This document shows, in pieces, positions 1 through 64,000 of a stretch of 64,000 nt of DNA (positions are counted from its first letter, which is position 1; each line of letters begins with the position of its first letter). The notes beneath the pieces were generated by a model. It was given only the letters and a program-made list of their open reading frames with translations. It searched no databases and had not been told where the DNA came from. Source of the stretch: Pinibacter soli (lineage in GTDB: Bacteria; Bacteroidota; Bacteroidia; Chitinophagales; Chitinophagaceae); assembly GCF_029961145.1 (NCBI RefSeq), contig NZ_JASBRG010000004.1, positions 1-64,000 of the forward strand, given 5' to 3'. A program made the translations under genes and the position numbers.

Positions 1-41
1 CTTACACATGCAAACACCCGAACAGGTATATCAAACAAAAA

Positions 42-66
42 TCCCGGTCACCTGAGGCAACCGGGA
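42..66 (-). terminator. Rho-independent terminator, minus strand
   Basis: Seven-base-pair stem TCCCGGT (42-48) with ACCGGGA (60-66). Read on the minus strand the stem is followed by TTTTTG. It lies downstream of the NlpC/P60 gene and is the likely end of that transcript. The T-run quality is good; the small inner CCTGAGG palindrome sits in the loop. Confidence 0.7.
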
Positions 67-106
67 CAATTTAAAAATCTGTCAACTTATTTTAGGACTA
101 TACATT

Positions 107-166
107 ATTAATTCTTAATTATTAATTCTTAATTATTAATTCTTAATTATTAATTCTTAATTATTA
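107..166. repeat. 14-bp tandem repeat, four units
   Basis: Four near-perfect copies of a 14-bp AT-only-but-one unit (ATTCTTAATTATTA) with exact 14-bp spacing, ending right at the stop codon of the NlpC gene. Single or partial copies of the same word recur at 30719-30740, 43713-43735, 60366-60385 and 60498-60525, so this is an expanded member of a dispersed intergenic word family. Confidence 0.85.
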
Positions 167-167
167 A

Positions 168-842
168 TTATTTCTTCGGCCTTCCTCCGCCCATAAACTT
201 CGTCGAATAATAGCCTTCGCCTAAATCGCTGATGACTACTCCTGCATTTACAGAAGCATGAACGAATTTATTGTTGGTCAAATAAACACCAACATGCGAA
301 ACGCCGCGTCCGCGTATGTTGAAGAAAACCAGATCGCCTTCTTTTAACTCACTCTTTGAAATCCTTTGACAATTTTGATATTGATCTTTTGAAGTACGGG
401 GAACAGAGATAGCAAAAACATTTGACATCAATGTGCTGGAAAAACCAGAGCAATCAATTCCTTTTCTATCGTTGCCACCGTATTTGTAAGGCGTTCCGTA
501 CCAGTCTTCAATAAACTCAAACAAACCGGACTGATTACCGATATACTCAACCGGAATGTCAAGCATGATAGCATACTTGAACAATATCTTGTCCATTTTC
601 TCAATATTCACGGAACCAAGATTGTTCAGTGCACTGCTCTCAGCGGCATATTTAGAGGAATTATCAGCTTTAACACTACCTGTTTTTGTATTGGAACCAG
701 GCGTTACACTTATAGAGTTGATGAACTCTGGAGACGAAGATTTGTTGCCGGTCGTGGTTTTACCAGTTGCTGCTGCATGCTTCGATGTGGTACAGGAAAC
801 AAATCCCAAAGACGCAATAATGATTACGAACCAATTCTTCAA
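168..842 (-). CDS. NlpC/P60 family lipoprotein, putative cell-wall endopeptidase
   Basis: 224 residues. The first 17 residues form a lipoprotein signal ending in a lipobox (GFVSC), followed by about 70 low-complexity Ser/Thr/Lys-rich residues, then a C-terminal NlpC/P60 domain. The catalytic cysteine is in the motif GIDCSGFS and the histidine in SHVGVYL; a second HA follows in NKFVHAS. Known members cut the D-Glu/diamino-acid bond of peptidoglycan stem peptides. The start is a TTG: no in-frame ATG lies upstream of the signal peptide, the next ATG is at residue 82, and a TATTTTTG promoter box sits about 40 nt upstream, so TTG at 842 is the best start. Cellular place: lipid-anchored in the envelope. 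Family call is secure; exact bond cleaved is inferred. Confidence 0.88.
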   Translation of the reverse strand: MKNWFVIIIASLGFVSCTTSKHAAATGKTTTGNKSSSPEFINSISVTPGSNTKTGSVKADNSSKYAAESSALNNLGSVNIEKMDKILFKYAIMLDIPVEYIGNQSGLFEFIEDWYGTPYKYGGNDRKGIDCSGFSSTLMSNVFAISVPRTSKDQYQNCQRISKSELKEGDLVFFNIRGRGVSHVGVYLTNNKFVHASVNAGVVISDLGEGYYSTKFMGGGRPKK

Positions 843-882
843 TGGATAATATATTTTAAAAAAATCAATAGGTTAGCTGGCG

Positions 883-890
883 CAAAAATA
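883..890 (-). promoter_or_regulatory. -7 promoter box TATTTTTG for the NlpC/P60 gene
   Basis: Minus-strand TATTTTTG matches the Bacteroidota -7 consensus TAnnTTTG. It predicts a short leader of roughly 35 nt before the TTG start at 842. No convincing -33 TTTG was seen at the normal spacing. Confidence 0.5.
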
Positions 891-953
891 AGGGTAAAAG
901 CTGTAAAAACCACTATTTCAGGCCATTTTAGGCCGAACTAGAAACTCGAATGT

Positions 954-1754
954 CTAGTTTTTCTCTCCCACATCACCATCTTCATCTATATCCTGATGAA
1001 AGATCTTTTCCAATAGTTCAAACAATTCCGGGTGTTTCTCTTTAAACAAATGTGGTTGTTGGAAAAAATATTCTGAAGCAACAGCGAAAAACTCTGCTTT
1101 ATTGGTGGCACCGTAAATATTGATGTCAGAGCGCTTGTTTTTCATCTTGCCTATTTCCTGCGACATAAATTTTAACCAGGGAATAGTATATTGTTTGGTG
1201 ATTAAAATTTCAGGCACTCCGTCAACTGCGCCGTCCTCTTTATCAAGCAAATGAACAAATTCGTGAATACCGGTATTTTCTTTATCCTTTTCTCTTCTGA
1301 AACCTTCGCGTAGTGAAGGAAGCGAAAACACAACGACTTGCTGCATCGCTCCATCACCTACCATTCCCAGCGTTCGCAGCTCACCATCTTGTGTAGAAAA
1401 ATTTTCGTTGTTAAATGAACCGGGATATAATAAAACATCTTTCACATTGTGATAGCGCCATTCATCAAAACCGAAAATGGGAATAACTGCACTTGCAGCA
1501 ACCAACATTTTATCTAATTCTGTAACTTCTGTGTTCACGCCATGTATGCGCACATAAGAAAGAAAGTCTTTTACCTTATCTATAAATTTCGCCTGATCCT
1601 CTTGTGACAAATTTCTGTAAAACGCCACATGCTTTTCCATCATGTCATCATAGTTCCCGGGCAATGCAACGGGCTTGCGTTTTTTCTCCCGCAGCAAATA
1701 GATAACGAGTACTAAAACAAAGACGATGATGTAGATGGCTTGCATTGGCTCCAT
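954..1754 (-). CDS. MtfA-like zinc metallopeptidase (family M90)
   Basis: 266 residues from ATG 1754. An N-terminal membrane segment (about residues 6-22, MQAIYIIVFVLVLVIYLL) is followed by a soluble domain that carries the zinc-binding motif HEFVHLLDKEDG, characteristic of the MtfA/M90 peptidases. E. coli MtfA binds the repressor Mlc and has aminopeptidase activity, but the partner here is unknown. A longer reading frame starts at 1814, but its first 20 codons fall in the AATTTGAAAATG-type intergenic repeat, so the ATG just before the membrane segment is preferred (a second ATG lies three codons on). The acidic C-terminus is short. Convergent or operon context gives no further clue. Confidence 0.85.
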   Translation of the reverse strand: MEPMQAIYIIVFVLVLVIYLLREKKRKPVALPGNYDDMMEKHVAFYRNLSQEDQAKFIDKVKDFLSYVRIHGVNTEVTELDKMLVAASAVIPIFGFDEWRYHNVKDVLLYPGSFNNENFSTQDGELRTLGMVGDGAMQQVVVFSLPSLREGFRREKDKENTGIHEFVHLLDKEDGAVDGVPEILITKQYTIPWLKFMSQEIGKMKNKRSDINIYGATNKAEFFAVASEYFFQQPHLFKEKHPELFELLEKIFHQDIDEDGDVGEKN

Positions 1755-1760
1755 GGGGAC

Positions 1761-1917
1761 AATTTGAGATTTTGAAAATGTGCTAATTTGAAAATGTTGT
1801 TCCAGTGCGAACATACACTTCTTTTTTGCCAGAGCATCAACTACTAGCTATTTTTCACAGCGACTTCGACTTTCAACCCAATTTCCAAATTAGCATATTT
1901 TCAAATTTTCAAATTAT
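1761..1917. repeat. Facing pair of AATTTGAAAATG-type intergenic repeats
   Basis: Left arm about 1761-1800 and right arm about 1877-1917 are imperfect reverse complements built from AATTTG/GAAAAT words. The right arm runs into the last codons and the stop (1909-1911) of the channel gene, so its final Ile-Ile-stop is written by repeat sequence. Confidence 0.6.
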
Positions 1918-2751
1918 CTTCTCTCCGCAGCGTTTGCAATACCGTGCATCTCCATCGTGTTCATCGAGGCCGCATTTATTGCAGGATATTTTATTTGCTC
2001 CTTTGCCAGCGGCTTTGTCGTTATTTTTATTTTGGATAGCCATTTGAGTGGTAACAATTCCGGTTGGCACGGCAATAATAGCGTAGCCGCATAACATAAG
2101 CATTGCTGCAAGCAATTTACCCAAAGGTGTTGCGGGGGAAATATCTCCGTACCCAACAGTAGTAATGGTCACAACGGCCCAGTAAATACTCTGCGGTATA
2201 CTCACAAAGCCGTTCTCTCCGCCTTCTATCAAATACATTAGTGAGCCTATGATGATGGTAAGGATGACAATGAACAACATGAAAATACTTATCTTTCTTA
2301 AACTCGCATAAATTGCACCGATGAGAAAACGTCCTTCATCCATAAAATGCCAGAGCTTGAATATCCGAAAAATGCGCAGCAACCTTAGTGCTCTTACCAC
2401 CAACAAATATTGCGATCCTGCTACAAAAAAACTAACGTAAGTAGGAAGTATCGCGAGTAAGTCAATGATGCCTATTTTACTAGTGACATATGCCATCGGT
2501 TTTCGAATGCAGATTAATCGCAGGATGTATTCAATGGTAAAAAGAATAGTGAAGAACCACTCCAAAATGTAAAGCTCATCTCCGTAGCGTTGATGAATTT
2601 TAGCCACGCTGTCCAGCATTACTACAATTACGCTAAGTGTAATCGCAACAAGCAAACACACGTCGAACAGCTTTCCGTAAAAACTATCGGAACGATAGAT
2701 AACTTTATAGACTTTGTATTTCCAATTCTGCCACCGTGTTGAATCTTTCAT
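1909..2751 (-). CDS. Voltage-gated-type K+ channel with C-terminal zinc ribbon
   Basis: 280 residues from ATG 2751 (a TTG further upstream is in frame but less likely). Six membrane segments are visible: S1 begins near LFDVCLLVAITLSVIVVML, S4 carries regularly spaced arginines (RALRLLRIFRIFKL), and the pore has the K+ selectivity filter TVGYGD followed by ISP. This is the Kv/KvAP-like ion-transporter architecture in the inner membrane. After S6 and a short Lys/Asn-rich linker the protein ends in a compact zinc ribbon with cysteines at about 257, 260, 272 and 275. That tail is unusual for a short bacterial Kv channel and could be a sensor or an assembly domain (inference). K+ selectivity is well supported; gating is not shown. 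Confidence 0.92.
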   Translation of the reverse strand: MKDSTRWQNWKYKVYKVIYRSDSFYGKLFDVCLLVAITLSVIVVMLDSVAKIHQRYGDELYILEWFFTILFTIEYILRLICIRKPMAYVTSKIGIIDLLAILPTYVSFFVAGSQYLLVVRALRLLRIFRIFKLWHFMDEGRFLIGAIYASLRKISIFMLFIVILTIIIGSLMYLIEGGENGFVSIPQSIYWAVVTITTVGYGDISPATPLGKLLAAMLMLCGYAIIAVPTGIVTTQMAIQNKNNDKAAGKGANKISCNKCGLDEHDGDARYCKRCGEKII

Positions 2752-2817
2752 AGTGATAAGGTAAAAGTAAAAATTCAAAAGTAAAACATGGCTTCGGAGT
2801 AAAGCAAGATTTTATTT

Positions 2818-2909
2818 ACCACTAAGGCACTAAGGACACTGAGCCACACTAAGGAACCTGGGAAGTTATACACTCCTTCTTAGTGGAACTTAGTGTCCTT
2901 AGTGGTGAA
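2818..2909. repeat. ACTAAG-family inverted repeat
   Basis: Left arm 2818-2855 is built from CACTAAGG words, right arm 2874-2909 is its imperfect reverse complement (CTTAGTGTCCTTAGTGG). The pair could fold into a long hairpin between the channel gene and the archaemetzincin gene. The same family recurs at 34101-34177 and, decayed, at 47085-47135. Confidence 0.8.
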
Positions 2910-2922
2910 ATTATTGTCACAC

Positions 2923-3519
2923 CTAAAACCGCCAACCCTTGCTCTTTAAGACAGATTTACAATCCGGGCAAAAATCAGTCTCTTCATCGGTGGTGTTGCG
3001 GCCCTCGGCGTCGTGCATGAAGCAGTATACCACAGGGCAATGTTTTAAACCTTGTGTGTGGCCGAGTTCATGAATGCACACTTTAAATAATTGCTCCTGC
3101 CTTTTTGTTTTAGAAAGCCGGTAAGTGGATGCAACGCAGGCCTTTCCGGGACACAGGCCCAGCCCCATGATGCCCCAGTCCTTCACTTTGTCTTTAGTAG
3201 TGCTGATGTCTTTTTCAGTAAGCCCGATGATCACTTCGCCTTCACCGGTGCGGGAAGAAAGAAATGTAAGCAGAGAATCTGCTTTGTAGCGGTTGCGTTT
3301 GGCGTAGTATGCCTTTTTTGGTAAAGGCAAAGCCTTGGTGAGTGTAACGTATGGATAGTGTTTTTTTATGCCATTGTAAACATACTGCAGATCTTCTTCC
3401 GGGAAATTTCCAAAAGGTTGTATTTGCACAACCAAATTCTCTCCCTTGTCGTTTTGCGTTCTCGCATGACAACAATTAAATATAACTGCAACTATGATGA
3501 GCGTTGTAAATAATCGCAT
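2923..3519 (-). CDS. Secreted archaemetzincin-like metalloprotease (M54)
   Basis: 198 residues from ATG 3519; another ATG four codons earlier (3531) is possible. An N-terminal signal (LFTTLIIVAVIFNCCHA) indicates export, perhaps as a lipoprotein since a cysteine sits in the right place. The C-terminal 50 residues hold the full archaemetzincin signature: HELGHTQGLKHC, then C four residues on, a Met-turn-like M, and a closing CPDC pair, giving one catalytic and one structural zinc site. Characterised archaemetzincins (AMZ) are aminopeptidase-like zinc enzymes that are mostly cytosolic, so an exported version is notable. Substrate unknown. The signature is complete, so the family call is strong. 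Confidence 0.88.
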   Translation of the reverse strand: MRLFTTLIIVAVIFNCCHARTQNDKGENLVVQIQPFGNFPEEDLQYVYNGIKKHYPYVTLTKALPLPKKAYYAKRNRYKADSLLTFLSSRTGEGEVIIGLTEKDISTTKDKVKDWGIMGLGLCPGKACVASTYRLSKTKRQEQLFKVCIHELGHTQGLKHCPVVYCFMHDAEGRNTTDEETDFCPDCKSVLKSKGWRF

Positions 3520-3860
3520 AGGGCAAAACATTTAAAAGTCATTTCTACGGATCAGATTTACTTAATCATTGTTGGCTCGCTAAAGGGAGGTTTTTCGAGA
3601 AAGATATATGTAAGGAAAAAATGAAAAGCAGGATTGCTTTCCCTAACAAAAATAATCTAAAAATTGTTCTGTTTGTGAGTCGTTTTATTGGACGAAATCA
3701 TAACAAACAAAGCCGCCTTTTCTTCTGCCTGTCTATGACTTGAATTTAGACAAAAGAGTTTAAAAGAATTGGTAAAATTGTTGGCACACGTGTTGGCACA
3801 CACCCGCCCGGCTGAAGCCGTTCGGACGGGGATGACACGGATCGGACGGATTTACACAGA
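3520..3860. other. Non-coding stretch with REP-like hairpin and repeat copy
   Basis: No reading frame is convincing. A GC-rich hairpin pairs CCCGCCCG (3803-3810) with CGGACGGG (3823-3830) around GCTGAAGCCG, next to a direct repeat of GTTGGCACAC (about 3780-3800). One copy of the CGGATGACACGGATT-type intergenic repeat (3831-3863) runs directly into the stop codon of the next gene. Confidence 0.6.
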
Positions 3861-4514
3861 TTATTTTCGCCCATATATGAATTTTCTTTCTATAGGCTCT
3901 ATTAACCTTTGTGCCGTTAGATAGATTTTGTAAATGGAAGTGTTTGAATTGTATCTGTAGTTTAAGTTTTCTGCTTCACCGTTAAGGCTCAACTTTTCAA
4001 CATCATCCGGGTCTACAATTTTTCTTTCACTTTCGTTATTAGTTTCTATTCCAACGTAGTAATAAGTTCTATCGAAGCCATGCAACCAAACATAAGAAGA
4101 ATCGCCATCGTGTTTCCATTCATAAATGAAGGGATATATTTTTTCCTGCCTGAATTTTTGAAAACTGGCAGAGGCAAAAGACAACAACGAATCACACTCT
4201 ATTTTTAAAGGATTTAAAGTAGCCACATTTATTTTTTCGCCTTTGTTATCGCTGTAGTAAATACATTTTGTCACCATACCCACACCATGAAGTTTATAAA
4301 AAAGGTAACTTCTCCCTGCAACCATAACCTCGCCCAAGCCTGGTATTTTGTATACATTTACTGCAGGAGCACAACAGCCGTCAGTAAATTGTACGATTGT
4401 ATCTACTCCCTTTTTATGAAGTGATATTATTTCATTCGAAACCATGTCCTCAAGGCTTTGGCTTTTTACTGAAAATGAAATCAGGCACAGCAACAGAATG
4501 AATAGTTTTCGCAT
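3861..4514 (-). CDS. Secreted protein of unknown function, paralogue A
   Basis: 217 residues with a cleavable signal peptide (MRKLFILLLCLISFSVKSQ, cut after SQ). Not recognised as any named family. It is clearly related to the gene immediately upstream (4518-5165): both share the order signal peptide, 'Gx DTIV' near residue 36, a central beta-rich block with an F/Y-x-F-Y core, and ENLNYxYN near the C-terminus. The two genes are only 3 nt apart and co-directional, so they are one transcription unit born from tandem duplication. Likely periplasmic. The last bases abut a dispersed repeat. Confidence 0.8.
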   Translation of the reverse strand: MRKLFILLLCLISFSVKSQSLEDMVSNEIISLHKKGVDTIVQFTDGCCAPAVNVYKIPGLGEVMVAGRSYLFYKLHGVGMVTKCIYYSDNKGEKINVATLNPLKIECDSLLSFASASFQKFRQEKIYPFIYEWKHDGDSSYVWLHGFDRTYYYVGIETNNESERKIVDPDDVEKLSLNGEAENLNYRYNSNTSIYKIYLTAQRLIEPIERKFIYGRK

Positions 4515-4517
4515 GGG

Positions 4518-5165
4518 TTAGTACTTAAGATCGTTTTGAACTGATTGAGTGATTGCTTTAAGTATCGAATACAACCTGTAAGTATAAGTCCGAACGTTGT
4601 AAGAGTAATTCAAATTTTCGGGGCCACTATCAGTATAATTGTGCTGACAATCTTCAAAAACAAAGTCTTGTCCTACCTGCTCTTTTCCAATTATCACCCT
4701 AAGGTTAATACCTTCTGTATGTGAAGGATAATAAATATCATATACCGTATTTATGCTGTCTGGTTTTTCCGTAATAATGTGCGAACAAATTGGTTGCTCT
4801 CTTATTTTGTAAAAATTATCTGCGGCCCATTTCAACATCAATTCCGCATCGACCAACATTGGCTTGGAAATGGCCTGCCGTCCGGGAATACCAACGTAAT
4901 CTGTATAAGTCATAAACCTTATCACATACCCTTTGCCTTTTGCCTGGTAGAAAACAAATGTATACTGCTGAACTACTATTTTCCCGAGTTGATTTGATTG
5001 TTCGATCCAGCCATACATCGGTACAACTCCGGCATATGTAACTATTGTATCAATTCCTTCACTTTGAAGTTTTAGTATCTGATTGTAAGCAACATCCCGG
5101 CTAAACTGTGCATGTGCGCATAAACATGATAAACATAAAGCAAGGATAAACACTATCCGGGTCAT
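4518..5165 (-). CDS. Secreted protein of unknown function, paralogue B
   Basis: 215 residues with signal peptide (MTRIVFILALCLSCLCAHAQ, cleavage after AHAQ). First gene of a two-gene unit with its paralogue downstream. Shared landmarks are EGIDTIV near residue 37, an F-V-F-Y core, a conserved KIREQ/KFRQEKI-like helix (positions about 120) and GPENLNYSYN near residue 187. No metal site, lipobox or enzymatic motif is evident. Exported, function unknown; the duplicate pair with divergent middles suggests two related binding specificities, which is inference only. Confidence 0.8.
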   Translation of the reverse strand: MTRIVFILALCLSCLCAHAQFSRDVAYNQILKLQSEGIDTIVTYAGVVPMYGWIEQSNQLGKIVVQQYTFVFYQAKGKGYVIRFMTYTDYVGIPGRQAISKPMLVDAELMLKWAADNFYKIREQPICSHIITEKPDSINTVYDIYYPSHTEGINLRVIIGKEQVGQDFVFEDCQHNYTDSGPENLNYSYNVRTYTYRLYSILKAITQSVQNDLKY

Positions 5166-5521
5166 TGGGTTAAGATTTGATTCGCTATAATAGGCAAATA
5201 GTTTTATCGAAACAACCAGGTTGACTGTTAAAATGCATTAGCACACAGATGACACTGATTAGACTGATTTACACAGATTAGCTGGGCTGATAAGAATTCC
5301 TACCGCCCAAGTGTGCGACGCAACAAAAGCCCCATCAAAGAAAAAATGCTGACGACCAAAAAAATCCGTGTAAATCCGTCCAATCCGTGTCATCCGTGTG
5401 CCAATAAAAATCAGTGTAAATCAGTCCAATCAGCGTCATCTGTGTGCTCCCTAAAAATTTGCACAGAGGTGAACAACTACTCATTTCTGCTTAGCTTCTT
5501 ATCCGTATTTTTGCCTTTACC
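5166..5521. other. Intergenic region with three copies of the GATGACACTGATT repeat
   Basis: This divergent gap carries one copy in plus orientation (5241-5280) and two tandem copies in the opposite orientation (5361-5401 and 5407-5449), so the arms can pair. The two tandem copies are different subtypes: one uses CCGTG words, the other CAGTG words. A 17-bp dispersed motif CAAGTGTGCGACGCAAC lies at 5308-5324. A short plus-strand reading frame across the repeats is judged spurious. The dnaE promoter box is at the right edge. Confidence 0.85.
5506..5513 (+). promoter_or_regulatory. -7 promoter box TATTTTTG for dnaE
   Basis: Matches TAnnTTTG and ends 8 nt before the dnaE ATG, implying a very short or leaderless mRNA. 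No exact -33 TTTG is present. Confidence 0.45.
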
Positions 5522-8500
5522 ATGAAATTTTCTCACTTACATACACATACACAGTTTTCCTTATTGGATGGGGCTTCGCCGATTTCTTCTTTGTTCAAAA
5601 AAGCGGCTGATGACGGCATGCCTGCTATTGCTATTACAGACCATGGTAATATGTTTGGCGCATTCGATTTTGTAAACGAAGCGGGCAAACATAAAAATGC
5701 AGATGGCTCACTAAAAGTAAAACCAATTGTAGGTTGCGAATTTTATGTGGTAAAGGATCGTCACCAGAAACAATTTTCCAAAGAGCAGAAAGATGATCGC
5801 TATCACCAGGTATTGCTGGCAAAAAATACGGTGGGTTACCAAAACCTCGTTAAGCTAACCTCCAAGGGTTACATTGAAGGAATGTACTCCAAATATCCTC
5901 GTATTGACAAGGAACTGATCATGCAGCACCACGAAGGATTGATCGCAACGACTTGTTGCATTGGTGCCTACGTTCCGCAAATGATCCTGAGAAAAAGCGA
6001 AGAGGAAGCGGAAAAGGAATTCAAATGGTGGCTGGATATTTTTGGTGAAGATTATTTCATCGAGCTACAGCGACACGACATGAAAGAACAGGAACTGATC
6101 AACCAAACGCTGATCAAGTTCTCTAAAAAATACAATGTGCCCGTAATTGCTACCAACGATAGCCATTACGTGGACCGCGAAGATTACAACGCCCACGACA
6201 TTCTACTTTGTATCAACACCGGCGAAAAGCAAAGCACACCCGGTTTTGATGACTTTGTAAACGATGATGCGCAGGTAAAGAACAGACGATTCAAATTTCC
6301 CAATGACAAGTTTTATTTTAAAACACAAAAGGAAATGATCGAGCTGTTCCAGGACATCCCGGAAGCGATCGATAATACCAACATGATCGTGGATCGTGTG
6401 GATGTATTGAAGCTGAAAAAGGACATCCTGCTTCCCGCCTTCCCTATTCCAAAAGAGTTCCAGGTACACAATGATTCAAACCTGAACCAGTGGGAGTTTT
6501 TAAAACACATTACTTATGAAGGCGCAAAAATGCGCTACAACGATATTACGCCGGATATACAGGAACGTATCGACTTCGAATTGTTCACCATTAAAACAAT
6601 GGGATTCGCCGGTTACTTCCTTATCGTGAGTGACTTTATTAAAGCTGGTCGCGATATGGGCGTATTCATTGGACCGGGTCGTGGTTCTGCGGCGGGAAGC
6701 GCCGTAGCCTATTGTATCGGCATCACGAACATTGACCCGATCAAGTACAACCTGCTGTTTGAGCGTTTCCTTAACCCGGATCGTAAGTCGATGCCCGATA
6801 TCGATACGGACTTTGATGATGATGGTCGCCAGAGGGTTATCGATTACGTGGTGAAAAAATACGGCCAGAACCAGGTAGCGCAAATCGTTACTTATGGTAC
6901 GATGGCGGCGAAAATGAGTATCAAGGACGTTGCCCGTGCGCTTGACCTTCCATTGCCGGAATCGAATGCATTGGCAAAGCTCGTTCCAGATAAACCCGGC
7001 ACCGATCTTGGCCGCGTACTTACTGCGCCTATCACTGCAAAAGAGGGCCCGAAATCGCTCGAAGAAAAAGAAGGCTTAAGCCCCGAGGATGTCGAAAACG
7101 TAAAACAACTCCGTGCCATTTACAACGGAACCGATTTGCGTGCGCAGGTATTGAAGGAAGCAGAAAGGCTCGAAGGTTCTGTGCGTAACACTGGTATACA
7201 CGCAGCGGGTATCATCATTGCGCCGGAGGATCTCACAAACATCCTTCCCGTTTGCGCAGCGAAAGATTCTGATTTGTGGGTAACACAATTTGAAGGAAAG
7301 ATCATTGAAGATGCCGGTGTAATCAAGATGGACTTTTTGGGTTTGAAAACCCTTAGTATTATAAAAACGGCGTTGGATCTGATCAAGCAGAACCACGGTG
7401 TAGACATTGTAATAGACGATGTTCCGCTGGATGATATGCCAACTTATGAGCTTTACCAACGCGGCGATACCATTGGTACGTTCCAGTTTGAAAGTCCCGG
7501 GATGCAGAAATATCTCCGCGACCTTAAGCCGGATCAGTTCGGCGACTTGATCGCCATGAACGCCTTGTACCGCCCGGGTCCTATCGCTTACATCCCGAAC
7601 TTTATCGACCGTAAGCACGGACGTGAGGCTATCACTTATGACTTGCCGGACATGGAAGAATACCTGCAGGAAACCTACGGTATCACTGTCTATCAGGAGC
7701 AGGTGATGTTGCTGAGTCAGAAACTGGCGGGCTTTACCAAAGGTGACGCTGATGTGCTTCGCAAGGCGATGGGTAAAAAGGATCGTAAAACGCTTGACAA
7801 ACTGAAACCTCAGTTCGTTGAAAAGGCGAAAGAGAAAGGTCACGATGCACAAAAGCTCGAAAAGATCTGGACCGACTGGGAGGCGTTCGCGCAATACGCG
7901 TTCAACAAATCGCACTCTACCTGTTATGCGTTTGTGGCCTATCAAACGGCTTATCTGAAAGCGCATTATCCAAGCGAATATATGGCCGCCGTACTGAACC
8001 ACGCGGGAGCCATTGAGAAGATCACCTTCTTTATGGAGGAGTGTAAACGCATGGGATTAAAAGTATTGGGACCGGATGTAAACGAATCGAAAAAAGGTTT
8101 CGCCGTAAACGCCAAAGGCGAGGTTCGTTTTGGTCTCGGTGGTTTGAAAGGTGTGGGCGAAGCAGCAATCGAAAGCCTTTTGGAAGAAAGAAAAAAGAAT
8201 GGCCCTTTTTCGTCCATATTTGATTTGATCAAACGTGTAAACCAAAGAACGGTGAACAAAAAATCGCTGGAGAGCCTTGCCTACTCCGGCACTTTTGATT
8301 GCTTTACCGATCTGCACCGTGCACAATATTTTCATGTGGGTGACGACAATATGAGCGGCCTTGAGCGGGTTATCAGGTTTGGTAATGCCATGCAATTGCA
8401 AACTGCCAATACCACGAATACGCTCTTTGGCGACCTGGGAACTGCGCTGGACGTGCCTACGCCTAAGCTGGCCGTTTGCGAACCATGGGGACTTACGGAA

Positions 8501-9145
8501 ATGCTTGATTATGAAAAAGAAGTAACGGGCATCTTCCTGAGTGGTCACCCGCTGGACAACTTTAAGTTTGAAATGCGCAACTACGGCATCACCCAACTCT
8601 CCGATTTTATAGAAGTGAAGGACTTGGCTACGCCAAATACCAGCCGTGTGTTCAGGCTGGCGGGATTGGTGGTGGATGCGCAACACCGCGTTACCAAAAC
8701 CGGTCGTGAGTTTGGCGTGCTGGCGATAGAGGATTACAGCGGCAAATGCGAGTTCATGTTGTGGAGCAATGATTATGTGCGTTTTAAGAACTTTTTGGAG
8801 AAAGGAAAGAACCTTTTCCTCACCGGACAATTCAAGCAGGGCTATAAAGGTTTTGAGTTTAAGATAGACAGCATCGTTCTCTTGGAAAGCATTAAACCGA
8901 ACCTGACAAAACAACTGGTTCTGGATGTAGAAGCGCGGCATTTGAGCAGGGAAATGATCGATTTCCTGGAAAAAAATGTTAAAAAATATCCCGGCAGATC
9001 GAGCATCCGTTTCAACATAGTGGAGCCCAAAAGTCGTTTGAAAATAGGACTTTACACTATGGATGGAGCCTTCCAGATGAATGACGAATTGGCCGGATGG
9101 CTGCAACAGCTACCCGAACTGGGTGTGCAGGTTGTGACCAATTAA
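5522..9145 (+). CDS. dnaE: DNA polymerase III subunit alpha
   Basis: 1207 residues, usual length for DnaE. Domains in order: N-terminal PHP domain (HLHTHTQFSLLDG, then ITDHGNMFGA), palm/catalytic region with the acidic PDIDTDFDDDG motif and the GPGRGSAAGS nucleotide-binding loop, fingers/thumb, helix-hairpin-helix region near GLGGLKGVGEAAIESLL, and an OB-fold near the C-terminus (RVFRLAGLVVDAQHRVT). It is the replicative polymerase catalytic subunit, acting with DnaN and the clamp loader. The PHP metal ligands look intact, as in DnaE proteins with possible proofreading or pyrophosphatase activity. Start ATG immediately follows a TATTTTTG box. Thioredoxin follows on the same strand after 94 nt. 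Confidence 0.98.
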   Translation: MKFSHLHTHTQFSLLDGASPISSLFKKAADDGMPAIAITDHGNMFGAFDFVNEAGKHKNADGSLKVKPIVGCEFYVVKDRHQKQFSKEQKDDRYHQVLLAKNTVGYQNLVKLTSKGYIEGMYSKYPRIDKELIMQHHEGLIATTCCIGAYVPQMILRKSEEEAEKEFKWWLDIFGEDYFIELQRHDMKEQELINQTLIKFSKKYNVPVIATNDSHYVDREDYNAHDILLCINTGEKQSTPGFDDFVNDDAQVKNRRFKFPNDKFYFKTQKEMIELFQDIPEAIDNTNMIVDRVDVLKLKKDILLPAFPIPKEFQVHNDSNLNQWEFLKHITYEGAKMRYNDITPDIQERIDFELFTIKTMGFAGYFLIVSDFIKAGRDMGVFIGPGRGSAAGSAVAYCIGITNIDPIKYNLLFERFLNPDRKSMPDIDTDFDDDGRQRVIDYVVKKYGQNQVAQIVTYGTMAAKMSIKDVARALDLPLPESNALAKLVPDKPGTDLGRVLTAPITAKEGPKSLEEKEGLSPEDVENVKQLRAIYNGTDLRAQVLKEAERLEGSVRNTGIHAAGIIIAPEDLTNILPVCAAKDSDLWVTQFEGKIIEDAGVIKMDFLGLKTLSIIKTALDLIKQNHGVDIVIDDVPLDDMPTYELYQRGDTIGTFQFESPGMQKYLRDLKPDQFGDLIAMNALYRPGPIAYIPNFIDRKHGREAITYDLPDMEEYLQETYGITVYQEQVMLLSQKLAGFTKGDADVLRKAMGKKDRKTLDKLKPQFVEKAKEKGHDAQKLEKIWTDWEAFAQYAFNKSHSTCYAFVAYQTAYLKAHYPSEYMAAVLNHAGAIEKITFFMEECKRMGLKVLGPDVNESKKGFAVNAKGEVRFGLGGLKGVGEAAIESLLEERKKNGPFSSIFDLIKRVNQRTVNKKSLESLAYSGTFDCFTDLHRAQYFHVGDDNMSGLERVIRFGNAMQLQTANTTNTLFGDLGTALDVPTPKLAVCEPWGLTEMLDYEKEVTGIFLSGHPLDNFKFEMRNYGITQLSDFIEVKDLATPNTSRVFRLAGLVVDAQHRVTKTGREFGVLAIEDYSGKCEFMLWSNDYVRFKNFLEKGKNLFLTGQFKQGYKGFEFKIDSIVLLESIKPNLTKQLVLDVEARHLSREMIDFLEKNVKKYPGRSSIRFNIVEPKSRLKIGLYTMDGAFQMNDELAGWLQQLPELGVQVVTN

Positions 9146-9188
9146 CAGGTGTGGATATGTCAGAATAGCTAGATTGATCGAATGGAGT

Positions 9189-9196
9189 TATTTTTG
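9189..9196 (+). promoter_or_regulatory. -7 promoter box TATTTTTG for trxA
   Basis: TATTTTTG, 43 nt before the trxA ATG, matches the Bacteroidota -7 consensus, so trxA probably has its own promoter apart from dnaE. The -33 region is not clear. Confidence 0.45.
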
Positions 9197-9239
9197 CAGA
9201 CTAGTTTAAACATTACTTAAAATAAAATTAAAGTATACT

Positions 9240-9557
9240 ATGGCAGCAACATTCACAGATGCAAACTTCGAGCAGGAAGTATTGTCTTCAGATAAATTAT
9301 CAGTAATAGATTTTTGGGCAGAATGGTGTGGACCTTGCCGCGCAATCGGACCAGTTATCGACGAATTGTCTAAAGAATATGATGGAAAGGTAAACATTGG
9401 TAAAGTAAACGTTGACCAAAACCCTCAGATCTCTGTAAACTATGGCATCACTTCTATCCCTGCGATCCTTTTCGTAAAAGGTGGTAAAGTGGTTGACAAA
9501 TTGGTAGGTGCACAACCTAAAGCCAACTTCGTTAAAAAAATCGAAGCTCATATTTAA
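9240..9557 (+). CDS. trxA: Thioredoxin
   Basis: 105 residues, a single thioredoxin fold with the classic active site WCGPC (residues about 28-32) and the cis-proline segment SIPAIL (about 74). No signal peptide, so cytoplasmic. It reduces disulfides in proteins such as ribonucleotide reductase and methionine sulfoxide reductase using electrons from thioredoxin reductase. A strong terminator follows directly, making this a monocistronic gene. Confidence 0.97.
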
Positions 9558-9583
9558 GAAGACCAAGAGGTTTAATATATACG

Positions 9584-9613
9584 AAGCCGTTAGATGTTCT
9601 AACGGCTTTTTTT
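9584..9613 (+). terminator. Rho-independent terminator after trxA
   Basis: Perfect 11-bp stem AAGCCGTTAGA (9584-9594) with TCTAACGGCTT (9598-9608), three-base loop TGT, followed by an unbroken T run to 9613. A textbook intrinsic terminator. Confidence 0.93.
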
Positions 9614-9688
9614 ATATACAGACTTTATACTATAGTTGGCAAATAATCGATTTATCGTATATCCAACTTTATTTTTTTTTATAACATT

Positions 9689-9719
9689 TTTGCTTTGATA
9701 AAACTTTCGCATATTTTTG
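9689..9719 (+). promoter_or_regulatory. Promoter for the ParB-like/Dam module
   Basis: TTTG (9689-9692), 19-nt spacer, TATTTTTG (9712-9719): both Bacteroidota sigma boxes at the expected spacing. The predicted transcript start near 9726 leaves a leader of about 115 nt before the ATG at 9840, long enough to hold regulation, though no structure stands out. Confidence 0.6.
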
Positions 9720-9839
9720 AAATAATACCGATTTAGAATATCTTTTAGTGCCTATCATCGAAACTTAACCCCTAACAGTTTTTCGATCTAAATTAATAAA
9801 CAACCCCCATTGAATGATAACACCTAAAAGCAAAGTCAT

Positions 9840-11210
9840 ATGAATGTAACTCACAAAACAATTCCAATAACCAACCTAGCCGTAAGTATTGACAATCCTA
9901 GATTCGAAACTACCACTAACCAAAGAGATGCAATCTCTACAATGATAGAAGATCAAGCACCCAAATTACTTAAGCTGGCAAAAGACATAATAGATTTTGG
10001 ACTCAATCCAGCAAAAAAGATTTGTGTAATTCCTTCTGAAAAACCGTCTGGGCAATTTACTGTGTTAGAAGGAAATCGCAGAATCACCATTCTGAAAATA
10101 CTAAGTAATACAAATATTGTTGATGGCAAACATGCATCTTTTATAAAAAGTATAAAAAAACTAAGCGAAGCTTTTCAGAAAAATCCAATAAAAAATGTAG
10201 AATGTGTCATATTTCCAGACTCCGATAGTGCCTTAAAGTGGATTGAACTTGAGCATACTGGCGAGAATGAGGGAATTGGCGTGGTTTCTTGGGATGCACA
10301 GCAAAGAGCTCGCTTTGACAAAAAAGTCAAAGGAACAACTCCTCTAGCACTGCAGGCAATAGAACTAATGCATCGTTCAGAATTCACACCCAAAAAAATA
10401 AAAGAGGCGTTGCCAAATCTTACGATTTCAAACTTAGAAAGACTTCTGGGTGATCCAGACGTTAGAGATCTGCTGGGCATAAAGTTACAAGACAAAGTTT
10501 TATACTCCGAATTAGAAGAAAAAGAAGTTATGAAAGGACTTGGCAAAATTGCCGATGATTTTCTTTTCAACGATTATACTGTATATAATATTGATAAAAA
10601 GAAAGACCGTAAGACTTATTTAGAAAGCTTTACAAAACAAGATATTCCATCAAAAACAAAAAAATCAACGGACGGACCATGGCATCTTATTTCGAAATCT
10701 GCACCCAAAGTTGCTGAAGATGAAAAATCAAAAGCAAAAAACAAAAAAAGCGCACCCTTACCTTATGACAGAAAAACACTAATTCCACGTGATTGTGTAA
10801 TGACGATAAACGACAACCGCTTAAACTCCATCTATAGAGAGCTTAAAAATTTGGAAGTCGATGAGTTTGTTAACGCCACAGCAGTCTTATTTAGAGTATT
10901 TATTGAATTGAGCGTTGATCATTTGATCGCAACAAAAAAAGGCAAGGTGTTTCAGGGCATAAAAAAAATGACTCCCCTTAAAGAAAAAGTAGAAAAATCA
11001 ATCAAATATTTTGAAGACAGCCATTTAATTGAAGATGACAAATTGAAAGCAATTAATGTTGCAATTCAGAATAATCACAGCATTTTTTCAATCGACACTT
11101 TTAATGCTTACATACACAATCGACATATTAGTCCCATCGCAAAAGATCTCAAAGTAACATGGGACAACATTCAAGTATTCGTAGAAAAAATTTGGGAAAT
11201 TTCTAATTAG
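9840..11210 (+). CDS. ParB/Srx-fold N-terminal domain protein of unknown role
   Basis: 456 residues. The N-terminal 100 residues look like a ParB nuclease-like (ParB/sulfiredoxin) domain: NPRFE near residue 19, a block IPSEKPSGQFTVLEGNRR (GNRR at 78-81 corresponds to the GERR/NTP-contact box), then a helical region. The middle (about 260-310) is Lys-rich and disordered. The C-terminal about 130 residues are helical with LFRVFIELSVDH and a conserved-looking FNAYIHNRH...W block, reminiscent of HEPN-like or Abi-type C-termini, but this is not certain. It is 6 nt upstream of a DNA adenine methylase, so they are co-transcribed. It is not a chromosome-partition ParB, because no ParA partner or helix-turn-helix core is evident. 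A nuclease or regulatory partner of the methylase is the working idea (inference). Confidence 0.7.
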   Translation: MNVTHKTIPITNLAVSIDNPRFETTTNQRDAISTMIEDQAPKLLKLAKDIIDFGLNPAKKICVIPSEKPSGQFTVLEGNRRITILKILSNTNIVDGKHASFIKSIKKLSEAFQKNPIKNVECVIFPDSDSALKWIELEHTGENEGIGVVSWDAQQRARFDKKVKGTTPLALQAIELMHRSEFTPKKIKEALPNLTISNLERLLGDPDVRDLLGIKLQDKVLYSELEEKEVMKGLGKIADDFLFNDYTVYNIDKKKDRKTYLESFTKQDIPSKTKKSTDGPWHLISKSAPKVAEDEKSKAKNKKSAPLPYDRKTLIPRDCVMTINDNRLNSIYRELKNLEVDEFVNATAVLFRVFIELSVDHLIATKKGKVFQGIKKMTPLKEKVEKSIKYFEDSHLIEDDKLKAINVAIQNNHSIFSIDTFNAYIHNRHISPIAKDLKVTWDNIQVFVEKIWEISN

Positions 11211-11216
11211 ATTTAA

Positions 11217-12065
11217 ATGGAATTTTATTCACCCTTAAGATATCCGGGAGGCAAAGGAAAGATTTCGAATTTTATCAAATTAATTTTTGAAAAAAACTTA
11301 CTTGTAGACGGCTACTATGTTGAACCATATGCTGGCGGGGCATCTGTAGCGCTTTCGTTATTGTTTGATGAATATGCCTCAAACATCATTATTAACGATA
11401 TAGATCGCTCTGTTTTTGCCTTTTGGTATTCCGTATTAAATAACACTGAAGAATTTTGCGACTTAATATTGAAGACCAACATTACTACTAAGGTTTGGAA
11501 GCGACAAAAAGAAATACAAAAACAAAAAGATTCAACTAATCTATTGGAATTGGGATTTTCGACTTTCTTTTTGAATAGAACGAATCGCTCTGGTATAATC
11601 AAAGCAGGGGTTATTGGCGGAAATGCTCAAGATGGCAATTACAAAATTGATGCACGGTTTAACAAAGAAGAATTAATCCGAAGAATAAGACGAATAGCGG
11701 CTTACAAAGAGCGGATAGAACTCTTCAATTTGGACGCGATAGAGTTAATTACAACAATTTCAAACTATCTTCCTGAAAAGACTCTCATATATTTCGACCC
11801 GCCGTATTATGTCAAGGGTAAGGATTTATATGTAAATCATTACAAGCACGAAGATCATGTTCTAGTTTCAGAAATGGTTAATGGAATCACGGAACACAAA
11901 TGGATTGTTTCCTATGATAACGCACCGGAAATAAATAAAATTTATAAGAGAAATAAAAAATTTGAATACACCTTGAATTATAGCGCAGTAAATGCCACAA
12001 GTGGAACAGAGGTTATGGTGCATCATAATGATCTATATATACCAAGTTTCAATCCTATATTTTAA
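11217..12065 (+). CDS. D12-class DNA N6-adenine methyltransferase (Dam-like)
   Basis: 282 residues, the usual size for the Dam/MboIIA (D12) class. The order is motif X YPGGKGK (9-15), motif I EPYAGGAS (SAM binding), and catalytic motif IV DPPY (194-197), which fixes it as an amino-methylase acting on adenine. The C-terminal segment NYSAVNATSGTEVMVHHN is typical of plasmid and phage-borne members. No restriction endonuclease with a recognisable motif is adjacent; instead it follows a ParB-like gene by 6 nt and precedes a small unknown gene by 71 nt. Recognition sequence cannot be read from the protein. Visible AT bias relative to dnaE suggests lateral acquisition. Confidence 0.92.
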   Translation: MEFYSPLRYPGGKGKISNFIKLIFEKNLLVDGYYVEPYAGGASVALSLLFDEYASNIIINDIDRSVFAFWYSVLNNTEEFCDLILKTNITTKVWKRQKEIQKQKDSTNLLELGFSTFFLNRTNRSGIIKAGVIGGNAQDGNYKIDARFNKEELIRRIRRIAAYKERIELFNLDAIELITTISNYLPEKTLIYFDPPYYVKGKDLYVNHYKHEDHVLVSEMVNGITEHKWIVSYDNAPEINKIYKRNKKFEYTLNYSAVNATSGTEVMVHHNDLYIPSFNPIF

Positions 12066-12136
12066 TGCAAAATAAGAAACCAATAAATTGCTGCACTTTT
12101 TCTTATCTAATAAATATTTAAACCAAAAAGATTCCA

Positions 12137-12571
12137 ATGAAAGTAATTTTGTCTGGCGCTATCGCAAACTTTAGCGGATTAACAAACGAACAGTTTCTCA
12201 AATATTTACAAGAAAAAGATAATTCGATTGAATATTATCGTTTGCAACCCCAAAGCGGCGGAATATATTCGGCGTCACTAGATTGGAAAGCAATTGGCAA
12301 AGTTAGTGCAATACTAGGCATTGCATCGTTTCTATGGCAAGCTTACTCGGAACTTATAGCGCCGCACAAACTGCCTTCTTCAAATAGCGGAATTGTAATT
12401 TTTATTGAAAATGCAGGTCATCATAATCAATTTTGGATTGGACAAGATACAACATCCGAACAGGAACTGAAAGCTAAACTGGAAAAAGCCATAAGCGAAA
12501 TTGATACTGCTCAAAATGATATTCAACAAAAAATCATAAAAGAATCAAGTCATTGGAAGCAAATCAAATAG
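12137..12571 (+). CDS. Small unknown protein downstream of the methylase
   Basis: 144 residues, not recognised. The N-terminus (KVILSGAIANFSGLTNEQFLKYLQEKD) looks soluble alpha/beta, residues about 53-72 form one hydrophobic segment (AIGKVSAILGIASFLWQAYSELI) that may insert in a membrane, and the C-terminal 35 residues are a charged coiled coil-like helix. It is the third gene of the ParB-like/Dam unit and is closed by a hairpin at 12578-12632. A small potential membrane effector next to a modification enzyme is a common layout in anti-phage systems, but nothing here proves that. Confidence 0.65.
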   Translation: MKVILSGAIANFSGLTNEQFLKYLQEKDNSIEYYRLQPQSGGIYSASLDWKAIGKVSAILGIASFLWQAYSELIAPHKLPSSNSGIVIFIENAGHHNQFWIGQDTTSEQELKAKLEKAISEIDTAQNDIQQKIIKESSHWKQIK

Positions 12572-12577
12572 TTAAAT

Positions 12578-12632
12578 AAGTCGAACCAAGCATACTACAA
12601 CCTTTTTAGTTGCGATATACTTGGTTCGACTT
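12578..12632. terminator. 13-bp inverted repeat between convergent genes
   Basis: AAGTCGAACCAAG (12578-12590) pairs perfectly with CTTGGTTCGACTT (12620-12632) across a 29-nt loop. It sits between a plus gene ending at 12571 and a minus gene ending at 12692, so a bidirectional terminator is the simplest role. There is no good T run, and an old attachment site of the accessory patch is an alternative. Confidence 0.55.
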
Positions 12633-12691
12633 ATTGACTACTTCAAATTATCTTTTAGGATATTTGTATTATTCATCAACAGAGATATAAC

Positions 12692-13108
12692 CTACCTCTT
12701 CTCCAACAACTCCTTCAACATCTCCAACTTCTCCCTCTCACTTTTTACTAAAGCCTCATACAACTCAACTATTTTATCAATCGCATTAAAGGTGGGAAAA
12801 TAGTTTACAGTATTGATAGTTGAACTGTCATTGCTGGTGAATGTATTTGAGATAACATTTATTCCAGCGTCTTCGTCAAACTCCTTAAACAACTCCACCG
12901 GCACGCTAAGAATCTTTGCGATTTGCTCCAGCAATGCATCGTCAATTTCTTCTTTTTGTTCGAGCAAAGAGATTCTGCGTTGTGTCCAGTCTTCACCAAG
13001 TTCCATAGCTAAAGCTTCCTGTTTAACTCGTTTAAATTCTCTAAAGCGTTTAACGTTTCTTCCGTGGTGAATGGTTTTTCCTAAATAATTGTTTAAGTAC
13101 AAACACAA
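12692..13108 (-). CDS. XRE-family helix-turn-helix regulator, non-ATG start
   Basis: About 138 residues. Helix-turn-helix from about residue 18 to 75 (RNVKRFREFKRVKQEALAMEL, then QRRISLLEQKEEIDDALLEQIAKIL), a polar linker, and a C-terminal Leu/Glu helix (KIVELYEALVKSEREKLEMLKELL) likely for dimerisation. A familiar stand-alone regulator type in Bacteroidota. No ATG exists before the HTH: the frame can open only with TTG at 13108 or 13102, and a TATATTTG promoter box (13106-13113) overlaps the first of them. The start is therefore uncertain, and loss of an original ATG is possible. Function unknown; regulator of nearby accessory genes is inference. Confidence 0.7.
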   Translation of the reverse strand: MCLYLNNYLGKTIHHGRNVKRFREFKRVKQEALAMELGEDWTQRRISLLEQKEEIDDALLEQIAKILSVPVELFKEFDEDAGINVISNTFTSNDSSTINTVNYFPTFNAIDKIVELYEALVKSEREKLEMLKELLEKR

Positions 13109-13256
13109 ATATAATAAAATCGGGTAGCTACTGTAGCACGATAATTTTTTGCGTAAAAAAGAACATTTTACGCAAAAAGAAAAGTCCTTTCTGGAAACAA
13201 CTTACTGTTATTGAATCATAGCTTGGTGTGATTTCGAGACTATCTATAACAAAACA

Positions 13257-13291
13257 AAAGTTTCATTAAAAGGAAACTTTTATTACCTTCG
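13257..13291 (+). promoter_or_regulatory. Promoter and candidate autoregulatory operator of the toxin-antitoxin remnant
   Basis: Perfect 8-bp inverted repeat AAAGTTTC (13257-13264) and GAAACTTT (13273-13280), directly followed by TACCTTCG (13284-13291), one mismatch from the -7 box TAnnTTTG. The toxin ATG is at 13306. An operator just upstream of and touching the -7 box fits repression by the HigA-type antitoxin encoded downstream. Confidence 0.5.
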
Positions 13292-13305
13292 ACAAGTCAA
13301 ATTAA

Positions 13306-13654
13306 ATGGACAATAATTTTGAAATTGTTTTTTTGGCGGAAGCCTATGAGTTTTTAAAGTCGCTTGATATAAAACATTCCAGTAAGATACTTTACAACAT
13401 CAGAAAAGCTCAACAAAAAAACGACCCAGATCTGTCAAAAAATTAACAGATGATATTTGGGAGTTTAGGACATTATATCAAGGACTTCAATATAGACTGC
13501 TGGCATTTTGGGATAAAACAGATATGTCAATACACTTGTTATATCGACACATGGATTTATCAAGAAACAGAGTAAAGTGCCAGAGAATGAAATCTCAAAA
13601 ACGGAAATGCAGCGAAAAAAATATTTTCGGGACAAAATAAAAACTAAGAAATGA
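13306..13654 (+). pseudogene. HigB/RelE-type toxin gene, broken by two frameshifts
   Basis: Frame 1 from ATG 13306 reads MDNNFEIVFLAEAYEFLKSL...DPDLSKN and stops at 13444. Shifting by one base at the A6 run (13437-13442) restores KLTDDIWEFRTLYQGLQYRLLAFWDKT, and a second one-base shift near 13524 restores LVISTHGFIKKQSKVPENEI...FRDKIKTKK ending in a TGA (13652-13654) that overlaps the next ATG as ATGA. Joined, this is a complete, ordinary phage-derived Gp49/HigB-like mRNA-interferase toxin of about 115 residues. Both lesions look like one-base deletions. Decay, sequencing error in the A-run, or (less likely, since two sites are needed) recoding could explain it. Confidence 0.85.
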
Positions 13655-13965
13655 AAACATACACACTAGATGAAGTCACAGACAAAATCGTTGGCAAAAG
13701 AGGAACTCCATCAAGGGACAAGTTTGAATATGAACTTCAAATGGATTTAATTGGAAAAGCAATTAAAGAAAGCCGGCAGGAACGCAAATTAACACAAGAA
13801 CAACTTGGACAATTAGTTGGGGTTCAAAAAGCCCAAATTTCAAGGCTCGAAAGTAACGCGAGCAATGTGACCATCGACACATTGATGAAAGTTTTTGCTG
13901 CATTGAAAGCAAAAGTGAAACTTCAAATTGAGCTACCCAATGCAAAATTTAATTTGGCAAGGTAA
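13651..13965 (+). CDS. HigA-type XRE antitoxin
   Basis: 104 residues, intact. The N-terminal segment (TLDEVTDKIVGKRGTPSRDKFEYELQ) is the toxin-facing arm common to this family; residues about 36-90 are a Cro/C1 helix-turn-helix (RKLTQEQLGQLVGVQKAQISRLESNASNVTIDTLMKVF). The ATG overlaps the TGA of the decayed toxin frame, the usual toxin-first order of higBA operons. With the toxin broken it is a solitary antitoxin, which could persist as a repressor or neutralise related toxins elsewhere. Confidence 0.88.
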   Translation: MKTYTLDEVTDKIVGKRGTPSRDKFEYELQMDLIGKAIKESRQERKLTQEQLGQLVGVQKAQISRLESNASNVTIDTLMKVFAALKAKVKLQIELPNAKFNLAR

Positions 13966-14027
13966 AACTCTATTTAGTAGTTATTTTGCAATCGCAAGTG
14001 TTTCGCAGTCGCTATTGCTGACATTGC

Positions 14028-14130
14028 AGCGATAATAACGTACGAAAGCGCACCAACAAATGGTTGCAGTACCCAATGGCTGTTGGCGAGCCTGTTACAA
14101 TGCCACGCTTCACACCAACAGCGGCGCTCT
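14028..14130. repeat. Structured non-coding element, possibly attC-like
   Basis: The stretch contains CGCACCAACA (14049-14058) pairing with TGTTGGCG (14081-14088), and a second CACACCAACAGCGGCG block (14111-14126) that can pair with the same TGTTGGC. The segment TTCACACCAACAGCGGCG (14109-14126) is repeated with one change at 15586-15603 on the far side of the transglutaminase gene. Such competing imperfect palindromes flanking a single gene resemble integron cassette sites, but R boxes are not convincing. Confidence 0.3.
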
Positions 14131-14152
14131 AAGCCTTTGGTTGATTAATTCT

Positions 14153-15376
14153 CTACAACTTCTTTTCCGCAACCTGTTGCTTCTCCACATACAATCTTTG
14201 CGTCATTTCGCCGTCTGCTGTTGTTTGTATTTCTGTGGAAATTGTTTTGTCCAGCGCTGCGAATTCCAACGTGTATCTGCTGTTCTTTTTTACCTTGAAT
14301 ACAAGAAACTTGTTCATGTCGTCTGTAGGTGAAGGCGAAAAACCAAAGTCAGTTTGTTTGCCATCCTTAAGAAGTGTAATCCTGGAATGAATCCTGTTGT
14401 TGCCGTCAGGTGTGCATGATTCATCTTTAAACAGCACCACATTTAAAATCATTTCATCTCCGGGAAGTTGTTGCTGGCGAAGTTGTTCGTTGTAAATATC
14501 AATATATCTTTTGGTAACATTATATCCGTGAATATTTCTCTGCGTACTATCCCATATAAGAGGAAAATATGTTTGTGTGGGTTTAAATGAACTGGCATAA
14601 ATGCTGTACTCGGGCCGTGCGGGATCGGCTTTTCCGGCATCGGCAACAAACCAGCTTTTATTCAATGCGTCGGGATAGTATTCTGTAAAATACCATTTGC
14701 CATCAATTAAAACTTCCACCCAATTATGGTTTCCTTTTTTGGTGGTCCAGTTCGGAATGCCTGCCAGCCTCGACGGAATGCCAACTGCCCTGAACGCATC
14801 CACCAAAAGAATCGACAACCCAGTACAGGTAGCCATTCCCTGTTCAATGGATTCATAAGGGCTTTGGTTAACTTTTTTTCGTTTGGTATTATAATCTGTC
14901 TTTAACAGCTTAGCAATTTTTCTGTTTACTGAATCAATGGCCGCATAGATATCAGTACAATTTGTTACCAGCGGAGTAAAGCGGTTGTAAAAATCCTGTC
15001 GCCAGTTATCGCGGTGTTCATCCAACACAGCGTATGGAAGCACTTCGTTAAAGAAAACGGAATCGGGCAAGGATTTGCACCAGGCAAAATTTTCACGTGC
15101 CTTATAAGCCTGACTCACATTGTCAAGCAAAAAATTGGCAGTCAACGTTTCTCTATCGGTCTGCGGCATATAGGTTATTAAAAATGCCATGGCACGCAAT
15201 TCTTTTGCAGGAGCGGCTTTCAGCGCTTTTGACAGTTCCGTTTTGTTTTTACCGGCATTGTTCAATGCCTGATCCAAAAGCGTACGTTCTGTTTTACTCA
15301 GCCTATCCTGTGCGGCCGCGTTGTACAAAACAAATAATGGCAAGGCAAGCGATAAAAGCAACCTAAAAAACTTCAT
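14153..15376 (-). CDS. Secreted transglutaminase-like protein
   Basis: 407 residues with signal peptide (MKFFRLLLSLALPLFVLYNAAAQ). A transglutaminase-like core sits mid-protein: the catalytic Cys in GMATCTGLSILLVDAFRAVG, His in NHNWVEVLIDGKWYF, Asp in EYYPD, the standard Cys-His-Asp triad. An N-terminal helical region (about 25-150) and a C-terminal beta-rich domain (about 300-400) flank it. Bacterial members are mostly proteases or amidases of the envelope rather than cross-linkers, and no substrate can be named. It is flanked by related non-coding elements (14109-14126 and 15586-15603), which may mean it moved as a unit. Family call from the triad is good. Confidence 0.85.
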   Translation of the reverse strand: MKFFRLLLSLALPLFVLYNAAAQDRLSKTERTLLDQALNNAGKNKTELSKALKAAPAKELRAMAFLITYMPQTDRETLTANFLLDNVSQAYKARENFAWCKSLPDSVFFNEVLPYAVLDEHRDNWRQDFYNRFTPLVTNCTDIYAAIDSVNRKIAKLLKTDYNTKRKKVNQSPYESIEQGMATCTGLSILLVDAFRAVGIPSRLAGIPNWTTKKGNHNWVEVLIDGKWYFTEYYPDALNKSWFVADAGKADPARPEYSIYASSFKPTQTYFPLIWDSTQRNIHGYNVTKRYIDIYNEQLRQQQLPGDEMILNVVLFKDESCTPDGNNRIHSRITLLKDGKQTDFGFSPSPTDDMNKFLVFKVKKNSRYTLEFAALDKTISTEIQTTADGEMTQRLYVEKQQVAEKKL

Positions 15377-15504
15377 ACTTTTTTATTTTAACCGGGAAGT
15401 TCCCCGGAGTTTGATGAGGCAAACATAGGAATTGAATTTGACAATCCGGATGGCTAAAACAGTCTAAAATGGTACAGGATACGGCTCATAGTTTTTCTCA
15501 AAGA

Positions 15505-15576
15505 ATGCCGTGGTTCGTGTCCCCACGAACCACAATGGCGCCTTGTTATGGTTCGTGGGGACACGAACCACGGCAT
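15505..15576. repeat. Nested perfect 28-bp inverted repeat
   Basis: Arms 15505-15532 and 15549-15576 are exact reverse complements over 28 bases, with a 16-nt spacer that itself contains GGCGCC. Each arm is also a hairpin by itself, since GTGGTTCGT is followed four to five bases later by ACGAACCAC. The element can thus switch between one long hairpin (or cruciform) and two small ones. It lies between divergently oriented genes and is not a terminator (no T run). Confidence 0.9.
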
Positions 15577-15585
15577 CTGGCTGTG

Positions 15586-15603
15586 TTCACACCAACCGCG
15601 GCG
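15586..15603. repeat. Second copy of the 18-bp TTCACACCAAC element
   Basis: TTCACACCAACCGCGGCG matches 14109-14126 at 17 of 18 positions. The pair brackets the transglutaminase gene. Downstream TTAAAAC and a further GCGCCAACAG (about 15629-15638) echo the same words. Confidence 0.55.
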
Positions 15604-15679
15604 TTAAAACTGCTTACACTCATCATAGCGCCAACAGCTGATAATTATTATTTAACTCCAACCTGTTTTTCATTTCGAA

Positions 15680-15687
15680 TATATTTG
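15680..15687 (+). promoter_or_regulatory. -7 promoter box TATATTTG
   Basis: Exact TAnnTTTG match 28 nt before the ATG at 15716. No TTTG at the -33 position. Confidence 0.45.
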
Positions 15688-15715
15688 AGTTCGCTCCGGC
15701 TTAAACAATTATTCT

Positions 15716-16489
15716 ATGGACAAAAAAGCAAAAGACATTTTATTCAAAACCTATTGGTCCTCCCAGGGCTGGAAAGGCAGCTACCAAACCGATCCTGCTG
15801 ATTTTGCTTATGCAAAATCTATGGGCGTTATGTTTGACAAGTTGTCCATTAGCAAGCAGGAGTTGCTTGACAAGCTTAAAGAACTTTTACGTACAATTTC
15901 AAAGGAAGATGTTGCCAATGCTTTTTTAAGCAGCTTAACAAACAAGCGACTTGAATTGCGTTCTGCATTCGCCAGTTGGGTCAACGCATCAAAAATCATC
16001 CAAACAGAAACCGTTGATGGTTGGCTTCTGCGGGAAAAATATGTCGACGAAGATTTAAACGTGATGAATTCCGAGCGATTGAAATGGGGCGGCGTAAGAC
16101 ATAGCCATGCCATCTACAATTACCTTGACCTCACTCTTTTTTCAAAGCTCTCCATCGATAAACCAAGCGACGAAGACATAGCGATATTTTGCAGCATTCT
16201 CGAAGCCATCAATCAATCGGCTGTGGGTGAAACGCCAAGTAAGCTTCGGGACAGATTAAAAGATGTTTACAAATCATCAAAAGAAGAAAGAAGCAATCTG
16301 CTGGAAATTCTTGGTTGTTGCCACATCCTACAACCCGGCAGCTACAAGAGGTCCACAAGCTTTAAGAGCGATTGGCAATTTGTTGAATACTGGCGCGGCG
16401 AAGACAAGTTCGACGCAAATGCTGTCTTTCATTATTTTCAACGCTCCTTTGATACACCTAGCAATAAGATGACTGTTGTCAAAATTTAG
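15716..16489 (+). CDS. Conserved-looking cytoplasmic protein of unknown function
   Basis: 257 residues, no signal peptide or membrane segment. Not recognised. It opens with DILFKTYWSSQGWK, has a helical middle (ELLDKLKELLRTISKEDVANAFLSSL, then RLELRSAFASWVNA) and ends with W-rich segments (FKSDWQFVEYWRGEDKFDANAVFHYF). A CC pair (GCCHILQPGSY) is near residue 203. Normal composition and a clear promoter box argue it is real. A 53-bp fragment of this gene (from about 15856-15908) is repeated at 17042-17094, so the locus has been duplicated and the second copy lost. Confidence 0.75.
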   Translation: MDKKAKDILFKTYWSSQGWKGSYQTDPADFAYAKSMGVMFDKLSISKQELLDKLKELLRTISKEDVANAFLSSLTNKRLELRSAFASWVNASKIIQTETVDGWLLREKYVDEDLNVMNSERLKWGGVRHSHAIYNYLDLTLFSKLSIDKPSDEDIAIFCSILEAINQSAVGETPSKLRDRLKDVYKSSKEERSNLLEILGCCHILQPGSYKRSTSFKSDWQFVEYWRGEDKFDANAVFHYFQRSFDTPSNKMTVVKI

Positions 16490-16568
16490 ATCTTCATAAG
16501 ATGCGCCCAGATGTACTAAGGTGACCAACAAACTTGCGTCAGTAACCGGAGATTATTAACTTAATAAA

Positions 16569-16931
16569 ATGAACCGGAAATTTTTGATTTATAATCTTAG
16601 CGCTTTCTTCCTTTCTGCGATAATCTCGTTGGTGGTTTACTGGAAAAATCTATTTGTAACTGTCGACTTTAAAGTTATACTCACCTTATTTAGTTTCTTT
16701 ATCGTGCTTTCTAATGTAAGCTGTTTAATATCATCGTTCATATCTAAATCCAAATGGAGCGTTGATCTTATTGTAAGTGCAGTTCTTTATGTTATCGCTT
16801 TTTATTGTTTAGGCAGCTTTATTAAAACCTCGGAAGAGGGCCTCAATGTTCTCCTTGCTTTTATCGGGTTTTGCCTGAGCATTCTTTTTTTCATCATTCT
16901 ACTTGTAGTGAAACGGATTTTGCCCAAATGA
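16569..16931 (+). CDS. Small four-helix integral membrane protein, unknown
   Basis: 120 residues with four hydrophobic helices (about 6-24, 34-56, 63-85, 93-115) and short polar loops; no motif. Inner-membrane protein of unknown role. It lies between the unknown gene at 15716 and a fragment of that same gene, so it may have entered with the duplication or been bracketed by it. Confidence 0.65.
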   Translation: MNRKFLIYNLSAFFLSAIISLVVYWKNLFVTVDFKVILTLFSFFIVLSNVSCLISSFISKSKWSVDLIVSAVLYVIAFYCLGSFIKTSEEGLNVLLAFIGFCLSILFFIILLVVKRILPK

Positions 16932-17041
16932 GTAATCAACTCTCACTTCGGCTAGCAGGTCTTTCAATGTGGATAATAAAAAACGCTTTCTACGGCTTTT
17001 CAATTACGACTCTACACTTGTATATTTTTCAAATTATGCAA

Positions 17042-17094
17042 ACAGGAATTGCCTGACAAGCTTAAAGAACTTTACGTGCAATTTCAAAAGAAAT
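17042..17094 (+). pseudogene. Fragment of the 15716-16489 gene
   Basis: About 53 bases match 15856-15908 (the stretch encoding QELLDKLKELLRTISKE) with a handful of substitutions and one missing T in CTTTTACGT, which breaks the frame. Nothing else of the gene is recognisable around it. The rest of the 264-nt gap 16932-17195 contains no gene. Confidence 0.8.
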
Positions 17095-17195
17095 CTCCTT
17101 TCATCAAAAAAAAGCTAAATCCCGCAACTGAATAACCACAGTTTAATATATTGCATCGAACAAACAACCTCTTATCTTAACAAAAAAAACTTCCT

Positions 17196-18302
17196 ATGGG
17201 ACTTTTCGATAAACTCAGGAACGAATTTGTAGATATAATCGAATGGGTGGATAGCACCCAGGACTCGATCGTGTGGAAATTTCCCCGCTATCAGAATGAA
17301 ATAAAAATGAATTCAAAGCTTACTGTGAGAGAATCGCAGGTAGCAGTGTTTATGAACGAAGGAAAAGTGGCCGATATTTTTCCGCCCGGTATGTATTCAC
17401 TAACAACGCAAAACATGCCTATTCTATCCACTTTGAAAGGTTGGGTCTATGGCTTTAACAGCCCGTTTAAAGCAGATGTCTATTTTGTAAGCATGAGGCA
17501 ATTCATTAACCAGAAATGGGGAACAATGAACCCCGTGATGATGCGTGATGCAGAGTTTGGCCCCGTTCGTTTAAGGGCATTTGGCAGCTTTGCTTTCAGG
17601 GTGAAAGATGCGGGTGTTTTCTTGAAAGAAGTGTCCGCAACAAATCCGGATTTTAGTGCTGAGAACATTTCTACACAATTGCGCAATCTTGCCGTGTCGC
17701 GAGGCATGGAAGCTATTGCTGAAGCTAAAATTCCAGTATTGGATATTGCTTCACAATACGAGGAAGTATCAGGAATTATCACCGGAAAAATAAAATCAGA
17801 GTTTGAAGAACTGGGATTGGAGCTGACAAAATTTTTAATTGAAAATGTTTCTCTTCCACCTGAGGTAGAAGCCGCGCTGGATAAAAGAAGCAGCATCGGC
17901 ATTGTTGGTAACTTAAATGCATACACGCAATTCCAGGTGGCGAATTCTTTGGAAAAATCTGCTGAAAATCCTGGTGGCGGTGGAACAGTTGGCGCCGGTG
18001 TTGGTGCTGGCATCGGTTTAGGTATTGCAGGACAAATCGCGGGTATGTTTCAAAACAACCAGGCAGCGAATGGCAGCAATACGCCTCCCCCTTTACAAAC
18101 GGAAGCAGAATTTTTCGTCGCGATTGATGGCAAACAGGCCGGCCCGTTTAATCAACAGCAGCTAACACAGTTGGCGTCTAACAATACATTGCAGGCGCAA
18201 ACACTTGTATGGAAAAAAGGCATGAACGGATGGGCCGCTGCAAATACCCTCCCGGAGTTAGCCGCAATAATAAATAGTGCGCCGCCTCCTTTACCCATGT
18301 AA
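17196..18302 (+). CDS. SPFH-domain protein with C-terminal GYF_2 domain
   Basis: 368 residues. Residues about 1-240 are an SPFH (band-7-like) domain of the YdjI / 'virion core protein' type (MGLFDKLRNEFVDIIEWVD, then SQVAVFMNEGKVADIFPPGMYSL). A Gly/Ala-rich hydrophobic stretch (GGGGTVGAGVGAGIGLGIAG) follows, then about 60 residues of GYF_2 domain (EFFVAIDGKQAGPFNQQQL...TLVWKKGMNGWAAA) and a Pro-rich end. SPFH proteins build membrane-associated oligomers; GYF domains bind proline-rich peptides. It is followed by a zinc-ribbon membrane protein 88 nt downstream, a recurring pairing, so they likely form one assembly. Exact function not known; the phage-sounding family name does not imply a prophage. 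Confidence 0.85.
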   Translation: MGLFDKLRNEFVDIIEWVDSTQDSIVWKFPRYQNEIKMNSKLTVRESQVAVFMNEGKVADIFPPGMYSLTTQNMPILSTLKGWVYGFNSPFKADVYFVSMRQFINQKWGTMNPVMMRDAEFGPVRLRAFGSFAFRVKDAGVFLKEVSATNPDFSAENISTQLRNLAVSRGMEAIAEAKIPVLDIASQYEEVSGIITGKIKSEFEELGLELTKFLIENVSLPPEVEAALDKRSSIGIVGNLNAYTQFQVANSLEKSAENPGGGGTVGAGVGAGIGLGIAGQIAGMFQNNQAANGSNTPPPLQTEAEFFVAIDGKQAGPFNQQQLTQLASNNTLQAQTLVWKKGMNGWAAANTLPELAAIINSAPPPLPM

Positions 18303-18390
18303 TAAAAATGTTCCCACAGAGCTATCGATCTCTATCAAAAAATAGTGACCGATAGCGTTTTGAACCACCCACCCCCAAATACCGGACACT

Positions 18391-19506
18391 ATGTTGGAAG
18401 AGAACAATACTGCTGAAATACATGGCAATACTTTCAAGTGCGAGAACTGTGGCGCTGTAATGCATTTTGCACCTGGAACTCATTCCCTGAAATGTGATTT
18501 CTGTGAAACAGTGAATGAAATTCCGGATACACATCAGCCCGTACATGCCTACGACTACAACACTTTTATCAACGATAATGCAAGCGTTGTTACAAATGTT
18601 ATAACGGTTACGAAATGTAATAGCTGCGGCGCCGTCACTACTTTGGATGACAAAACCGTGGCAGGGAATTGCACGTTCTGTGGCAGCCCGTTGCTAACGA
18701 TCAATCAGCAGCAGCAAGAAGTTGTGAAGCCACATTATGTGCTGCCGTTTTTTGTAAACGACCAGCAGGCTAAAAAGAATTTTGGCGCATGGATGAAAAA
18801 ATTATGGTTTGCCCCATCAGATCTGCAGCGTGTGGTGGAGCAAAGAACAGCCGGGGCACTGCGCGGCATTTACATACCTTATTGGGTGTATGATACAGAT
18901 ACAGAAACGGAGTACACCGGCAGAAGAGGCGAATACTACTACACCACAGAAACATATACGGAAACAGTCAATGGCAAATCGGAAACAAGAACACGCCAGG
19001 TAAGACATACCGCATGGTACCCCGCAAGTGGCGAAGTGGATTGTCCCTTCAGCGACCTCTTAATATCGGCCAGCACATCTTTGCCGCAAAAAATAGCGGA
19101 TAAACTGGAACCATGGGAATTGTCTGAATTGGTAGCTTACGATGAACGTTATTTAAGCGGTTTCCGTGCAGAGCTGTACCAGGTAACAGCACAAAGCGGA
19201 TTTGACGTAGCTAAACAACAAATGGTCGGCACCATTGAAGATACGATTCGCAGAGATATTGGCGGAGATGAACAGCAAATTTCAGACTATGATACACAGT
19301 ATTATAACACTATGCTGAAGTATGTGTTATTGCCTGTATGGATGTGCGCCTACAATTACAAAAATAAACTTTATCATTTTACTGTAAACGCCTGCACTGG
19401 TGAAGTGGTGGGGGAAAGACCATACAGCGCACTCAAAATCGTGATGCTTGTATTGGCTATTATTGCGCTTGGCATTGCAATTTATGTAATGGCGCGACAG
19501 CGATAA
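18391..19506 (+). CDS. TFIIB-type zinc-ribbon membrane protein, partner of the SPFH protein
   Basis: 371 residues. Two successive zinc ribbons at the N-terminus (CENCGAVMHFAPGTHSLKCDFC and CNSCGAVTTL...NCTFC), a central domain with the motif YIPYWVYDTDTETEYTGRRG and a Tyr/Thr-rich loop, and a single C-terminal membrane helix (IVMLVLAIIALGIAIYVM) followed by a basic end, so tail-anchored with the ribbons in the cytoplasm. Often mis-named in databases as a primosomal helicase-like protein; there is no helicase motif. Co-directional with the SPFH/GYF gene. Confidence 0.82.
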   Translation: MLEENNTAEIHGNTFKCENCGAVMHFAPGTHSLKCDFCETVNEIPDTHQPVHAYDYNTFINDNASVVTNVITVTKCNSCGAVTTLDDKTVAGNCTFCGSPLLTINQQQQEVVKPHYVLPFFVNDQQAKKNFGAWMKKLWFAPSDLQRVVEQRTAGALRGIYIPYWVYDTDTETEYTGRRGEYYYTTETYTETVNGKSETRTRQVRHTAWYPASGEVDCPFSDLLISASTSLPQKIADKLEPWELSELVAYDERYLSGFRAELYQVTAQSGFDVAKQQMVGTIEDTIRRDIGGDEQQISDYDTQYYNTMLKYVLLPVWMCAYNYKNKLYHFTVNACTGEVVGERPYSALKIVMLVLAIIALGIAIYVMARQR

Positions 19507-19519
19507 AACACCTTTTTTT

Positions 19520-19682
19520 GCACACGGATGACACAGATTAGTCTGATTTACACTGACCTTTTTTAATAACTGAATAACTGAGTAACTGAATGGTCGCAAA
19601 ATCGAATGCGCAATGATTTTTTTTCTCGCCGCTGTTCGAAAAAATCAGTGTAGATCAGTCTAATCAGTGTCATCTGTGTGCC
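19520..19682. repeat. Facing pair of GATGACACAGATT repeats between convergent genes
   Basis: A plus-oriented copy (19520-19556) and an inverted copy (19641-19682) flank a short TAACTGAATAACTGA block (19564-19592). The arms can pair into a long stem between the convergent ends of the zinc-ribbon gene and the YCII gene, so a terminator-like role in both directions is plausible. Confidence 0.8.
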
Positions 19683-19684
19683 CA

Positions 19685-20065
19685 CTACTTCGGATACACA
19701 AAATCCGTCTCCATTTCCTTCGTTTTAATTGGCCTTACTTCTATCGTTGCGGAAGGAACAAATGCAAATTCCGGGTTTTGCTTTGCTATTTCCACCGCTT
19801 CGTCGATGTCATTTGCTGTAATGTGGTAATAGCCAACCTGCACTTCTTTTGTTGGGTCGATGGGTTTGGATACCCAGGTGCGGTCACGTTTGGCAATAAG
19901 AAAACCTTCTCTTACGATAGGTTGTGCAGCAATCAATTTACCTTTTGCTTTTAGCAATCCAATATACGCTTCGCATTGTTTGATGAATGCTAAATGTTCG
20001 TCGGCTGACAGCGCGGCTTTGGCATCTCCGGCATTTCGAATGTAAAGCATGAATTCTTGTGCCAT
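19685..20065 (-). CDS. YCII-related (DGPF-type) domain protein
   Basis: 126 residues from ATG 20065 (the longer frame to 20104 opens with TTG). One dimeric alpha+beta-barrel YCII/DGPF domain: EFMLYIRNAGD, KLIAAQPIVREG, VGYYHITANDIDEAVEIAKQNPEF, TIEVRPI. Family members are small cytoplasmic proteins of uncertain function, sometimes found near ECF sigma factors; none is adjacent. The end abuts the repeat pair. Confidence 0.85.
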   Translation of the reverse strand: MAQEFMLYIRNAGDAKAALSADEHLAFIKQCEAYIGLLKAKGKLIAAQPIVREGFLIAKRDRTWVSKPIDPTKEVQVGYYHITANDIDEAVEIAKQNPEFAFVPSATIEVRPIKTKEMETDFVYPK

Positions 20066-20305
20066 AATTTTTGGTTTGGTTTTTAACCAAATAATCTCAA
20101 TCAAAATTACGCTGTTTTAAATTATGAGTTTTGAGTCTTTAAATTATCGGAAGCACAATTAAATGAACAAAATCATTTACTAACGCGACTTTCATCATTT
20201 CTCTCCTGTGCAGATATTCGCATCTTGCGCCGTATTTATGACCAATTGATCACAACAAGATCCATTCTTTTTTAAAAAGTGCCACCCACCAAATCACTGA
20301 TATTT

Positions 20306-21475
20306 ATGAATCAATACGCTGTTCTTAAACAGGGTCTCAAGGTATTGTTTCCTGTAGCCTTTATAGTTATTTTTTTCAATCAGCCATTGCATGGACAGGA
20401 AAAGAAAGATACCTGTTCAAACTATTCAGCCATCAAGCGAGCCATCACTTTCAACGCTTTGCTTCAGGTACGCTACATGGCTTCCCTTACTCACAATGTG
20501 GACGTTACAGGCAAGCATTTCGATCCGGCCGTTACGAAAGGCGTCACCAATACATTTTCCCTACGCAGGGCCCGCTTCATGGTGAAGGCTGCGGTGAACG
20601 ACCGGTTCTCTACTAACTTCATGTTTAACTTTGCTGAGTTTAGCGGAAACACGGCAAATAAAGTGGTGGAGAATGCTTTTGTAAAATATTCGGCGAATAA
20701 GCATTTCAATATCCAGGCAGGACAGTTCAGGCCTTTCTTTGGCATTGAAGATCTGATACCTGCAGAGTTAGTCAGAACGCTGGATTACTCCAATCAATAT
20801 TCATTGTTTGCAGCCAACGGCTGGCAGGGGTTTCAGTTGGGTGTATCTGTATTCGGAAATATATCAGGCGATGACAAGAAGTTCGTTAAATACTATGCCG
20901 GTATTTATAACGGCAACAATCGCAACCAACCCAGTGACAACGACAATACAAAAAATGTGTACGGAAGATTAGAAACCACTTTATCTGAACATTTTACGTT
21001 GGGTGCCAACGCCGCGTCTGGTAGTTTTGGTGCAGGTACCGGCTTCGCATGGGGCGGTGATGTAACAGGCAAAATTGATCTCTGCGAAAACAAGAAATGG
21101 GAACTGCTGCTAACCGCTGAAGGTAAGTCGGGCACCAATTTCAATTTATTCAACGCCGCAACTACTCTTAAGCCGCAACTCTCCAATTGCAAAATGTGGG
21201 GCATCTACGTTTTTCCACTGGTGCGTTATAACTACAATAATGCCCGCTTAAGGGCACTTGAATTTTCATCACGGTACGAGTACCTGAACGAAAATTCTAT
21301 ATTGGGAGACAATCCGTATCAAGTCATTACGCCAAACGTTTCTTTTGTTTTTGCAGATGATATGTACGCAACATTGCAAGTAGGCTCCAACATTGAAGTA
21401 TTCAAACACAATGTGCCGCTGACGACTTGTTATAGCCAGAGCCTGATGTATTTGCAGTTGCAATTGAGGTTTTGA
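20306..21475 (+). CDS. Outer-membrane porin, OprP/OprO-like
   Basis: 389 residues from ATG 20306 (a GTG at 20279 is in frame). Signal peptide ends near HGQ (residue 32). The rest is amphipathic beta-strands typical of a phosphate-selective porin O/P-type barrel: LRRARFMVKAAVNDRFSTNFMFNF, NAFVKYSANKHFNIQAGQFRPFFGIED, and a terminal aromatic residue (LQLQLRF) as in outer-membrane barrels. Likely a diffusion channel for anions or small solutes; selectivity cannot be read. Monocistronic. Confidence 0.83.
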   Translation: MNQYAVLKQGLKVLFPVAFIVIFFNQPLHGQEKKDTCSNYSAIKRAITFNALLQVRYMASLTHNVDVTGKHFDPAVTKGVTNTFSLRRARFMVKAAVNDRFSTNFMFNFAEFSGNTANKVVENAFVKYSANKHFNIQAGQFRPFFGIEDLIPAELVRTLDYSNQYSLFAANGWQGFQLGVSVFGNISGDDKKFVKYYAGIYNGNNRNQPSDNDNTKNVYGRLETTLSEHFTLGANAASGSFGAGTGFAWGGDVTGKIDLCENKKWELLLTAEGKSGTNFNLFNAATTLKPQLSNCKMWGIYVFPLVRYNYNNARLRALEFSSRYEYLNENSILGDNPYQVITPNVSFVFADDMYATLQVGSNIEVFKHNVPLTTCYSQSLMYLQLQLRF

Positions 21476-21578
21476 GTTTTTAGCTATAAATCATGAGTTA
21501 TGCGTTCTCAATCGAAGAAGGTTTTCTAAAACCAGCACCAGCAAAATTCCTAAGATATAAGAAAGGATATCTATCCAC

Positions 21579-21887
21579 TCAAAATGACACGCCGATAACA
21601 AGCCTTGCCAGCTTGTTGTTGCTTAGTCCAATTCTATCTACAAAATGAAGATATTGTAACGTTTCAATCAGGAAAGAAAACAACAGAACAGCAATCGCCG
21701 TTTTAAGGAACGGTGTATCCACAAAAGATTTTACAAAGCAGTAGATCAATATAACAACGAGAAAATCTCCGCCGTAAGGTCTTATGATCGTATCATGAAC
21801 ATATTTCGCAATGAACACTTCCGTGGCAAACAACGCAATCGTGAGAGCGAAATAAATCCAGTTAAATTTGAAAAGTTTACCTATCAT
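21579..21887 (-). CDS. DUF2809 family small membrane protein
   Basis: 102 residues from ATG 21887; the frame extends upstream to a non-ATG at 22010 without support. Three hydrophobic helices. The block FIAKYVHDTIIRPYGGDFLVVILIYCFVKSF is the DUF2809 signature. Inner membrane, function unknown. Divergent from the next gene. Confidence 0.85.
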   Translation of the reverse strand: MIGKLFKFNWIYFALTIALFATEVFIAKYVHDTIIRPYGGDFLVVILIYCFVKSFVDTPFLKTAIAVLLFSFLIETLQYLHFVDRIGLSNNKLARLVIGVSF

Positions 21888-22026
21888 TTTATTGGCTATG
21901 TAAATGAATCGCAGCAAATATCGACAGGAATTTGAAAACTCTGTATCAATAAAAGATGATTTGGAACAAACACTTTGTAGTTTACAGTTTTGCCGGCAAC
22001 CCTGGTGCAAATATGAGCCTTAAACA

Positions 22027-22509
22027 ATGGAAGATTTTTCAACAGAAATACAAGCTTTTTCCAATAAAAAGTTCACAGAAGTTCTCCAAAAAACCAACTT
22101 CATAAAAAGAGTTGGCATCGCTATGTTTTCAATCATCTTGATCACAACAGTATTTGGAGTTTACTGCGACAATCTGCTAAAAAGAGAACATGCCTTTACG
22201 TTGGGGAGAGTTAATCATTACATGTGGAGTCCCGGTAAATACAGCGAAGGATATATCGTTTATGCGACCTTTGATGTAGGCGGTAAGACTTACACTTCGC
22301 AGATAGTGATTCATTCCTCCAAAAGCAGAAAGCTGGAGGGGCTGATTGAGGAAAAACTATTTAACAAGAATATCGAAATCGCATACGTTCCGAAATGGCC
22401 TTCAAAGAACGAGATTCTTTTATCGGAAGGCGGTTTCAAACACTACAACAGGACCATGCCGGACAGCCTGCAATGGATCAATGCCATATTCAATCCAGAA
22501 AAAAAATAA
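22027..22509 (+). CDS. Single-pass membrane protein of unknown function
   Basis: 160 residues. N-terminal cytoplasmic stretch, one membrane helix (about 30-50, GIAMFSIILITTVFGVYC), then an extracytoplasmic beta-rich domain (GYIVYATFDVGGKTYTSQIVIHSS) that resembles DUF3592-like folds. Not assigned with confidence. The gene ends 1 nt before the terminator of the malic enzyme gene. Confidence 0.7.
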   Translation: MEDFSTEIQAFSNKKFTEVLQKTNFIKRVGIAMFSIILITTVFGVYCDNLLKREHAFTLGRVNHYMWSPGKYSEGYIVYATFDVGGKTYTSQIVIHSSKSRKLEGLIEEKLFNKNIEIAYVPKWPSKNEILLSEGGFKHYNRTMPDSLQWINAIFNPEKK

Positions 22510-22539
22510 GCCTGCCCCAAGATCTCCCCGGGTACAGGC
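22510..22539 (-). terminator. Terminator of the malic enzyme gene
   Basis: GCCTG...CAGGC stem extended by CCC/GGG (22510-22517 with 22530-22539). On the minus strand it is followed by TTATTTTTT. Convergent with the preceding plus-strand gene. Confidence 0.7.
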
Positions 22540-22548
22540 GTTCTATAA

Positions 22549-23733
22549 TTAAACACACACACTTTCAATTCTTGCCACTCCCGTTTCCATTGCTACCTCC
22601 GCCACTGCCCTTGCCACTTCAACAGCCACTCTTTTATCAAACACATCGGGAATGATGTATTCAGGATTTAATTCGTCATCTGTTATAATTTCCGCAATGG
22701 CTTTCGCCGCAGCAATTTTCATTTCATCGTTAATATCGCTTGCACGTACATCAAGCGCTCCTCTGAAAATACCGGGAAATGCAAGCACATTGTTGATCTG
22801 GTTGGCAAAATCTGACCGGCCCGTTCCCACAATCTTCGCTCCTGCCCTTAATGCAACGTCAGGCATGATTTCAGGAATTGGATTTGCCATTGCAAAAATG
22901 ATAGCATCTTTTGCCATTGATTGTACATCTGCTTCGGTTAATGAGTTTGGAGCAGATACGCCAATAAACACATCTGCGCCTTCGATCACCTCCGAAAGTT
23001 TCCCACTCTTTCTTTCGAGATTTGAAGTGCGGGCAATTTCCATTTTTTCGCGATTCAGATTTTCCCTGCCTTCATATACCGCCCCTGATCTGTCGCACAG
23101 AATTACTTTTTCAAGCCCCATGCTCATCAAAAGTTTCGCTACAGCAATGCCGGCAGCGCCGCAACCATTGATTACCACATTTATATCGTGAATATCTTTG
23201 TCAACAATTTTCAGTGCGTTCAACATCGCCGCAAGTGTAACGATCGCAGTACCATGCTGATCATCGTGAAACACAGGGATGTCGCACTCCGCACGCAACC
23301 GTCTTTCTATTTCAAAGCAGCGGGGAGCAGAAATATCTTCCAGGTTAATACCCGCAAAATTGCCTTCCAGGAGTTTAACAGTATTTACAATTTCATCAAC
23401 ACTTTTTGTGCGAAGGCACAAAGGGAACGCGTCTACGTTTGCAAATGTTTTGAACAAGGCACACTTTCCTTCCATTACCGGCATTCCAGCTTCCGGACCG
23501 ATGTCGCCAAGACCCAGAACGGCAGTGCCATCTGTAATAACGGCCACGAGATTGTTACGTCTTGTATATTTATATGAGAGATCCACATCTTTTGATATTG
23601 CCAGACAAGGCTCCGCAACACCGGGAGTATAGGCAATGCTCAACTCCTCGCGGTTTGTGATCCTGGCATTGCAAACAACTTCAATCTTACCTGCCCACTG
23701 TTCGTGCATTTGAAGAGCTCTTTTCTTAAACAT
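22549..23733 (-). CDS. NAD(P)-dependent malic enzyme
   Basis: 394 residues. Oxidative decarboxylation of malate to pyruvate. Motifs: the malate-binding TDGTAVLGLGDIGPEAGMPVMEGK, metal/active-site DDQHGTAIV, the Rossmann NAD(P) site NGCGAAGIAVAKLL, and GTGRSDFANQINNVLAFPGIFRGALDVRA. It lacks the C-terminal phosphotransacetylase-like domain that makes MaeB-type enzymes about 760 residues, so it is the short bacterial form. Cofactor preference cannot be set by eye. Expressed from a TACCTTTG box about 80 nt upstream, ended by a clear terminator; monocistronic. Confidence 0.95.
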   Translation of the reverse strand: MFKKRALQMHEQWAGKIEVVCNARITNREELSIAYTPGVAEPCLAISKDVDLSYKYTRRNNLVAVITDGTAVLGLGDIGPEAGMPVMEGKCALFKTFANVDAFPLCLRTKSVDEIVNTVKLLEGNFAGINLEDISAPRCFEIERRLRAECDIPVFHDDQHGTAIVTLAAMLNALKIVDKDIHDINVVINGCGAAGIAVAKLLMSMGLEKVILCDRSGAVYEGRENLNREKMEIARTSNLERKSGKLSEVIEGADVFIGVSAPNSLTEADVQSMAKDAIIFAMANPIPEIMPDVALRAGAKIVGTGRSDFANQINNVLAFPGIFRGALDVRASDINDEMKIAAAKAIAEIITDDELNPEYIIPDVFDKRVAVEVARAVAEVAMETGVARIESVCV

Positions 23734-24042
23734 AGAAACGGTTTTTTGTGTTTAATGATTGTACATAAGTCGCAGAAATACGACAAGCGGCTGCACTTTA
23801 TAAAGTAAAATGCAAAGGTACCTGAGTGGTTGTAGGCAGAACATGAAGTAAATCAGCCTTTTATTCTTCGTTTATTGATTTGTTAATTCCCAAAGGTCAT
23901 AATAGTTGAAAACTGATTACCTGTTAACTGGTTTCTTACTTATCACCCATTACTCAAAACCAAATTCTTCGAACCTGATTTTCGTCACCCATTTTTATCA
24001 TAAATGACTGCAACTTGCACTTCTTTTTTTAAAGTGTGAGCA
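23734..24042. promoter_or_regulatory. Divergent intergenic region with a -7 box for the malic enzyme gene
   Basis: Minus-strand TACCTTTG at 23813-23820 matches TAnnTTTG and gives a leader of about 75 nt for the malic enzyme gene. The rest of this 309-nt gap is AT-rich and shows no gene and no clear promoter for the plus-strand U32 gene. Confidence 0.5.
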
Positions 24043-25281
24043 ATGCAGCAAACTAAAACAGTTGAGTTACTGGCCCCCGCGGGTAATTTTGAATCCTTGA
24101 CAGCCGCCATACAAAGTGGCGCTAATGCTGTCTATTTTGGAATCGACCAACTCAACATGAGGGCAAGAGCCACGATGAATTTTACTTTGGACGACCTGCA
24201 GAGCATAGCGTTTCAATGTCATGCAAAGAATGTAAAAGCTTATCTCACTCTCAATACAATTATTTACGATCATGATCTTTCGTTGATTAAAAACATTATC
24301 AACAGAGCCAAGGCAGCGGGCATCGATGCTGTTATTGCTGCGGATCATGCAGTAATCGCTCAGGCAGCATCTATTGGAATGCCCGTTCACATTTCCACAC
24401 AGGCAAATGTTTCCAATATAGAAACGGTCAAATTCTTCGCTCCTTTTGCGGATGTAATTGTGTTGGCAAGAGAATTGAGTTTGAAGCAAGTGGAAACAAT
24501 TTGTAAAGAAATTCAAAGGCAAAATATTTGCGGAGTTTCCGGCAACCCAATAAAAATAGAGGTCTTTGCACATGGTGCTTTATGCATGGCCGTTTCAGGA
24601 AAATGTTATTTGAGTCTGCACAGCCATAACGCTTCTGCAAACCGTGGCGCCTGTATTCAAAACTGCCGCCATCGCTACAAGGTAACAGACATTGAAGATG
24701 ATGTGGAGCTGGAAATAGACAACGAATATATCATGTCGTCAAAGGATCTCAAAACAATTGATTTTCTTGATCAGCTTTTACTTGCCGGCGTTGATGTATT
24801 AAAGATCGAAGGCCGCGGCCGCAGCCCTGAATATGTAAGCACCGTAACCGCATGCTACCGCGAAGCAATTGATGCTATAGCACAAAAAACATTTGACGAG
24901 GAAAAGATCAACCAATGGAACGAACGCCTCAAAGAAGTGTACAACCGTGATTTTTGGGGAGGTTATTTTCTTGGCAAAAAAATGGGCGAATGGAGCAATG
25001 CTGCCGGATCACAAGCAACCACGCAAAAGATCTATCTCGGCAAAGGCAAACATTATTTCTCCAAAACACAGATTGCAGAGTTTGAAATTGAAACCTATCA
25101 ATTGAATGTCGGCGACCGCATTCTCATAACAGGGCCAACTACGGGTGTGTACGAAAGTATTATCACTTCATTGCACGTGAATGATGATGGCGCAAAAGAC
25201 ATCGCTGTAAAGGGCGACAGATGCGCATTTCCAGTTGACAAGCCAATCAGAACCTCGGATAAATTATATAAAATAGTTTAG
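24043..25281 (+). CDS. U32 family peptidase-like protein (TrhP/RlhA type)
   Basis: 412 residues. A TIM-barrel-like N-terminal half beginning ELLAPAGNFESLTAAIQSGANAVYFG, followed by the U32 signature EVFAHGALCMAVSGKCYLS with further cysteines (NRGACIQNCRHRY) that in studied members bind an Fe-S cluster. Characterised relatives TrhP, RlhA and UbiU/UbiV carry out prephenate-dependent tRNA or rRNA hydroxylation or ubiquinone hydroxylation rather than proteolysis. The C-terminal beta-barrel (about 330-412) is also present. The small ferredoxin encoded 48 nt downstream is a natural electron donor for such a hydroxylase (inference). Substrate RNA not determined. Confidence 0.9.
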   Translation: MQQTKTVELLAPAGNFESLTAAIQSGANAVYFGIDQLNMRARATMNFTLDDLQSIAFQCHAKNVKAYLTLNTIIYDHDLSLIKNIINRAKAAGIDAVIAADHAVIAQAASIGMPVHISTQANVSNIETVKFFAPFADVIVLARELSLKQVETICKEIQRQNICGVSGNPIKIEVFAHGALCMAVSGKCYLSLHSHNASANRGACIQNCRHRYKVTDIEDDVELEIDNEYIMSSKDLKTIDFLDQLLLAGVDVLKIEGRGRSPEYVSTVTACYREAIDAIAQKTFDEEKINQWNERLKEVYNRDFWGGYFLGKKMGEWSNAAGSQATTQKIYLGKGKHYFSKTQIAEFEIETYQLNVGDRILITGPTTGVYESIITSLHVNDDGAKDIAVKGDRCAFPVDKPIRTSDKLYKIV

Positions 25282-25329
25282 TGCGAATATTTAGTGAGTT
25301 GAGAATTGGAAGTTGAAAATTATTAAATC

Positions 25330-25554
25330 ATGCCCATCGTAGTATATAGAAGGAACAAATGCATTGGTTGCAATTACTGCACTGAACACGCTCCGGAATT
25401 TTGGCGCATGTCAAAGAAGGATGGTAAAAGTGTATTGCTTAACTCCGTTGAAAAAAGCGGCCGTTGGAACCTTCGCATAAGCGAAGCCGATATCGAAGCA
25501 AACAAACGGGCCGCAGACGCATGCCCGGTGAAAGTGATTGAAGTGAATACCTAG
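25330..25554 (+). CDS. Small single-cluster ferredoxin
   Basis: 74 residues, cytoplasmic. Cysteines CIGCNYC near residue 11-17 plus a distant CPVKVIEV near the C-terminus give the four ligands of one [4Fe-4S] cluster, as in the Fer4_13/15 type. Sits 48 nt after the U32 gene in the same direction and is probably co-transcribed; it may supply electrons to it. Confidence 0.85.
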   Translation: MPIVVYRRNKCIGCNYCTEHAPEFWRMSKKDGKSVLLNSVEKSGRWNLRISEADIEANKRAADACPVKVIEVNT

Positions 25555-25777
25555 CATTACGTTAGGTGTTAAAAGCTAAAAGCATGTTCCATCATCCCGA
25601 GCAACGAGGCATCTGAGTCCTATTCAAGCAGAAGATCAAAACAAAACATTTAAGTTGTAAAGCACTAATTGTAGGCAAAGCCTTAGATTGGTTCGATAAT
25701 GCGCCAACGATCCTTTAAATATTTTCCTTGCAACTGTTGTTGAGCTTTGTATATAGCGAGCTTTTCTAAGACATTTA

Positions 25778-25808
25778 TTTGATTCAATAAAAAATGGAAT
25801 TAGTTTTG
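25778..25808 (+). promoter_or_regulatory. Promoter of the M23-like gene
   Basis: TTTG (25778-25781), 19-nt spacer, TAGTTTTG (25801-25808): exact consensus boxes at the right spacing, 28 nt before the ATG. The preceding part of the 282-nt gap (25555-25777) shows nothing else. Confidence 0.6.
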
Positions 25809-25836
25809 GGCTGTTCCAAAAGACAATCCCCCACAA

Positions 25837-26793
25837 ATGAATGAAAGGTCTAAAATTGCGATTAAGTTAATAACATCGCATATTGTTTTACTCTTGGTCT
25901 TAATTTTATTCTCTGTAATGTTAACCAATGACCGCTTCCTTTCTCTTTCAATAACTCAAACAGTATTGATTATCTTATACCTCGCAGGATATTGGGAGTT
26001 CTTTGGAATTAAATTCAGAAAATTGTTTTGTTTAACATCACAAGTTGCCATCATCACAATATTTTTTTGGAAATATCAAAAAGGCTGGAATAACCATACT
26101 AATCCTTACTTGATCATTAGCCTTGCTGCTATTCAAGCCTATCTACTTTTTGAATTGATAAAAATACTTTTTGTAACCTTAAAAAAAGACAAAGTATTTG
26201 TGGAAATATCGTTTCCTTTTAGATCCGGAGACTATTTAATTACAGATGGCGGAAATTCTAAAATTAGTCGCCTGATGAATTATCATTACTATTCGCCGAT
26301 ACATAAGAAGAACAAAACAAACAATTCAATGCTCTATGCTACAGATATAGTGAAAATTACCAAAACCCATTTTCTTCCAAAAACTAATAATGAATATCCC
26401 ATTTTTGGTGAGAATCTTTATAGCCCTATGGAGGGTATTGTCGTAAAAGTCGAAAAAAGCATTCCTGATAACGATACATTTTCTGGAAATTACCCCTATA
26501 ATACTGGTAATACTGTTGTAATAAAAAAAAATAACCATTATTTGTTGGTAGGCCATTTAAAAAAAGACAGTATAAAGGTTAAGCCAGGCGATATTGTCAA
26601 TAAAAATGATTTGCTTGGATTGGTTGGAAATTCAGGTTGGACAGAAAGGCCCCACTTACACATGCAATTAATCGAGAGTGATTCCGATAATTATTGGCGT
26701 GGAAAAGGCATTTGCATTAGATACAAAAATTTAAATCTATATAAAAACAGGTTGATCAAAGTACAAAACATGGATCACACTACTATCTTGTAG
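25837..26793 (+). CDS. Membrane-anchored M23 peptidase-like protein with an altered zinc site
   Basis: 318 residues. Four hydrophobic helices in the first 120 residues place the protein in the inner membrane; the C-terminal half is a LytM/M23 domain with SPMEGIVVKVEKS, the GH in LLVGHLKKDSIKVKPGD, and the HLHM (HxH) motif in RPHLHMQ. In canonical M23 enzymes the first zinc ligand is a His four residues before the Asp (HxxxD). Here the corresponding stretch is LYATD, so the Asp is kept but that His is not present. It may be inactive, use another ligand, or act as a regulator of other envelope hydrolases. A second ATG follows one codon later. Confidence 0.82.
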   Translation: MNERSKIAIKLITSHIVLLLVLILFSVMLTNDRFLSLSITQTVLIILYLAGYWEFFGIKFRKLFCLTSQVAIITIFFWKYQKGWNNHTNPYLIISLAAIQAYLLFELIKILFVTLKKDKVFVEISFPFRSGDYLITDGGNSKISRLMNYHYYSPIHKKNKTNNSMLYATDIVKITKTHFLPKTNNEYPIFGENLYSPMEGIVVKVEKSIPDNDTFSGNYPYNTGNTVVIKKNNHYLLVGHLKKDSIKVKPGDIVNKNDLLGLVGNSGWTERPHLHMQLIESDSDNYWRGKGICIRYKNLNLYKNRLIKVQNMDHTTIL

Positions 26794-26836
26794 AAACGTG
26801 GTGTAGCCAATATTTCAGCTTGGTCCTATCTATCTA

Positions 26837-27427
26837 CTATTTCTTGTTGTATTTATTATCTTTCCACCTGTTCGTTCCGGCTGCACAGTCGGAAATCAAT
26901 TGTTGCAGTCGTTTTAATTGGGTGCCGTTCTGTTTTGCGGTCATCACCCAACTTATAGATAGCTTCCTGTAAGAAGGCGCCAGCGATTGAAAATATTTCC
27001 ACGCTTTTTCGTTTGCACTGAACTGCTTTTTAAACTCAGCATCTAGCTCTATTTCCTCATTTTCGTGTGGATACACTCTTGATTTACTTTCTGTTCTTTT
27101 GGAAAAGCTTTCCAATCCGGCGGGTTGCATCAGGCCCTGCCTTGTCAGCTCTTCAACTTTTGTGATGTTAACGGCACTCCAAATACTATTAGGTTTACGT
27201 TGCGTAAACCGGATTTGGTAGCTCTCTTCATCGATTGATTTTCGCACGGCATCTATCCAGCCAAAACAAAGAGCCTCATCAACAGCATCTGACCAGGTTA
27301 TACTGGTTTTTCCGCTGCCGACTTTATAAAATCCAACCAACAATTCTGTTTCCTTTTTATGATTTTTCTGCAGCCATTTTCTAAAATCGGATTTCTTTTC
27401 AAAGAATACTGGTCCTTCATTCTTCAT
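26837..27427 (-). CDS. YdeI/OmpD-associated family protein
   Basis: 196 residues. N-terminal half is the YdeI-type domain: FRKWLQKNHKKETELLVGFYKVGSGKTSITWSDAVDEALCFGWIDAVRKSIDEESYQIRFTQRK; the C-terminal half (about 120-190) is the bacteriocin-protection/YdeI C-terminal region (FKKQFSANEKAWKYFQSLAPSYRKLSISWVMTAKQ). Cytoplasmic, function not defined; in some bacteria linked to resistance to cationic peptides. The downstream gap is short. Confidence 0.9.
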   Translation of the reverse strand: MKNEGPVFFEKKSDFRKWLQKNHKKETELLVGFYKVGSGKTSITWSDAVDEALCFGWIDAVRKSIDEESYQIRFTQRKPNSIWSAVNITKVEELTRQGLMQPAGLESFSKRTESKSRVYPHENEEIELDAEFKKQFSANEKAWKYFQSLAPSYRKLSISWVMTAKQNGTQLKRLQQLISDCAAGTNRWKDNKYNKK

Positions 27428-27475
27428 GAACGCTTTGTTTTGCTAAAGGTAAGAATAAGCATGCAGCCATGTTTT

Positions 27476-28564
27476 CTAATCCAGAAAATAGAGCGTTACG
27501 CCAAAGATCGCGTACACGGACAGCAGGAGCACCCCGAGGTACCACGTGGACTTTCCGTGATTGGACGTGAGCGCCACCGTTAATGTTCCAAACAAAAGCA
27601 TAAAGATCAATCCGCCTTTAAAGCTGAGATCCATGTGAGCAGGCGCAATAAAGTAACTGAGCATCACCATAAGCGGTGTTACGAAAAGAGCGATCTGCGC
27701 AGAGCTGCCCATAGCAATACCTACGCTGATATCCAGCTTGTTTTTCTTGGCGGCAGAAAATGCTGACATCATTTCGGCTGCTGCACCTACTATCGGTATA
27801 ATGATGAATCCTACGAACCCCTGTGACAATCCCATTTTTTCGGAAGCATCTTGCACACCTTCCACAAAAATCTCACTCACTATGGCAATACAAGTCGCTG
27901 ATATTATAAGCACAATTACAGCTGTCTTTACGGGCCACACATGTTCTTCGCCATGTCCACCTTCTACTTCTTCCGACTTGAAAAAATTCGAATGGGTTTT
28001 TAATGAAAAAAATAAACTCAGCAAATAAACGACCATTAATAAAATCGCAATACCAAGGCTGATCTTTTCCAATGGCACCGTTTTTTCACCCTCAGAAACT
28101 TTCGCTACAACGGTAGGCACCATTAAAGCGATGCAAACAACAAACAACAATGATGATTGAATGAATGCATTCAGCCTGTTAAAGTTTTGAACTCTATATT
28201 TTAGCCCGCCTTGTAAAAAAGACATTCCCAGCATGAACAACGAGTTGGTAACCACAGCGCCGGCAATAGAAGCTTTTACAAGATCTATCAAACCCTGATT
28301 CAGCGCTGCAATGAAGATCACCATTTCTGTAAGATTGCCCAATGTTGCGTTAAGCAAACCACCGATGGTATCGCCGGTTTTGGCGGCAATGCCTTCAGTG
28401 GCGTGCGATAGAAAGGCTGCCAGCGGGATGATTGCAATCAGCGACAGAAGGAACATTAATGTGTCCGATCCACTATGAGTCCAATGCAATATCAATACAA
28501 TTGGTACGGCAATGCCCATCCAAAAAATGGGTTTTGATTTGATGTCTTTTACAAACTGGTTCAT
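27476..28564 (-). CDS. cax: Calcium/proton antiporter (CaCA family)
   Basis: 362 residues, about 11 membrane helices. Two repeated alpha motifs are clear: GNLTEMVIFIAALNQGLIDLVKAS with VTNSLFMLG, and the second PIVGAAAEMMSAFSAAKKNKLDISVGIAMGSSAQIALFV, the conserved Glu-containing halves that bind Ca2+. An acidic/His loop (EEVEGGHGEEH) sits between the halves. Exports Ca2+ in exchange for protons across the inner membrane. Followed in the same direction upstream by a K+ channel gene. Confidence 0.93.
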   Translation of the reverse strand: MNQFVKDIKSKPIFWMGIAVPIVLILHWTHSGSDTLMFLLSLIAIIPLAAFLSHATEGIAAKTGDTIGGLLNATLGNLTEMVIFIAALNQGLIDLVKASIAGAVVTNSLFMLGMSFLQGGLKYRVQNFNRLNAFIQSSLLFVVCIALMVPTVVAKVSEGEKTVPLEKISLGIAILLMVVYLLSLFFSLKTHSNFFKSEEVEGGHGEEHVWPVKTAVIVLIISATCIAIVSEIFVEGVQDASEKMGLSQGFVGFIIIPIVGAAAEMMSAFSAAKKNKLDISVGIAMGSSAQIALFVTPLMVMLSYFIAPAHMDLSFKGGLIFMLLFGTLTVALTSNHGKSTWYLGVLLLSVYAIFGVTLYFLD

Positions 28565-28618
28565 AAAGTTGGGGAGTTGTTATTGAATGGTTAGTTGGAA
28601 TCAGATTGATTGATTTAT

Positions 28619-29290
28619 TTATTTTTGTTTTCTTTCTTTTGACGATTCAAATTCCATCGACACAAGCCGCGCTATCAACACTGCGGGATACAACTGCCCT
28701 ATCAGTGCTTCCATGTTTGCCAGCGATCTGCTAAAAGGCAATGCCGGATTAATATCACCATAACCAGCAGTGGTCAATGTTGTAAGACTGAAATACATGA
28801 ATTCCTTTCTATCCGATGAGGCCAATCCTTTAAAGGCAGCGCCTCCCTCAATCAGGTAAATCGTTTGATACAATAAAGCAAATATGAAACTGAGGAGGAG
28901 ATAAACCACTACCGCACCAAATACCCGGTGCACGGTTACGGGGCCGTCGTGGAACGTGCGAAGCAGTACTACCCAGCTAAGCAGCATGCAATACAAAACG
29001 GTAAGTAAGTTGTTAATCACATCCAGCGATGGAGAACGGAATATTGCGCCGAGAATAATGAGGACAACCAGGGCGGAGACAATTAATTTCAGGATGAAAT
29101 TCTCGAAAAATATCAATATGCCGGTTACAAGTAAACAAATGTAGAAAGCAAAGAAGATCAGTCTGCCAAAGGTAGTGCCCTGCCCAAATGGAATAACGAT
29201 GAAAATGTGTATAAATAGAATACAAAGCAAAACGGTAAGGCTTGCTTCCTGGGCCCAGAGTGACTGAATTTTTTTGCCAACTGCGTTCAT
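28619..29290 (-). CDS. K+ channel family membrane protein
   Basis: 223 residues with several hydrophobic helices and a pore loop near the C-terminus: TLTTAGYGDINP, matching the K+ selectivity filter with A for V (TAGYGD). Lacks the charged S4 seen in the channel at 1909-2751, so it is not a voltage-sensor type. Inner membrane, passive K+ flux. Located 54 nt upstream of the Ca2+/H+ antiporter gene, so the two could be one ion-homeostasis unit. Confidence 0.88.
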   Translation of the reverse strand: MNAVGKKIQSLWAQEASLTVLLCILFIHIFIVIPFGQGTTFGRLIFFAFYICLLVTGILIFFENFILKLIVSALVVLIILGAIFRSPSLDVINNLLTVLYCMLLSWVVLLRTFHDGPVTVHRVFGAVVVYLLLSFIFALLYQTIYLIEGGAAFKGLASSDRKEFMYFSLTTLTTAGYGDINPALPFSRSLANMEALIGQLYPAVLIARLVSMEFESSKERKQK

Positions 29291-29358
29291 ATCGGAGCGG
29301 GTTACTTATGACGAATAAGCTCATCCGAAATGAAACAAAGGACGGCGGGAAATTGTTC

Positions 29359-29541
29359 GAATGACTGAATAAACTGAATGGACTGAGGGGGAATTACTGA
29401 ATAATAGAATTATTGAAGGCCAGAGACCGAAGAGTATGTTGCACATACACCTCCAGTTTATTCAGTCTATTCAGTTTATTCTGTTCATTCTGTTTCAAAT
29501 CAAATCAATGTACATCAGTTTAATCTGCGTCATCTGCCTGC
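29359..29541. repeat. ACTGAATAA-type inverted pair plus a GATGACGCAGATT copy
   Basis: Left arm 29359-29415 (ACTGAATAAACTGAATGG words) and right arm 29454-29497 (TTCAGTTTATTC words) face each other, followed by an inverted copy of the other family at 29503-29541. Two unrelated repeat families are thus stacked in one gene gap. Confidence 0.75.
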
Positions 29542-29545
29542 TCTC

Positions 29546-30697
29546 TCAAAAGTCCACTTTCAGCACCTTTCGTACTTGTGTTTGTTTAAATTTCTCAGGC
29601 AGCGAGCGCATGAAAGTGTTCCTGAGGCGGCAGAGCAATGCATTTTCCATTTGGGCCATTCTCCCCAACACCCAGGAAGTGTTTGTAATATTGCGGGTGC
29701 GTGCCAGGCGCCTTTTTTCGAAGCCAAGAAAAGCTTCCGGTGCCGTTTTATGTTTCGCCAGTTCGTCGGCCAGCACAATGGCGTCCTCTATGCCCTGGCA
29801 GGCGCCTTGTCCCATATTGGGCGTTGTGGCGTGCGCAGCGTCGCCAATAAGCAAAATGTTGCCAAATGCAAAATGCTGTAATGGCCTGAGGTCAATAATA
29901 TCACTCCAGATCAACGCTTCATCGGGAGTTTGAGCAAGCAATGTTTGTATGTCCTGGTGGTATGATACGAATTCTTTTTGCAGATCAGCGACTTTAAAGC
30001 CACGCATTGTTACATCATTCTGCTGAGCGTTGATACAGGCGAACCAATACACCTTATCGTCGGCAAGGGGCGCTATGCCAAACCGTCCTTTTGCGCCCCA
30101 TGTTTCCGAACTCCCCGCTTCGTTGAACCGGGCGGTATTTACAACAGCCCTCCAACAGGTATAGCCGGCATATCTTGGCGTTGATTCAGGAAGTAACAGT
30201 TTTCGTACCGGAGAATGAATGCCGTCTGCGGCGATGAGATAAGTCGTCGCATGGGTGGTTCCATCTTCAAAATGCAATACAATTTCATTTTCCATTTGCT
30301 CGAAAGACCTGAGTCTTTTATTCGTATGTATAGGAGTCGCAGGAATTTTTGACAACAAAACATTATGCAATACGGCGCGGTGTATGGTAAAATTATCCGG
30401 CGCTCCATCTACTGACAAAAACGTTGTGTCAGTTCTGGTGATCAATTTGCCACCGGAGGAAAGAATATCGAATCCTGACAATTGTTTTCCCAAAGGAATG
30501 ATATCTGTATCTATACCCAGCTTGCGATATGCCAGCATTGCATTTGCTGCGAGTACAATTCCCGCTCCCACAGGCTTCACTTCCGGCGCAGCCTCGAAGA
30601 TGGTAGTCTTTATCCCTTTCTGTGAAAGCGCTATGCCAGCAGTAAGCCCGGCAATACCGCCGCCTATGATGGCGAATGTTTCGTTGGTTTGGATCAT
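29546..30697 (-). CDS. FAD-dependent monooxygenase
   Basis: 383 residues. N-terminal FAD site AIIGGGIAGLTAGIALSQKGIKTTIFE (GxGxxG), a GAGI loop with LAANAML, and the C-terminal GD motif LIGDAAHATTPNMGQGACQGIEDA that binds the FAD ribityl chain. Class A flavoprotein hydroxylase fold, related to salicylate hydroxylase, TetX or zeaxanthin epoxidase-like enzymes. Substrate unknown; NADH/NADPH and O2 dependent. No neighbour suggests a pathway. Confidence 0.9.
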   Translation of the reverse strand: MIQTNETFAIIGGGIAGLTAGIALSQKGIKTTIFEAAPEVKPVGAGIVLAANAMLAYRKLGIDTDIIPLGKQLSGFDILSSGGKLITRTDTTFLSVDGAPDNFTIHRAVLHNVLLSKIPATPIHTNKRLRSFEQMENEIVLHFEDGTTHATTYLIAADGIHSPVRKLLLPESTPRYAGYTCWRAVVNTARFNEAGSSETWGAKGRFGIAPLADDKVYWFACINAQQNDVTMRGFKVADLQKEFVSYHQDIQTLLAQTPDEALIWSDIIDLRPLQHFAFGNILLIGDAAHATTPNMGQGACQGIEDAIVLADELAKHKTAPEAFLGFEKRRLARTRNITNTSWVLGRMAQMENALLCRLRNTFMRSLPEKFKQTQVRKVLKVDF

Positions 30698-30861
30698 GAT
30701 GCAAGATAAACCTCAATTAAGAATTAGGAATTAAGAATTCTTCAGGTGCAACTTTTGCATTAATGCAAAAGCCTTTCTAAATGAAAAGTGCAGCATCCAA
30801 TTATGAAGACTGCACCTTTAATTCGTAATTCTTATTTCTTATTTTCTAATTTCCGTTTCCT

Positions 30862-31470
30862 TTATTGTTTCGGAAAACCAGGATCTGCTTTTACTTCATT
30901 CAATTGTTGCGTGTGCCTGTTAGTGTGTGCACCGATCAGCAATATCATTTGATACGCATCTGCTTTACCAAAAGGCAGTTTGGATACATGGTTCCTCAAA
31001 TCCTCGTCTGTACCTTGTACATATTTGATGAGATTGTCTCTGTCAGTATTAAACTGCGCCAAAGTTTCCGCCAGTGTTTTGTAAGGAGAATTCACGGGTT
31101 TGAAAGGCTCGGGAGCCTGCGCTTTGTGGCTTCTGTCTTCGATCATTGCAACAAACTGTTCATCAGTAAAACTTGTTTTAAAAGCGCTGTCGTTTGGCGC
31201 TTTTGCCATCTTTTGCTGACCTTCGAATATGCCTTTTGAAGAGAGCGTGATATGCTGTACACACTCCAATACAGACCAGCGATCTGGCGCAGGCTTAAAA
31301 TTCAATTGTGCGTCGGACAAACCTTGTACACTGGCGAGAAGATCGTTTTTAGTTTTGTTGAGAAGATCAACAGCAAACTTTCTTTCAGCATCGGTAAGCC
31401 CCTTTTTGTTGTACGTTGTAAAACTACCGAACAAAACGGGAAAGAATAACAGTAAGAATAATGATTTCAT
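30862..31470 (-). CDS. Secreted DinB/YfiT-fold protein
   Basis: 202 residues from ATG 31470 (upstream codons lack support). Signal peptide MKSLFLLLFFPVLFGSFT. Helical DinB-2 domain: KPAPDRWSVLECVQHITLSSKGI (first His), SHKAQAPEPF, and IGAHTNRHTQQLNEVK (HxxxH). The three His pattern fits a metal-binding DinB fold, usually a thiol-dependent hydrolase or transferase. Export is less usual for the family. Confidence 0.85.
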   Translation of the reverse strand: MKSLFLLLFFPVLFGSFTTYNKKGLTDAERKFAVDLLNKTKNDLLASVQGLSDAQLNFKPAPDRWSVLECVQHITLSSKGIFEGQQKMAKAPNDSAFKTSFTDEQFVAMIEDRSHKAQAPEPFKPVNSPYKTLAETLAQFNTDRDNLIKYVQGTDEDLRNHVSKLPFGKADAYQMILLIGAHTNRHTQQLNEVKADPGFPKQ

Positions 31471-31524
31471 GGTGTTTAGCTTTTTTAATGTTAAGCGATG
31501 TAAAGGTAGAAACATATTTGAGGA

Positions 31525-31658
31525 ACTAGTAACTGATTAACTGAACAACTGAATGGTTGAACGTCAAATAGCGTGACTGTTCTTCGATCTCAAATAATTC
31601 AGTTATTCGATTATCCGTCGTTATTCAGTCATTCAGTTACTCAGTTATTCAGTAATTT
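31525..31658. repeat. ACTGAATAA-type inverted pair
   Basis: Left arm 31525-31561 (TAACTGATTAACTGAACAACTGAATGG words) and right arm 31594-31658 (TTATTCAGTTACTCAG words) between two minus-strand genes. The right arm ends 4 nt from the GlxA-type gene. Confidence 0.8.
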
Positions 31659-31661
31659 CTC

Positions 31662-32642
31662 TCAAACCGCAACTCTCTCCTTGCTATACTTACTTTTATA
31701 ATCCAGCGGAGACAGTCCGGTCACTTTCTTGAAGACTTCCCTGAAGGCCTTGTCATCATTATACCCCACGTCATTCATGATCTCGTAAATTGATTTACGG
31801 CCTTTCTCCAATTCTTTTTTAGCAGCTTCAACTTTCACACGTTGCAGATACTCTACAGGTGTATTTCCGGTGGCTTTAATAAATCTTCTGTCAAAATTGC
31901 GACGGCTGATGGCGAGCTGCGATGCCAGTTTTTCAAATGAAATTTTTTCATCAATATTCTCTTCAATATATTTTTGCGCTTCGGTGATCACTTCATCACC
32001 ATGCCCCTTTTGTATATGAAAGATAGAGAACTGCGATTGTGTTGTTCTTTCTATGTCTATCTGAAAAATCTTGGAGCAAAAGATTGCTACCGATCTGTCA
32101 AACAATTTTTCCACGAGGTACAACATAAGATTCAAAAATGAATAACCACCTCCATTTGTGTAAATGCCATTTTCATCAGTGATGATCTTATCCTGCAAAA
32201 CCTTCACGTTGGGATACATTTCCCTGAAAGCCTCCGTGGAGTTCCAGTGTGTCGAACAGGTCTTTCCTTCCAGCAAACCCGTTGCCGCAAGGAGGAATGC
32301 ACCCGAACACATACTCGCAATTTCCGCGCCATTCTTATATTGCTCACCTATCCAATCAATCAATGCCTCATTCTTTTTGATCGTCTCTTTATAGTCGCCA
32401 AATATGGATGGAATGATCAGCAGATCAGTTTTTTTAATCGTTCTTATGTCGGTGGGATGAACGGTGAAATAGCCCTTGCTTATTACAGATTCCTTAACAA
32501 AGCCCGCAATAAGGATATCAAGCTTTGGCCGGTTGCCAATTTTTTGCCAATAGTCATTTGCCCTGCTTAGAATTTCCCACGCACCGGCTACACTGTTTAG
32601 GTTGAGTTCACAGTCCGGAACAACTATTGTAATATTCTTCAT
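31662..32642 (-). CDS. GlxA-type AraC family transcription regulator
   Basis: 326 residues from ATG 32642. N-terminal DJ-1/PfpI-like amidotransferase domain (ITIVVPDCELNLNSVAGAWEIL, then AEIASMCSGAFLLAATGLLEGKTCSTHW with the nucleophile-elbow Cys), and a C-terminal double helix-turn-helix AraC domain (KISFEKLASQLAISRRNFDRRFIKATGNTPVEYLQRVK...IYEIMNDVGYNDDKAFREVFKKVTGLSPLDYK). This is the GlxA architecture; ligand unknown. Divergent from the SRPBCC genes at 33068, which are candidate targets (inference). Confidence 0.92.
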   Translation of the reverse strand: MKNITIVVPDCELNLNSVAGAWEILSRANDYWQKIGNRPKLDILIAGFVKESVISKGYFTVHPTDIRTIKKTDLLIIPSIFGDYKETIKKNEALIDWIGEQYKNGAEIASMCSGAFLLAATGLLEGKTCSTHWNSTEAFREMYPNVKVLQDKIITDENGIYTNGGGYSFLNLMLYLVEKLFDRSVAIFCSKIFQIDIERTTQSQFSIFHIQKGHGDEVITEAQKYIEENIDEKISFEKLASQLAISRRNFDRRFIKATGNTPVEYLQRVKVEAAKKELEKGRKSIYEIMNDVGYNDDKAFREVFKKVTGLSPLDYKSKYSKERVAV

Positions 32643-33067
32643 AAAAAATCTTTCCATAAATGTAGACAAAACCACTGTCCAAATCAACCCCTCAGAAAGT
32701 CTATTTCACACCCTGCTAATTTCTTATTTAGACAATAGCTTTGATCCCGGAAACAGTTTCTTCATCAAATGCTTTTTTTATGGGCCGGGCTGAGGGAATA
32801 CTATTGAGCTTCCGTTGCGTCGCACACTTGTGCATTTAGAATAATATTGAGCAATGCGGCACAGACGCTGAATAAAGAACTAAAGGTACAAGTTCCGATT
32901 TCACTTCGTATCGGAATCCCGATGAGATATTGAATCGGGACGACGCAAGCAAAGCTTAATAGATAATCTGTCGCTTGGTTCATCGAGAAAACTCCCCCAA
33001 CGCTACCCTTCCTGAATTATTTGATGGAGAACTGACCAAACAACATTCACGCAAAAATCAACACTAT
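32643..33067. other. Non-coding region with twin hairpins and a dispersed 17-bp motif
   Basis: 425 nt without a gene. An inverted copy of the 17-bp motif (CAAGTGTGCGACGCAAC on the minus strand) is at 32814-32830. Two adjacent hairpins follow: TTCCGAT (32893-32899) with ATCGGAA (32910-32916), then TCCCGAT (32917-32923) with ATCGGGA (32934-32940). The stems share the core CCGAT/ATCGG, so the two can also cross-pair. A reading frame that extends the SRPBCC gene upstream to 32975 is not supported. Confidence 0.65.
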
Positions 33068-33535
33068 ATGAACAGTAAAAATTTCAGCATCGCATTCGAT
33101 GTCGATCAATCTCCGCGCGAAGTTTTCAATGCTGTAACCAGCGTTACAAAATGGTGGATAGAAAAAATAAAGGGCGACTCTACAAAACTGAATGATGAGT
33201 TTTCCGTTCAGTTTTTTGTAGACGTTCATTATTCCAAACAAAAACTGATCGAGGTTATTCCTGACAAAAAAGTGGTTTGGCTGATAACTGACAGCAACCT
33301 TAGCTTTCTTCAAAACAAGCAGGAATGGACAAACACGCAGGTCGTTTTTGAAATTTCACAGCATGGTGATAAAACACACTTAGAGTTCACGCACGTTGGC
33401 CTCACTCCAACTATTGAATGCTATAAAGATTGCTCCAATGGATGGAACCAGTATATCTCAAGCCTTTACAAACTGATCACCACCGGAAAGGGCGAGCCTG
33501 AAAAAATGGTGGAGGAAACCCAGCAACAGGATTAG
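33068..33535 (+). CDS. SRPBCC (START/AHSA1-like) domain protein 1
   Basis: 155 residues from ATG 33068. A helix-grip fold domain: FSIAFDVDQSPREVFNAVTSVTKWW, KLIEVIPDKKVVWLITDSNLSFL, WTNTQVVFEISQHGDKTHLEFTHVGL, CSNGWNQYISSLYKLITTGKG. Related to AHSA1 (ATPase activator) domains but more often small-ligand binding in bacteria. Followed by a paralogue 56 nt downstream, so a tandem duplication. Confidence 0.88.
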   Translation: MNSKNFSIAFDVDQSPREVFNAVTSVTKWWIEKIKGDSTKLNDEFSVQFFVDVHYSKQKLIEVIPDKKVVWLITDSNLSFLQNKQEWTNTQVVFEISQHGDKTHLEFTHVGLTPTIECYKDCSNGWNQYISSLYKLITTGKGEPEKMVEETQQQD

Positions 33536-33591
33536 CTTTAAGACAACTTTCACCTAATCTCACAAACGTTTTAAACACATAAATAAACACC

Positions 33592-34056
33592 ATGACACCA
33601 AAAGATTTTACCACCACCATACTGGTGGACCAAGCGCCGAACAAAGTTTTCAATGCAGTGAACAATGTTCGCGGTTGGTGGTCAGAAAATATTAATGGCG
33701 GCACCGAAAAACAGAACGATGTTTTCGACTACCAATTCGAAGATGCACATATCGCCAAAATAAAGCTTGAAGAAGTAGTTCCCAACAAAAGAGTGGTTTG
33801 GCACATGCTAAAAAACTATTTCAAATTCACAAAAGATACAAGTGAATTAACGGATTCCAGGGTCATCTTTGATATCGCAGCAAAAGGCAATCAAACGCAG
33901 CTTACATTCACTCACGAGGGATTGATGCCTGCCTGCGAATGCTATGATATCTGCCAGAAAGCATGGACGCATTATGTACGGGAGAGTTTGCATGATCTCA
34001 TCACCGCAGGCAAAGGCGAACCTAATCCAAAAGAAGGCGCCTTGAATGCAGATTAG
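33592..34056 (+). CDS. SRPBCC domain protein 2
   Basis: 154 residues, clearly a paralogue of the previous gene: FTTTILVDQAPNKVFNAVNNVRGWW, EEVVPNKRVVWHML, LTDSRVIFDIAAKGNQTQLTFTHEGLMP, WTHYVRESLHDLITAGKGEP. Cytoplasmic, ligand unknown. Same strand as a VOC protein and a DinB protein downstream, forming a run of small-molecule-binding or stress-type proteins, though a repeat-filled gap separates them. Confidence 0.88.
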   Translation: MTPKDFTTTILVDQAPNKVFNAVNNVRGWWSENINGGTEKQNDVFDYQFEDAHIAKIKLEEVVPNKRVVWHMLKNYFKFTKDTSELTDSRVIFDIAAKGNQTQLTFTHEGLMPACECYDICQKAWTHYVRESLHDLITAGKGEPNPKEGALNAD

Positions 34057-34100
34057 TAATTGAATAACTGAATCTTCAAAACTGTTTTAGATTTCTTCCA

Positions 34101-34177
34101 CCACCAAGACACTAAGAACACTAAGTTTTACTAAGAGAATGCCTTAGTGAAACTTAGTGTTCTTAGTGCCTTAGTGT
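34101..34177. repeat. ACTAAG-family inverted repeat
   Basis: Left arm 34101-34135 (ACACTAAGAACACTAAG words) and right arm 34143-34177 (CTTAGTGTTCTTAGTGCC words) with a 7-nt loop can form a long hairpin. Same family as 2818-2909. Confidence 0.85.
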
Positions 34178-34251
34178 TAAATATTAGAGCGCATAAACTA
34201 TACACACTGTCGATTATTCAATCTACTTTTGGCGTCAATAAACAACACACA

Positions 34252-34674
34252 ATGACAAACAAAATGTATCCATGTCTTTGGTTCGACGGCAAGGCATCTG
34301 AAGCGGCAAACTATTATTGCTCAATTTTCAAAGACTCCAAAATCATTTCTGAAAATACTTTTGTGAGTATGTTTGAGTTGAACGGCAATAAATTCATGGC
34401 AATTAATGGAGGTCCGCAATACAAATTCACTCCGGCTACTTCATTTGTAATCGAATGCGACACCCAGGAAGAAATAGATTACTACTGGGAAAGTCTGGGC
34501 AAGGAAGGAAGATATGACCGGTGCGGCTGGCTGGATGATAAATATGGAGTATCGTGGCAAATTGTGCCAACTGTGTTACACAAACTAATGGCCGATCCTG
34601 AAAAATCTCCGCGGGTTGTTGAGGCGTTTATGAAAATGTCAAAATTTGATATCGCTACATTGTTGAATGCTTAA
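34252..34674 (+). CDS. VOC superfamily protein, PhnB-like
   Basis: 140 residues from ATG 34252; the frame upstream to 34147 runs through the repeat. Compact glyoxalase/PhnB-like (3-demethylubiquinone-methyltransferase-like) domain: MYPCLWFDGKASEAANYYCSIFKDSKI, ELNGNKFMAINGGPQYKFTPATSFVIECD, DRCGWLDDKYGVSWQIVP. Metal-binding residues are not complete, usual for PhnB-type members. Function unknown. Confidence 0.9.
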   Translation: MTNKMYPCLWFDGKASEAANYYCSIFKDSKIISENTFVSMFELNGNKFMAINGGPQYKFTPATSFVIECDTQEEIDYYWESLGKEGRYDRCGWLDDKYGVSWQIVPTVLHKLMADPEKSPRVVEAFMKMSKFDIATLLNA

Positions 34675-34852
34675 ACTGTAGAGACGTATTGAATACGTCT
34701 CCTATAAACGCGTGCGAAATGTGAAGGAGATGCGTTCAACTCGTCTCTACTGATTTTTAAATACATAATCTTTTCAATTTTCAACGAACTATCGTTAACA
34801 AAAAAGCCTTTTTATTTCTCTCACCCTTTTTCTATTTTGTAAGAAAAAAGCT

Positions 34853-35365
34853 ATGAGCAAGATAAGAACAGACGGCTTTTTGCAGGAACTCAACAGTGAG
34901 TACAAAGCGACACGTGCATGCCTTGAAAGAATTCCTGAATCCTTGTTCGAATTCAAACCACATCCTAAATCAATGCAGCTGGGATACCTTGCATTGCTGG
35001 TTGCAGAAATTCCTTTATGGATCAAACATATGATCGTGGACAGCGAAATAGATTTCGCAACTTTCAAACATGAATCTCCCAAAACGACAGATGAAGTAGT
35101 AAATTTTTTCGAAAGAAATATGGAAGCGGCAAGAAACGCTTTGCAGGGCACGAATGATGAAGCGCTGTCCTCAACTAATTTTTCATTAAAAGCAAATGGA
35201 AACGTGTTGTACACAGCGCCGAAAATCGTAGACATTAGTACCACGCTTAACCATTGGGTGCATCACCGCGGGCAACTCACTGTATATATGCGTTTGAACG
35301 ATATTGCTGTACCTTCGATCTATGGCCCATCGGCAGATGAGCAGACATTTGCACCACCGAAATAA
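34853..35365 (+). CDS. DinB family protein
   Basis: 170 residues, cytoplasmic. DinB_2 helical bundle: ELNSEYKATRACLERIPESLFEFKPHPKSMQLGYLALLVAEIPLWI and the C-terminal HWVHHRGQLTVYMRLND (HxxxH ligand pair in a metal-binding helix). An early His of the usual triad is not obvious. Family members act as thiol S-transferases or hydrolases. Closed by a strong terminator. Confidence 0.88.
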   Translation: MSKIRTDGFLQELNSEYKATRACLERIPESLFEFKPHPKSMQLGYLALLVAEIPLWIKHMIVDSEIDFATFKHESPKTTDEVVNFFERNMEAARNALQGTNDEALSSTNFSLKANGNVLYTAPKIVDISTTLNHWVHHRGQLTVYMRLNDIAVPSIYGPSADEQTFAPPK

Positions 35366-35527
35366 ACGAAAGTTGTAAGTTGGTGACATCAGGTACCACT
35401 TCCAGAGAATTTAAGCTGAACCACCCTTTCGTTTATCTTATCGTAGAAAAACAAACAGGCAGTATATTGTTTTCCGGCGCGGTTAATGATCCTTCAAAAC
35501 ATTGATAAATCTGTTTTTATAAAAACT

Positions 35528-35560
35528 CAAAGGCACAGTTTTCGAGCTGTGCCTTTGTTT
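35528..35560. terminator. Strong bidirectional terminator
   Basis: Perfect 11-bp stem CAAAGGCACAG (35528-35538) with CTGTGCCTTTG (35547-35557), loop TTTTCGAG, followed by TTTT on the plus strand. It terminates the DinB gene; on the minus strand it is followed by AGTTTTT, so it may work both ways. Confidence 0.85.
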
Positions 35561-35578
35561 TAAAAGAAGAAGTATGAT

Positions 35579-35612
35579 TTTGATCATAAAAATCACGGCT
35601 TTATTATTTTTG
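35579..35612 (+). promoter_or_regulatory. Promoter of the HPP gene
   Basis: TATTTTTG (35605-35612) matches the -7 box; TTTG (35579-35582) is 22 nt upstream, slightly long. Leader would be about 10 nt. Confidence 0.45.
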
Positions 35613-35628
35613 TGCCCCACTAGCAACA

Positions 35629-36210
35629 ATGAAGAAGAAATTAAAAAAACATTACAGGCTCGCAAGATTTATTGTTTACAAAGAGACCCTGGTTGATTAC
35701 AAAGAACATTTATGGACCTTTCTGGGCTCATTTACTGCAATCGGATTGATTGGATTGATCCACAGCAAATACTTCACACTTAACGATAATGTCTTTCTGA
35801 TAGGATCGTTTGGCGCTTCCGCAGTATTGATCTATGGCATCATCAACAGCCCGTTTTCACAGCCGCGAAATTTAATCGGAGGGCACTTGGTTTCAGCACT
35901 GGTAGGCGTTACTTTTCATAAATTACTTCCGGATTCTCTTTGGTTGTCGGCAGGGTTGTCGGTTTCTTTTGCGATCATTTTAATGCAGATCACTAAAACG
36001 CTTCATCCGCCGGGAGGCGCGACGGCCCTTATTGCCAACATTGGTTCTGATAAAATTCACAGCCTCGGTTATTTGTATGTGTTAAGTCCGGTTCTAACAG
36101 GCGTATTGATCCTGTTTGCTGTGGCGATGATTTTTAATAATCTAACCAGCCACAGGAAATATCCCAAAAATAAACATTGGTATAAGTTGTGGGAAAGAAA
36201 ATACAGGTGA
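35629..36210 (+). CDS. HPP family integral membrane protein
   Basis: 193 residues, four to five membrane helices. The family signature HPPGGATALIANIG is present, with the preceding LGSFGASAVLIYGIINSPFSQPRNLIGGHLVSALVG typical of the HPP family. Plant and cyanobacterial HPP relatives have been linked to nitrite transport, so an anion transporter is possible but not shown. N-terminal segment is basic. Confidence 0.88.
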   Translation: MKKKLKKHYRLARFIVYKETLVDYKEHLWTFLGSFTAIGLIGLIHSKYFTLNDNVFLIGSFGASAVLIYGIINSPFSQPRNLIGGHLVSALVGVTFHKLLPDSLWLSAGLSVSFAIILMQITKTLHPPGGATALIANIGSDKIHSLGYLYVLSPVLTGVLILFAVAMIFNNLTSHRKYPKNKHWYKLWERKYR

Positions 36211-36315
36211 GCGATTGAATAACCGAATGATTGAATCATTGGATAATTGAAACGGAAAAAGCTTGATGCACATAAACCTTCAGTTATTCAGTTATTCAAT
36301 TATTCAATTATTCTC
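36211..36315. repeat. TTGAATAACCGAAT-type inverted pair between convergent genes
   Basis: Left arm 36211-36250 (ATTGAATAACCGAATGATTG words) and right arm 36279-36315 (CAGTTATTCAGTTATTCAAT words) face each other between the ends of the HPP gene and the next minus-strand gene. Confidence 0.75.
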
Positions 36316-36316
36316 T

Positions 36317-36868
36317 CTAGTTTATATCGCTCAGGTACTCATCCACATTTCCCCAACGGCCTGAACCATTTTCCTTTTGATAGATCAGTTCATTTACCGT
36401 ATCTGCAATCCGCTGCATTCCCGCAGGAGATATACCGGTTAAAAAGTATACCGTTTCTCCGTTAACAAGTCTGAATATAATCGGATTTCGGCCTTTAGTG
36501 GTCACACGATTCATGGGCAAAAGCAGTGTCATAACAACCGCTCCTGCGATTTCACCGGTGGTAGATTCCTTTGGAACGCTTAACGTAGCGAAGCTCATAT
36601 CGTCGATATAATAAACCCGCTCTCGTATTTTGAGCAAAGAAGCTAACGAGTTCTTTTTTTGCACCACCTTATTTTCATACACTATTATTTCATCGCTGCC
36701 AATGAGAATTAATGGCAGAAAACACAAAAAAACAATCACCCAAAAAGCCGCCGGATTTTCCCCGTAGTGCAAAAACGAAAGAATCATAACACCTATCAAT
36801 ACAGCTCTGTATAGGATACTTAAAAAATAATCAACCATCGAAAATTCTCTGAGAATCTTTTTGCCCAT
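36317..36868 (-). CDS. Membrane protein with PH-like domain, unknown
   Basis: About 183 residues from ATG 36868; a GTG at 36904 or an ATG at 36838 are also possible. Two membrane helices (about 20-38 and 43-62: LSILYRAVLIGVMILSFL and AAFWVIVFLCFLPLILIG) are followed by a soluble beta-rich domain (DEIIVYENKVVQKKNSLASLLKIRERVYYIDDMS...IIFRLVNGETVYFLTGI) resembling bacterial PH/YdbT-like domains. Not assigned firmly. Confidence 0.7.
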   Translation of the reverse strand: MGKKILREFSMVDYFLSILYRAVLIGVMILSFLHYGENPAAFWVIVFLCFLPLILIGSDEIIVYENKVVQKKNSLASLLKIRERVYYIDDMSFATLSVPKESTTGEIAGAVVMTLLLPMNRVTTKGRNPIIFRLVNGETVYFLTGISPAGMQRIADTVNELIYQKENGSGRWGNVDEYLSDIN

Positions 36869-36985
36869 GCCGTCAAATAATATTTGCAAAGATATTCCCG
36901 ACACACTGATTAAATAATAAGAGAAAACTCTTAAAGGACTTCAACCTGATAATATGTTTCTCCGCATCTTTGTAAAAATGCATGT

Positions 36986-37750
36986 ATGCTTCCTATTCTA
37001 TTGTTGTTTTTTAAAATTGGATTATGGCAAGCCAGTTCATGGCAAGTGCCACACAATGTTCAAAAACTGATGAGCGCATATCCTGACTTTGTGAGAGGCT
37101 ATGAAAACAATTACATCATTTTTAACGATAACTCTAAAATGTTGTATGATGACGGCATTGCAAACAAATCGTATGTTCAACTATTGAACAATCCTGATAT
37201 AGAGGATCAATTCAAATATGAATATAAAAAGGGCAACATCCCTTCTGCTATCACAAAGAATAACGATCCTGGCCGGATGAGAAATGAAGCCTTTTTCAAA
37301 AAAATGTATGGAAGCACTGAAGCAGAAGTGAAAAAGAATCTTGTCGAAATGGTTTGGTGCCCAAAACTTGTGCATCAAAAAATAAAAGTGACAAAAATTA
37401 ATGGAATCGATAAACAATTGCATCTCATTTCTGCAGAGCTGGATGAACACCCGGAGTTAAAAGAGTACGTAACGAATATCGGTGGCACTTTTAACTGGCG
37501 AAAGATCAATGGTTCGGAGCGTTTGAGCATGCATAGTTTTGGTATGACGGTGGATATTAATACCAAATTTTCCGACTACTGGCAGTGGGCATGCAAATGC
37601 ACAAACGAAGACGCAAACCTTGGGTACAAAAATAGGATCCCGCAATTAATCATTGATATTTTTGAGCGACACGGTTTCATCTGGGGCGGCAAATGGTATC
37701 ATTATGACACGATGCATTTTGAATACAGGCCGGAGTTAATTGAAAATTGA
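36986..37750 (+). CDS. M15 family D-Ala-D-Ala carboxypeptidase-like protein
   Basis: 254 residues. Signal-like start (LPILLLFFKIGLWQASSW). C-terminal VanY/M15 metal site: SMHSFGMTVDINTKF (HxxxxxxD) and WYHYDTMHFEYRPEL (terminal HFE). Residues 40-110 are specific to this subgroup (peptidase M15C-like). Acts on peptidoglycan stem peptides in the periplasm. The next gene begins 31 nt downstream, and both look envelope-related. Confidence 0.88.
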   Translation: MLPILLLFFKIGLWQASSWQVPHNVQKLMSAYPDFVRGYENNYIIFNDNSKMLYDDGIANKSYVQLLNNPDIEDQFKYEYKKGNIPSAITKNNDPGRMRNEAFFKKMYGSTEAEVKKNLVEMVWCPKLVHQKIKVTKINGIDKQLHLISAELDEHPELKEYVTNIGGTFNWRKINGSERLSMHSFGMTVDINTKFSDYWQWACKCTNEDANLGYKNRIPQLIIDIFERHGFIWGGKWYHYDTMHFEYRPELIEN

Positions 37751-37781
37751 AAGTTGAAAATTGAAAATGATAAAGCCCTTT

Positions 37782-38366
37782 ATGAAAAAGTTATTACTTG
37801 TTTTTTGTTCACTCGCGATTATAAGCGCTGCTTATGCTCAAAACGATTTTGAGACAAAGCTATCAAATGCCGCAATTGCACTCACAAAAAATAGTGTTAC
37901 TTACGACCCCACTTATTATAAAATTCCTTACCCGAATGGTGATGTACCTGCAAGTAAAGGAGTTTGCACAGATGTTGTGATACGTGCTTATCGCATGCTG
38001 GGCATTGATTTGCAAAAACTGATCCACGAGGACATGACAAAAAACTTTTCCAAATACCCACAAAAATGGGGAAGAAAAACTCCCGACAGCAATATCGATC
38101 ATCGCCGTGTACCCAATCAAATGACCTTCTTTTCCCGTTTTGGCGAAACCAAAACGACAACAACCAATCCCGTTGAATACACGCCCGGAGATGTCGTTAC
38201 ATGGGATCTGGGGAATGGCTTAACACATATCGGAATTGTGATCGATCGCAAATCGACGGACAATAAACGCTATCTCATTGTACATAATATTGGTAACGGA
38301 CAAGAAATTTCTGACTGTTTATTTTCCTTTAAAATTATCGGACACTATCATTATACAGGAAAGTAA
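37782..38366 (+). CDS. DUF1287 family secreted protein
   Basis: 194 residues from ATG 37782 with signal peptide MKKLLLVFCSLAIISAAYAQ; an ATG at 37767 is possible but lies at the end of a TTGAAAATTGAAAG-type repeat. DUF1287 (YiiJ-type, NlpC/P60-like fold) landmarks: SKGVCTDVVIRAYRMLGIDLQKLIHEDM (putative catalytic Cys), TPGDVVTWDLGNGLTHIGIVID (His), VHNIGNGQ. Likely a periplasmic cysteine hydrolase acting on cell wall; the substrate is not known. Confidence 0.9.
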   Translation: MKKLLLVFCSLAIISAAYAQNDFETKLSNAAIALTKNSVTYDPTYYKIPYPNGDVPASKGVCTDVVIRAYRMLGIDLQKLIHEDMTKNFSKYPQKWGRKTPDSNIDHRRVPNQMTFFSRFGETKTTTTNPVEYTPGDVVTWDLGNGLTHIGIVIDRKSTDNKRYLIVHNIGNGQEISDCLFSFKIIGHYHYTGK

Positions 38367-38444
38367 AATGATCCAAGAGAGGAGCAAAGTCAACAGTCAT
38401 GAAGTTATGGGCATCACCCTCTCTGCTCCTCCACCATGAATCTG

Positions 38445-40466
38445 TTATGGCTTAATAAATGTTTTCACCTTGTGCGGGAAATGCAATCCGTCTATTGTTA
38501 GTAAATATGTTCCTGCAGAAAATTTATTGGTATCAATTGAAATCCTGTTCTCTCCTTTCTGCAATAGATAATTTTGCTTTTCCACAACAGCGCCTGACAT
38601 AGAATAAATTGCAAGCTGAATGTTTCCGCTTTGCGGAGCCTGGAGCCTTGTCGTTATACTATTTGGGGACGAACACACAACAACCGTTGCAGCATCGATT
38701 TCATCGGCCACAACCATAGTTTTGTCTATAGTCACTTTACTATCGCTCTCAATTGCTTTTATTCTAAAATATTTAAGTCGCGAATCGTATTGAACCCGGC
38801 AACTGTAGACATACACATTTGGTAAGCACGCGATATCCTGCACTTTCGTAAAACTTATACCATCAGCAGAACCTTCGATCTCAAACCGCTCAGGCACTTC
38901 ATCTTCACTTACCCTCCACGATATGGCAATGCGGTCGTCTTCATGTTGTATACTTCTGCTGATAATTTTCACCGGTAAAGAAGTTATAACATTAAGCGTT
39001 CCAAAAGTCAGGACTTTAGGTTCAGATGTAAGACTAATGGGATCACTCATAAACAATCCATTTACAGAAACACCGGGCTGCGTGCTCTTGCTCACCCACT
39101 GGCCGTTCTCAAATGCTGCCATTAAAATGTCTTTATTTTCCGCATCCGGAATTTGATTATCGTAACGAAACTTTACACCTGCATTTGTGGCGCCATTTCC
39201 TGCAATTGTCCAGTAACCGGTTGTTGCAAGCAACCTGACTGGCGCTAATTTTTCGGCACCTACATTTGCGGTTGCGTTATTTTTATAGGAAACTGTTATA
39301 TCTCCTGTTGCGCCAATTACTTTTACCGGTTGTCCACTATTTTCGCCAACAGGAAAAACGAAATCTTCAGCAGACAAACCTTCTTTCTTTATCGAACCAT
39401 TGACATAGTTTTTTAAGCTGTCGCTAACGTTAATATAGCCAGTGTTTTCAATGCTAAGCAGACTTTCATTGGTTGCTGTAATAATTCCTTTTAAAATATT
39501 TAGTTCAAACGGCAATCTCAGAGGAGCGTCAAGAAAAATGCCGTTATCATTATTTACCTTCATTGCGATGGCATTTTGTATTTCCCCCATCATCGAAAGA
39601 TGTTGCGCATTTGCCCCGCAAAGCTCCAATGTGGCCACGCCGGAACTTTGGGTGATAACCGCTCCGGCGTTCTGCGTCACATCGCCTTTTATTTTCACGC
39701 TATTGTAATTTGCTTTAGTAGCGAGATTAAACGTTCCTCCCTCCTGCACAAGATCGCCTTCGACCACCATATCTTTTGTAAAATTTATACTGTAGGAAAC
39801 ATTTCGGGAAAGTATCAAGTCGCCCCGAACTGTAACAACACTACTGGAAGTTGCTGAATAGGTTCGAGCCTTCCCCGCATCGTTTGCAGAAAGTAACAAT
39901 GTACCAAACGTTCTGCCGGCCACAGAAAGCGTATATCCGGCCGTGCCGGGTACATCGAAAACAAAAACACCTTTCTCTGTTCCGGGTGCGCGGGAAAGCA
40001 TCTTTACAATATTGGCATTGGAACGCTTGGTATTGTGAATATAAGTGCCCCTGTTATTGATCCGCAATGAATCGCTGATCACAAGCCCATAACCGCTTGT
40101 GGCGCCACTGGAATTTTTTAAAACACCTCCTTCATTTATGGTCAACCCATATCCTTGTCCGACAACCTCAAATGCGGTGGCCAAAATATTCTCATTTGGC
40201 AAATCAAGTTCGATCTTATTTCCTGTAGCAGGGTTTATCGTTAGGTATTTAACACTGGCAAAAGAAGATGGTAACATAACAATATAGCTTCCTGCAAGAT
40301 TTGTGTTGTCTAAAACAACAGAATCTGCATCTGTTGGAAGTTGCTGATCGCTCCAGTTCAGCTGGTTGCTCCAGAGACCATCATTCCCCAGCCCTGTCCA
40401 TTTTTTTTGTGCGAAAATATTCAGGCATGTCAATAGAAGGACATTGAAAAGAATTGTCTTTTTCAT
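38445..40466 (-). CDS. Secreted surface protein with T9SS type A sorting domain
   Basis: 673 residues. Signal peptide MKKTILFNVLLLTCLNIFAQ, then a beta-helix/beta-sandwich-rich body with repeated strand patterns (GGVLKNSSGATSGYGLVISD, GDLILSRNVSYSINF), a Gly/Val-rich region, an Ig-like stretch (about 505-580), and a C-terminal Por_Secre_tail (NIQLAIYSMSGAVVEKQNYLLQKGENRISIDTNKFSAGTYLLTI, ending KVKTFIKP). That tail routes the protein across the outer membrane by the type IX system and is cut off on anchoring to the surface. Its body may bind polysaccharide or host surfaces; ligand not identifiable. No T9SS machinery gene is in the window. Confidence 0.9.
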   Translation of the reverse strand: MKKTILFNVLLLTCLNIFAQKKWTGLGNDGLWSNQLNWSDQQLPTDADSVVLDNTNLAGSYIVMLPSSFASVKYLTINPATGNKIELDLPNENILATAFEVVGQGYGLTINEGGVLKNSSGATSGYGLVISDSLRINNRGTYIHNTKRSNANIVKMLSRAPGTEKGVFVFDVPGTAGYTLSVAGRTFGTLLLSANDAGKARTYSATSSSVVTVRGDLILSRNVSYSINFTKDMVVEGDLVQEGGTFNLATKANYNSVKIKGDVTQNAGAVITQSSGVATLELCGANAQHLSMMGEIQNAIAMKVNNDNGIFLDAPLRLPFELNILKGIITATNESLLSIENTGYINVSDSLKNYVNGSIKKEGLSAEDFVFPVGENSGQPVKVIGATGDITVSYKNNATANVGAEKLAPVRLLATTGYWTIAGNGATNAGVKFRYDNQIPDAENKDILMAAFENGQWVSKSTQPGVSVNGLFMSDPISLTSEPKVLTFGTLNVITSLPVKIISRSIQHEDDRIAISWRVSEDEVPERFEIEGSADGISFTKVQDIACLPNVYVYSCRVQYDSRLKYFRIKAIESDSKVTIDKTMVVADEIDAATVVVCSSPNSITTRLQAPQSGNIQLAIYSMSGAVVEKQNYLLQKGENRISIDTNKFSAGTYLLTIDGLHFPHKVKTFIKP

Positions 40467-40867
40467 ATTTAAGATTTCGTTAGTAAAAAAGCAGGAAGTA
40501 AGTGGGCAAATAGAAGGAAGTCTAAAAATCGATTAGCTAACGGACATATATATACGATACGAATGTATACACGTCGCACCAAAAATTGATAAAAAGAAGA
40601 GAATAATTTACAAGTTTTTTTCTTGTTCTTTATATTGACAATTAGCAGCAAAATATTTTCAAAAAAGCAATTATTATTTGAGACGGCTTCAAGAAAACAA
40701 ACACGCAATTACCTGAAGAAAAAGTCTAACCCGATATGCAAAGCTCAGATGGTAATAGCCTGTATGGATCAGTTTAACCTGTATTATCAGTGTACGGGGC
40801 ACAACAAAAAAGCTATTACCTGATCCATCGATCAACGGTAATAGCTAACCAGATAGTGACAATTATT
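40467..40867. other. AT-rich gap with two copies of a TGGTAATAGC word
   Basis: 401 nt without a gene. The right half carries TGGTAATAGCC at about 40750-40760 and the terminator built from the same word at 40811-40846. ACAAGTTTTTTTCTTGT (about 40611-40627) is a small palindrome upstream of the T9SS gene. Confidence 0.5.
40811..40846 (-). terminator. Strong terminator of the polysaccharide locus
   Basis: AGCTATTACC (40811-40820) pairs with GGTAATAGCT (40837-40846), with an inner TGATC/GATCA stem. On the minus strand it is followed by TTTTTTGTTG. It closes the transcript of the large GH13 gene and so probably the end of the locus. Confidence 0.9.
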
Positions 40868-43462
40868 TTATTGATTCAGCACTTTGTTACTGTATACGTG
40901 ATACTCGCCGGGTGTTAAGGCTGCAGTATAGCTTGTGCTGCCTAAGGTAATGGTAGCACCGCTCAAACAATCATACCATGTTCCGGCGGAAGGGAAAGTG
41001 ATATTTGCGGACTGCGGATTCACATCAAAATTTCCTACCACCACAACATTTGCATCAGTGCCATTGAGTTTAATATTTTTAACCGCGCCGCTCAAATCGT
41101 ACTGAAAATTAGTCGTTGCAAATACAGCGTTCTTTGTTTTCAATCGTATCATTTTTGCAAACACATTGTACAACGCCTGCCTGTCAGGATTGCCCTGGTA
41201 TTCCCAATGCGGCGGCTTCTCTCCTGTTCTGTCGCCCTGGTTGATAGAAATATCGTAACCTACTTCACCGAACTCCCAAATCATTTTTGGCCCGGGTGAT
41301 GAGAACAAAAACGCTGCTGCCATTTGCTGGCGCTTCAGGCCAGTTGCGAGATCTTTAACATTGTAAGCGCCGGAAGAATTCCCATATTGCTCATTCTTAT
41401 ACTGCAGTCTTTCCTCATCATGACTTTCCATGTAAGTAACAAGATTATAAGGCTGAGTAAACCCATGCTTGTCATAAAAGATGCGTGAAAAATCCCAATC
41501 TGTGGTATAACTCATTGTTGCCTGGTTAAAATTATAGTTCAGATTGTTCCACAATAATATGCCTTCGCTGGAAAGGGCCTGTTCCTCCAGATCAACTGCA
41601 AAGTGCTCAAGAATTACATAAAAGTTCGGGTCGATGTTTTTTATAAAATTGTTGTATTCTTTCCAAATGGCCACGCGGGTTGCATCATACTTAGCGAAAT
41701 CGGCGTCATTACTAGTCATGTTTTCCGTAAAGCCTTTTGAAAGATCAAACCTGAAGCCATCCACTTTATATTGTTGCATCCAGAACTGCAAAACATTTTT
41801 TACAAAATATTTTGTGGCCGCACTTTCGTGATTAAAGTCGTAGCCTACATTGTATGGATGCGTTGGGTTTACATTGAACCACGGACTGTTTGACGCAGGC
41901 TTTTGTGTAGTGCCATCAAAATACAATTGCACCATTGGTGATTGACCAAATGAATGATTCAGCACCATGTCCAGTACCACAGCAATCCCTCTTTTGTGAC
42001 ATTCATCAATGAAGGCTTGCAGTGCCATTTTCGGACCATAATATTTATCGGCCGCAAAATAAAAATCAGGATTATAACCCCAGCTTGTGTTGCCTTCAAA
42101 CTCAGTAACAGGCATCAATTCTACAGCATTTACACCCAGCCTTGTTAGATAAGTGAGTGTATCTTTCAGTGTCTGGTAATTATGTGCGCCAATAAAATCA
42201 CGCACATGCAACTCATAAATAACAAGGTCCTTTTTATTGGGTTTTGTAAAATTGGAAACCTGCCAGTTGTATTGTTGAGGATTTGCCTGCATTACACTTA
42301 CTATGCCAGTTGCTTTTCCTGTAGGATAAGTCGGCATGTTAGGAAATGTTTCCGAACCAATGTATTTATCATTATCAGGATCAAGGATCAATTCGCAGTA
42401 AGGGTCAGCAACTTTCAGCGTGCCATCTACGAGGTATTGATATGTATAATATTTGGTTGCATCCAGGTTATCGATTTGCACCCACCAGCGTGTGCCGTCG
42501 GGTGTTTTTTTCATGAAGTATTTGGGATCAGCCAGCCAGTTATTGAAATCTCCGATCACGTAAGCAAATTTTTTATCTGGTGCGTAGATATTGAAAATTG
42601 CGGAGGTGCCATTGTTAATGAATGTAACGCCATCCTTTGCACCTGAAGGCAGCGCAGCGATCTCAACTGTTCCGGCACTTACAAACGTATAGATTGCCTC
42701 AGCGGTTTGTCCGTTTGCTACGGCCGTTACTTTTACTGTTTGCGTACCGCCAACTGTAAGCTTTGTTTTACCGCTAACGGTAGTGCTATTGCTGGCCGTT
42801 GCGAAGCTGCCGCCGTTCAGAGAAATGGTTAAACTGGAAGCCTGAGAAGATACCGCAGACACGCTGATCTCATCACCCGTCATCTGCGTTTGTAATACAG
42901 GTTCCGGTGTAAATTTCGGTGCGAATTCGGGAGAAGTAAATCTTACCTGCAACTTGCTGACATCATAGATGTTTATGAACATGTCGCTACCATCCGTGTT
43001 GCGGGCCACCAGGCTGCCGTCTGCACTGCGAAACAATAATGCAAGCTTTAATATCTTTTCACCTGCAGGTACGTTGTAAAAACTACGCGGCCTTAAAGTG
43101 AACTGGTACTTATCATTGCCAAGAGGTGTCGTTTTTGATTTTGGATCTGCTGTATTGAATGAAGAGCTCGCAACATATTTCCAACCACCATTGCTTTGAT
43201 CAGTAACAACGCCGGTATAGATGTACACATCTCCACCATAACCTTTTAAACCGGCATTGCCTTTTGAAGCATCCAATTTAATAGTGATGGAACCTGTATC
43301 TGTCGGGAATGGTGGTGTCCACGTAAGCAAACCTGTTTCCGTTACCGGATTTGATGGATGCGTTGTATCGGACGGATTACCTCCTCCACCAGCATCCGAC
43401 TTTTTACACGCCGGTGCATACGCAAGGACAAACACCAACAGCAACAGATAAAATTTCTTCAT
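40868..43462 (-). CDS. Lipoprotein GH13 alpha-amylase with N-terminal beta domains
   Basis: 864 residues. Lipoprotein signal ends in a lipobox (APAC) followed by KKSDAGGGG, a candidate lipoprotein export signal that would put it on the cell surface. Residues about 40-165 form a starch-binding-like beta domain, about 190-270 an Ig/BIG-like domain, about 280-365 an E-set/CBM48-like domain (FAYVIGDFNNWL, WWVQIDNLD). The GH13 barrel shows region I DMVLNHS, region II GFRFDLSKG (nucleophile Asp), region III VILEHF (acid Glu) and region IV as ESHDE rather than the usual NHD. Best guess: SusG-like surface alpha-amylase or pullulanase. It is the last gene of the locus. Confidence 0.9.
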   Translation of the reverse strand: MKKFYLLLLVFVLAYAPACKKSDAGGGGNPSDTTHPSNPVTETGLLTWTPPFPTDTGSITIKLDASKGNAGLKGYGGDVYIYTGVVTDQSNGGWKYVASSSFNTADPKSKTTPLGNDKYQFTLRPRSFYNVPAGEKILKLALLFRSADGSLVARNTDGSDMFINIYDVSKLQVRFTSPEFAPKFTPEPVLQTQMTGDEISVSAVSSQASSLTISLNGGSFATASNSTTVSGKTKLTVGGTQTVKVTAVANGQTAEAIYTFVSAGTVEIAALPSGAKDGVTFINNGTSAIFNIYAPDKKFAYVIGDFNNWLADPKYFMKKTPDGTRWWVQIDNLDATKYYTYQYLVDGTLKVADPYCELILDPDNDKYIGSETFPNMPTYPTGKATGIVSVMQANPQQYNWQVSNFTKPNKKDLVIYELHVRDFIGAHNYQTLKDTLTYLTRLGVNAVELMPVTEFEGNTSWGYNPDFYFAADKYYGPKMALQAFIDECHKRGIAVVLDMVLNHSFGQSPMVQLYFDGTTQKPASNSPWFNVNPTHPYNVGYDFNHESAATKYFVKNVLQFWMQQYKVDGFRFDLSKGFTENMTSNDADFAKYDATRVAIWKEYNNFIKNIDPNFYVILEHFAVDLEEQALSSEGILLWNNLNYNFNQATMSYTTDWDFSRIFYDKHGFTQPYNLVTYMESHDEERLQYKNEQYGNSSGAYNVKDLATGLKRQQMAAAFLFSSPGPKMIWEFGEVGYDISINQGDRTGEKPPHWEYQGNPDRQALYNVFAKMIRLKTKNAVFATTNFQYDLSGAVKNIKLNGTDANVVVVGNFDVNPQSANITFPSAGTWYDCLSGATITLGSTSYTAALTPGEYHVYSNKVLNQ

Positions 43463-43542
43463 GACAATGGGAGTTGTGAGTTATTAGTTTTGAGTTATGA
43501 TTTTTGCGTTCTTGTGCATGGGCCCAACTTTATTCTACTGTA

Positions 43543-43559
43543 CAAGTGTGCGACGCAAC
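43543..43559. repeat. Dispersed 17-bp motif CAAGTGTGCGACGCAAC
   Basis: Exact copy of the 17-mer also found at 5308-5324 and (inverted) at 32814-32830. The remainder of the 262-nt gap (43463-43724) also holds a small hairpin near GGTTGGCTAAAGCCCAAC (about 43628-43645) and no gene. Confidence 0.85.
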
Positions 43560-43724
43560 TAAAGATCATAATAGCTATGTCGCTGGGTTCAAAATCTTTC
43601 TTCAAATGTCGTGTACTCCTGACTTCGGTTGGCTAAAGCCCAACGGCAATGAATCAGGTTCGATATACTTTTACATCTAACAACGCACATTTCTTACGAC
43701 TCTCACCCATAGCATTCTTAATTC

Positions 43725-45107
43725 TTAATTAATCTCAATCGGCACCACACCAGGCACCACTGTCATTTTCTTCTTTTCGTCTCTTACATTCAACACAGAA
43801 ATAGCGCCAAGCACCAGTGACACGCCAGCTATGATGATAGAATAAATAGCATGCCCACCGTAAATATGTTTTACGAGCCAGCCGCCAAAAAATCCATTTA
43901 TAATTTGTGGAAACGTGATAAAGAAATTGAAGATGCCCATATAAACACCGATCTTTTTTGCAGGCAGCGAACCCGCTAAGATGGCATACGGCATTGCTAG
44001 AATACTTCCCCATGCAAGGCCGATTCCAATCATTGGCACTATTAGAAATTTAGGATCTTTTATAACTAAAAAAGATATCAAACCAAGCCCACCCATAAGC
44101 AACGAAAACGCATGAGTCTTCGTACGACTGGTTCTTTTTGCAATAAGAGGCAACAACAATGCATAACCTGCTGCAACCCCATTGTACACACTAAACATCA
44201 CATTCACCCAGTTACCTGCATCAGCATATGCCTTAGAATATGTATCGCCAGGTTGCACATTATAAAAATGTTGGGCCACAGCAGGCGTTGTATAGACCCA
44301 CATAGAGAACAATGCAAACCATGAAAAGAATTGTACCAACCCAAGTTGCTTCATGGTTTTTGGCATCAGTTTGAAATCGGTAAAGATCGCAGACAACCCT
44401 TTCGCATGATGCGTTTCTTCTTCAGGAGAAAATCTTGCATGTTCTTCAGGAGAATATTCTTTTGTAGTAAATATGGTCCAAAGAATAGCACTGATCAATA
44501 CACCTGCTCCTATATAAAACGAAAGTTTAAGATTTAAAGGGACTACGCCTGGATCATCTGTAGCAGGAACCTTAAACCAATGTACCAAAATATATGGCAG
44601 TATGGAACCAACGATCGCTCCTATGCCTATAAGAAATGTTTGAATGGAAAATCCTGCACTGCGCTGGCTGTCAGGCAAATTGTCTGCCACAAGCGCCCTG
44701 AAAGGTTCCATGGCTACGTTGATAGATGCATCCATGATCATCAGCAAACCCGCGCCTACAAAGATTGCCGGCATGAATGTCGCCAGCGCAGAAGAATTGG
44801 GCATTAATATCAATGCCAGCGCTGTAAGAATTGCTCCTACTAAAAAGTACGGTCTTCTTCTTCCCAATCTGTTCCATGTTCTGTCACTGTAGTGACCAAT
44901 GATGGGTTGAACAATCATGCCTGTAACCGGCGCTGCGAGCCAAAACAATGAAAGATGCTCGACATCTGCGCCAAAGGTTTGAAGAATGCGTGAGGCATTT
45001 CCATTCTGTAAGGCAAACCCGAATTGTATTCCCAAAAATCCAACGCTCATGTTGAATATCTGGCGGGTTGTTAGCAACGGTTTCTCTGTTATATTTTTCA
45101 TCCGCAT
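43725..45107 (-). CDS. MFS sugar/H+ symporter, SLC45-like
   Basis: 460 residues, 12 membrane helices. Start at ATG 45107, or the Met two codons later. N-terminal block FNMSVGFLGIQFGFALQNGNASRILQTFGA and the loop motif GHYSDRTWNRLGRRRPYFLVGA are the signature of the SLC45/GPH-like branch that carries maltose or sucrose with protons in bacteria (MalA-type in flavobacteria). Placement between two GH13 genes and downstream of GH65 strongly suggests it takes maltose and short maltodextrins from periplasm to cytoplasm. Confidence 0.9.
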   Translation of the reverse strand: MRMKNITEKPLLTTRQIFNMSVGFLGIQFGFALQNGNASRILQTFGADVEHLSLFWLAAPVTGMIVQPIIGHYSDRTWNRLGRRRPYFLVGAILTALALILMPNSSALATFMPAIFVGAGLLMIMDASINVAMEPFRALVADNLPDSQRSAGFSIQTFLIGIGAIVGSILPYILVHWFKVPATDDPGVVPLNLKLSFYIGAGVLISAILWTIFTTKEYSPEEHARFSPEEETHHAKGLSAIFTDFKLMPKTMKQLGLVQFFSWFALFSMWVYTTPAVAQHFYNVQPGDTYSKAYADAGNWVNVMFSVYNGVAAGYALLLPLIAKRTSRTKTHAFSLLMGGLGLISFLVIKDPKFLIVPMIGIGLAWGSILAMPYAILAGSLPAKKIGVYMGIFNFFITFPQIINGFFGGWLVKHIYGGHAIYSIIIAGVSLVLGAISVLNVRDEKKKMTVVPGVVPIEIN

Positions 45108-45227
45108 CTTTTTTTGTTTGCCGCTGTCGCGGCGATTATTTTAGTCGGATGGAACTACGCATAAACATTTCAAAGTGTGAGAAATTACTATGCTTCGTTT
45201 CATACGGCGCTTTTTCGTTAAATGATT

Positions 45228-47021
45228 TTATTCTACTTCAAATATAACTCCATTCATTGGCGAAACCTGCACGGGAATTCCTTTTGAGAGGTCATTTATT
45301 TCAATACTTTGTCGTGTAAAAATTTCTTTGAGAACAACTCTTCTATCACTCTTTTTATCAAATAAATTGGCAGGCATCTGCATATATAGATTGATGGTTT
45401 TATCACGGTTAAAATTCACTACCACCAATACAATTTGGTCTCCAATATTGCGAACGTAAGCGACCGACTTTTTGTCAAATCCTTCTTCGGGGAGCATTGA
45501 CAGCTTGCCGTACTTAATAGCATCGCTGTTTTTGGCATAGTTGAGTAGTGTTGCGTAAAATGCCCGCAACTTTTTTTGCTCTTTTGATAAACTTTTACCG
45601 TCAAATGCCCCGTTGTTCATCCATGCCTGATGCGCTGGAACACCCCAATAGTCAAATAATGTTGTGCGGTTATCTTCTCCGCCAAAGCCTTCTTTGCCAT
45701 CACCATGTTCACCCATTTCCTGTCCGAAATAAATCATGACGGGGCCGCCGGAAAGTGTTGCAGACACAATCATTCCCGGAATGCCATTCTCTCCTTTTTG
45801 CGCAAATCCTTTTGAGGCTATTCTTTCCTCATCATGATTTTCAAGGAAGCGAAGCAGATTGCTTGAAATCGCACTGTCAGCATTGGAGAGGTTTACAATA
45901 TCGTTAGTGTTTGCGAGTGAATCATTCTTAATAAGCCTTTTCACTGCATCATACAAACCAACTTTGTCGTACAAATAATCAAACTTTCCTTGCGTTAGAT
46001 ACTGTTGAAATACTTTCGGATTGTATGCTTCAGCAATGAAAACGATTTGAGGATTTACTTTTTTCACTTGCGGAATAACCCACTCCCAAAACTCAACAGG
46101 CACCATTTCCGCTACGTCGCAACGAAAACCGTCAACATGTTTATTTGCCCAAAACACTAGTATATCTCGCATTTTGAGCCATACCGAAGGTTGTGGACTT
46201 AAGTGTTTTGTCTCGCCATTTTTATAATCAACGCCATAGTTCAGCTTAATAGTTTCATACCAGTCATCGATTGAAGGTGCTTCGCTAAACACGTTGTTAC
46301 CAGTTGCCTTTGCAGGTGTTTCCGCAAACTTATTGTCTTTAAGAGGGCTCTTGAAATCGCTGCCACCTGCATTTACACCTTTGGGCACAACAAACGATTT
46401 ACCAGTGATGTAGTAAAAATCATTTTGCGCAGAAAATGTTTTCGTAACATCATCATTCGCTCCAAAATCGGCCACATTAGATGGTTTCGCGTTCGAGTGA
46501 TAAGTGCGTGCCACATGGTTAGGCACGAAGTCAATGATCACTTTTAAACCATGATCATGTGTGCGTATCACCAGCGCTTCAAATTCCTGCATCCTGTTTT
46601 TAACGTCAGTTGCCAAATCAGGATCTACATCATAGTAATCTTTAATGGCATAAGGAGATCCGGCTCTACCCTTTACGACATCAGGATCATCAACCGCAAT
46701 GCCGGCTGAAGAATAATCCTGCATGCTTGGATGTTCAATTATTCCTGTGTACCAAACATGTGTAATACCCAGTGTTTTCAATGAATCCAGCGCCTTGTCA
46801 TTTATATCACCGAACTTACCCACACCATTTTCTTCTTCGGAACCATAGTATTTGTTAGTTGTATTTTTATTACCAAACAAACGGGTGAGCATTTGATAAA
46901 TAATGAGTTTGTTGTTATGCACGCTATCGCCTGATGCAGCCTGTTTCTCATTTTTTGAAACAGGTGCATTACATGCGGCGAGCATTGCTAACAACAACAA
47001 TATGGAGCAAGTTTGTTTCAT
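45228..47021 (-). CDS. Lipoprotein GH13 alpha-amylase
   Basis: 597 residues from ATG 47021. Lipobox MLAAC near residue 20, so lipid-anchored in the outer or inner membrane. Catalytic (beta/alpha)8 barrel: region I DFVPNHVAR, region II GFRCDVAEM (nucleophile Asp), region III FIAEAYNP (acid/base Glu), region IV FLENHDEER. No extra CBM modules; short C-terminal beta domain. Similar to maltogenic or oligo-hydrolysing GH13 members in Bacteroidota. The next gene in the locus is GH65. Confidence 0.9.
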   Translation of the reverse strand: MKQTCSILLLLAMLAACNAPVSKNEKQAASGDSVHNNKLIIYQMLTRLFGNKNTTNKYYGSEEENGVGKFGDINDKALDSLKTLGITHVWYTGIIEHPSMQDYSSAGIAVDDPDVVKGRAGSPYAIKDYYDVDPDLATDVKNRMQEFEALVIRTHDHGLKVIIDFVPNHVARTYHSNAKPSNVADFGANDDVTKTFSAQNDFYYITGKSFVVPKGVNAGGSDFKSPLKDNKFAETPAKATGNNVFSEAPSIDDWYETIKLNYGVDYKNGETKHLSPQPSVWLKMRDILVFWANKHVDGFRCDVAEMVPVEFWEWVIPQVKKVNPQIVFIAEAYNPKVFQQYLTQGKFDYLYDKVGLYDAVKRLIKNDSLANTNDIVNLSNADSAISSNLLRFLENHDEERIASKGFAQKGENGIPGMIVSATLSGGPVMIYFGQEMGEHGDGKEGFGGEDNRTTLFDYWGVPAHQAWMNNGAFDGKSLSKEQKKLRAFYATLLNYAKNSDAIKYGKLSMLPEEGFDKKSVAYVRNIGDQIVLVVVNFNRDKTINLYMQMPANLFDKKSDRRVVLKEIFTRQSIEINDLSKGIPVQVSPMNGVIFEVE

Positions 47022-47030
47022 CTTTTTAGT

Positions 47031-47135
47031 GAGCACGCTGATGACGCTGATTAAGCTGATTTACACTGATTGCTTTTCCTTTCTTATTAGTGCGACCTAG
47101 TGCTGTTAGTGCCGTAAACACTGACTTTAGTGTCT
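47031..47135. repeat. GATGACGCTGATT copy and decayed ACTTAGTG-type repeat in one gap
   Basis: A plus-oriented GCTGATGACGCTGATTAAGC copy at 47031-47071 is followed by a degenerate TTAGTGCGACCTAGTGCTG-like stretch (47085-47135) that belongs to the second family. Confidence 0.65.
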
Positions 47136-49460
47136 AACGACTTCTTCCTCCCTCACATGTATCTCTACTATATCATTGCCTTTCAACACATACCCATTTT
47201 TAAGTATTACAATCGATACATCAACACCTGATCTGTTTATTATTCTTACATACTCTTTTTTAATCTCAACACTTAACAATGCACCACGGAAATTAATATT
47301 GAAGCTGAATGATTTCCATTTGCCGGGAATAAATGGATTAAAGTGCAGCTGCCCATCATGCACACGCATTCCTGCAAAACCTTGCACCACGCTCATCCAA
47401 GTACCCGCCATTGATGTGATGTGCAAGCCGTCTTCTGTGTCGTTGTTATAATCATCAAGATCAAGTCTGGATGTTCGCAGGTACATTTCATAAGCCTTTT
47501 CTTCATAACCCAACTTTGCTGCGAGAATAGCATGCACGCAAGGTGACAATGAACTTTCATGCACGGTTCTCGCTTCATAGAAATCAAAGTTGCGGCGAAT
47601 GGCTTCCTGGTCAAATTTATCTTCAAAGAAATAGATGCCTTGTAAAACATCTGCCTGCTTGATAAAGCATGAACGCAAAATCCTGTCCCAGCTCCACTTT
47701 TGGTTGATCGGCCGTTGTGATGCAGGAAGATCTCTCACCAATACTTGCTCCTTATCCATGTATCCGTCCTGTTGCAGATAAATGCCCAGATGCTTGTCTT
47801 CCGGATAATACATGTGATCAACAATGTGCGACCATTTTTCTTTTTCTGTCGACTCGTTAAACTGCAAGCGTTTAGCAAGCTTGTCAAAAGAATCAGGGTC
47901 CCCACTTTTTACTGCGTCGATCGATTCAAGTGCATATTGCAAACACCAACTTGCAATATAGTTTGTGTACCAATTGTTGTTGATGTTGTTTTCGTATTCG
48001 TTTGGCCCGGTTACACCCAGTATTACATACTGCAGTTTGTCAGCGCTCCAGTTTACACGCTGCGCCCAGAAACGGGCAATGCCGATCAATACTTCTAGCC
48101 CATACTCTTTCACATATGTTGCATCTCCGGTATAACGTGTGTAATTGTAAATAGCATAGGCGATAGCGCCGTTTCTATGAATTTCTTCGAAAGTAATTTC
48201 CCACTCATTGTGGCACTCTTCACCATTGATCGTTACCATTGGAAACAAAGCCGCTCCGTTGATAAAGCCAAGTTTCTCTGCGTTTTCAATTGCCTTTCCC
48301 AATTGCTGGTACCGGTAGAACAACAGATTCCTTGCGACCTGCGCATCTGCGGTTGATAAATAAAACGGAACACAATAAGCTTCTGTATCCCAATAAGTGG
48401 AACCGCCGTATTTCTCTCCGGTAAAGCCTTTCGGACCGATGTTCAATCGTGCATCTTCTCCGGTGTAGGTTTGATTCAACTGAAAAATATTGAACCTGAT
48501 GGCTTGTTGTGCCGCTACATCGCCTTCGATCACGATGTCACTCTCGCTCCATTTGTGCGCCCAGGCTTCTTTTTGCTGTGCAAGCATTTTATCAAAGCCT
48601 TGAGCAAACACCTCTTCTACAACTTCTTTGCAAAGCGCCACCAGTTTATCTTTCGCATAATTCTGAGAAGAAACATTTGCGGCATATTTATACAATATAG
48701 TTTCTTCGTTTGCTATAACAGCAATATCAAATGAATGACCTACGAATTTTTCTTTATTGATTTGTTGCGCCTGTACATTTATCAATTTACCATTTTGTAC
48801 CAAGGCAAACTTCGAACCTGTACAAACCTCGAATGCCGTTTTCTTTGTTCGCAACGTAATGTATGCACTGTCCGCCAATACTTCTCTGCTTACCTCATCC
48901 CAGAATTTTTCGTCGTAGTTGGAATCCTGGTTGGCAATGTCGCCATCAATAAAAGGTTTGAAAGTTATAGTGCCACTGAAGTTGATAGGTGTTACTGCAT
49001 ATTTGATCAACCCTACTTCGTCGTTGCTGATACTGCAGAAACGGGTAGCCTCAACAGCAATCTGTTTTCCGCTTACCAGTGTTGCCACAAAGCTTCTTTG
49101 CAAAAAGCCTTCTTTCATATTCAACACACGTTTAAAATTTTTAACCGTGCTTGTATGCAGATCCAGTGTTTCTCCATCTACCTGTACATCTATGCCTATC
49201 CAGTTTGCAGCGTTGAGCACCTTGGCAAAGTATTCAGGGTAGCCATTTTTCCACCAGCCCACACGGGTTTTATCGGGATAATAAACGCCTGCTATATAAT
49301 TTCCCTGCAGCGTTTCACCGGAATATGTTTCTTCAAAATTCCCCCTCTGTCCCATGCGACCGTTGCCCAGGCTAAATAAACTTTCTGATATCTTATTTAA
49401 AGCCGGATCAAAGCCTTCTTCAATAATATTCCACTCGTCTTTTATTATATAGTCTTTCAT
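47127..49460 (-). CDS. GH65 maltose/alpha-glucoside phosphorylase
   Basis: 777 residues, typical of GH65. N-terminal beta-sandwich, then an (alpha/alpha)6 barrel with the phosphorylase region NGEECHNEWEITFEEIHRNGAIAYAIYNYTRYTG (acid Glu) and DTEAYCVPFYLSTADAQVARNLLFYRYQQL, and a jelly-roll C-terminal domain. No signal peptide, so cytoplasmic. It phosphorolyses maltose to glucose and beta-glucose-1-phosphate (kojibiose or trehalose specificity cannot be excluded). Co-located with pgmB (49584), which uses beta-G1P, and with GH13/SusCD genes, so maltose is the most probable substrate. Confidence 0.93.
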   Translation of the reverse strand: MKDYIIKDEWNIIEEGFDPALNKISESLFSLGNGRMGQRGNFEETYSGETLQGNYIAGVYYPDKTRVGWWKNGYPEYFAKVLNAANWIGIDVQVDGETLDLHTSTVKNFKRVLNMKEGFLQRSFVATLVSGKQIAVEATRFCSISNDEVGLIKYAVTPINFSGTITFKPFIDGDIANQDSNYDEKFWDEVSREVLADSAYITLRTKKTAFEVCTGSKFALVQNGKLINVQAQQINKEKFVGHSFDIAVIANEETILYKYAANVSSQNYAKDKLVALCKEVVEEVFAQGFDKMLAQQKEAWAHKWSESDIVIEGDVAAQQAIRFNIFQLNQTYTGEDARLNIGPKGFTGEKYGGSTYWDTEAYCVPFYLSTADAQVARNLLFYRYQQLGKAIENAEKLGFINGAALFPMVTINGEECHNEWEITFEEIHRNGAIAYAIYNYTRYTGDATYVKEYGLEVLIGIARFWAQRVNWSADKLQYVILGVTGPNEYENNINNNWYTNYIASWCLQYALESIDAVKSGDPDSFDKLAKRLQFNESTEKEKWSHIVDHMYYPEDKHLGIYLQQDGYMDKEQVLVRDLPASQRPINQKWSWDRILRSCFIKQADVLQGIYFFEDKFDQEAIRRNFDFYEARTVHESSLSPCVHAILAAKLGYEEKAYEMYLRTSRLDLDDYNNDTEDGLHITSMAGTWMSVVQGFAGMRVHDGQLHFNPFIPGKWKSFSFNINFRGALLSVEIKKEYVRIINRSGVDVSIVILKNGYVLKGNDIVEIHVREEEVVRH

Positions 49461-49473
49461 GCCAAAATTTTAA

Positions 49474-49512
49474 AAAGTCAAAAGTCAAAAGTTAAAAGTT
49501 AAAAGTCAAAAG
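49474..49512. repeat. AAAAGTCAAAAGTT-type repeat
   Basis: About five copies of a 7-bp word (AAAGTCA/AAAGTTA) between pgmB and GH65, a further low-complexity word family. No inverted mate is close. Confidence 0.6.
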
Positions 49513-49583
49513 AAGTACCCGATGGTCAAGACTGTCTGCATCACAGTTTTTGATTTTTTATTTTTTACTTTTTAATTTATTTA

Positions 49584-50267
49584 TTAACCCAGTTCTATTT
49601 CATCAAGAGATCGTACAACGACATCTGCGTCTGCAAGAATATTTTTATCGCCCACTCCTATCACATGCATTTTGCCTCTGAGTGCCGCTTCTACACCAGC
49701 CTCCGCATCTTCAAATACTACGCAGTTTTCAGGTTGCTCATTTAATAATTCTGCTGCTTTCAAAAACACTTGCGGATCAGGCTTTGAGCTTGTTACAATA
49801 TTGCCATCAACAATGGCATCGAATAAAGGCAAGACGCCAGTTTTGTCAAGAATCAGTTTTGCATTTTTACTCGCTGAACCCAATGCAACTTTGTAACCGT
49901 TTGCCTTTAGATATTTCAACAAGTCAAATGCACCGGGCAATAAATTTTCAGGCGTCATCTGCTCGATCATTTTGAGGTAGTCGTCATTTTTTTTCTGCGC
50001 CAGCACCAACATCTCTTCTTCGTTTTTTGTAACATTTCCCCAACCCAATATCAACTTCAAAGAATCGATCCTGCTTACACCTTTCAGTTTTTCATTTTGC
50101 AATTCTGTGAAATCAAATCCTAAATCATTCGCCATTAGCCTCCACGCCTGGTAATGATAACCGGCTGTATCCACCAACACACCATCGAGATCGAAGATGC
50201 ATGCAGTAATGTTTTTGGATTTGAAATTTGAGATCGGGTATTTTTCGTTCGCTACTGATTCACTCAT
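49584..50267 (-). CDS. pgmB: Beta-phosphoglucomutase
   Basis: 227 residues. HAD fold: FDLDGVLVDTAGYHY (nucleophile and acid/base Asp of motif I), a helical cap (GWGNVTKNEEEMLVLAQKKND), SASKNAKLIL (motif II Ser), SKPDPQVFLKAAELL (motif III Lys) and FEDAEAGVEAA (motif IV). Converts beta-glucose-1-phosphate to glucose-6-phosphate. The cap and motif spacing match PgmB rather than generic phosphatases, and it is one gene away from GH65, the expected partner. Cytoplasmic. Confidence 0.94.
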   Translation of the reverse strand: MSESVANEKYPISNFKSKNITACIFDLDGVLVDTAGYHYQAWRLMANDLGFDFTELQNEKLKGVSRIDSLKLILGWGNVTKNEEEMLVLAQKKNDDYLKMIEQMTPENLLPGAFDLLKYLKANGYKVALGSASKNAKLILDKTGVLPLFDAIVDGNIVTSSKPDPQVFLKAAELLNEQPENCVVFEDAEAGVEAALRGKMHVIGVGDKNILADADVVVRSLDEIELG

Positions 50268-50300
50268 GTGTGTTTGTTTTTTGTTTCACGCAAAGGCAGC

Positions 50301-50338
50301 TTCAATAACTGAATAACTGATTAACTGAATAACTGAAG
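50301..50338. repeat. ACTGAATAA-type repeat
   Basis: Three to four tandem ACTGATTAACTGAATAA words in the gap between GH13 and pgmB, same family as 29359, 31525 and 36211. Confidence 0.65.
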
Positions 50339-50375
50339 ATGTTCAGAAATTTATCATCCAAAGCATTTTCAACTC

Positions 50376-52238
50376 TCAATTAAGCTCAATCACCCACGTC
50401 GTCATTGCAGGCACATTTAGCATTTCGATATTCGAAAGCATTGCATCAGATACTACATTCCTTGCGCTTTTATGATTACCTATTCTTTCTTCGAAGCGTT
50501 TGGTCGCAAGGGAAACTTCTTTATCGTTGCTGTTGAAAACGATCATCACTGTTTTGTTATCTGTGTAACGGAAGTAAACGTACACGCCGTTTTCAGGCAC
50601 GTATTGCATTAGCTTTCCTGTTTGCAATGCCTCGCTTGTCTTTCTGTAGTTTGCCAGTTTTTTAATGAAGTTGAATGCATCGTTTTCTTTTTCGTCTCTT
50701 CCCTGTGCAGTGAATTTGTTTATCTTGTCTTCTGCCCAGCCACCTTTAAAATCTTCACGCACTTTACCATCAGGATCGGAGAAATTTTTCATCAATATCT
50801 CTGTGCCATAATATATTTCAGGAATGCCGCGTGTAGTAAACAACATCGCCAGTCCTGCCTTGTATTTATTAAGATCTTCTTTTACCATCGAGTAATAGCG
50901 GCTCATATCATGATTATCCATGAACACGAGGTTACGCGTAGGATCTTTGTAAAGAAAATCCTGTGAAAGCACATTGTAAATGCTAGATACGCCTTCCATC
51001 CATCCGAATTTTCCATTTAAAGATTCATAGATACCGTCTTTAACCGCTATATCTGTAATGCCTGGAAGTTTTGTGTCAAAGCCCTGGTTGATCACATTTC
51101 CGTCGCAGTAGAAAGCCTGACTAGCGATTGAGTGCACAAGCGTTTCACCAAAGATGGTAAACTTAGGATACTCGTTTTTTACTGCTGTCATCCAGTTTGC
51201 CATAAACTGCAGATCGTTGTAAGCGTATGTATCTATTCTGAAACCATCAACGCCAGCGTATTCTATCCACCAGATATAGTTTTGTGTAAGGTAGTTTGCA
51301 ACGTAGGGATTGCTTTCATTCATGTCAGGCATGGAAGGAACAAACCAGCCATCCACCTGTAACTTCCAGTCCATCTCGGCTCTATGGGGGTCCATTGCCG
51401 GTTGATCTTTATAAGTTGTTTGTGTGTATTTTGGCCACACATGTACCCAGTCTTTCATTGGCATATCAAGCATGAACCAGCTTTCACTGCCGCAGTGATT
51501 GGGTACAACATCTTTAATTACTTTCAGTCCTTTCTCATGACATTTATCAACGTATATTTTGTACAGATCGTTGGTGCCATAGCGGGGATCAATTTTGTAA
51601 AAATCTGTCGCAGCATATCCATGATAGGAAGCATGCGGCATATCGTTTTCAATTTCCGGGGTCATCCAAATGGTTGTGATACCAAGGTCCCTGATGTAGT
51701 CCAAATGATCAATTACACCCTGGATATCACCGCCATGCCTGTAAAACATTGAGTCGCGATTGATCGTTGTTTCGCGCATGCCCTTAACAATATCATTTGT
51801 CTTATCGCCGTTGGCAAAACGGTCGGGCATAATTAAATAGATCAAATCCTTGTTGGTAACACCCTGTGCTCTTACTGCATCTGTGTGTTTTGCTTTCAGT
51901 TCGTAATTGTAAGTAAGCTTTTTATCTTTCTTGTTTTTGGATAAGAAAGTTATGGTAAAACTTCCCGGCTGTGTGTTCGCTGCTATCGTAAGATCAATGA
52001 AGAGGTAGTTGGCATTTTCGACTTTGTTTATTTTCTCAAGTGTTACGCCGGGATAATTACTCAACTGCACTTCGCGTGCAGCGATATTATTTCCATGAAT
52101 GAGCAATTGCAATTTGGGATTTTGCATGCCGGTCCACCAATTCATAGGTTCTACACGATCAAGAGGGGCGATTGACTGGGCAGCTAAATGACTAACAAAA
52201 AAAGTAAGGAAAGTAATAAAAACGATCTGTCTGTTCAT
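50376..52238 (-). CDS. Periplasmic GH13 neopullulanase/cyclomaltodextrinase-like (SusA-type)
   Basis: 620 residues. Cleavable signal peptide (MNRQIVFITFLTFFVSHLAAQ, cut after AAQ). N-terminal cyclomaltodextrinase-N domain (MNWWTGMQNPKLQLLIHGNNI, about 25-110) then the GH13 barrel: region I DVVPNHCGS, II GFRIDTYAYND (nucleophile Asp), III FGETLVH (acid Glu), IV FMDNHDMSRY. The N-domain is typical of the SusA-like neopullulanase group, which cuts imported maltodextrins in the periplasm. First enzyme gene after SusE. Confidence 0.93.
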   Translation of the reverse strand: MNRQIVFITFLTFFVSHLAAQSIAPLDRVEPMNWWTGMQNPKLQLLIHGNNIAAREVQLSNYPGVTLEKINKVENANYLFIDLTIAANTQPGSFTITFLSKNKKDKKLTYNYELKAKHTDAVRAQGVTNKDLIYLIMPDRFANGDKTNDIVKGMRETTINRDSMFYRHGGDIQGVIDHLDYIRDLGITTIWMTPEIENDMPHASYHGYAATDFYKIDPRYGTNDLYKIYVDKCHEKGLKVIKDVVPNHCGSESWFMLDMPMKDWVHVWPKYTQTTYKDQPAMDPHRAEMDWKLQVDGWFVPSMPDMNESNPYVANYLTQNYIWWIEYAGVDGFRIDTYAYNDLQFMANWMTAVKNEYPKFTIFGETLVHSIASQAFYCDGNVINQGFDTKLPGITDIAVKDGIYESLNGKFGWMEGVSSIYNVLSQDFLYKDPTRNLVFMDNHDMSRYYSMVKEDLNKYKAGLAMLFTTRGIPEIYYGTEILMKNFSDPDGKVREDFKGGWAEDKINKFTAQGRDEKENDAFNFIKKLANYRKTSEALQTGKLMQYVPENGVYVYFRYTDNKTVMIVFNSNDKEVSLATKRFEERIGNHKSARNVVSDAMLSNIEMLNVPAMTTWVIELN

Positions 52239-52375
52239 TGCTTTATTGTTGTATCAACAGGAAGTGTAAAAATTCAACTGATAACATTTAAGAACACTAA
52301 GAATGTTCTGTGTTTAGCATGCACTTTTGAAGCGCATTCAGTATAGCATTTAAAAATTCAGAAAATTAAATTCTA

Positions 52376-52422
52376 ATAAGAAGCACCGGCAAAACCAGGT
52401 TAGGATAACCGGTGCTTCTTAT
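52376..52422 (-). terminator. Perfect 14-bp hairpin between susE-like and GH13 genes
   Basis: ATAAGAAGCACCGG (52376-52389) and CCGGTGCTTCTTAT (52409-52422) with a 19-nt loop. On the minus strand the stem is followed by TAGAATTTAATTTT, a weak T run. Within the operon this looks like an attenuator or mRNA stability element that lets susCDE accumulate above the enzyme genes. Confidence 0.65.
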
Positions 52423-52442
52423 GAAATATTAATCAGGCATGT

Positions 52443-53621
52443 TTACTTTGTAACAGAGTAAGTGTTGTTTACAAAACTTACTGTCACTTTATAAGTGCCG
52501 CTTTCATCAGGAGGAGGAATATTATCGCCTGAGTCTGTAGTGAAAGGTCCGCCTGCTTTGTAGGCAGCATTCTTACCATTGTCAACTGCATATTTGTGAT
52601 CCCAACTACCATTTACCGGAATCAACAAGTATCCCTTACCGCCGCCGGAAGTAAGCGGTATTGAGATCTGGAACGTTGACAATCCAATTTTGGTAAACTG
52701 TTGCGTAGCTGCAGGAACAGGATTATTCCATCCACCCGCTGTAGCATCTCCAATGATATACAGATTTGCAGGAATTGTACTAACATCAAACGCAGTAACG
52801 GCGTATGTTCCTGCTACGAAGTCAACTATTATTTTGTAGTTACCTGTTGCAACAGGACCAGGGATGTTTAAGTTGCCCCCATCCGGAACAAATGGTCCAC
52901 CTTTCTTTAAATTAGGATCGGTGTTACTTGTTACATTGTATTTGTGGCCCCAATCCCCGTTTTTAGGCAGGAAGACATACTCTTGTCCGCCGGTTAAGTG
53001 AACAATAATTCCAAATGTGTTATCGTCCAGTTTTGTAAACCGCTGATTAGGCAAGGGAACAGGATTGTTCCAGCCACCATCAGTAGCACTTCCAACTATG
53101 TAGAGACTGTCCGGTACCGGATATTTCGGCACTGGCTTTGTTGAATACGGAGTTACATTTAGTGTAATCGTATCTGAATAAGAAGACGGCACATTAGAAT
53201 TGGCGTCTTTGTCTGTTTTCAAATCACTTCTCACTCTTGCCAACATCTTACCCTGTGCTGCAGGAGTCATGCCCAGCAGAATCGCAATCTGGTTGAAATC
53301 AGCACCCGAAAATTGTTGTTTCAAAATATTGCTTCCAACAAGCACTTTGTTGGCTTTTTTAAATGTATCGGCTGGCAAAGAAAATTCCAGTGTGTATGTG
53401 GCCAACGCATTGTAGCCATAATTTACAGCGGGCCAGGTAAAAGTAATTACAGTATCCTTGGCATGAGCCTCAGTTAAAACAAGGGTCGTTGTACTGGCTG
53501 TAAGCTTTGTTGCTGCTCCTTTTGGTAGCGTTAAAATACTTCTGTTTTCATCCTTTTTACAGGAGGCAAACAACACAAGCGAAGCAACAACGACACTTAG
53601 TAATTTATATATCAGTTTCAT
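52443..53621 (-). CDS. SusE-like outer-membrane starch-binding lipoprotein
   Basis: 392 residues from ATG 53621 (frame continues upstream without ATG support). Lipobox FASC. Architecture: SusE N-terminal domain (about 30-180: LTLPKGAATKLTASTTTLVLTEAHA) and two tandem CBM-like domains of about 100 residues each that are clear internal repeats (LYIVGSATDGGWNNPVP..., LYIIGDATAGGWNNPVP...), each ending with YAVT/YSVT. These are the starch-binding repeats of SusE/SusF. It binds alpha-glucan on the cell surface, helping SusCD uptake. In operon order after SusD. Confidence 0.9.
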   Translation of the reverse strand: MKLIYKLLSVVVASLVLFASCKKDENRSILTLPKGAATKLTASTTTLVLTEAHAKDTVITFTWPAVNYGYNALATYTLEFSLPADTFKKANKVLVGSNILKQQFSGADFNQIAILLGMTPAAQGKMLARVRSDLKTDKDANSNVPSSYSDTITLNVTPYSTKPVPKYPVPDSLYIVGSATDGGWNNPVPLPNQRFTKLDDNTFGIIVHLTGGQEYVFLPKNGDWGHKYNVTSNTDPNLKKGGPFVPDGGNLNIPGPVATGNYKIIVDFVAGTYAVTAFDVSTIPANLYIIGDATAGGWNNPVPAATQQFTKIGLSTFQISIPLTSGGGKGYLLIPVNGSWDHKYAVDNGKNAAYKAGGPFTTDSGDNIPPPDESGTYKVTVSFVNNTYSVTK

Positions 53622-53743
53622 CTGTATATTTTTTAATTTATTTTGGTCAGATGGAATTCGCATGAAAATAATCATGTCCTATACTGGCGAAAATTGTTAT
53701 CATGCTCATTTCATAAATTAGTTTTTGTGTTTGGCTATTATAA

Positions 53744-55324
53744 TTAGTATCCAGGGGTCGGTTTTAAAGTTGGATTAGCAGTCAAATCAGTGGTTGGAAT
53801 TGGAAACAGGTTATACCTGCCATCAATGCTTGCTCCAGCCTGCACACCTCCTTTCCATTGCCATATATAGCTGCTGCCTGTATATTTTCCAAAACGAACG
53901 AGGTCCGTTCTTCTGTGAGCCTCCCAGTACAGTTCTCTTACTCTTTCGTCTAATATCAGATCCAGTGTCATTGCTGCATCTGTAATATTTCCTGTAGTGC
54001 CACCGTATGCTCTTTTCCTAAGAGCATTGATATAACCCAAAGCAGTAGCTCTGTCTCCGCCGGCACCGCCTCTTAATACAGCTTCAGCATAGATTAAGTA
54101 AACATCAGCAAGACGGAACATCGGAAAGTCAGTGTCTGCGAAAGTGCCGGTATTATCAGAACCAACAACTCCTGTTGAACTAAGGTTTTTATACTTTGTT
54201 ACTGCATACCCGTTTGAAAAATCGGTAATGTTGTTGATATCTATCGTTTGTCCTTCTGTAAAGAACATTGCTCTTGAATCTAAGTCAGGAAATTTGATAA
54301 CCATTTCCTTTCTTGTTCTTAAACCAGACCATGAGCCATTTACACCATAGTCTGGCGGGTTCATTTTTCCGCCGGTAGAAGCGTGAATTATAAAAGTCGT
54401 ATTACCGTATGATTGTGAAGTCAATCCATTTGCGCGGATAGGGAAAATGATTTCTTTAGAAGTCGTGCGGCTGTCTGTCAAAAACAAATTCCTGTAAGCA
54501 GTAGCCAATGAATATGCTCCTGATGAAATTATTTTGTTTGCGTAAGTAACAGCATCTGTACTACGATCTGTTCCGGTGTACACTTTCGCATTCAGATACA
54601 ATTTTGCTAAAAGCATCCACACCGCACCTTTATCTGCACGTCCGTATTCATTTTTTCCTGCAGCTGGCAATGAATCCTGGATAGCTAAAAGTTCAGACTC
54701 TACATATTTGAACAGATCTGCTCTGGCCATTTGTTTCGGCGAGAAGTTACCAACGGCATCTTTTTCTGTAGTAACCGGAACATCTCCAAACAGATCCATG
54801 GCGTTCCAATAAAACAATGCACGGAGGAAACGCGCCTCTTGTTTGAATTCCTTGATATTTGCTGCATCAGCTGAAGGAAAACCGTTCACTTTAGCATCTG
54901 GCAATTGACGCAAGAATTCATTACACTGACTGATGTTAAAATAAATACGGTTATAGGTAAGCTTGATGTATGTATTATTTGCGTTCCAGTTATTTGTGTT
55001 GTAATTCTGCAAATCACCATCGTTCCAGGCTATCACAGCTTCATCTGTCGTAAGCTCTTCTACTTCCCAGTAGTTTCTTAAATATGTATTTGAACCCACA
55101 TCCTGTGCATCAATATCGGCAACAGGCACACCCGCTGTAACATCTTGCCCACTTAATGAGAGACTGGCATACAGTTTTGCAAGTGCTTCTTTAATAGTTG
55201 CCGGGCTACTGTAAACCGCGTCAGATGTAACGTCTACAATTGGCTTGCGATCCAGATCTTTTGTGCAGGATGAAAACGCAATTGCTCCTGCTATTATGAG
55301 TTTATATATGTTTTTGTTTGTCAT
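53744..55324 (-). CDS. susD: SusD/RagB family starch-binding lipoprotein
   Basis: 526 residues. Lipoprotein signal with FSSC. SusD fold: TPR-like helical N-terminal half (ITSDAVYSSPATIKEALAKLYASLSLS) and a C-terminal half with conserved RALFYWNAMDLFGDVP and the FPIPTTDLTANP end. Forms a lid on the SusC channel and captures starch or maltodextrin. 21 nt downstream of susC. Confidence 0.96.
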   Translation of the reverse strand: MTNKNIYKLIIAGAIAFSSCTKDLDRKPIVDVTSDAVYSSPATIKEALAKLYASLSLSGQDVTAGVPVADIDAQDVGSNTYLRNYWEVEELTTDEAVIAWNDGDLQNYNTNNWNANNTYIKLTYNRIYFNISQCNEFLRQLPDAKVNGFPSADAANIKEFKQEARFLRALFYWNAMDLFGDVPVTTEKDAVGNFSPKQMARADLFKYVESELLAIQDSLPAAGKNEYGRADKGAVWMLLAKLYLNAKVYTGTDRSTDAVTYANKIISSGAYSLATAYRNLFLTDSRTTSKEIIFPIRANGLTSQSYGNTTFIIHASTGGKMNPPDYGVNGSWSGLRTRKEMVIKFPDLDSRAMFFTEGQTIDINNITDFSNGYAVTKYKNLSSTGVVGSDNTGTFADTDFPMFRLADVYLIYAEAVLRGGAGGDRATALGYINALRKRAYGGTTGNITDAAMTLDLILDERVRELYWEAHRRTDLVRFGKYTGSSYIWQWKGGVQAGASIDGRYNLFPIPTTDLTANPTLKPTPGY

Positions 55325-55345
55325 GATTTTTCTAAATTTTCAGGA

Positions 55346-58339
55346 TTAAAAATCAACGCTTGCGCCAAGAGAAAAGATTCTCGTTTTAGGATAAATATTA
55401 TTGTCAATGCCACTGTATATTTCAGGGTCTATTCCTGTATACTTCGTAATCACAAAAAGATTTTGGGCAATTGCTGACAAACGGAGGTTTACATTCTTAC
55501 CTATTTTACCAAAGTTGTAACCAACCTGCAGATTATCCATACGCAGGAAGGACGCGTTTTCTACATAATAGTCAGAATAGAACTGGGTGTTATTAAACCC
55601 GGTAAAAAGAACATCCGGTATTGTGTTTCCTAAATATTTATTTGCATCAATAACTACTGAATATGCAGCACGATTTGATTTAACGTTGTTGTAAACATAG
55701 TTTCCAATGTTAGATCTTAACACAAAGCTCAGGTTCCAATCTTTATAGCTAAACTGAGAATTGAATCCCAGCATGTATTTTGGCGCAGGCGATTTGTAGT
55801 GATAGAAAAGATCACCACTGCCTTTTTGGTTAACATCGGCATATACGCCTTCAATTGGTTTACCTGTCTGATCATATACTTGTTTATATACCCAGAACGT
55901 GAACGGCGCGTATCCAACGGAATGTATTTGAATTTTGTTACCGGTACCGCCGGAGATGCCACCTACAATTACACCTGGAGAAGACGGATCATCAACTGTC
56001 GAAAGCTTTGTGATTTTACTTTCGTTGTATGTAAAATTGAATCCCATGTTCCATTGAAAATCTTTGTTGGTAACAGGTATTGCATTCACTACAAATTCAA
56101 CACCTTTATTTTCAATGTTACCTACGTTGGTTAATACGTGGTTACTAAGATTTGCACCTGCTGCAACCGGAATATCAGAAATCAGGTTGTTTGTTTTTTT
56201 GTAGTACACGTCAAGGCTACCGCTGATCCTGTCTTTAAACAATCCGAAATCCAATCCGATGTTTGATGTAGTTGTTGTTTCCCATTTTATATTCTTATCA
56301 TAGGGAGCACCGCGATACGTGTAGTAGGCGCTATCCCCTAACAGGTACCTTGCTGTACCTGTACTGATACTGTAAGAAGACAGGTAAGGATAGTCACTAG
56401 CAGTAATATCCTGCTGACCTGTTATACCGTAACCTAATCTTAGTTTCAGGTTAGAGATGGTTTTGGAAGATTTAAGAAAATCTTCTTCGCTGATTCTCCA
56501 TGCCAGTGCGATGGATGGGAAGTTACCCCAACGAGTGTCAGGACTAAAGCGTGAAGAACCATCACGACGTATGGTCGCAGTTAGCAAATACTTGTTGTTG
56601 TAAGTATAATTCAACCTGCCATAAAAAGAAACAAGTGTATGTTGTGTTGAATCCGGTTTAGTATACGTTGGAGGATTACCGGCGTTATTTTTTGTTATAC
56701 TGGTTGTCCAGAATCCCGGCGCACCACGAAGGAAGTCCTGGTAAGAATAACCAGCCATTACATCTATGCGGCTCTTGATCTTCTTAAGATCCTTAGTATA
56801 GTTCAGATAAAAATCCAACAGTTTGTTACGCGTGTGTTGCTCATACTCGTGATATTTACCGCCTGCTGTGTATACAGCGGCCCAGTTTGGAGCGTCACGC
56901 ACTAAACCATCGCTATTTGAGATATCGTATCCCAAATTCAAGTTAGCACGCAAATCCGGAAGAAAATGGAATTTATAATCCAATTGTAAATTGCCGATGC
57001 TTCTATAAACAGTAGCCTTGTCATTCTTTAAGTACAAATCAGCTACAGGATTTCTTGTTGACTGAGTGTTAGGTACACCACCATCCTGCCATTCATAATA
57101 TCCTCCGTAAGGCGAGTTTGCCACGGTTACCGGTTTAGTTGGATCCATCCTGATAGCATCACCTACAGCGCCTGTATTGGCAAAGCGGTTTCCATTTATT
57201 ACGCCTTTCAGGTTTAAGTCTACACGAAGGTGATTGTCAAAAAAAGTAGGGCTCAAATTAAGAGCGGCACTTCCGCGTTCGAGGTGACCTGTTTTTAAAA
57301 TACCGTCCTGATGAAGATAGCCCAAAGACAAACGGTAGGGAAGATTTTTCACACCACCGCTAAAGCTTAGATTGTTATCCGTGGTGAAAGCAGGATGGTA
57401 TATTTCATTTTGCCAGTTAGTATTTGCTTTACCCAAAGAATCTACCGCGTAAGGTTTGTTTTGAATCGCGGCCTGGTCTTTAACCACTTTTGTGAACTGA
57501 TCTGCAGTTAACACATCCAGGTTTTTAACCTTTACAGCAACAGAGTTTACAGTATTGAAGTTGATACGAAGCGGACCACCTTTTTTACCTTTTTTGGTAG
57601 TAATGATGATTACACCATTCGACGCTCTGTTACCGTAGATAGCAGTTGCAGAAGCATCTTTCAGTACGTTGATGGATTCAATATCGTTAGGGTTAATAAG
57701 ACTTAGAGGATTTGGTGAGCCGGAGATAGATGATGTTCCATCGCTCTTTTTCGGGTTATCAACCGGAACGCCATCAATCACGAATAGAGGGTCATTACTT
57801 GCATTCAAAGAAGAACCGCCGCGAATGCGGATAGTACTTGCACCACCTGGCGCACCACCATCGGGACTGATTTGCACGCCGGCTACTCTACCTGAGATTA
57901 ATTGGTCAGGAGTAGAAATGGCGCCTTTTTGAAAATCTTTCGAACTTATGGCAGTTACAGATCCTGTAAGATCTTTCTTCTTTGCAGTACCATAACCAAT
58001 TACAACTGCTTCGGTAAGATCAGTTGTAGCGCGTTTAAGAGCAAAATGAACTGCCGCATCATTGCCTTTCACAGTTACATTTTGTGTGTTTTGTAAAAAG
58101 CCAACAGCATTTACAACAACTGTGTAAGTACCATTGGGAACGAGAATTTTGAACTTACCATTTTCATCGGCAGATGCACCTCTTGTGCCGCCTTTAATGG
58201 TTACAGAAGCAAAAGCAACAGGCTGGTTTGTTTCATCAAGCACCTGTCCTGAAATGCTTCCGTCTTGTGCATAAATAGCTGAATAGATTAAAGTGAAGAG
58301 CGAGAGAAGCAGTAGTCTCCCCATGTGTAAACTTTTCAT
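55346..58339 (-). CDS. susC: SusC-like TonB-dependent transporter
   Basis: 997 residues from ATG 58339 (MKSLHMGRLLLLSLF...). Signal peptide, then carboxypeptidase-D-regulatory-like domain (SISGQVLDETNQPVAFASVTIKGGTRGASADENGKFKI), plug (VVIGYGTAKKKDLTGSVTAIS, GGSSLNASNDPLFVIDGVP) and a 22-strand outer-membrane barrel ending in ASVDF. Imports malto-oligosaccharides across the outer membrane with TonB-ExbBD energy. First gene of the locus after its regulator; its promoter carries the candidate LacI operator. Confidence 0.96.
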   Translation of the reverse strand: MKSLHMGRLLLLSLFTLIYSAIYAQDGSISGQVLDETNQPVAFASVTIKGGTRGASADENGKFKILVPNGTYTVVVNAVGFLQNTQNVTVKGNDAAVHFALKRATTDLTEAVVIGYGTAKKKDLTGSVTAISSKDFQKGAISTPDQLISGRVAGVQISPDGGAPGGASTIRIRGGSSLNASNDPLFVIDGVPVDNPKKSDGTSSISGSPNPLSLINPNDIESINVLKDASATAIYGNRASNGVIIITTKKGKKGGPLRINFNTVNSVAVKVKNLDVLTADQFTKVVKDQAAIQNKPYAVDSLGKANTNWQNEIYHPAFTTDNNLSFSGGVKNLPYRLSLGYLHQDGILKTGHLERGSAALNLSPTFFDNHLRVDLNLKGVINGNRFANTGAVGDAIRMDPTKPVTVANSPYGGYYEWQDGGVPNTQSTRNPVADLYLKNDKATVYRSIGNLQLDYKFHFLPDLRANLNLGYDISNSDGLVRDAPNWAAVYTAGGKYHEYEQHTRNKLLDFYLNYTKDLKKIKSRIDVMAGYSYQDFLRGAPGFWTTSITKNNAGNPPTYTKPDSTQHTLVSFYGRLNYTYNNKYLLTATIRRDGSSRFSPDTRWGNFPSIALAWRISEEDFLKSSKTISNLKLRLGYGITGQQDITASDYPYLSSYSISTGTARYLLGDSAYYTYRGAPYDKNIKWETTTTSNIGLDFGLFKDRISGSLDVYYKKTNNLISDIPVAAGANLSNHVLTNVGNIENKGVEFVVNAIPVTNKDFQWNMGFNFTYNESKITKLSTVDDPSSPGVIVGGISGGTGNKIQIHSVGYAPFTFWVYKQVYDQTGKPIEGVYADVNQKGSGDLFYHYKSPAPKYMLGFNSQFSYKDWNLSFVLRSNIGNYVYNNVKSNRAAYSVVIDANKYLGNTIPDVLFTGFNNTQFYSDYYVENASFLRMDNLQVGYNFGKIGKNVNLRLSAIAQNLFVITKYTGIDPEIYSGIDNNIYPKTRIFSLGASVDF

Positions 58340-58382
58340 TGGCCCAATTTTTTGGTGTCGCAATCAATTGTGAAAGCTTCGC

Positions 58383-58414
58383 CAAAAATAATCGGGAACG
58401 TTCCCAAAAACAAA
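58383..58414 (-). promoter_or_regulatory. susC promoter with LacI operator between -33 and -7
   Basis: On the minus strand TTTG (58411-58414), 20-nt spacer, TATTTTTG (58383-58390). A perfect palindrome GGGAACGTTCCC (58394-58405) fills the spacer. The predicted start near 58376 leaves a leader of about 37 nt to ATG 58339. Occupancy by a repressor would block both boxes. Confidence 0.75.
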
Positions 58415-58492
58415 TTTTTTGAAAATTTTATATGTATATTTTTATTTATAACTAATAATAAAATGATTTACAAATTGTTGCAAACACACTTT

Positions 58493-58510
58493 TTCGGGAA
58501 TGTTCCCGAA
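58493..58510 (-). promoter_or_regulatory. Second LacI-type operator
   Basis: TTCGGGAATGTTCCCGAA, a near-palindrome with the same GGGAA/TTCCC halves as 58394-58405. Centres of the two sites are about 102 bp apart, suitable for cooperative looping. It lies just downstream of the regulator gene stop. Confidence 0.75.
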
Positions 58511-58580
58511 AGTCAAACAAACAATCGTTAATGCGAATCAACAATATTGCTGTTCGCATAAGTTATTGACTTAAAAAAAA

Positions 58581-59615
58581 TTAGCTGATTGCTACCGGCT
58601 CGAGTGACGAAGATTGACGCTGGATGAGTTCAGAATCCAGTACAATGTTCCTCGTGATGAATTCTTTTTCTTCTTCGTGTTTTTCTAAAATTTCAAACAA
58701 AAGTTCAGCGGCCCGCTCTCCCATTTTATACGCAGGTTGCGTGATTGTAGACAGTGAAGGATTGAGCAGCGGAGATATTTCAAGACTTGAAAAGCCAATT
58801 ACTTTTACTTCATCCGGAATGGAAATATTCATTTCGTGACAAACGTAGTAAGATGCGATGGCCAAACGCTCAACAGATGCAAATACACCATCCGGTTTCA
58901 GTGTTTCAAATACGTTGCGAAGAATGATCTTGTTTTTATCCAGTTCATTGCTACAGTCGATGATGAGATGATCATCAAAAGGAATGTTATTCTTTTTCAG
59001 CGCATCGATGTATCCTTGCATGCGTGTTTTACCGATAGAAAGATTTTTGTTCACAACAAGATAAGCGACCTTTTTACATCCGCTCTTTACGAGATGTTCC
59101 GTTGCTTCGAAGCTGCTTTGGTAATCATTTGTAGTGACTCTTGCTGTTTCAATGTCTTCGTATGTTCTGTCAAAGAAAACAAGCGGTATCTTTTTTCGTT
59201 TTAAAACCTGCAAATAGCTGTGATCCTGGTCCTCACCAGATACCGACATAATAATGCCGTCTACCCTCCCATTGCTAAGGCTGGTAACAAAGGAAACTTC
59301 TTTTTGAAAATCATCATCCGTGAGATAGATCAAAACGTGATAGCTCTTGTCTTTGGCAATTTTTTCTATACCGTTAATTGCTTTTGAAAAGAAGTTGTTG
59401 GCTATCTCCGGAACAATAACAGCTATGGTTTTGCTCTTTTGATTGCGGAGATTACTGGCGTGGTGGTTGGGTAGAAAATTAAGCTCTTTCGCTCTCGCAA
59501 GAATTTTCTCGCGGGTTTGCGGATTTATATCACTTCCTCCTCTGAATGCTCTCGAAACTGTGGATTTGGATAAGTTCAATTCTTCCGCCAGCTTAATTAT
59601 GTTAATATTACCCAT
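58581..59615 (-). CDS. LacI family transcription regulator of the starch locus
   Basis: 344 residues. N-terminal helix-turn-helix (INIIKLAEELNLSKSTVSRAFRGGSDINPQTREKILARAKELNFLPN) with the hinge SNLRNQKSKTIAVIVPEIANNFF, then a periplasmic-binding-protein-like sensor (about 60-330). Effector unknown; a maltodextrin or sugar phosphate is likely. Co-directional and upstream of susC, with two matching operators in the gap. In other Bacteroidota SusR or MalR-type regulators control such loci; this one is LacI-type. Confidence 0.92.
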   Translation of the reverse strand: MGNINIIKLAEELNLSKSTVSRAFRGGSDINPQTREKILARAKELNFLPNHHASNLRNQKSKTIAVIVPEIANNFFSKAINGIEKIAKDKSYHVLIYLTDDDFQKEVSFVTSLSNGRVDGIIMSVSGEDQDHSYLQVLKRKKIPLVFFDRTYEDIETARVTTNDYQSSFEATEHLVKSGCKKVAYLVVNKNLSIGKTRMQGYIDALKKNNIPFDDHLIIDCSNELDKNKIILRNVFETLKPDGVFASVERLAIASYYVCHEMNISIPDEVKVIGFSSLEISPLLNPSLSTITQPAYKMGERAAELLFEILEKHEEEKEFITRNIVLDSELIQRQSSSLEPVAIS

Positions 59616-59684
59616 TAAAGTAAAACTAACACTATTTTTTTAATTTGTTGGACGAATCGCAAATGGCACTCAAAACTGAACCAT

Positions 59685-59709
59685 GAAACCCTTTAGGAGA
59701 AAGGGTTTC
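59685..59709. other. Perfect 10-bp hairpin upstream of the regulator gene
   Basis: GAAACCCTTT (59685-59694), loop AGGAG, AAAGGGTTTC (59700-59709). No T run, so not a terminator; possible leader structure or operator. Confidence 0.5.
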
Positions 59710-59798
59710 GGATGAATGCGCACTGTTAGGGCAAATATTGAACTGAGCTTTGCGAACGCTGAACAATGCAGACAGAATGCTATTCGCACTATGATTCA

Positions 59799-60359
59799 TT
59801 ATTCTTCCCCGTCCGTAAAAGTCAATTTTCCTATCTTCAATAAGGCATAAAACACGCAGTTGCTGTGCATGGATTGTTTGAACTGTCCACGCATTAACAG
59901 ATCTATTACTTCGTCGATCGTTACCAGCATGATATCAATCTCTTCATTGTGATCGAGTTGCTGCTCTCCCACTTTTCTGCCTCCGGTTGCGAGGAACAAA
60001 TGTGTGAAATTGTTTAGTACACCGGGATTGGCCGCTGTTTTACTAAGATGTTCGATGTGCGAAAATTCATAGCCCGTTTCTTCGAGAAGCTCACGTCTCA
60101 TACCCTGCTCAAAGTCTTCATCCTCATCAATGAAGCCGCCCGGCGTTTCTATTACCACTTCGCCAATCGGATGACGATATTGCTTCACCAACACAGCATG
60201 GCCATCTTCTGTAATCGCAAGCGCTGTTGCAGATGGCGGCATCTCTACTACGAAGTATGGATCAACAATTACTCCGTCTTCGCGCTGGCACCTGTCTTTC
60301 CGCGCTGTGAAGTAATGATGTTTACTTAGGTATTGCGATGATAATGTTTTCCAATGCAT
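59799..60359 (-). CDS. Nudix hydrolase, ADP-ribose pyrophosphatase-like
   Basis: 186 residues. Nudix box with exact GX5EX7REUXEEXGU spacing (GFIDEDEDFEQGMRRELLEETGY). The preceding VLVKQYRHPIGEVVIETPGG is typical of ADP-ribose/NADH-type Nudix enzymes. Cytoplasmic; cleaves a nucleoside diphosphate linked to another moiety. Substrate is not certain. Confidence 0.9.
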   Translation of the reverse strand: MHWKTLSSQYLSKHHYFTARKDRCQREDGVIVDPYFVVEMPPSATALAITEDGHAVLVKQYRHPIGEVVIETPGGFIDEDEDFEQGMRRELLEETGYEFSHIEHLSKTAANPGVLNNFTHLFLATGGRKVGEQQLDHNEEIDIMLVTIDEVIDLLMRGQFKQSMHSNCVFYALLKIGKLTFTDGEE

Positions 60360-60527
60360 GGGATGTAATTAATAATTAATAATTCTTCGACTTCAACTAT
60401 TGTTTACTATTTATATCTTTTTGTGTGGGAAATAAAATAATCGGGTGACTAAGAAATGCCTTCAAGACTAACGACTCTGACACTATCGTCATAATCGCTT
60501 ATTAATTCTTAATTATTAATTATCTCC

Positions 60528-61049
60528 CTACCAATTCATTCTCTCTCTCAACCTTACCACATGCATTACATGGTGTTTGCCGTGCCACGCGTACATGCCG
60601 AGAAGGTTCCAGAGAGAAATTTCTTTGTTATGTTCGGGATGAAAAACTGTTCTGTTCCAGTCTTCATCTTTAATGTTTATGATCAGGTTGTGCCAACGAC
60701 TATGCAAAGCGTGCAGCAGCGTAATAGAAATGTTGATTGGAATGTTTTCAACATCTGGCAGCAATGCCCACGCTGCTTCATCGTAAGGTTTTATCGTAGG
60801 ATTATTTTCCGTAAGTGCTAGTTTAAAACGGATGTATGCATTCATGTGACTGTCCGGCACGTGATGCACCACCTGTTGAATTGTCCAACCACCTTCACGA
60901 TACGGGGTTTGCAATTGCGGCTCATCCAAATTAAGAATGGCGTTCTCTAAAAGATCAGGTAGATACTTGATTTCATCTGCCCATTTCCTTAATTGCTCCT
61001 GTGAAAATGGTTGCGGCTCAAATTTGCCGATTGGGTAACGAAGATCCAT
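60528..61049 (-). CDS. YfiT-type bacillithiol/DinB metal-dependent hydrolase
   Basis: 173 residues. MDLRYPIGKFEPQPFSQEQLRKWADEIKYLPDLL is the YfiT/BstA N-terminal region; the metal-binding His set is QVVHHVPDSHMNAYIR and WHGKHHVMHVV. Members are thiol-S-transferases or hydrolases tied to low-molecular-weight thiols. One of three DinB-fold proteins in this window. Confidence 0.9.
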   Translation of the reverse strand: MDLRYPIGKFEPQPFSQEQLRKWADEIKYLPDLLENAILNLDEPQLQTPYREGGWTIQQVVHHVPDSHMNAYIRFKLALTENNPTIKPYDEAAWALLPDVENIPINISITLLHALHSRWHNLIINIKDEDWNRTVFHPEHNKEISLWNLLGMYAWHGKHHVMHVVRLRERMNW

Positions 61050-61053
61050 GGTA

Positions 61054-61294
61054 GTTGAAAATTGAAAGTTGAAAGTTGAAAATGTTGTTTACAATGATGC
61101 TCTTATAATTAGAACAGAAATGTCCAAATAGTTGTTCATCAAACACTTTTCTTTAACAAACAACCTACATCTGCTTTTATCTCTTTCTTCGTCATTGAAA
61201 ATTTAAAGTTGAAATTTTATTTCCTGTTAAAATGAATGAATGTCTTTCTATAAGAAAAGCTCATCATTTTCAATTTTCAACTTTCAATTTTCAT
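61054..61294. repeat. Facing pair of TTGAAAATTGAAAG-type repeats
   Basis: Left arm 61054-61084 and right arm 61264-61294 (reverse complement words CAATTTTCAACTTTC) surround a 180-nt AT-rich non-coding stretch between the YfiT and ABC genes. The right arm includes the ABC gene stop codon. Confidence 0.75.
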
Positions 61295-62052
61295 TCCTCT
61301 TTCCTCCATTCTTTGCCCGTAAGATTGATAAACACATCTTCAAGGTTTGCTTTCTTCACTTCGGTTGTTCGTTCAAAGCCAGATGCAACAAGGTTATCGA
61401 TCAATTGATGCGGTGAGTTAATTGCAACAATTCTTCCCGCATCTACAATGGCAACTCTGTCGCACAAATATTCTGCTTCATCCATGTAGTGTGTTGTAAT
61501 GATCACCGTGGTTCCTTTTGATCGTATGTCGCTGATCAGATCCCACAAGTTGCGTCTTGCTTGTGGATCCAGGCCTGTTGTTGGCTCGTCGAGGAAAATA
61601 ATTCGTGGTTGGTTGATAAGTGTTGTGGCGATGGAGAAACGTTGCTTTTGCCCGCCACTCAGTTCTTTGTATTTCGCTTTCGCTTTGTCAGTAAGATTTA
61701 CCAGCTTCAATAGTTCATGCGGATTTACCGTTCGGTTATACAAACCGCCAAACAAGTGAAGAAGCTCGGTAAGATTTAAACCGGGATAATATCCTGAAGA
61801 TTGTAGCTGAACGCCTATAATTTTTTTGATAGCATCGGGAGACTGATCAAGATTGAACCCATCTACGATCACTTCTCCGGAAGTCTTGTCACGCAAGGTT
61901 TCTATGATTTCAAGCGTAGTTGATTTTCCGGCGCCGTTTGGTCCGAGCAAACCAAATATCTCACCTTCATGCACATCGAAACTAATGTCCTTTACTGCTG
62001 TAAAATCACCGTACTTCTTTTGCAGATTCTTTACCGAAATAATGGTTTTCAT
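61291..62052 (-). CDS. ABC transporter ATP-binding protein
   Basis: 253 residues. Walker A GPNGAGKSTT, signature LSGGQKQRFSIATTLI, Walker B RIIFLDEPTTGLDP, switch His in TTHYMDEAEYL. DrrA/ABC-2-type exporter ATPase. No permease gene is adjacent: the downstream neighbour is YfiT and the upstream is fbp, so its membrane partner must be encoded elsewhere. Ends with a short extension (ANLEDVFINLTGKEWRKEE). Confidence 0.92.
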   Translation of the reverse strand: MKTIISVKNLQKKYGDFTAVKDISFDVHEGEIFGLLGPNGAGKSTTLEIIETLRDKTSGEVIVDGFNLDQSPDAIKKIIGVQLQSSGYYPGLNLTELLHLFGGLYNRTVNPHELLKLVNLTDKAKAKYKELSGGQKQRFSIATTLINQPRIIFLDEPTTGLDPQARRNLWDLISDIRSKGTTVIITTHYMDEAEYLCDRVAIVDAGRIVAINSPHQLIDNLVASGFERTTEVKKANLEDVFINLTGKEWRKEE

Positions 62053-62085
62053 TGTGTGCAGCCTTTTGAGACCACAAGTTACGCA

Positions 62086-62172
62086 AGATTTGAGATTTGA
62101 GATTTGAAATTTAAGATTTGAGACCTAGCGAAACCCTAAAATATCAAATCTCAAATTTAAAATCTTGAAAAT
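62086..62172. repeat. GATTTGAGATTTGA-type inverted repeat
   Basis: Left arm 62086-62123 and right arm 62143-62172 are imperfect reverse complements (AGATTTGAGATTTG / CAAATCTCAAATTT) and can form a hairpin between fbp and the ABC gene. Confidence 0.75.
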
Positions 62173-62184
62173 ACACGTTCTGTA

Positions 62185-63189
62185 TTAGTATTGCTCCAGC
62201 TCTTCCATCATCCCCTTGCTTCCTGCAAAGAATGGAGAACGCTGGTGCAAAAATTCGGGTTGAATGTCGAGAATTCTGTTAACACCATCGGTAGCTTTTC
62301 CTCCCGCCATTTCTATGATAAACGCAAACGGATTGCATTCATATTGCAGCCTTAGCTTGCCTGTGGCCATAGACTTTGTAGATGGATACATGAATATTCC
62401 GCCGAGAATAAGGTTGCGATGCATATCGCTCACCATACTTCCAATGTAGCGTTGTGTATAAGGGCCGCCATTCGTTTTGTCTTTCTTCTGGCAATTGGTA
62501 ATATAGTTTTGAATGCGCTCGTCGTATTCAAAAAAATTCCCGTGATTGACAGAATATATTTTTCCTAACTCAGGCGTTTTTATATTGGGATGACTCAGGC
62601 AAAATTCGCCGATAGACGGATCAAGGGTAAAGCCGTTTACTCCTCTGCGTGTTGCATATACAAGCATCGTGGACGATCCGTAGATAATATAACCTGCAGC
62701 CACCTGCTTGACACCTGGTTGTAAAAAATCCTCTTTTGTGCAAGGTCGTCCAACAGGAGAAACACGTCTGTAAACACCAAAAATGGTTCCGATAGAAACA
62801 TTTACATCGATGTTGCTACTACCATCCAAAGGGTCAAACAATACAACATATTTGCTGTCGTTGCTCACCGGATCATCAAACACGACAACGTCGTCCATTT
62901 CTTCACTACCAATACCCGCGCAACTGATTCCGTGACGTAACACGCCAACCATTTGGTTGTTGGAAAAAACATCTAGTTTTTTTACGTTTTCGCCCTGCAC
63001 ATTCGTGTTTCCGGCTTCACCGAGAATGTCTACAAGTCCTGCTTTGTTTACTTCTACATTGATTCTTTTTGCGGCACGACCAATGTCGCGCAAAAGCATA
63101 CTGAGCTCACCCGTAGCCTTAGGAAACATGCGTAACTGCTGAATGGTGAATTCATCCAGCGTCAGAACCTGCCTGTTAATGGTACTCAT
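62185..63189 (-). CDS. fbp: Class I fructose-1,6-bisphosphatase
   Basis: 334 residues from ATG 63189 (the frame up to 63225 starts with TTG). Class I FBPase motif DPLDGSSNIDVNVSIGTIFGVYRR with metal-binding acidic residues, EMDDVVVFD (E of the metal site) and GGKATDG. Dephosphorylates fructose-1,6-bisphosphate in gluconeogenesis, cytoplasmic. Not part of the starch locus. Confidence 0.96.
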   Translation of the reverse strand: MSTINRQVLTLDEFTIQQLRMFPKATGELSMLLRDIGRAAKRINVEVNKAGLVDILGEAGNTNVQGENVKKLDVFSNNQMVGVLRHGISCAGIGSEEMDDVVVFDDPVSNDSKYVVLFDPLDGSSNIDVNVSIGTIFGVYRRVSPVGRPCTKEDFLQPGVKQVAAGYIIYGSSTMLVYATRRGVNGFTLDPSIGEFCLSHPNIKTPELGKIYSVNHGNFFEYDERIQNYITNCQKKDKTNGGPYTQRYIGSMVSDMHRNLILGGIFMYPSTKSMATGKLRLQYECNPFAFIIEMAGGKATDGVNRILDIQPEFLHQRSPFFAGSKGMMEELEQY

Positions 63190-63301
63190 AGAAAGCAATT
63201 CGTTGTTTAATTTAGGTTTCAACAAATGTAAGGGAGTTGAAAATGGAAAGCGAAAAGTTAATAATTAATTGTACGAAGACAAAGAATTCGTTTGCAAAGG
63301 C

Positions 63302-63408
63302 GTGAATCCCCCTTACAAGATTTCTAAAAATCGGCGAGACTGGCATCCCCCTTTTTCAAAGAGCAACTCGATCAATCCGCATAAGTAAATCTTACAAGGG
63401 GGATTCAC
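63302..63408. repeat. MITE-like element with inverted termini
   Basis: Left end 63302-63323 (GTGAATCCCCCTTACAAGA...) and right end 63387-63408 (...AAGGGGGATTCAC) are reverse complements at 20 of 22 positions, with an internal ATCCCCCTTTTT and AATCGGCGAGAC core. Length about 107 bp, no gene inside. It sits 63 nt upstream of a DUF559 nuclease. Confidence 0.8.
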
Positions 63409-63471
63409 CGCACCCGCACGCTGCAACCAATTTGTAACAAGACGCAACTATGACTTTATCATTGATGCATC

Positions 63472-63849
63472 ATGTTCTACATACCGTATAACATAAATCT
63501 CAAAGCATTTTCAAGAAAATTACGCAATCATTCTACATACGGTGAAGTTCTTCTTTGGATGCAATTGCGGGCAGGAGGCGTGAGAGGCTATACGTTCAAC
63601 AGGCAAAAGCCTTTGAGCAATTATATTGTTGACTTTTACTGGAAGCCTCTGAAGCTGGTTATTGAAGTGGACGGAGGTTATCATTTTACACCAGAACAAA
63701 GGGTGATGGACCAACACAGACAACAAATTTTAGAATCAATGGGCCTGCATTTCCTGCGCTTTCGCGACGAGGAGGTTAGAAAAGATATGAGTACAGTTAT
63801 TAAAGCAATTGAATCCTGCATTGAAGCTTTTGAAACAACTTGCCAGTAA
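63472..63849 (+). CDS. DUF559 endonuclease domain protein
   Basis: 125 residues. Very-short-patch-repair/restriction-like fold: N-terminal KAFSRKLRNHSTYGEVLLWMQLR, then FNRQKPLSNYIVDFYWKPLKLVIEVDGGYHF (the D...ExD active-site pattern) and LRFRDEEVRKD. DUF559 proteins are predicted nucleases often carried next to repeat elements. The short N-terminal arm and proximity to the palindromic element at 63302-63408 suggest it may act with that element, which is inference. Confidence 0.88.
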   Translation: MFYIPYNINLKAFSRKLRNHSTYGEVLLWMQLRAGGVRGYTFNRQKPLSNYIVDFYWKPLKLVIEVDGGYHFTPEQRVMDQHRQQILESMGLHFLRFRDEEVRKDMSTVIKAIESCIEAFETTCQ

Positions 63850-63857
63850 GGGACGAT

Positions 63858-63901
63858 CATTTTCAATTTTCAATTTTCAACTTTCAACTTTCAATTTTCA
63901 A
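63858..63901. repeat. TTTCAATTTTCAAC-type repeat
   Basis: Tandem CAATTTTCAACTTTCAA words after the DUF559 gene, inverted relative to TTGAAAATGGAAAGCG at 63236-63252. Same family as 61054-61294. Confidence 0.65.
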
Positions 63902-63924
63902 ATTGTTCTCGCCCCACAAGCAAC

Positions 63925-63950
63925 AAAGCCCTGGTGTTACCCAGAGCTTT
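63925..63950 (-). terminator. Terminator of a gene continuing past the window
   Basis: AAAGCCCTGG (63925-63934) pairs with CCAGAGCTTT (63941-63950) across TGTTAC. On the minus strand the stem runs into TTTGTTG. It is placed right for a minus-strand gene whose stop is at 63976. Confidence 0.6.
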
Positions 63951-63975
63951 TGCCTCTCTCATGTATAAAACAAAC

Positions 63976-64000
63976 TTATTTTTTCATGTACATCACGTCT
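63976..64000 (-). CDS. C-terminal tail of a truncated minus-strand gene
   Basis: Only the last eight codons fall inside the window. The frame read on the minus strand ends DVMYMKK then TAA at 63976-63978. Supported only by the frame and the terminator downstream; product unknown. Confidence 0.35.

Follow-up and report, generated by a model that had tools for sequence, protein, structure and literature searches.

The locus lies in a window of 64,000 nucleotides, the whole stretch of DNA that was analysed, from Pinibacter soli (contig NZ_JASBRG010000004.1). A preliminary description had singled out three co-directional genes in an AT-rich patch, and the ORF coordinates agree with it: genes A, B and C are separated by 6 nt (A-B) and 71 nt (B-C), and their GC content is 34-36% as compared with roughly 40% across much of the window. 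The codon-usage score was positive solely in the stated frame of each gene (six frames compared), hence all three look coding. Each gene had one match in the window's own genome. The features are as follows.

9613 to 12691, no strand: segment between the trxA terminator and the conserved HTH-like gene, whose place is taken by other DNA in the two sibling species
9689-9719, plus strand: promoter-like string TTTG-N19-TATTTTTG, lying 120 nt before gene A
9840 to 11210, plus strand: gene A, 456 aa, homologue of PD-lambda-5 subunit A, with a ParB/Srx-type N-terminus and a HEPN-like C-terminus
9840 to 10634, plus strand: gene A residues 1-265, comprising the ParB/Srx-type N-domain (GNRR box) and a ParB-like helical middle domain
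10803 to 11207, plus strand: gene A residues 322-456, HEPN-like bundle with H426 and R352/E356, no Arg at 421
11217 to 12065, plus strand: gene B, DNA adenine methyltransferase of the D12 class (282 aa), homologue of PD-lambda-5 subunit B
12137 to 12571, plus strand: gene C, small orphan protein of 144 aa with a probable alpha+beta fold, outside the conserved system
12575-12635, no strand: hairpin that separates gene C from the HTH-like gene converging on it, arms 12575-12601 and 12609-12635
12692-13108, minus strand: uninterrupted HTH-like gene, 138 aa (Pfam HTH_31 weak, below cut-off; PADLOC HTH_VI, E 1e-7)

One clear promoter had been proposed for the trio. The string is indeed present upstream of gene A, but the general promoter pattern occurs 7 times in the window for 5.15 expected from shuffling, and 28 of 100 shuffles reached 7. 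Since this count is not above chance, the presence of the string is by itself no proof. The hairpin described at the end of the trio was recovered, with arms of 27 nt that are 85% complementary; no clear T run was seen in the sequence immediately after it. The broken toxin-antitoxin pair described on this side was not confirmed: the gene directly past the hairpin is an intact ORF with a counterpart in both sibling species. Its DNA is 72-74% identical to that of the siblings, and its flanks are 89-93% identical. The window DNA at 13137-14132 had no match in the two species.

Comparison with the same two species of the genus delimited the slot in which the three genes reside. DNA identity is about 93% up to the trxA terminator (9612), and the sequences are then unrelated up to 12692. 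This replacement in both siblings indicates that A, B and C occupy a variable slot behind trxA, one that is filled by other accessory genes in the sibling species. The slot gene of the siblings is weakly PycTM-like (E 5e-5 and 8e-5). It gave no match in the window's genome, in a search that had no positive control of its own, and gene A gave no match in the two siblings. In one sibling (G001; L143, 6430-6552), a second trxA 3′ end with its terminator (124 bp, 93.5%) lies past the PycTM-like gene, as though DNA inserted behind trxA brought along a copy of the trxA end. Long direct repeats were not seen around the slot segment.

Genes A and B are almost certainly a copy of PD-lambda-5. Gene A matched the PADLOC model PD-Lambda-5_A (PDLC03998) with an E value of 3.3e-155 over residues 5-453, while Pfam returned nothing firm for it, and gene B matched PD-Lambda-5_B (PDLC04018) with an E value of 1.3e-124. 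The two genes are adjacent and co-directional, as in PD-lambda-5. The assignment of gene B as a D12 methylase with a DPPY motif was confirmed by Pfam MethyltransfD12 (E 7e-20), by the DPPY at residue 194 and by a match to PDB 7m6b (E 8e-16). As initially noted, no restriction-endonuclease family was recognised in A, B or C with Pfam or NCBIfam, searches that divergent enzymes could escape. PD-lambda-5 emerged from screening against phage lambda-vir in E. coli (Vassallo et al. 2022, PMC9519451), where it is reported to defend broadly against phage. The module is thus not undescribed, as had been supposed, since the system was published in 2022 and is modelled in PADLOC. The locus is mostly ordinary: two genes form a copy of a described system, and the third is a rare neighbour.

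The similarity extends to an E. coli pair found in a second search of E. coli DNA, which may differ from the sequence tested in PMC9519451: its A and B proteins are 30% and 50% identical to those of the window and have the same best PADLOC models. This pair sits between the replication endonuclease and portal genes of a P2 prophage, a site described as a hotspot in PMC9519451. A first E. coli DNA search had yielded three records with a B-type methylase, and the two examined show an ATPase gene upstream and no A annotated nearby. At these E. coli loci (L149, 1930-4579; L150, 1924-4636) the methylase follows an AAA ATPase gene, the genes of L149 alone having been run against PADLOC. This arrangement suggests that the methylase pairs with different effectors.

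The linkage of A and B was then evaluated over 65 genome loci and 38 viral loci from a wide scan. Five of the 65 and nine of the 38 were set aside before counting (fewer than 400 nt after A, or an A match weaker than 1e-5). B adjoins A in 76 of the 89 testable relatives, on the same strand and at most 150 nt away (48/60 genome loci, 28/29 viral loci); the other 13 have no adjacent B. In the phylum sample, gene A was present in 8 of 395 genomes, the window's own included (E <= 1e-10), and B stood beside it in all seven others, where A is in two pieces in two and B is cut by the contig end in one. Some wide-scan loci repeat genomes of this sample (L066/G363, L058/G520). By record title, the wide-scan loci range over Bacteroidota, Pseudomonadota, Bacillota, Chlorobiota and archaeal MAGs. 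Scanning the contigs of close relatives with gene A alone gave no match; loci were found by the alignment-based scan. These data indicate that the module is a widespread known defence system and not a new one.

The DNA behind B varies from locus to locus. The largest recurrent group encodes an OLD/PtuA-like ATPase (10 loci by BLAST grouping, the family being read from the L042 member). It follows A-B directly and co-directionally in seven Bacteroidales loci (L041-L045, L049, L050), and stands beside the pair in the opposite orientation in three Pseudomonas loci (L061, L062, L064). On one viral contig (L099, 5968-9727), B is located 1.8 kb behind A with an ORF of 538 aa between them, and in L028 an ORF downstream of B starting MNMAHRVFISHKREDK appears TIR-like by eye.

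The predicted structure of protein A (AlphaFold, mean pLDDT 91.9) agrees with the earlier view that a ParB/Srx-like domain is joined to a helical C-terminus. The ParB-type fold and the GxRR box that characterise the ParB/Srx superfamily are both present, the latter as GNRR, and fold comparison placed the N-domain closest to ParB, Noc and KorB. As for the proposed comparison with HEPN proteins, the C-terminus of the model is a helical bundle that resembles HEPN ribonucleases, in which H426 closes the penultimate helix and R352/E356 lie on an earlier one. Conservation was measured in an alignment of the window protein with 58 loci chosen as near full length from 103, which includes three loci without adjacent B (L071, L073, L091). 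The HEPN Rx4-6H motif is absent from this family, neither R nor K being found at position 421 in any of the 59 sequences. H426 (58/59), R352 (58/59) and E356 (57/59) are conserved, suggesting an active site in the C-domain. A HEPN family devoid of the motif R that retains the H is described in PMC3710099. A profile search of the PDB with gene A gave three matches that we took for chance, the best being a designed protein (E 0.003). BrxU reached only E 2.4 in Foldseek.

Gene C had been described as one hydrophobic helix with a coiled C-terminus. Its maximal Kyte-Doolittle mean over 19 residues is 1.33, which makes a membrane span doubtful, while a long C-terminal helix is predicted at residues 108-141 in a model of low confidence (pLDDT 65). 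The fold search with this model returned nothing at E <= 0.001, a result that the low pLDDT renders uninformative. No family was found in PADLOC, NCBIfam or PHROGs, nor any Pfam match above cut-off, and there was no match in phages, plasmids or viral contigs. Gene C was detected in 2 of 395 phylum-sample genomes, the window's own included, and in the order sample (396 genomes) in the window's own alone. At E <= 0.01 the class sample gave 4 of 395: the window's genome, G206 and two partial, borderline matches (G610, E 0.0016; G824, E 0.0086). The relatives sample gave three matches in 196 genomes, two of which were rejected. These samples overlap, and their counts are not additive. The two matches rejected in the relatives sample (G116 and G189, both weak) are short local similarities to ORFs which we take to be an RluA-like pseudouridine synthase and an ABC-type permease.

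The sole convincing relative of gene C, in G206, is 37% identical over its full length (40% in the alignment), and gene A had no match in that genome. A small ORF, SANT/Myb-like by eye, lies 7 nt upstream of this homologue (L148, 7669-8365), and the two possibly form a unit of their own. We also asked whether the three-gene order recurs, and gene C was not found beside any other A-B copy examined. No relative was seen when the nearest one or two ORFs downstream of B were inspected in 73 A-B loci with readable downstream DNA, the downstream gene being chosen by a length rule and not by a gene caller; five of the 78 loci, with no room behind B, were left out. Among ORFs of at least 40 aa in 144 loci, the window's own gene C was accompanied by two rejected chance matches only. 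In the two E. coli copies examined, the annotated gene that comes next to B downstream encodes the phage portal protein. Gene C thus appears to be an unrelated or lineage-specific neighbour of A-B, with no sign of belonging to PD-lambda-5, and its position next to the pair may be due to the shared slot.

Taken together, we give a probability of about 0.7 to the following explanation: A-B would be a PD-lambda-5 copy with a defence of the restriction-modification-plus-abortive-infection type, composed of a marking enzyme and a sensor-effector, and gene C would be a passenger of the same variable slot. For the mechanism itself the chances seem about even. B, as a DNA adenine methyltransferase, would mark host DNA, which is suggested by the mrr deletion reported in PMC9519451. 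A would act as a single-chain sensor-effector. Its ParB/Srx-type domain would inspect DNA for the mark, probably as a switch whose DNA binding depends on a nucleotide; its HEPN-like C-domain would most likely be an RNA-cutting effector, released on meeting unmarked or otherwise foreign phage DNA. We infer methylation sensing, ribonuclease activity and the function of this copy. The explanation is founded on homology, linkage, domain folds, conserved residues and slot replacement at this locus, and broad phage defence comes from the literature on the E. coli system. No mechanism was found in the searched passages of papers naming the system (PMC9519451, PMC12824646, PMC10799925) or of the ParB, HEPN and methylase literature (PMC12839542, PMC10853773, PMC3710099).

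Several other readings were weighed. In plain restriction-modification, the ParB/Srx-type domain of A would be a DNase nicking unmethylated DNA, and the HEPN-like part would serve only for binding or oligomerization. Loss of the HEPN arginine in all 59 sequences fits this idea, and PMC12839542 credits ParB/Srx proteins with nicking single-strand DNA; yet the conserved H426, R352 and E356 point to a C-domain active site, and the authors of PMC9519451 favour restriction-modification with abortive infection, so that we consider it unlikely. Equally doubtful is that methylation is a licence and not a shield, A being primed by B-marked DNA as in Ssp systems and acting when phage disturbs it, given the 13 relatives that have no adjacent B. 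A role outside defence, with A as a partition or transcription regulator accompanied by an orphan methylase, is very improbable despite the ParB, Noc and KorB likeness: both proteins belong to a defence family identified by experiment, the E. coli pair occupies a hotspot in a prophage and the window pair a variable slot, and a HEPN-like domain is fused to A.

The preliminary view of a modification enzyme, a sensor and an effector holds for B and for a defence-like sensor/effector in A, but gained no support for gene C as effector. Homologues occurring separately, without linkage, had been named beforehand as counter-evidence, and this is what was seen for gene C but not for the A-B pair. A three-gene system with C as a membrane-linked effector or regulator would account for a coding, co-directional gene 71 nt behind B in the same replaced segment, its protein being conserved in one other genome. 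It is nevertheless improbable in view of the homologue in a genome without A, the absence of C beside other A-B pairs examined, the portal gene in its place in E. coli and a hydrophobicity that falls short of a clear membrane span. Slightly more remote is a reading in two parts: a lineage-specific three-gene PD-lambda-5 that has recruited C as an additional regulator or membrane-linked effector and, as a distinct matter, a HEPN site in A rebuilt without the motif Arg from H426 and R352/E356. The preferred reading, marking by B and sensing and killing by A, yields a testable model in which one protein combines a ParB-type sensor with a HEPN-like effector whose active site is altered; the GNRR box, R352, E356 and H426 are the residues to consider.

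Compared with known systems, the pair is like PD-lambda-5 (PMC9519451; PADLOC PD-Lambda-5_A/_B) in both subunits, gene order, co-direction and domain make-up. Unlike the E. coli system, it is located in a chromosomal slot behind trxA and not in a P2 prophage, it is followed by an unrelated gene of 144 aa, and its A protein is just 30% identical to the compared copy. A D12 adenine methylase adjoining a partner gene recalls type II restriction-modification, but no endonuclease family was recognised in the partner (Pfam, NCBIfam). The SspE and GmrSD/BrxU families of modification-dependent nucleases carry an HNH nuclease, whereas gene A has a HEPN-like C-domain and no HNH nuclease, and A-B brings its own adenine methylase. 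Finally, gene A resembles HEPN abortive-infection proteins (AbiA C-terminus, HEPN toxins, DUF4145) in its helical bundle and in a conserved His ending the penultimate helix, but its family is without the Rx4-6H arginine (59/59) and has the conserved R352/E356 pair elsewhere.
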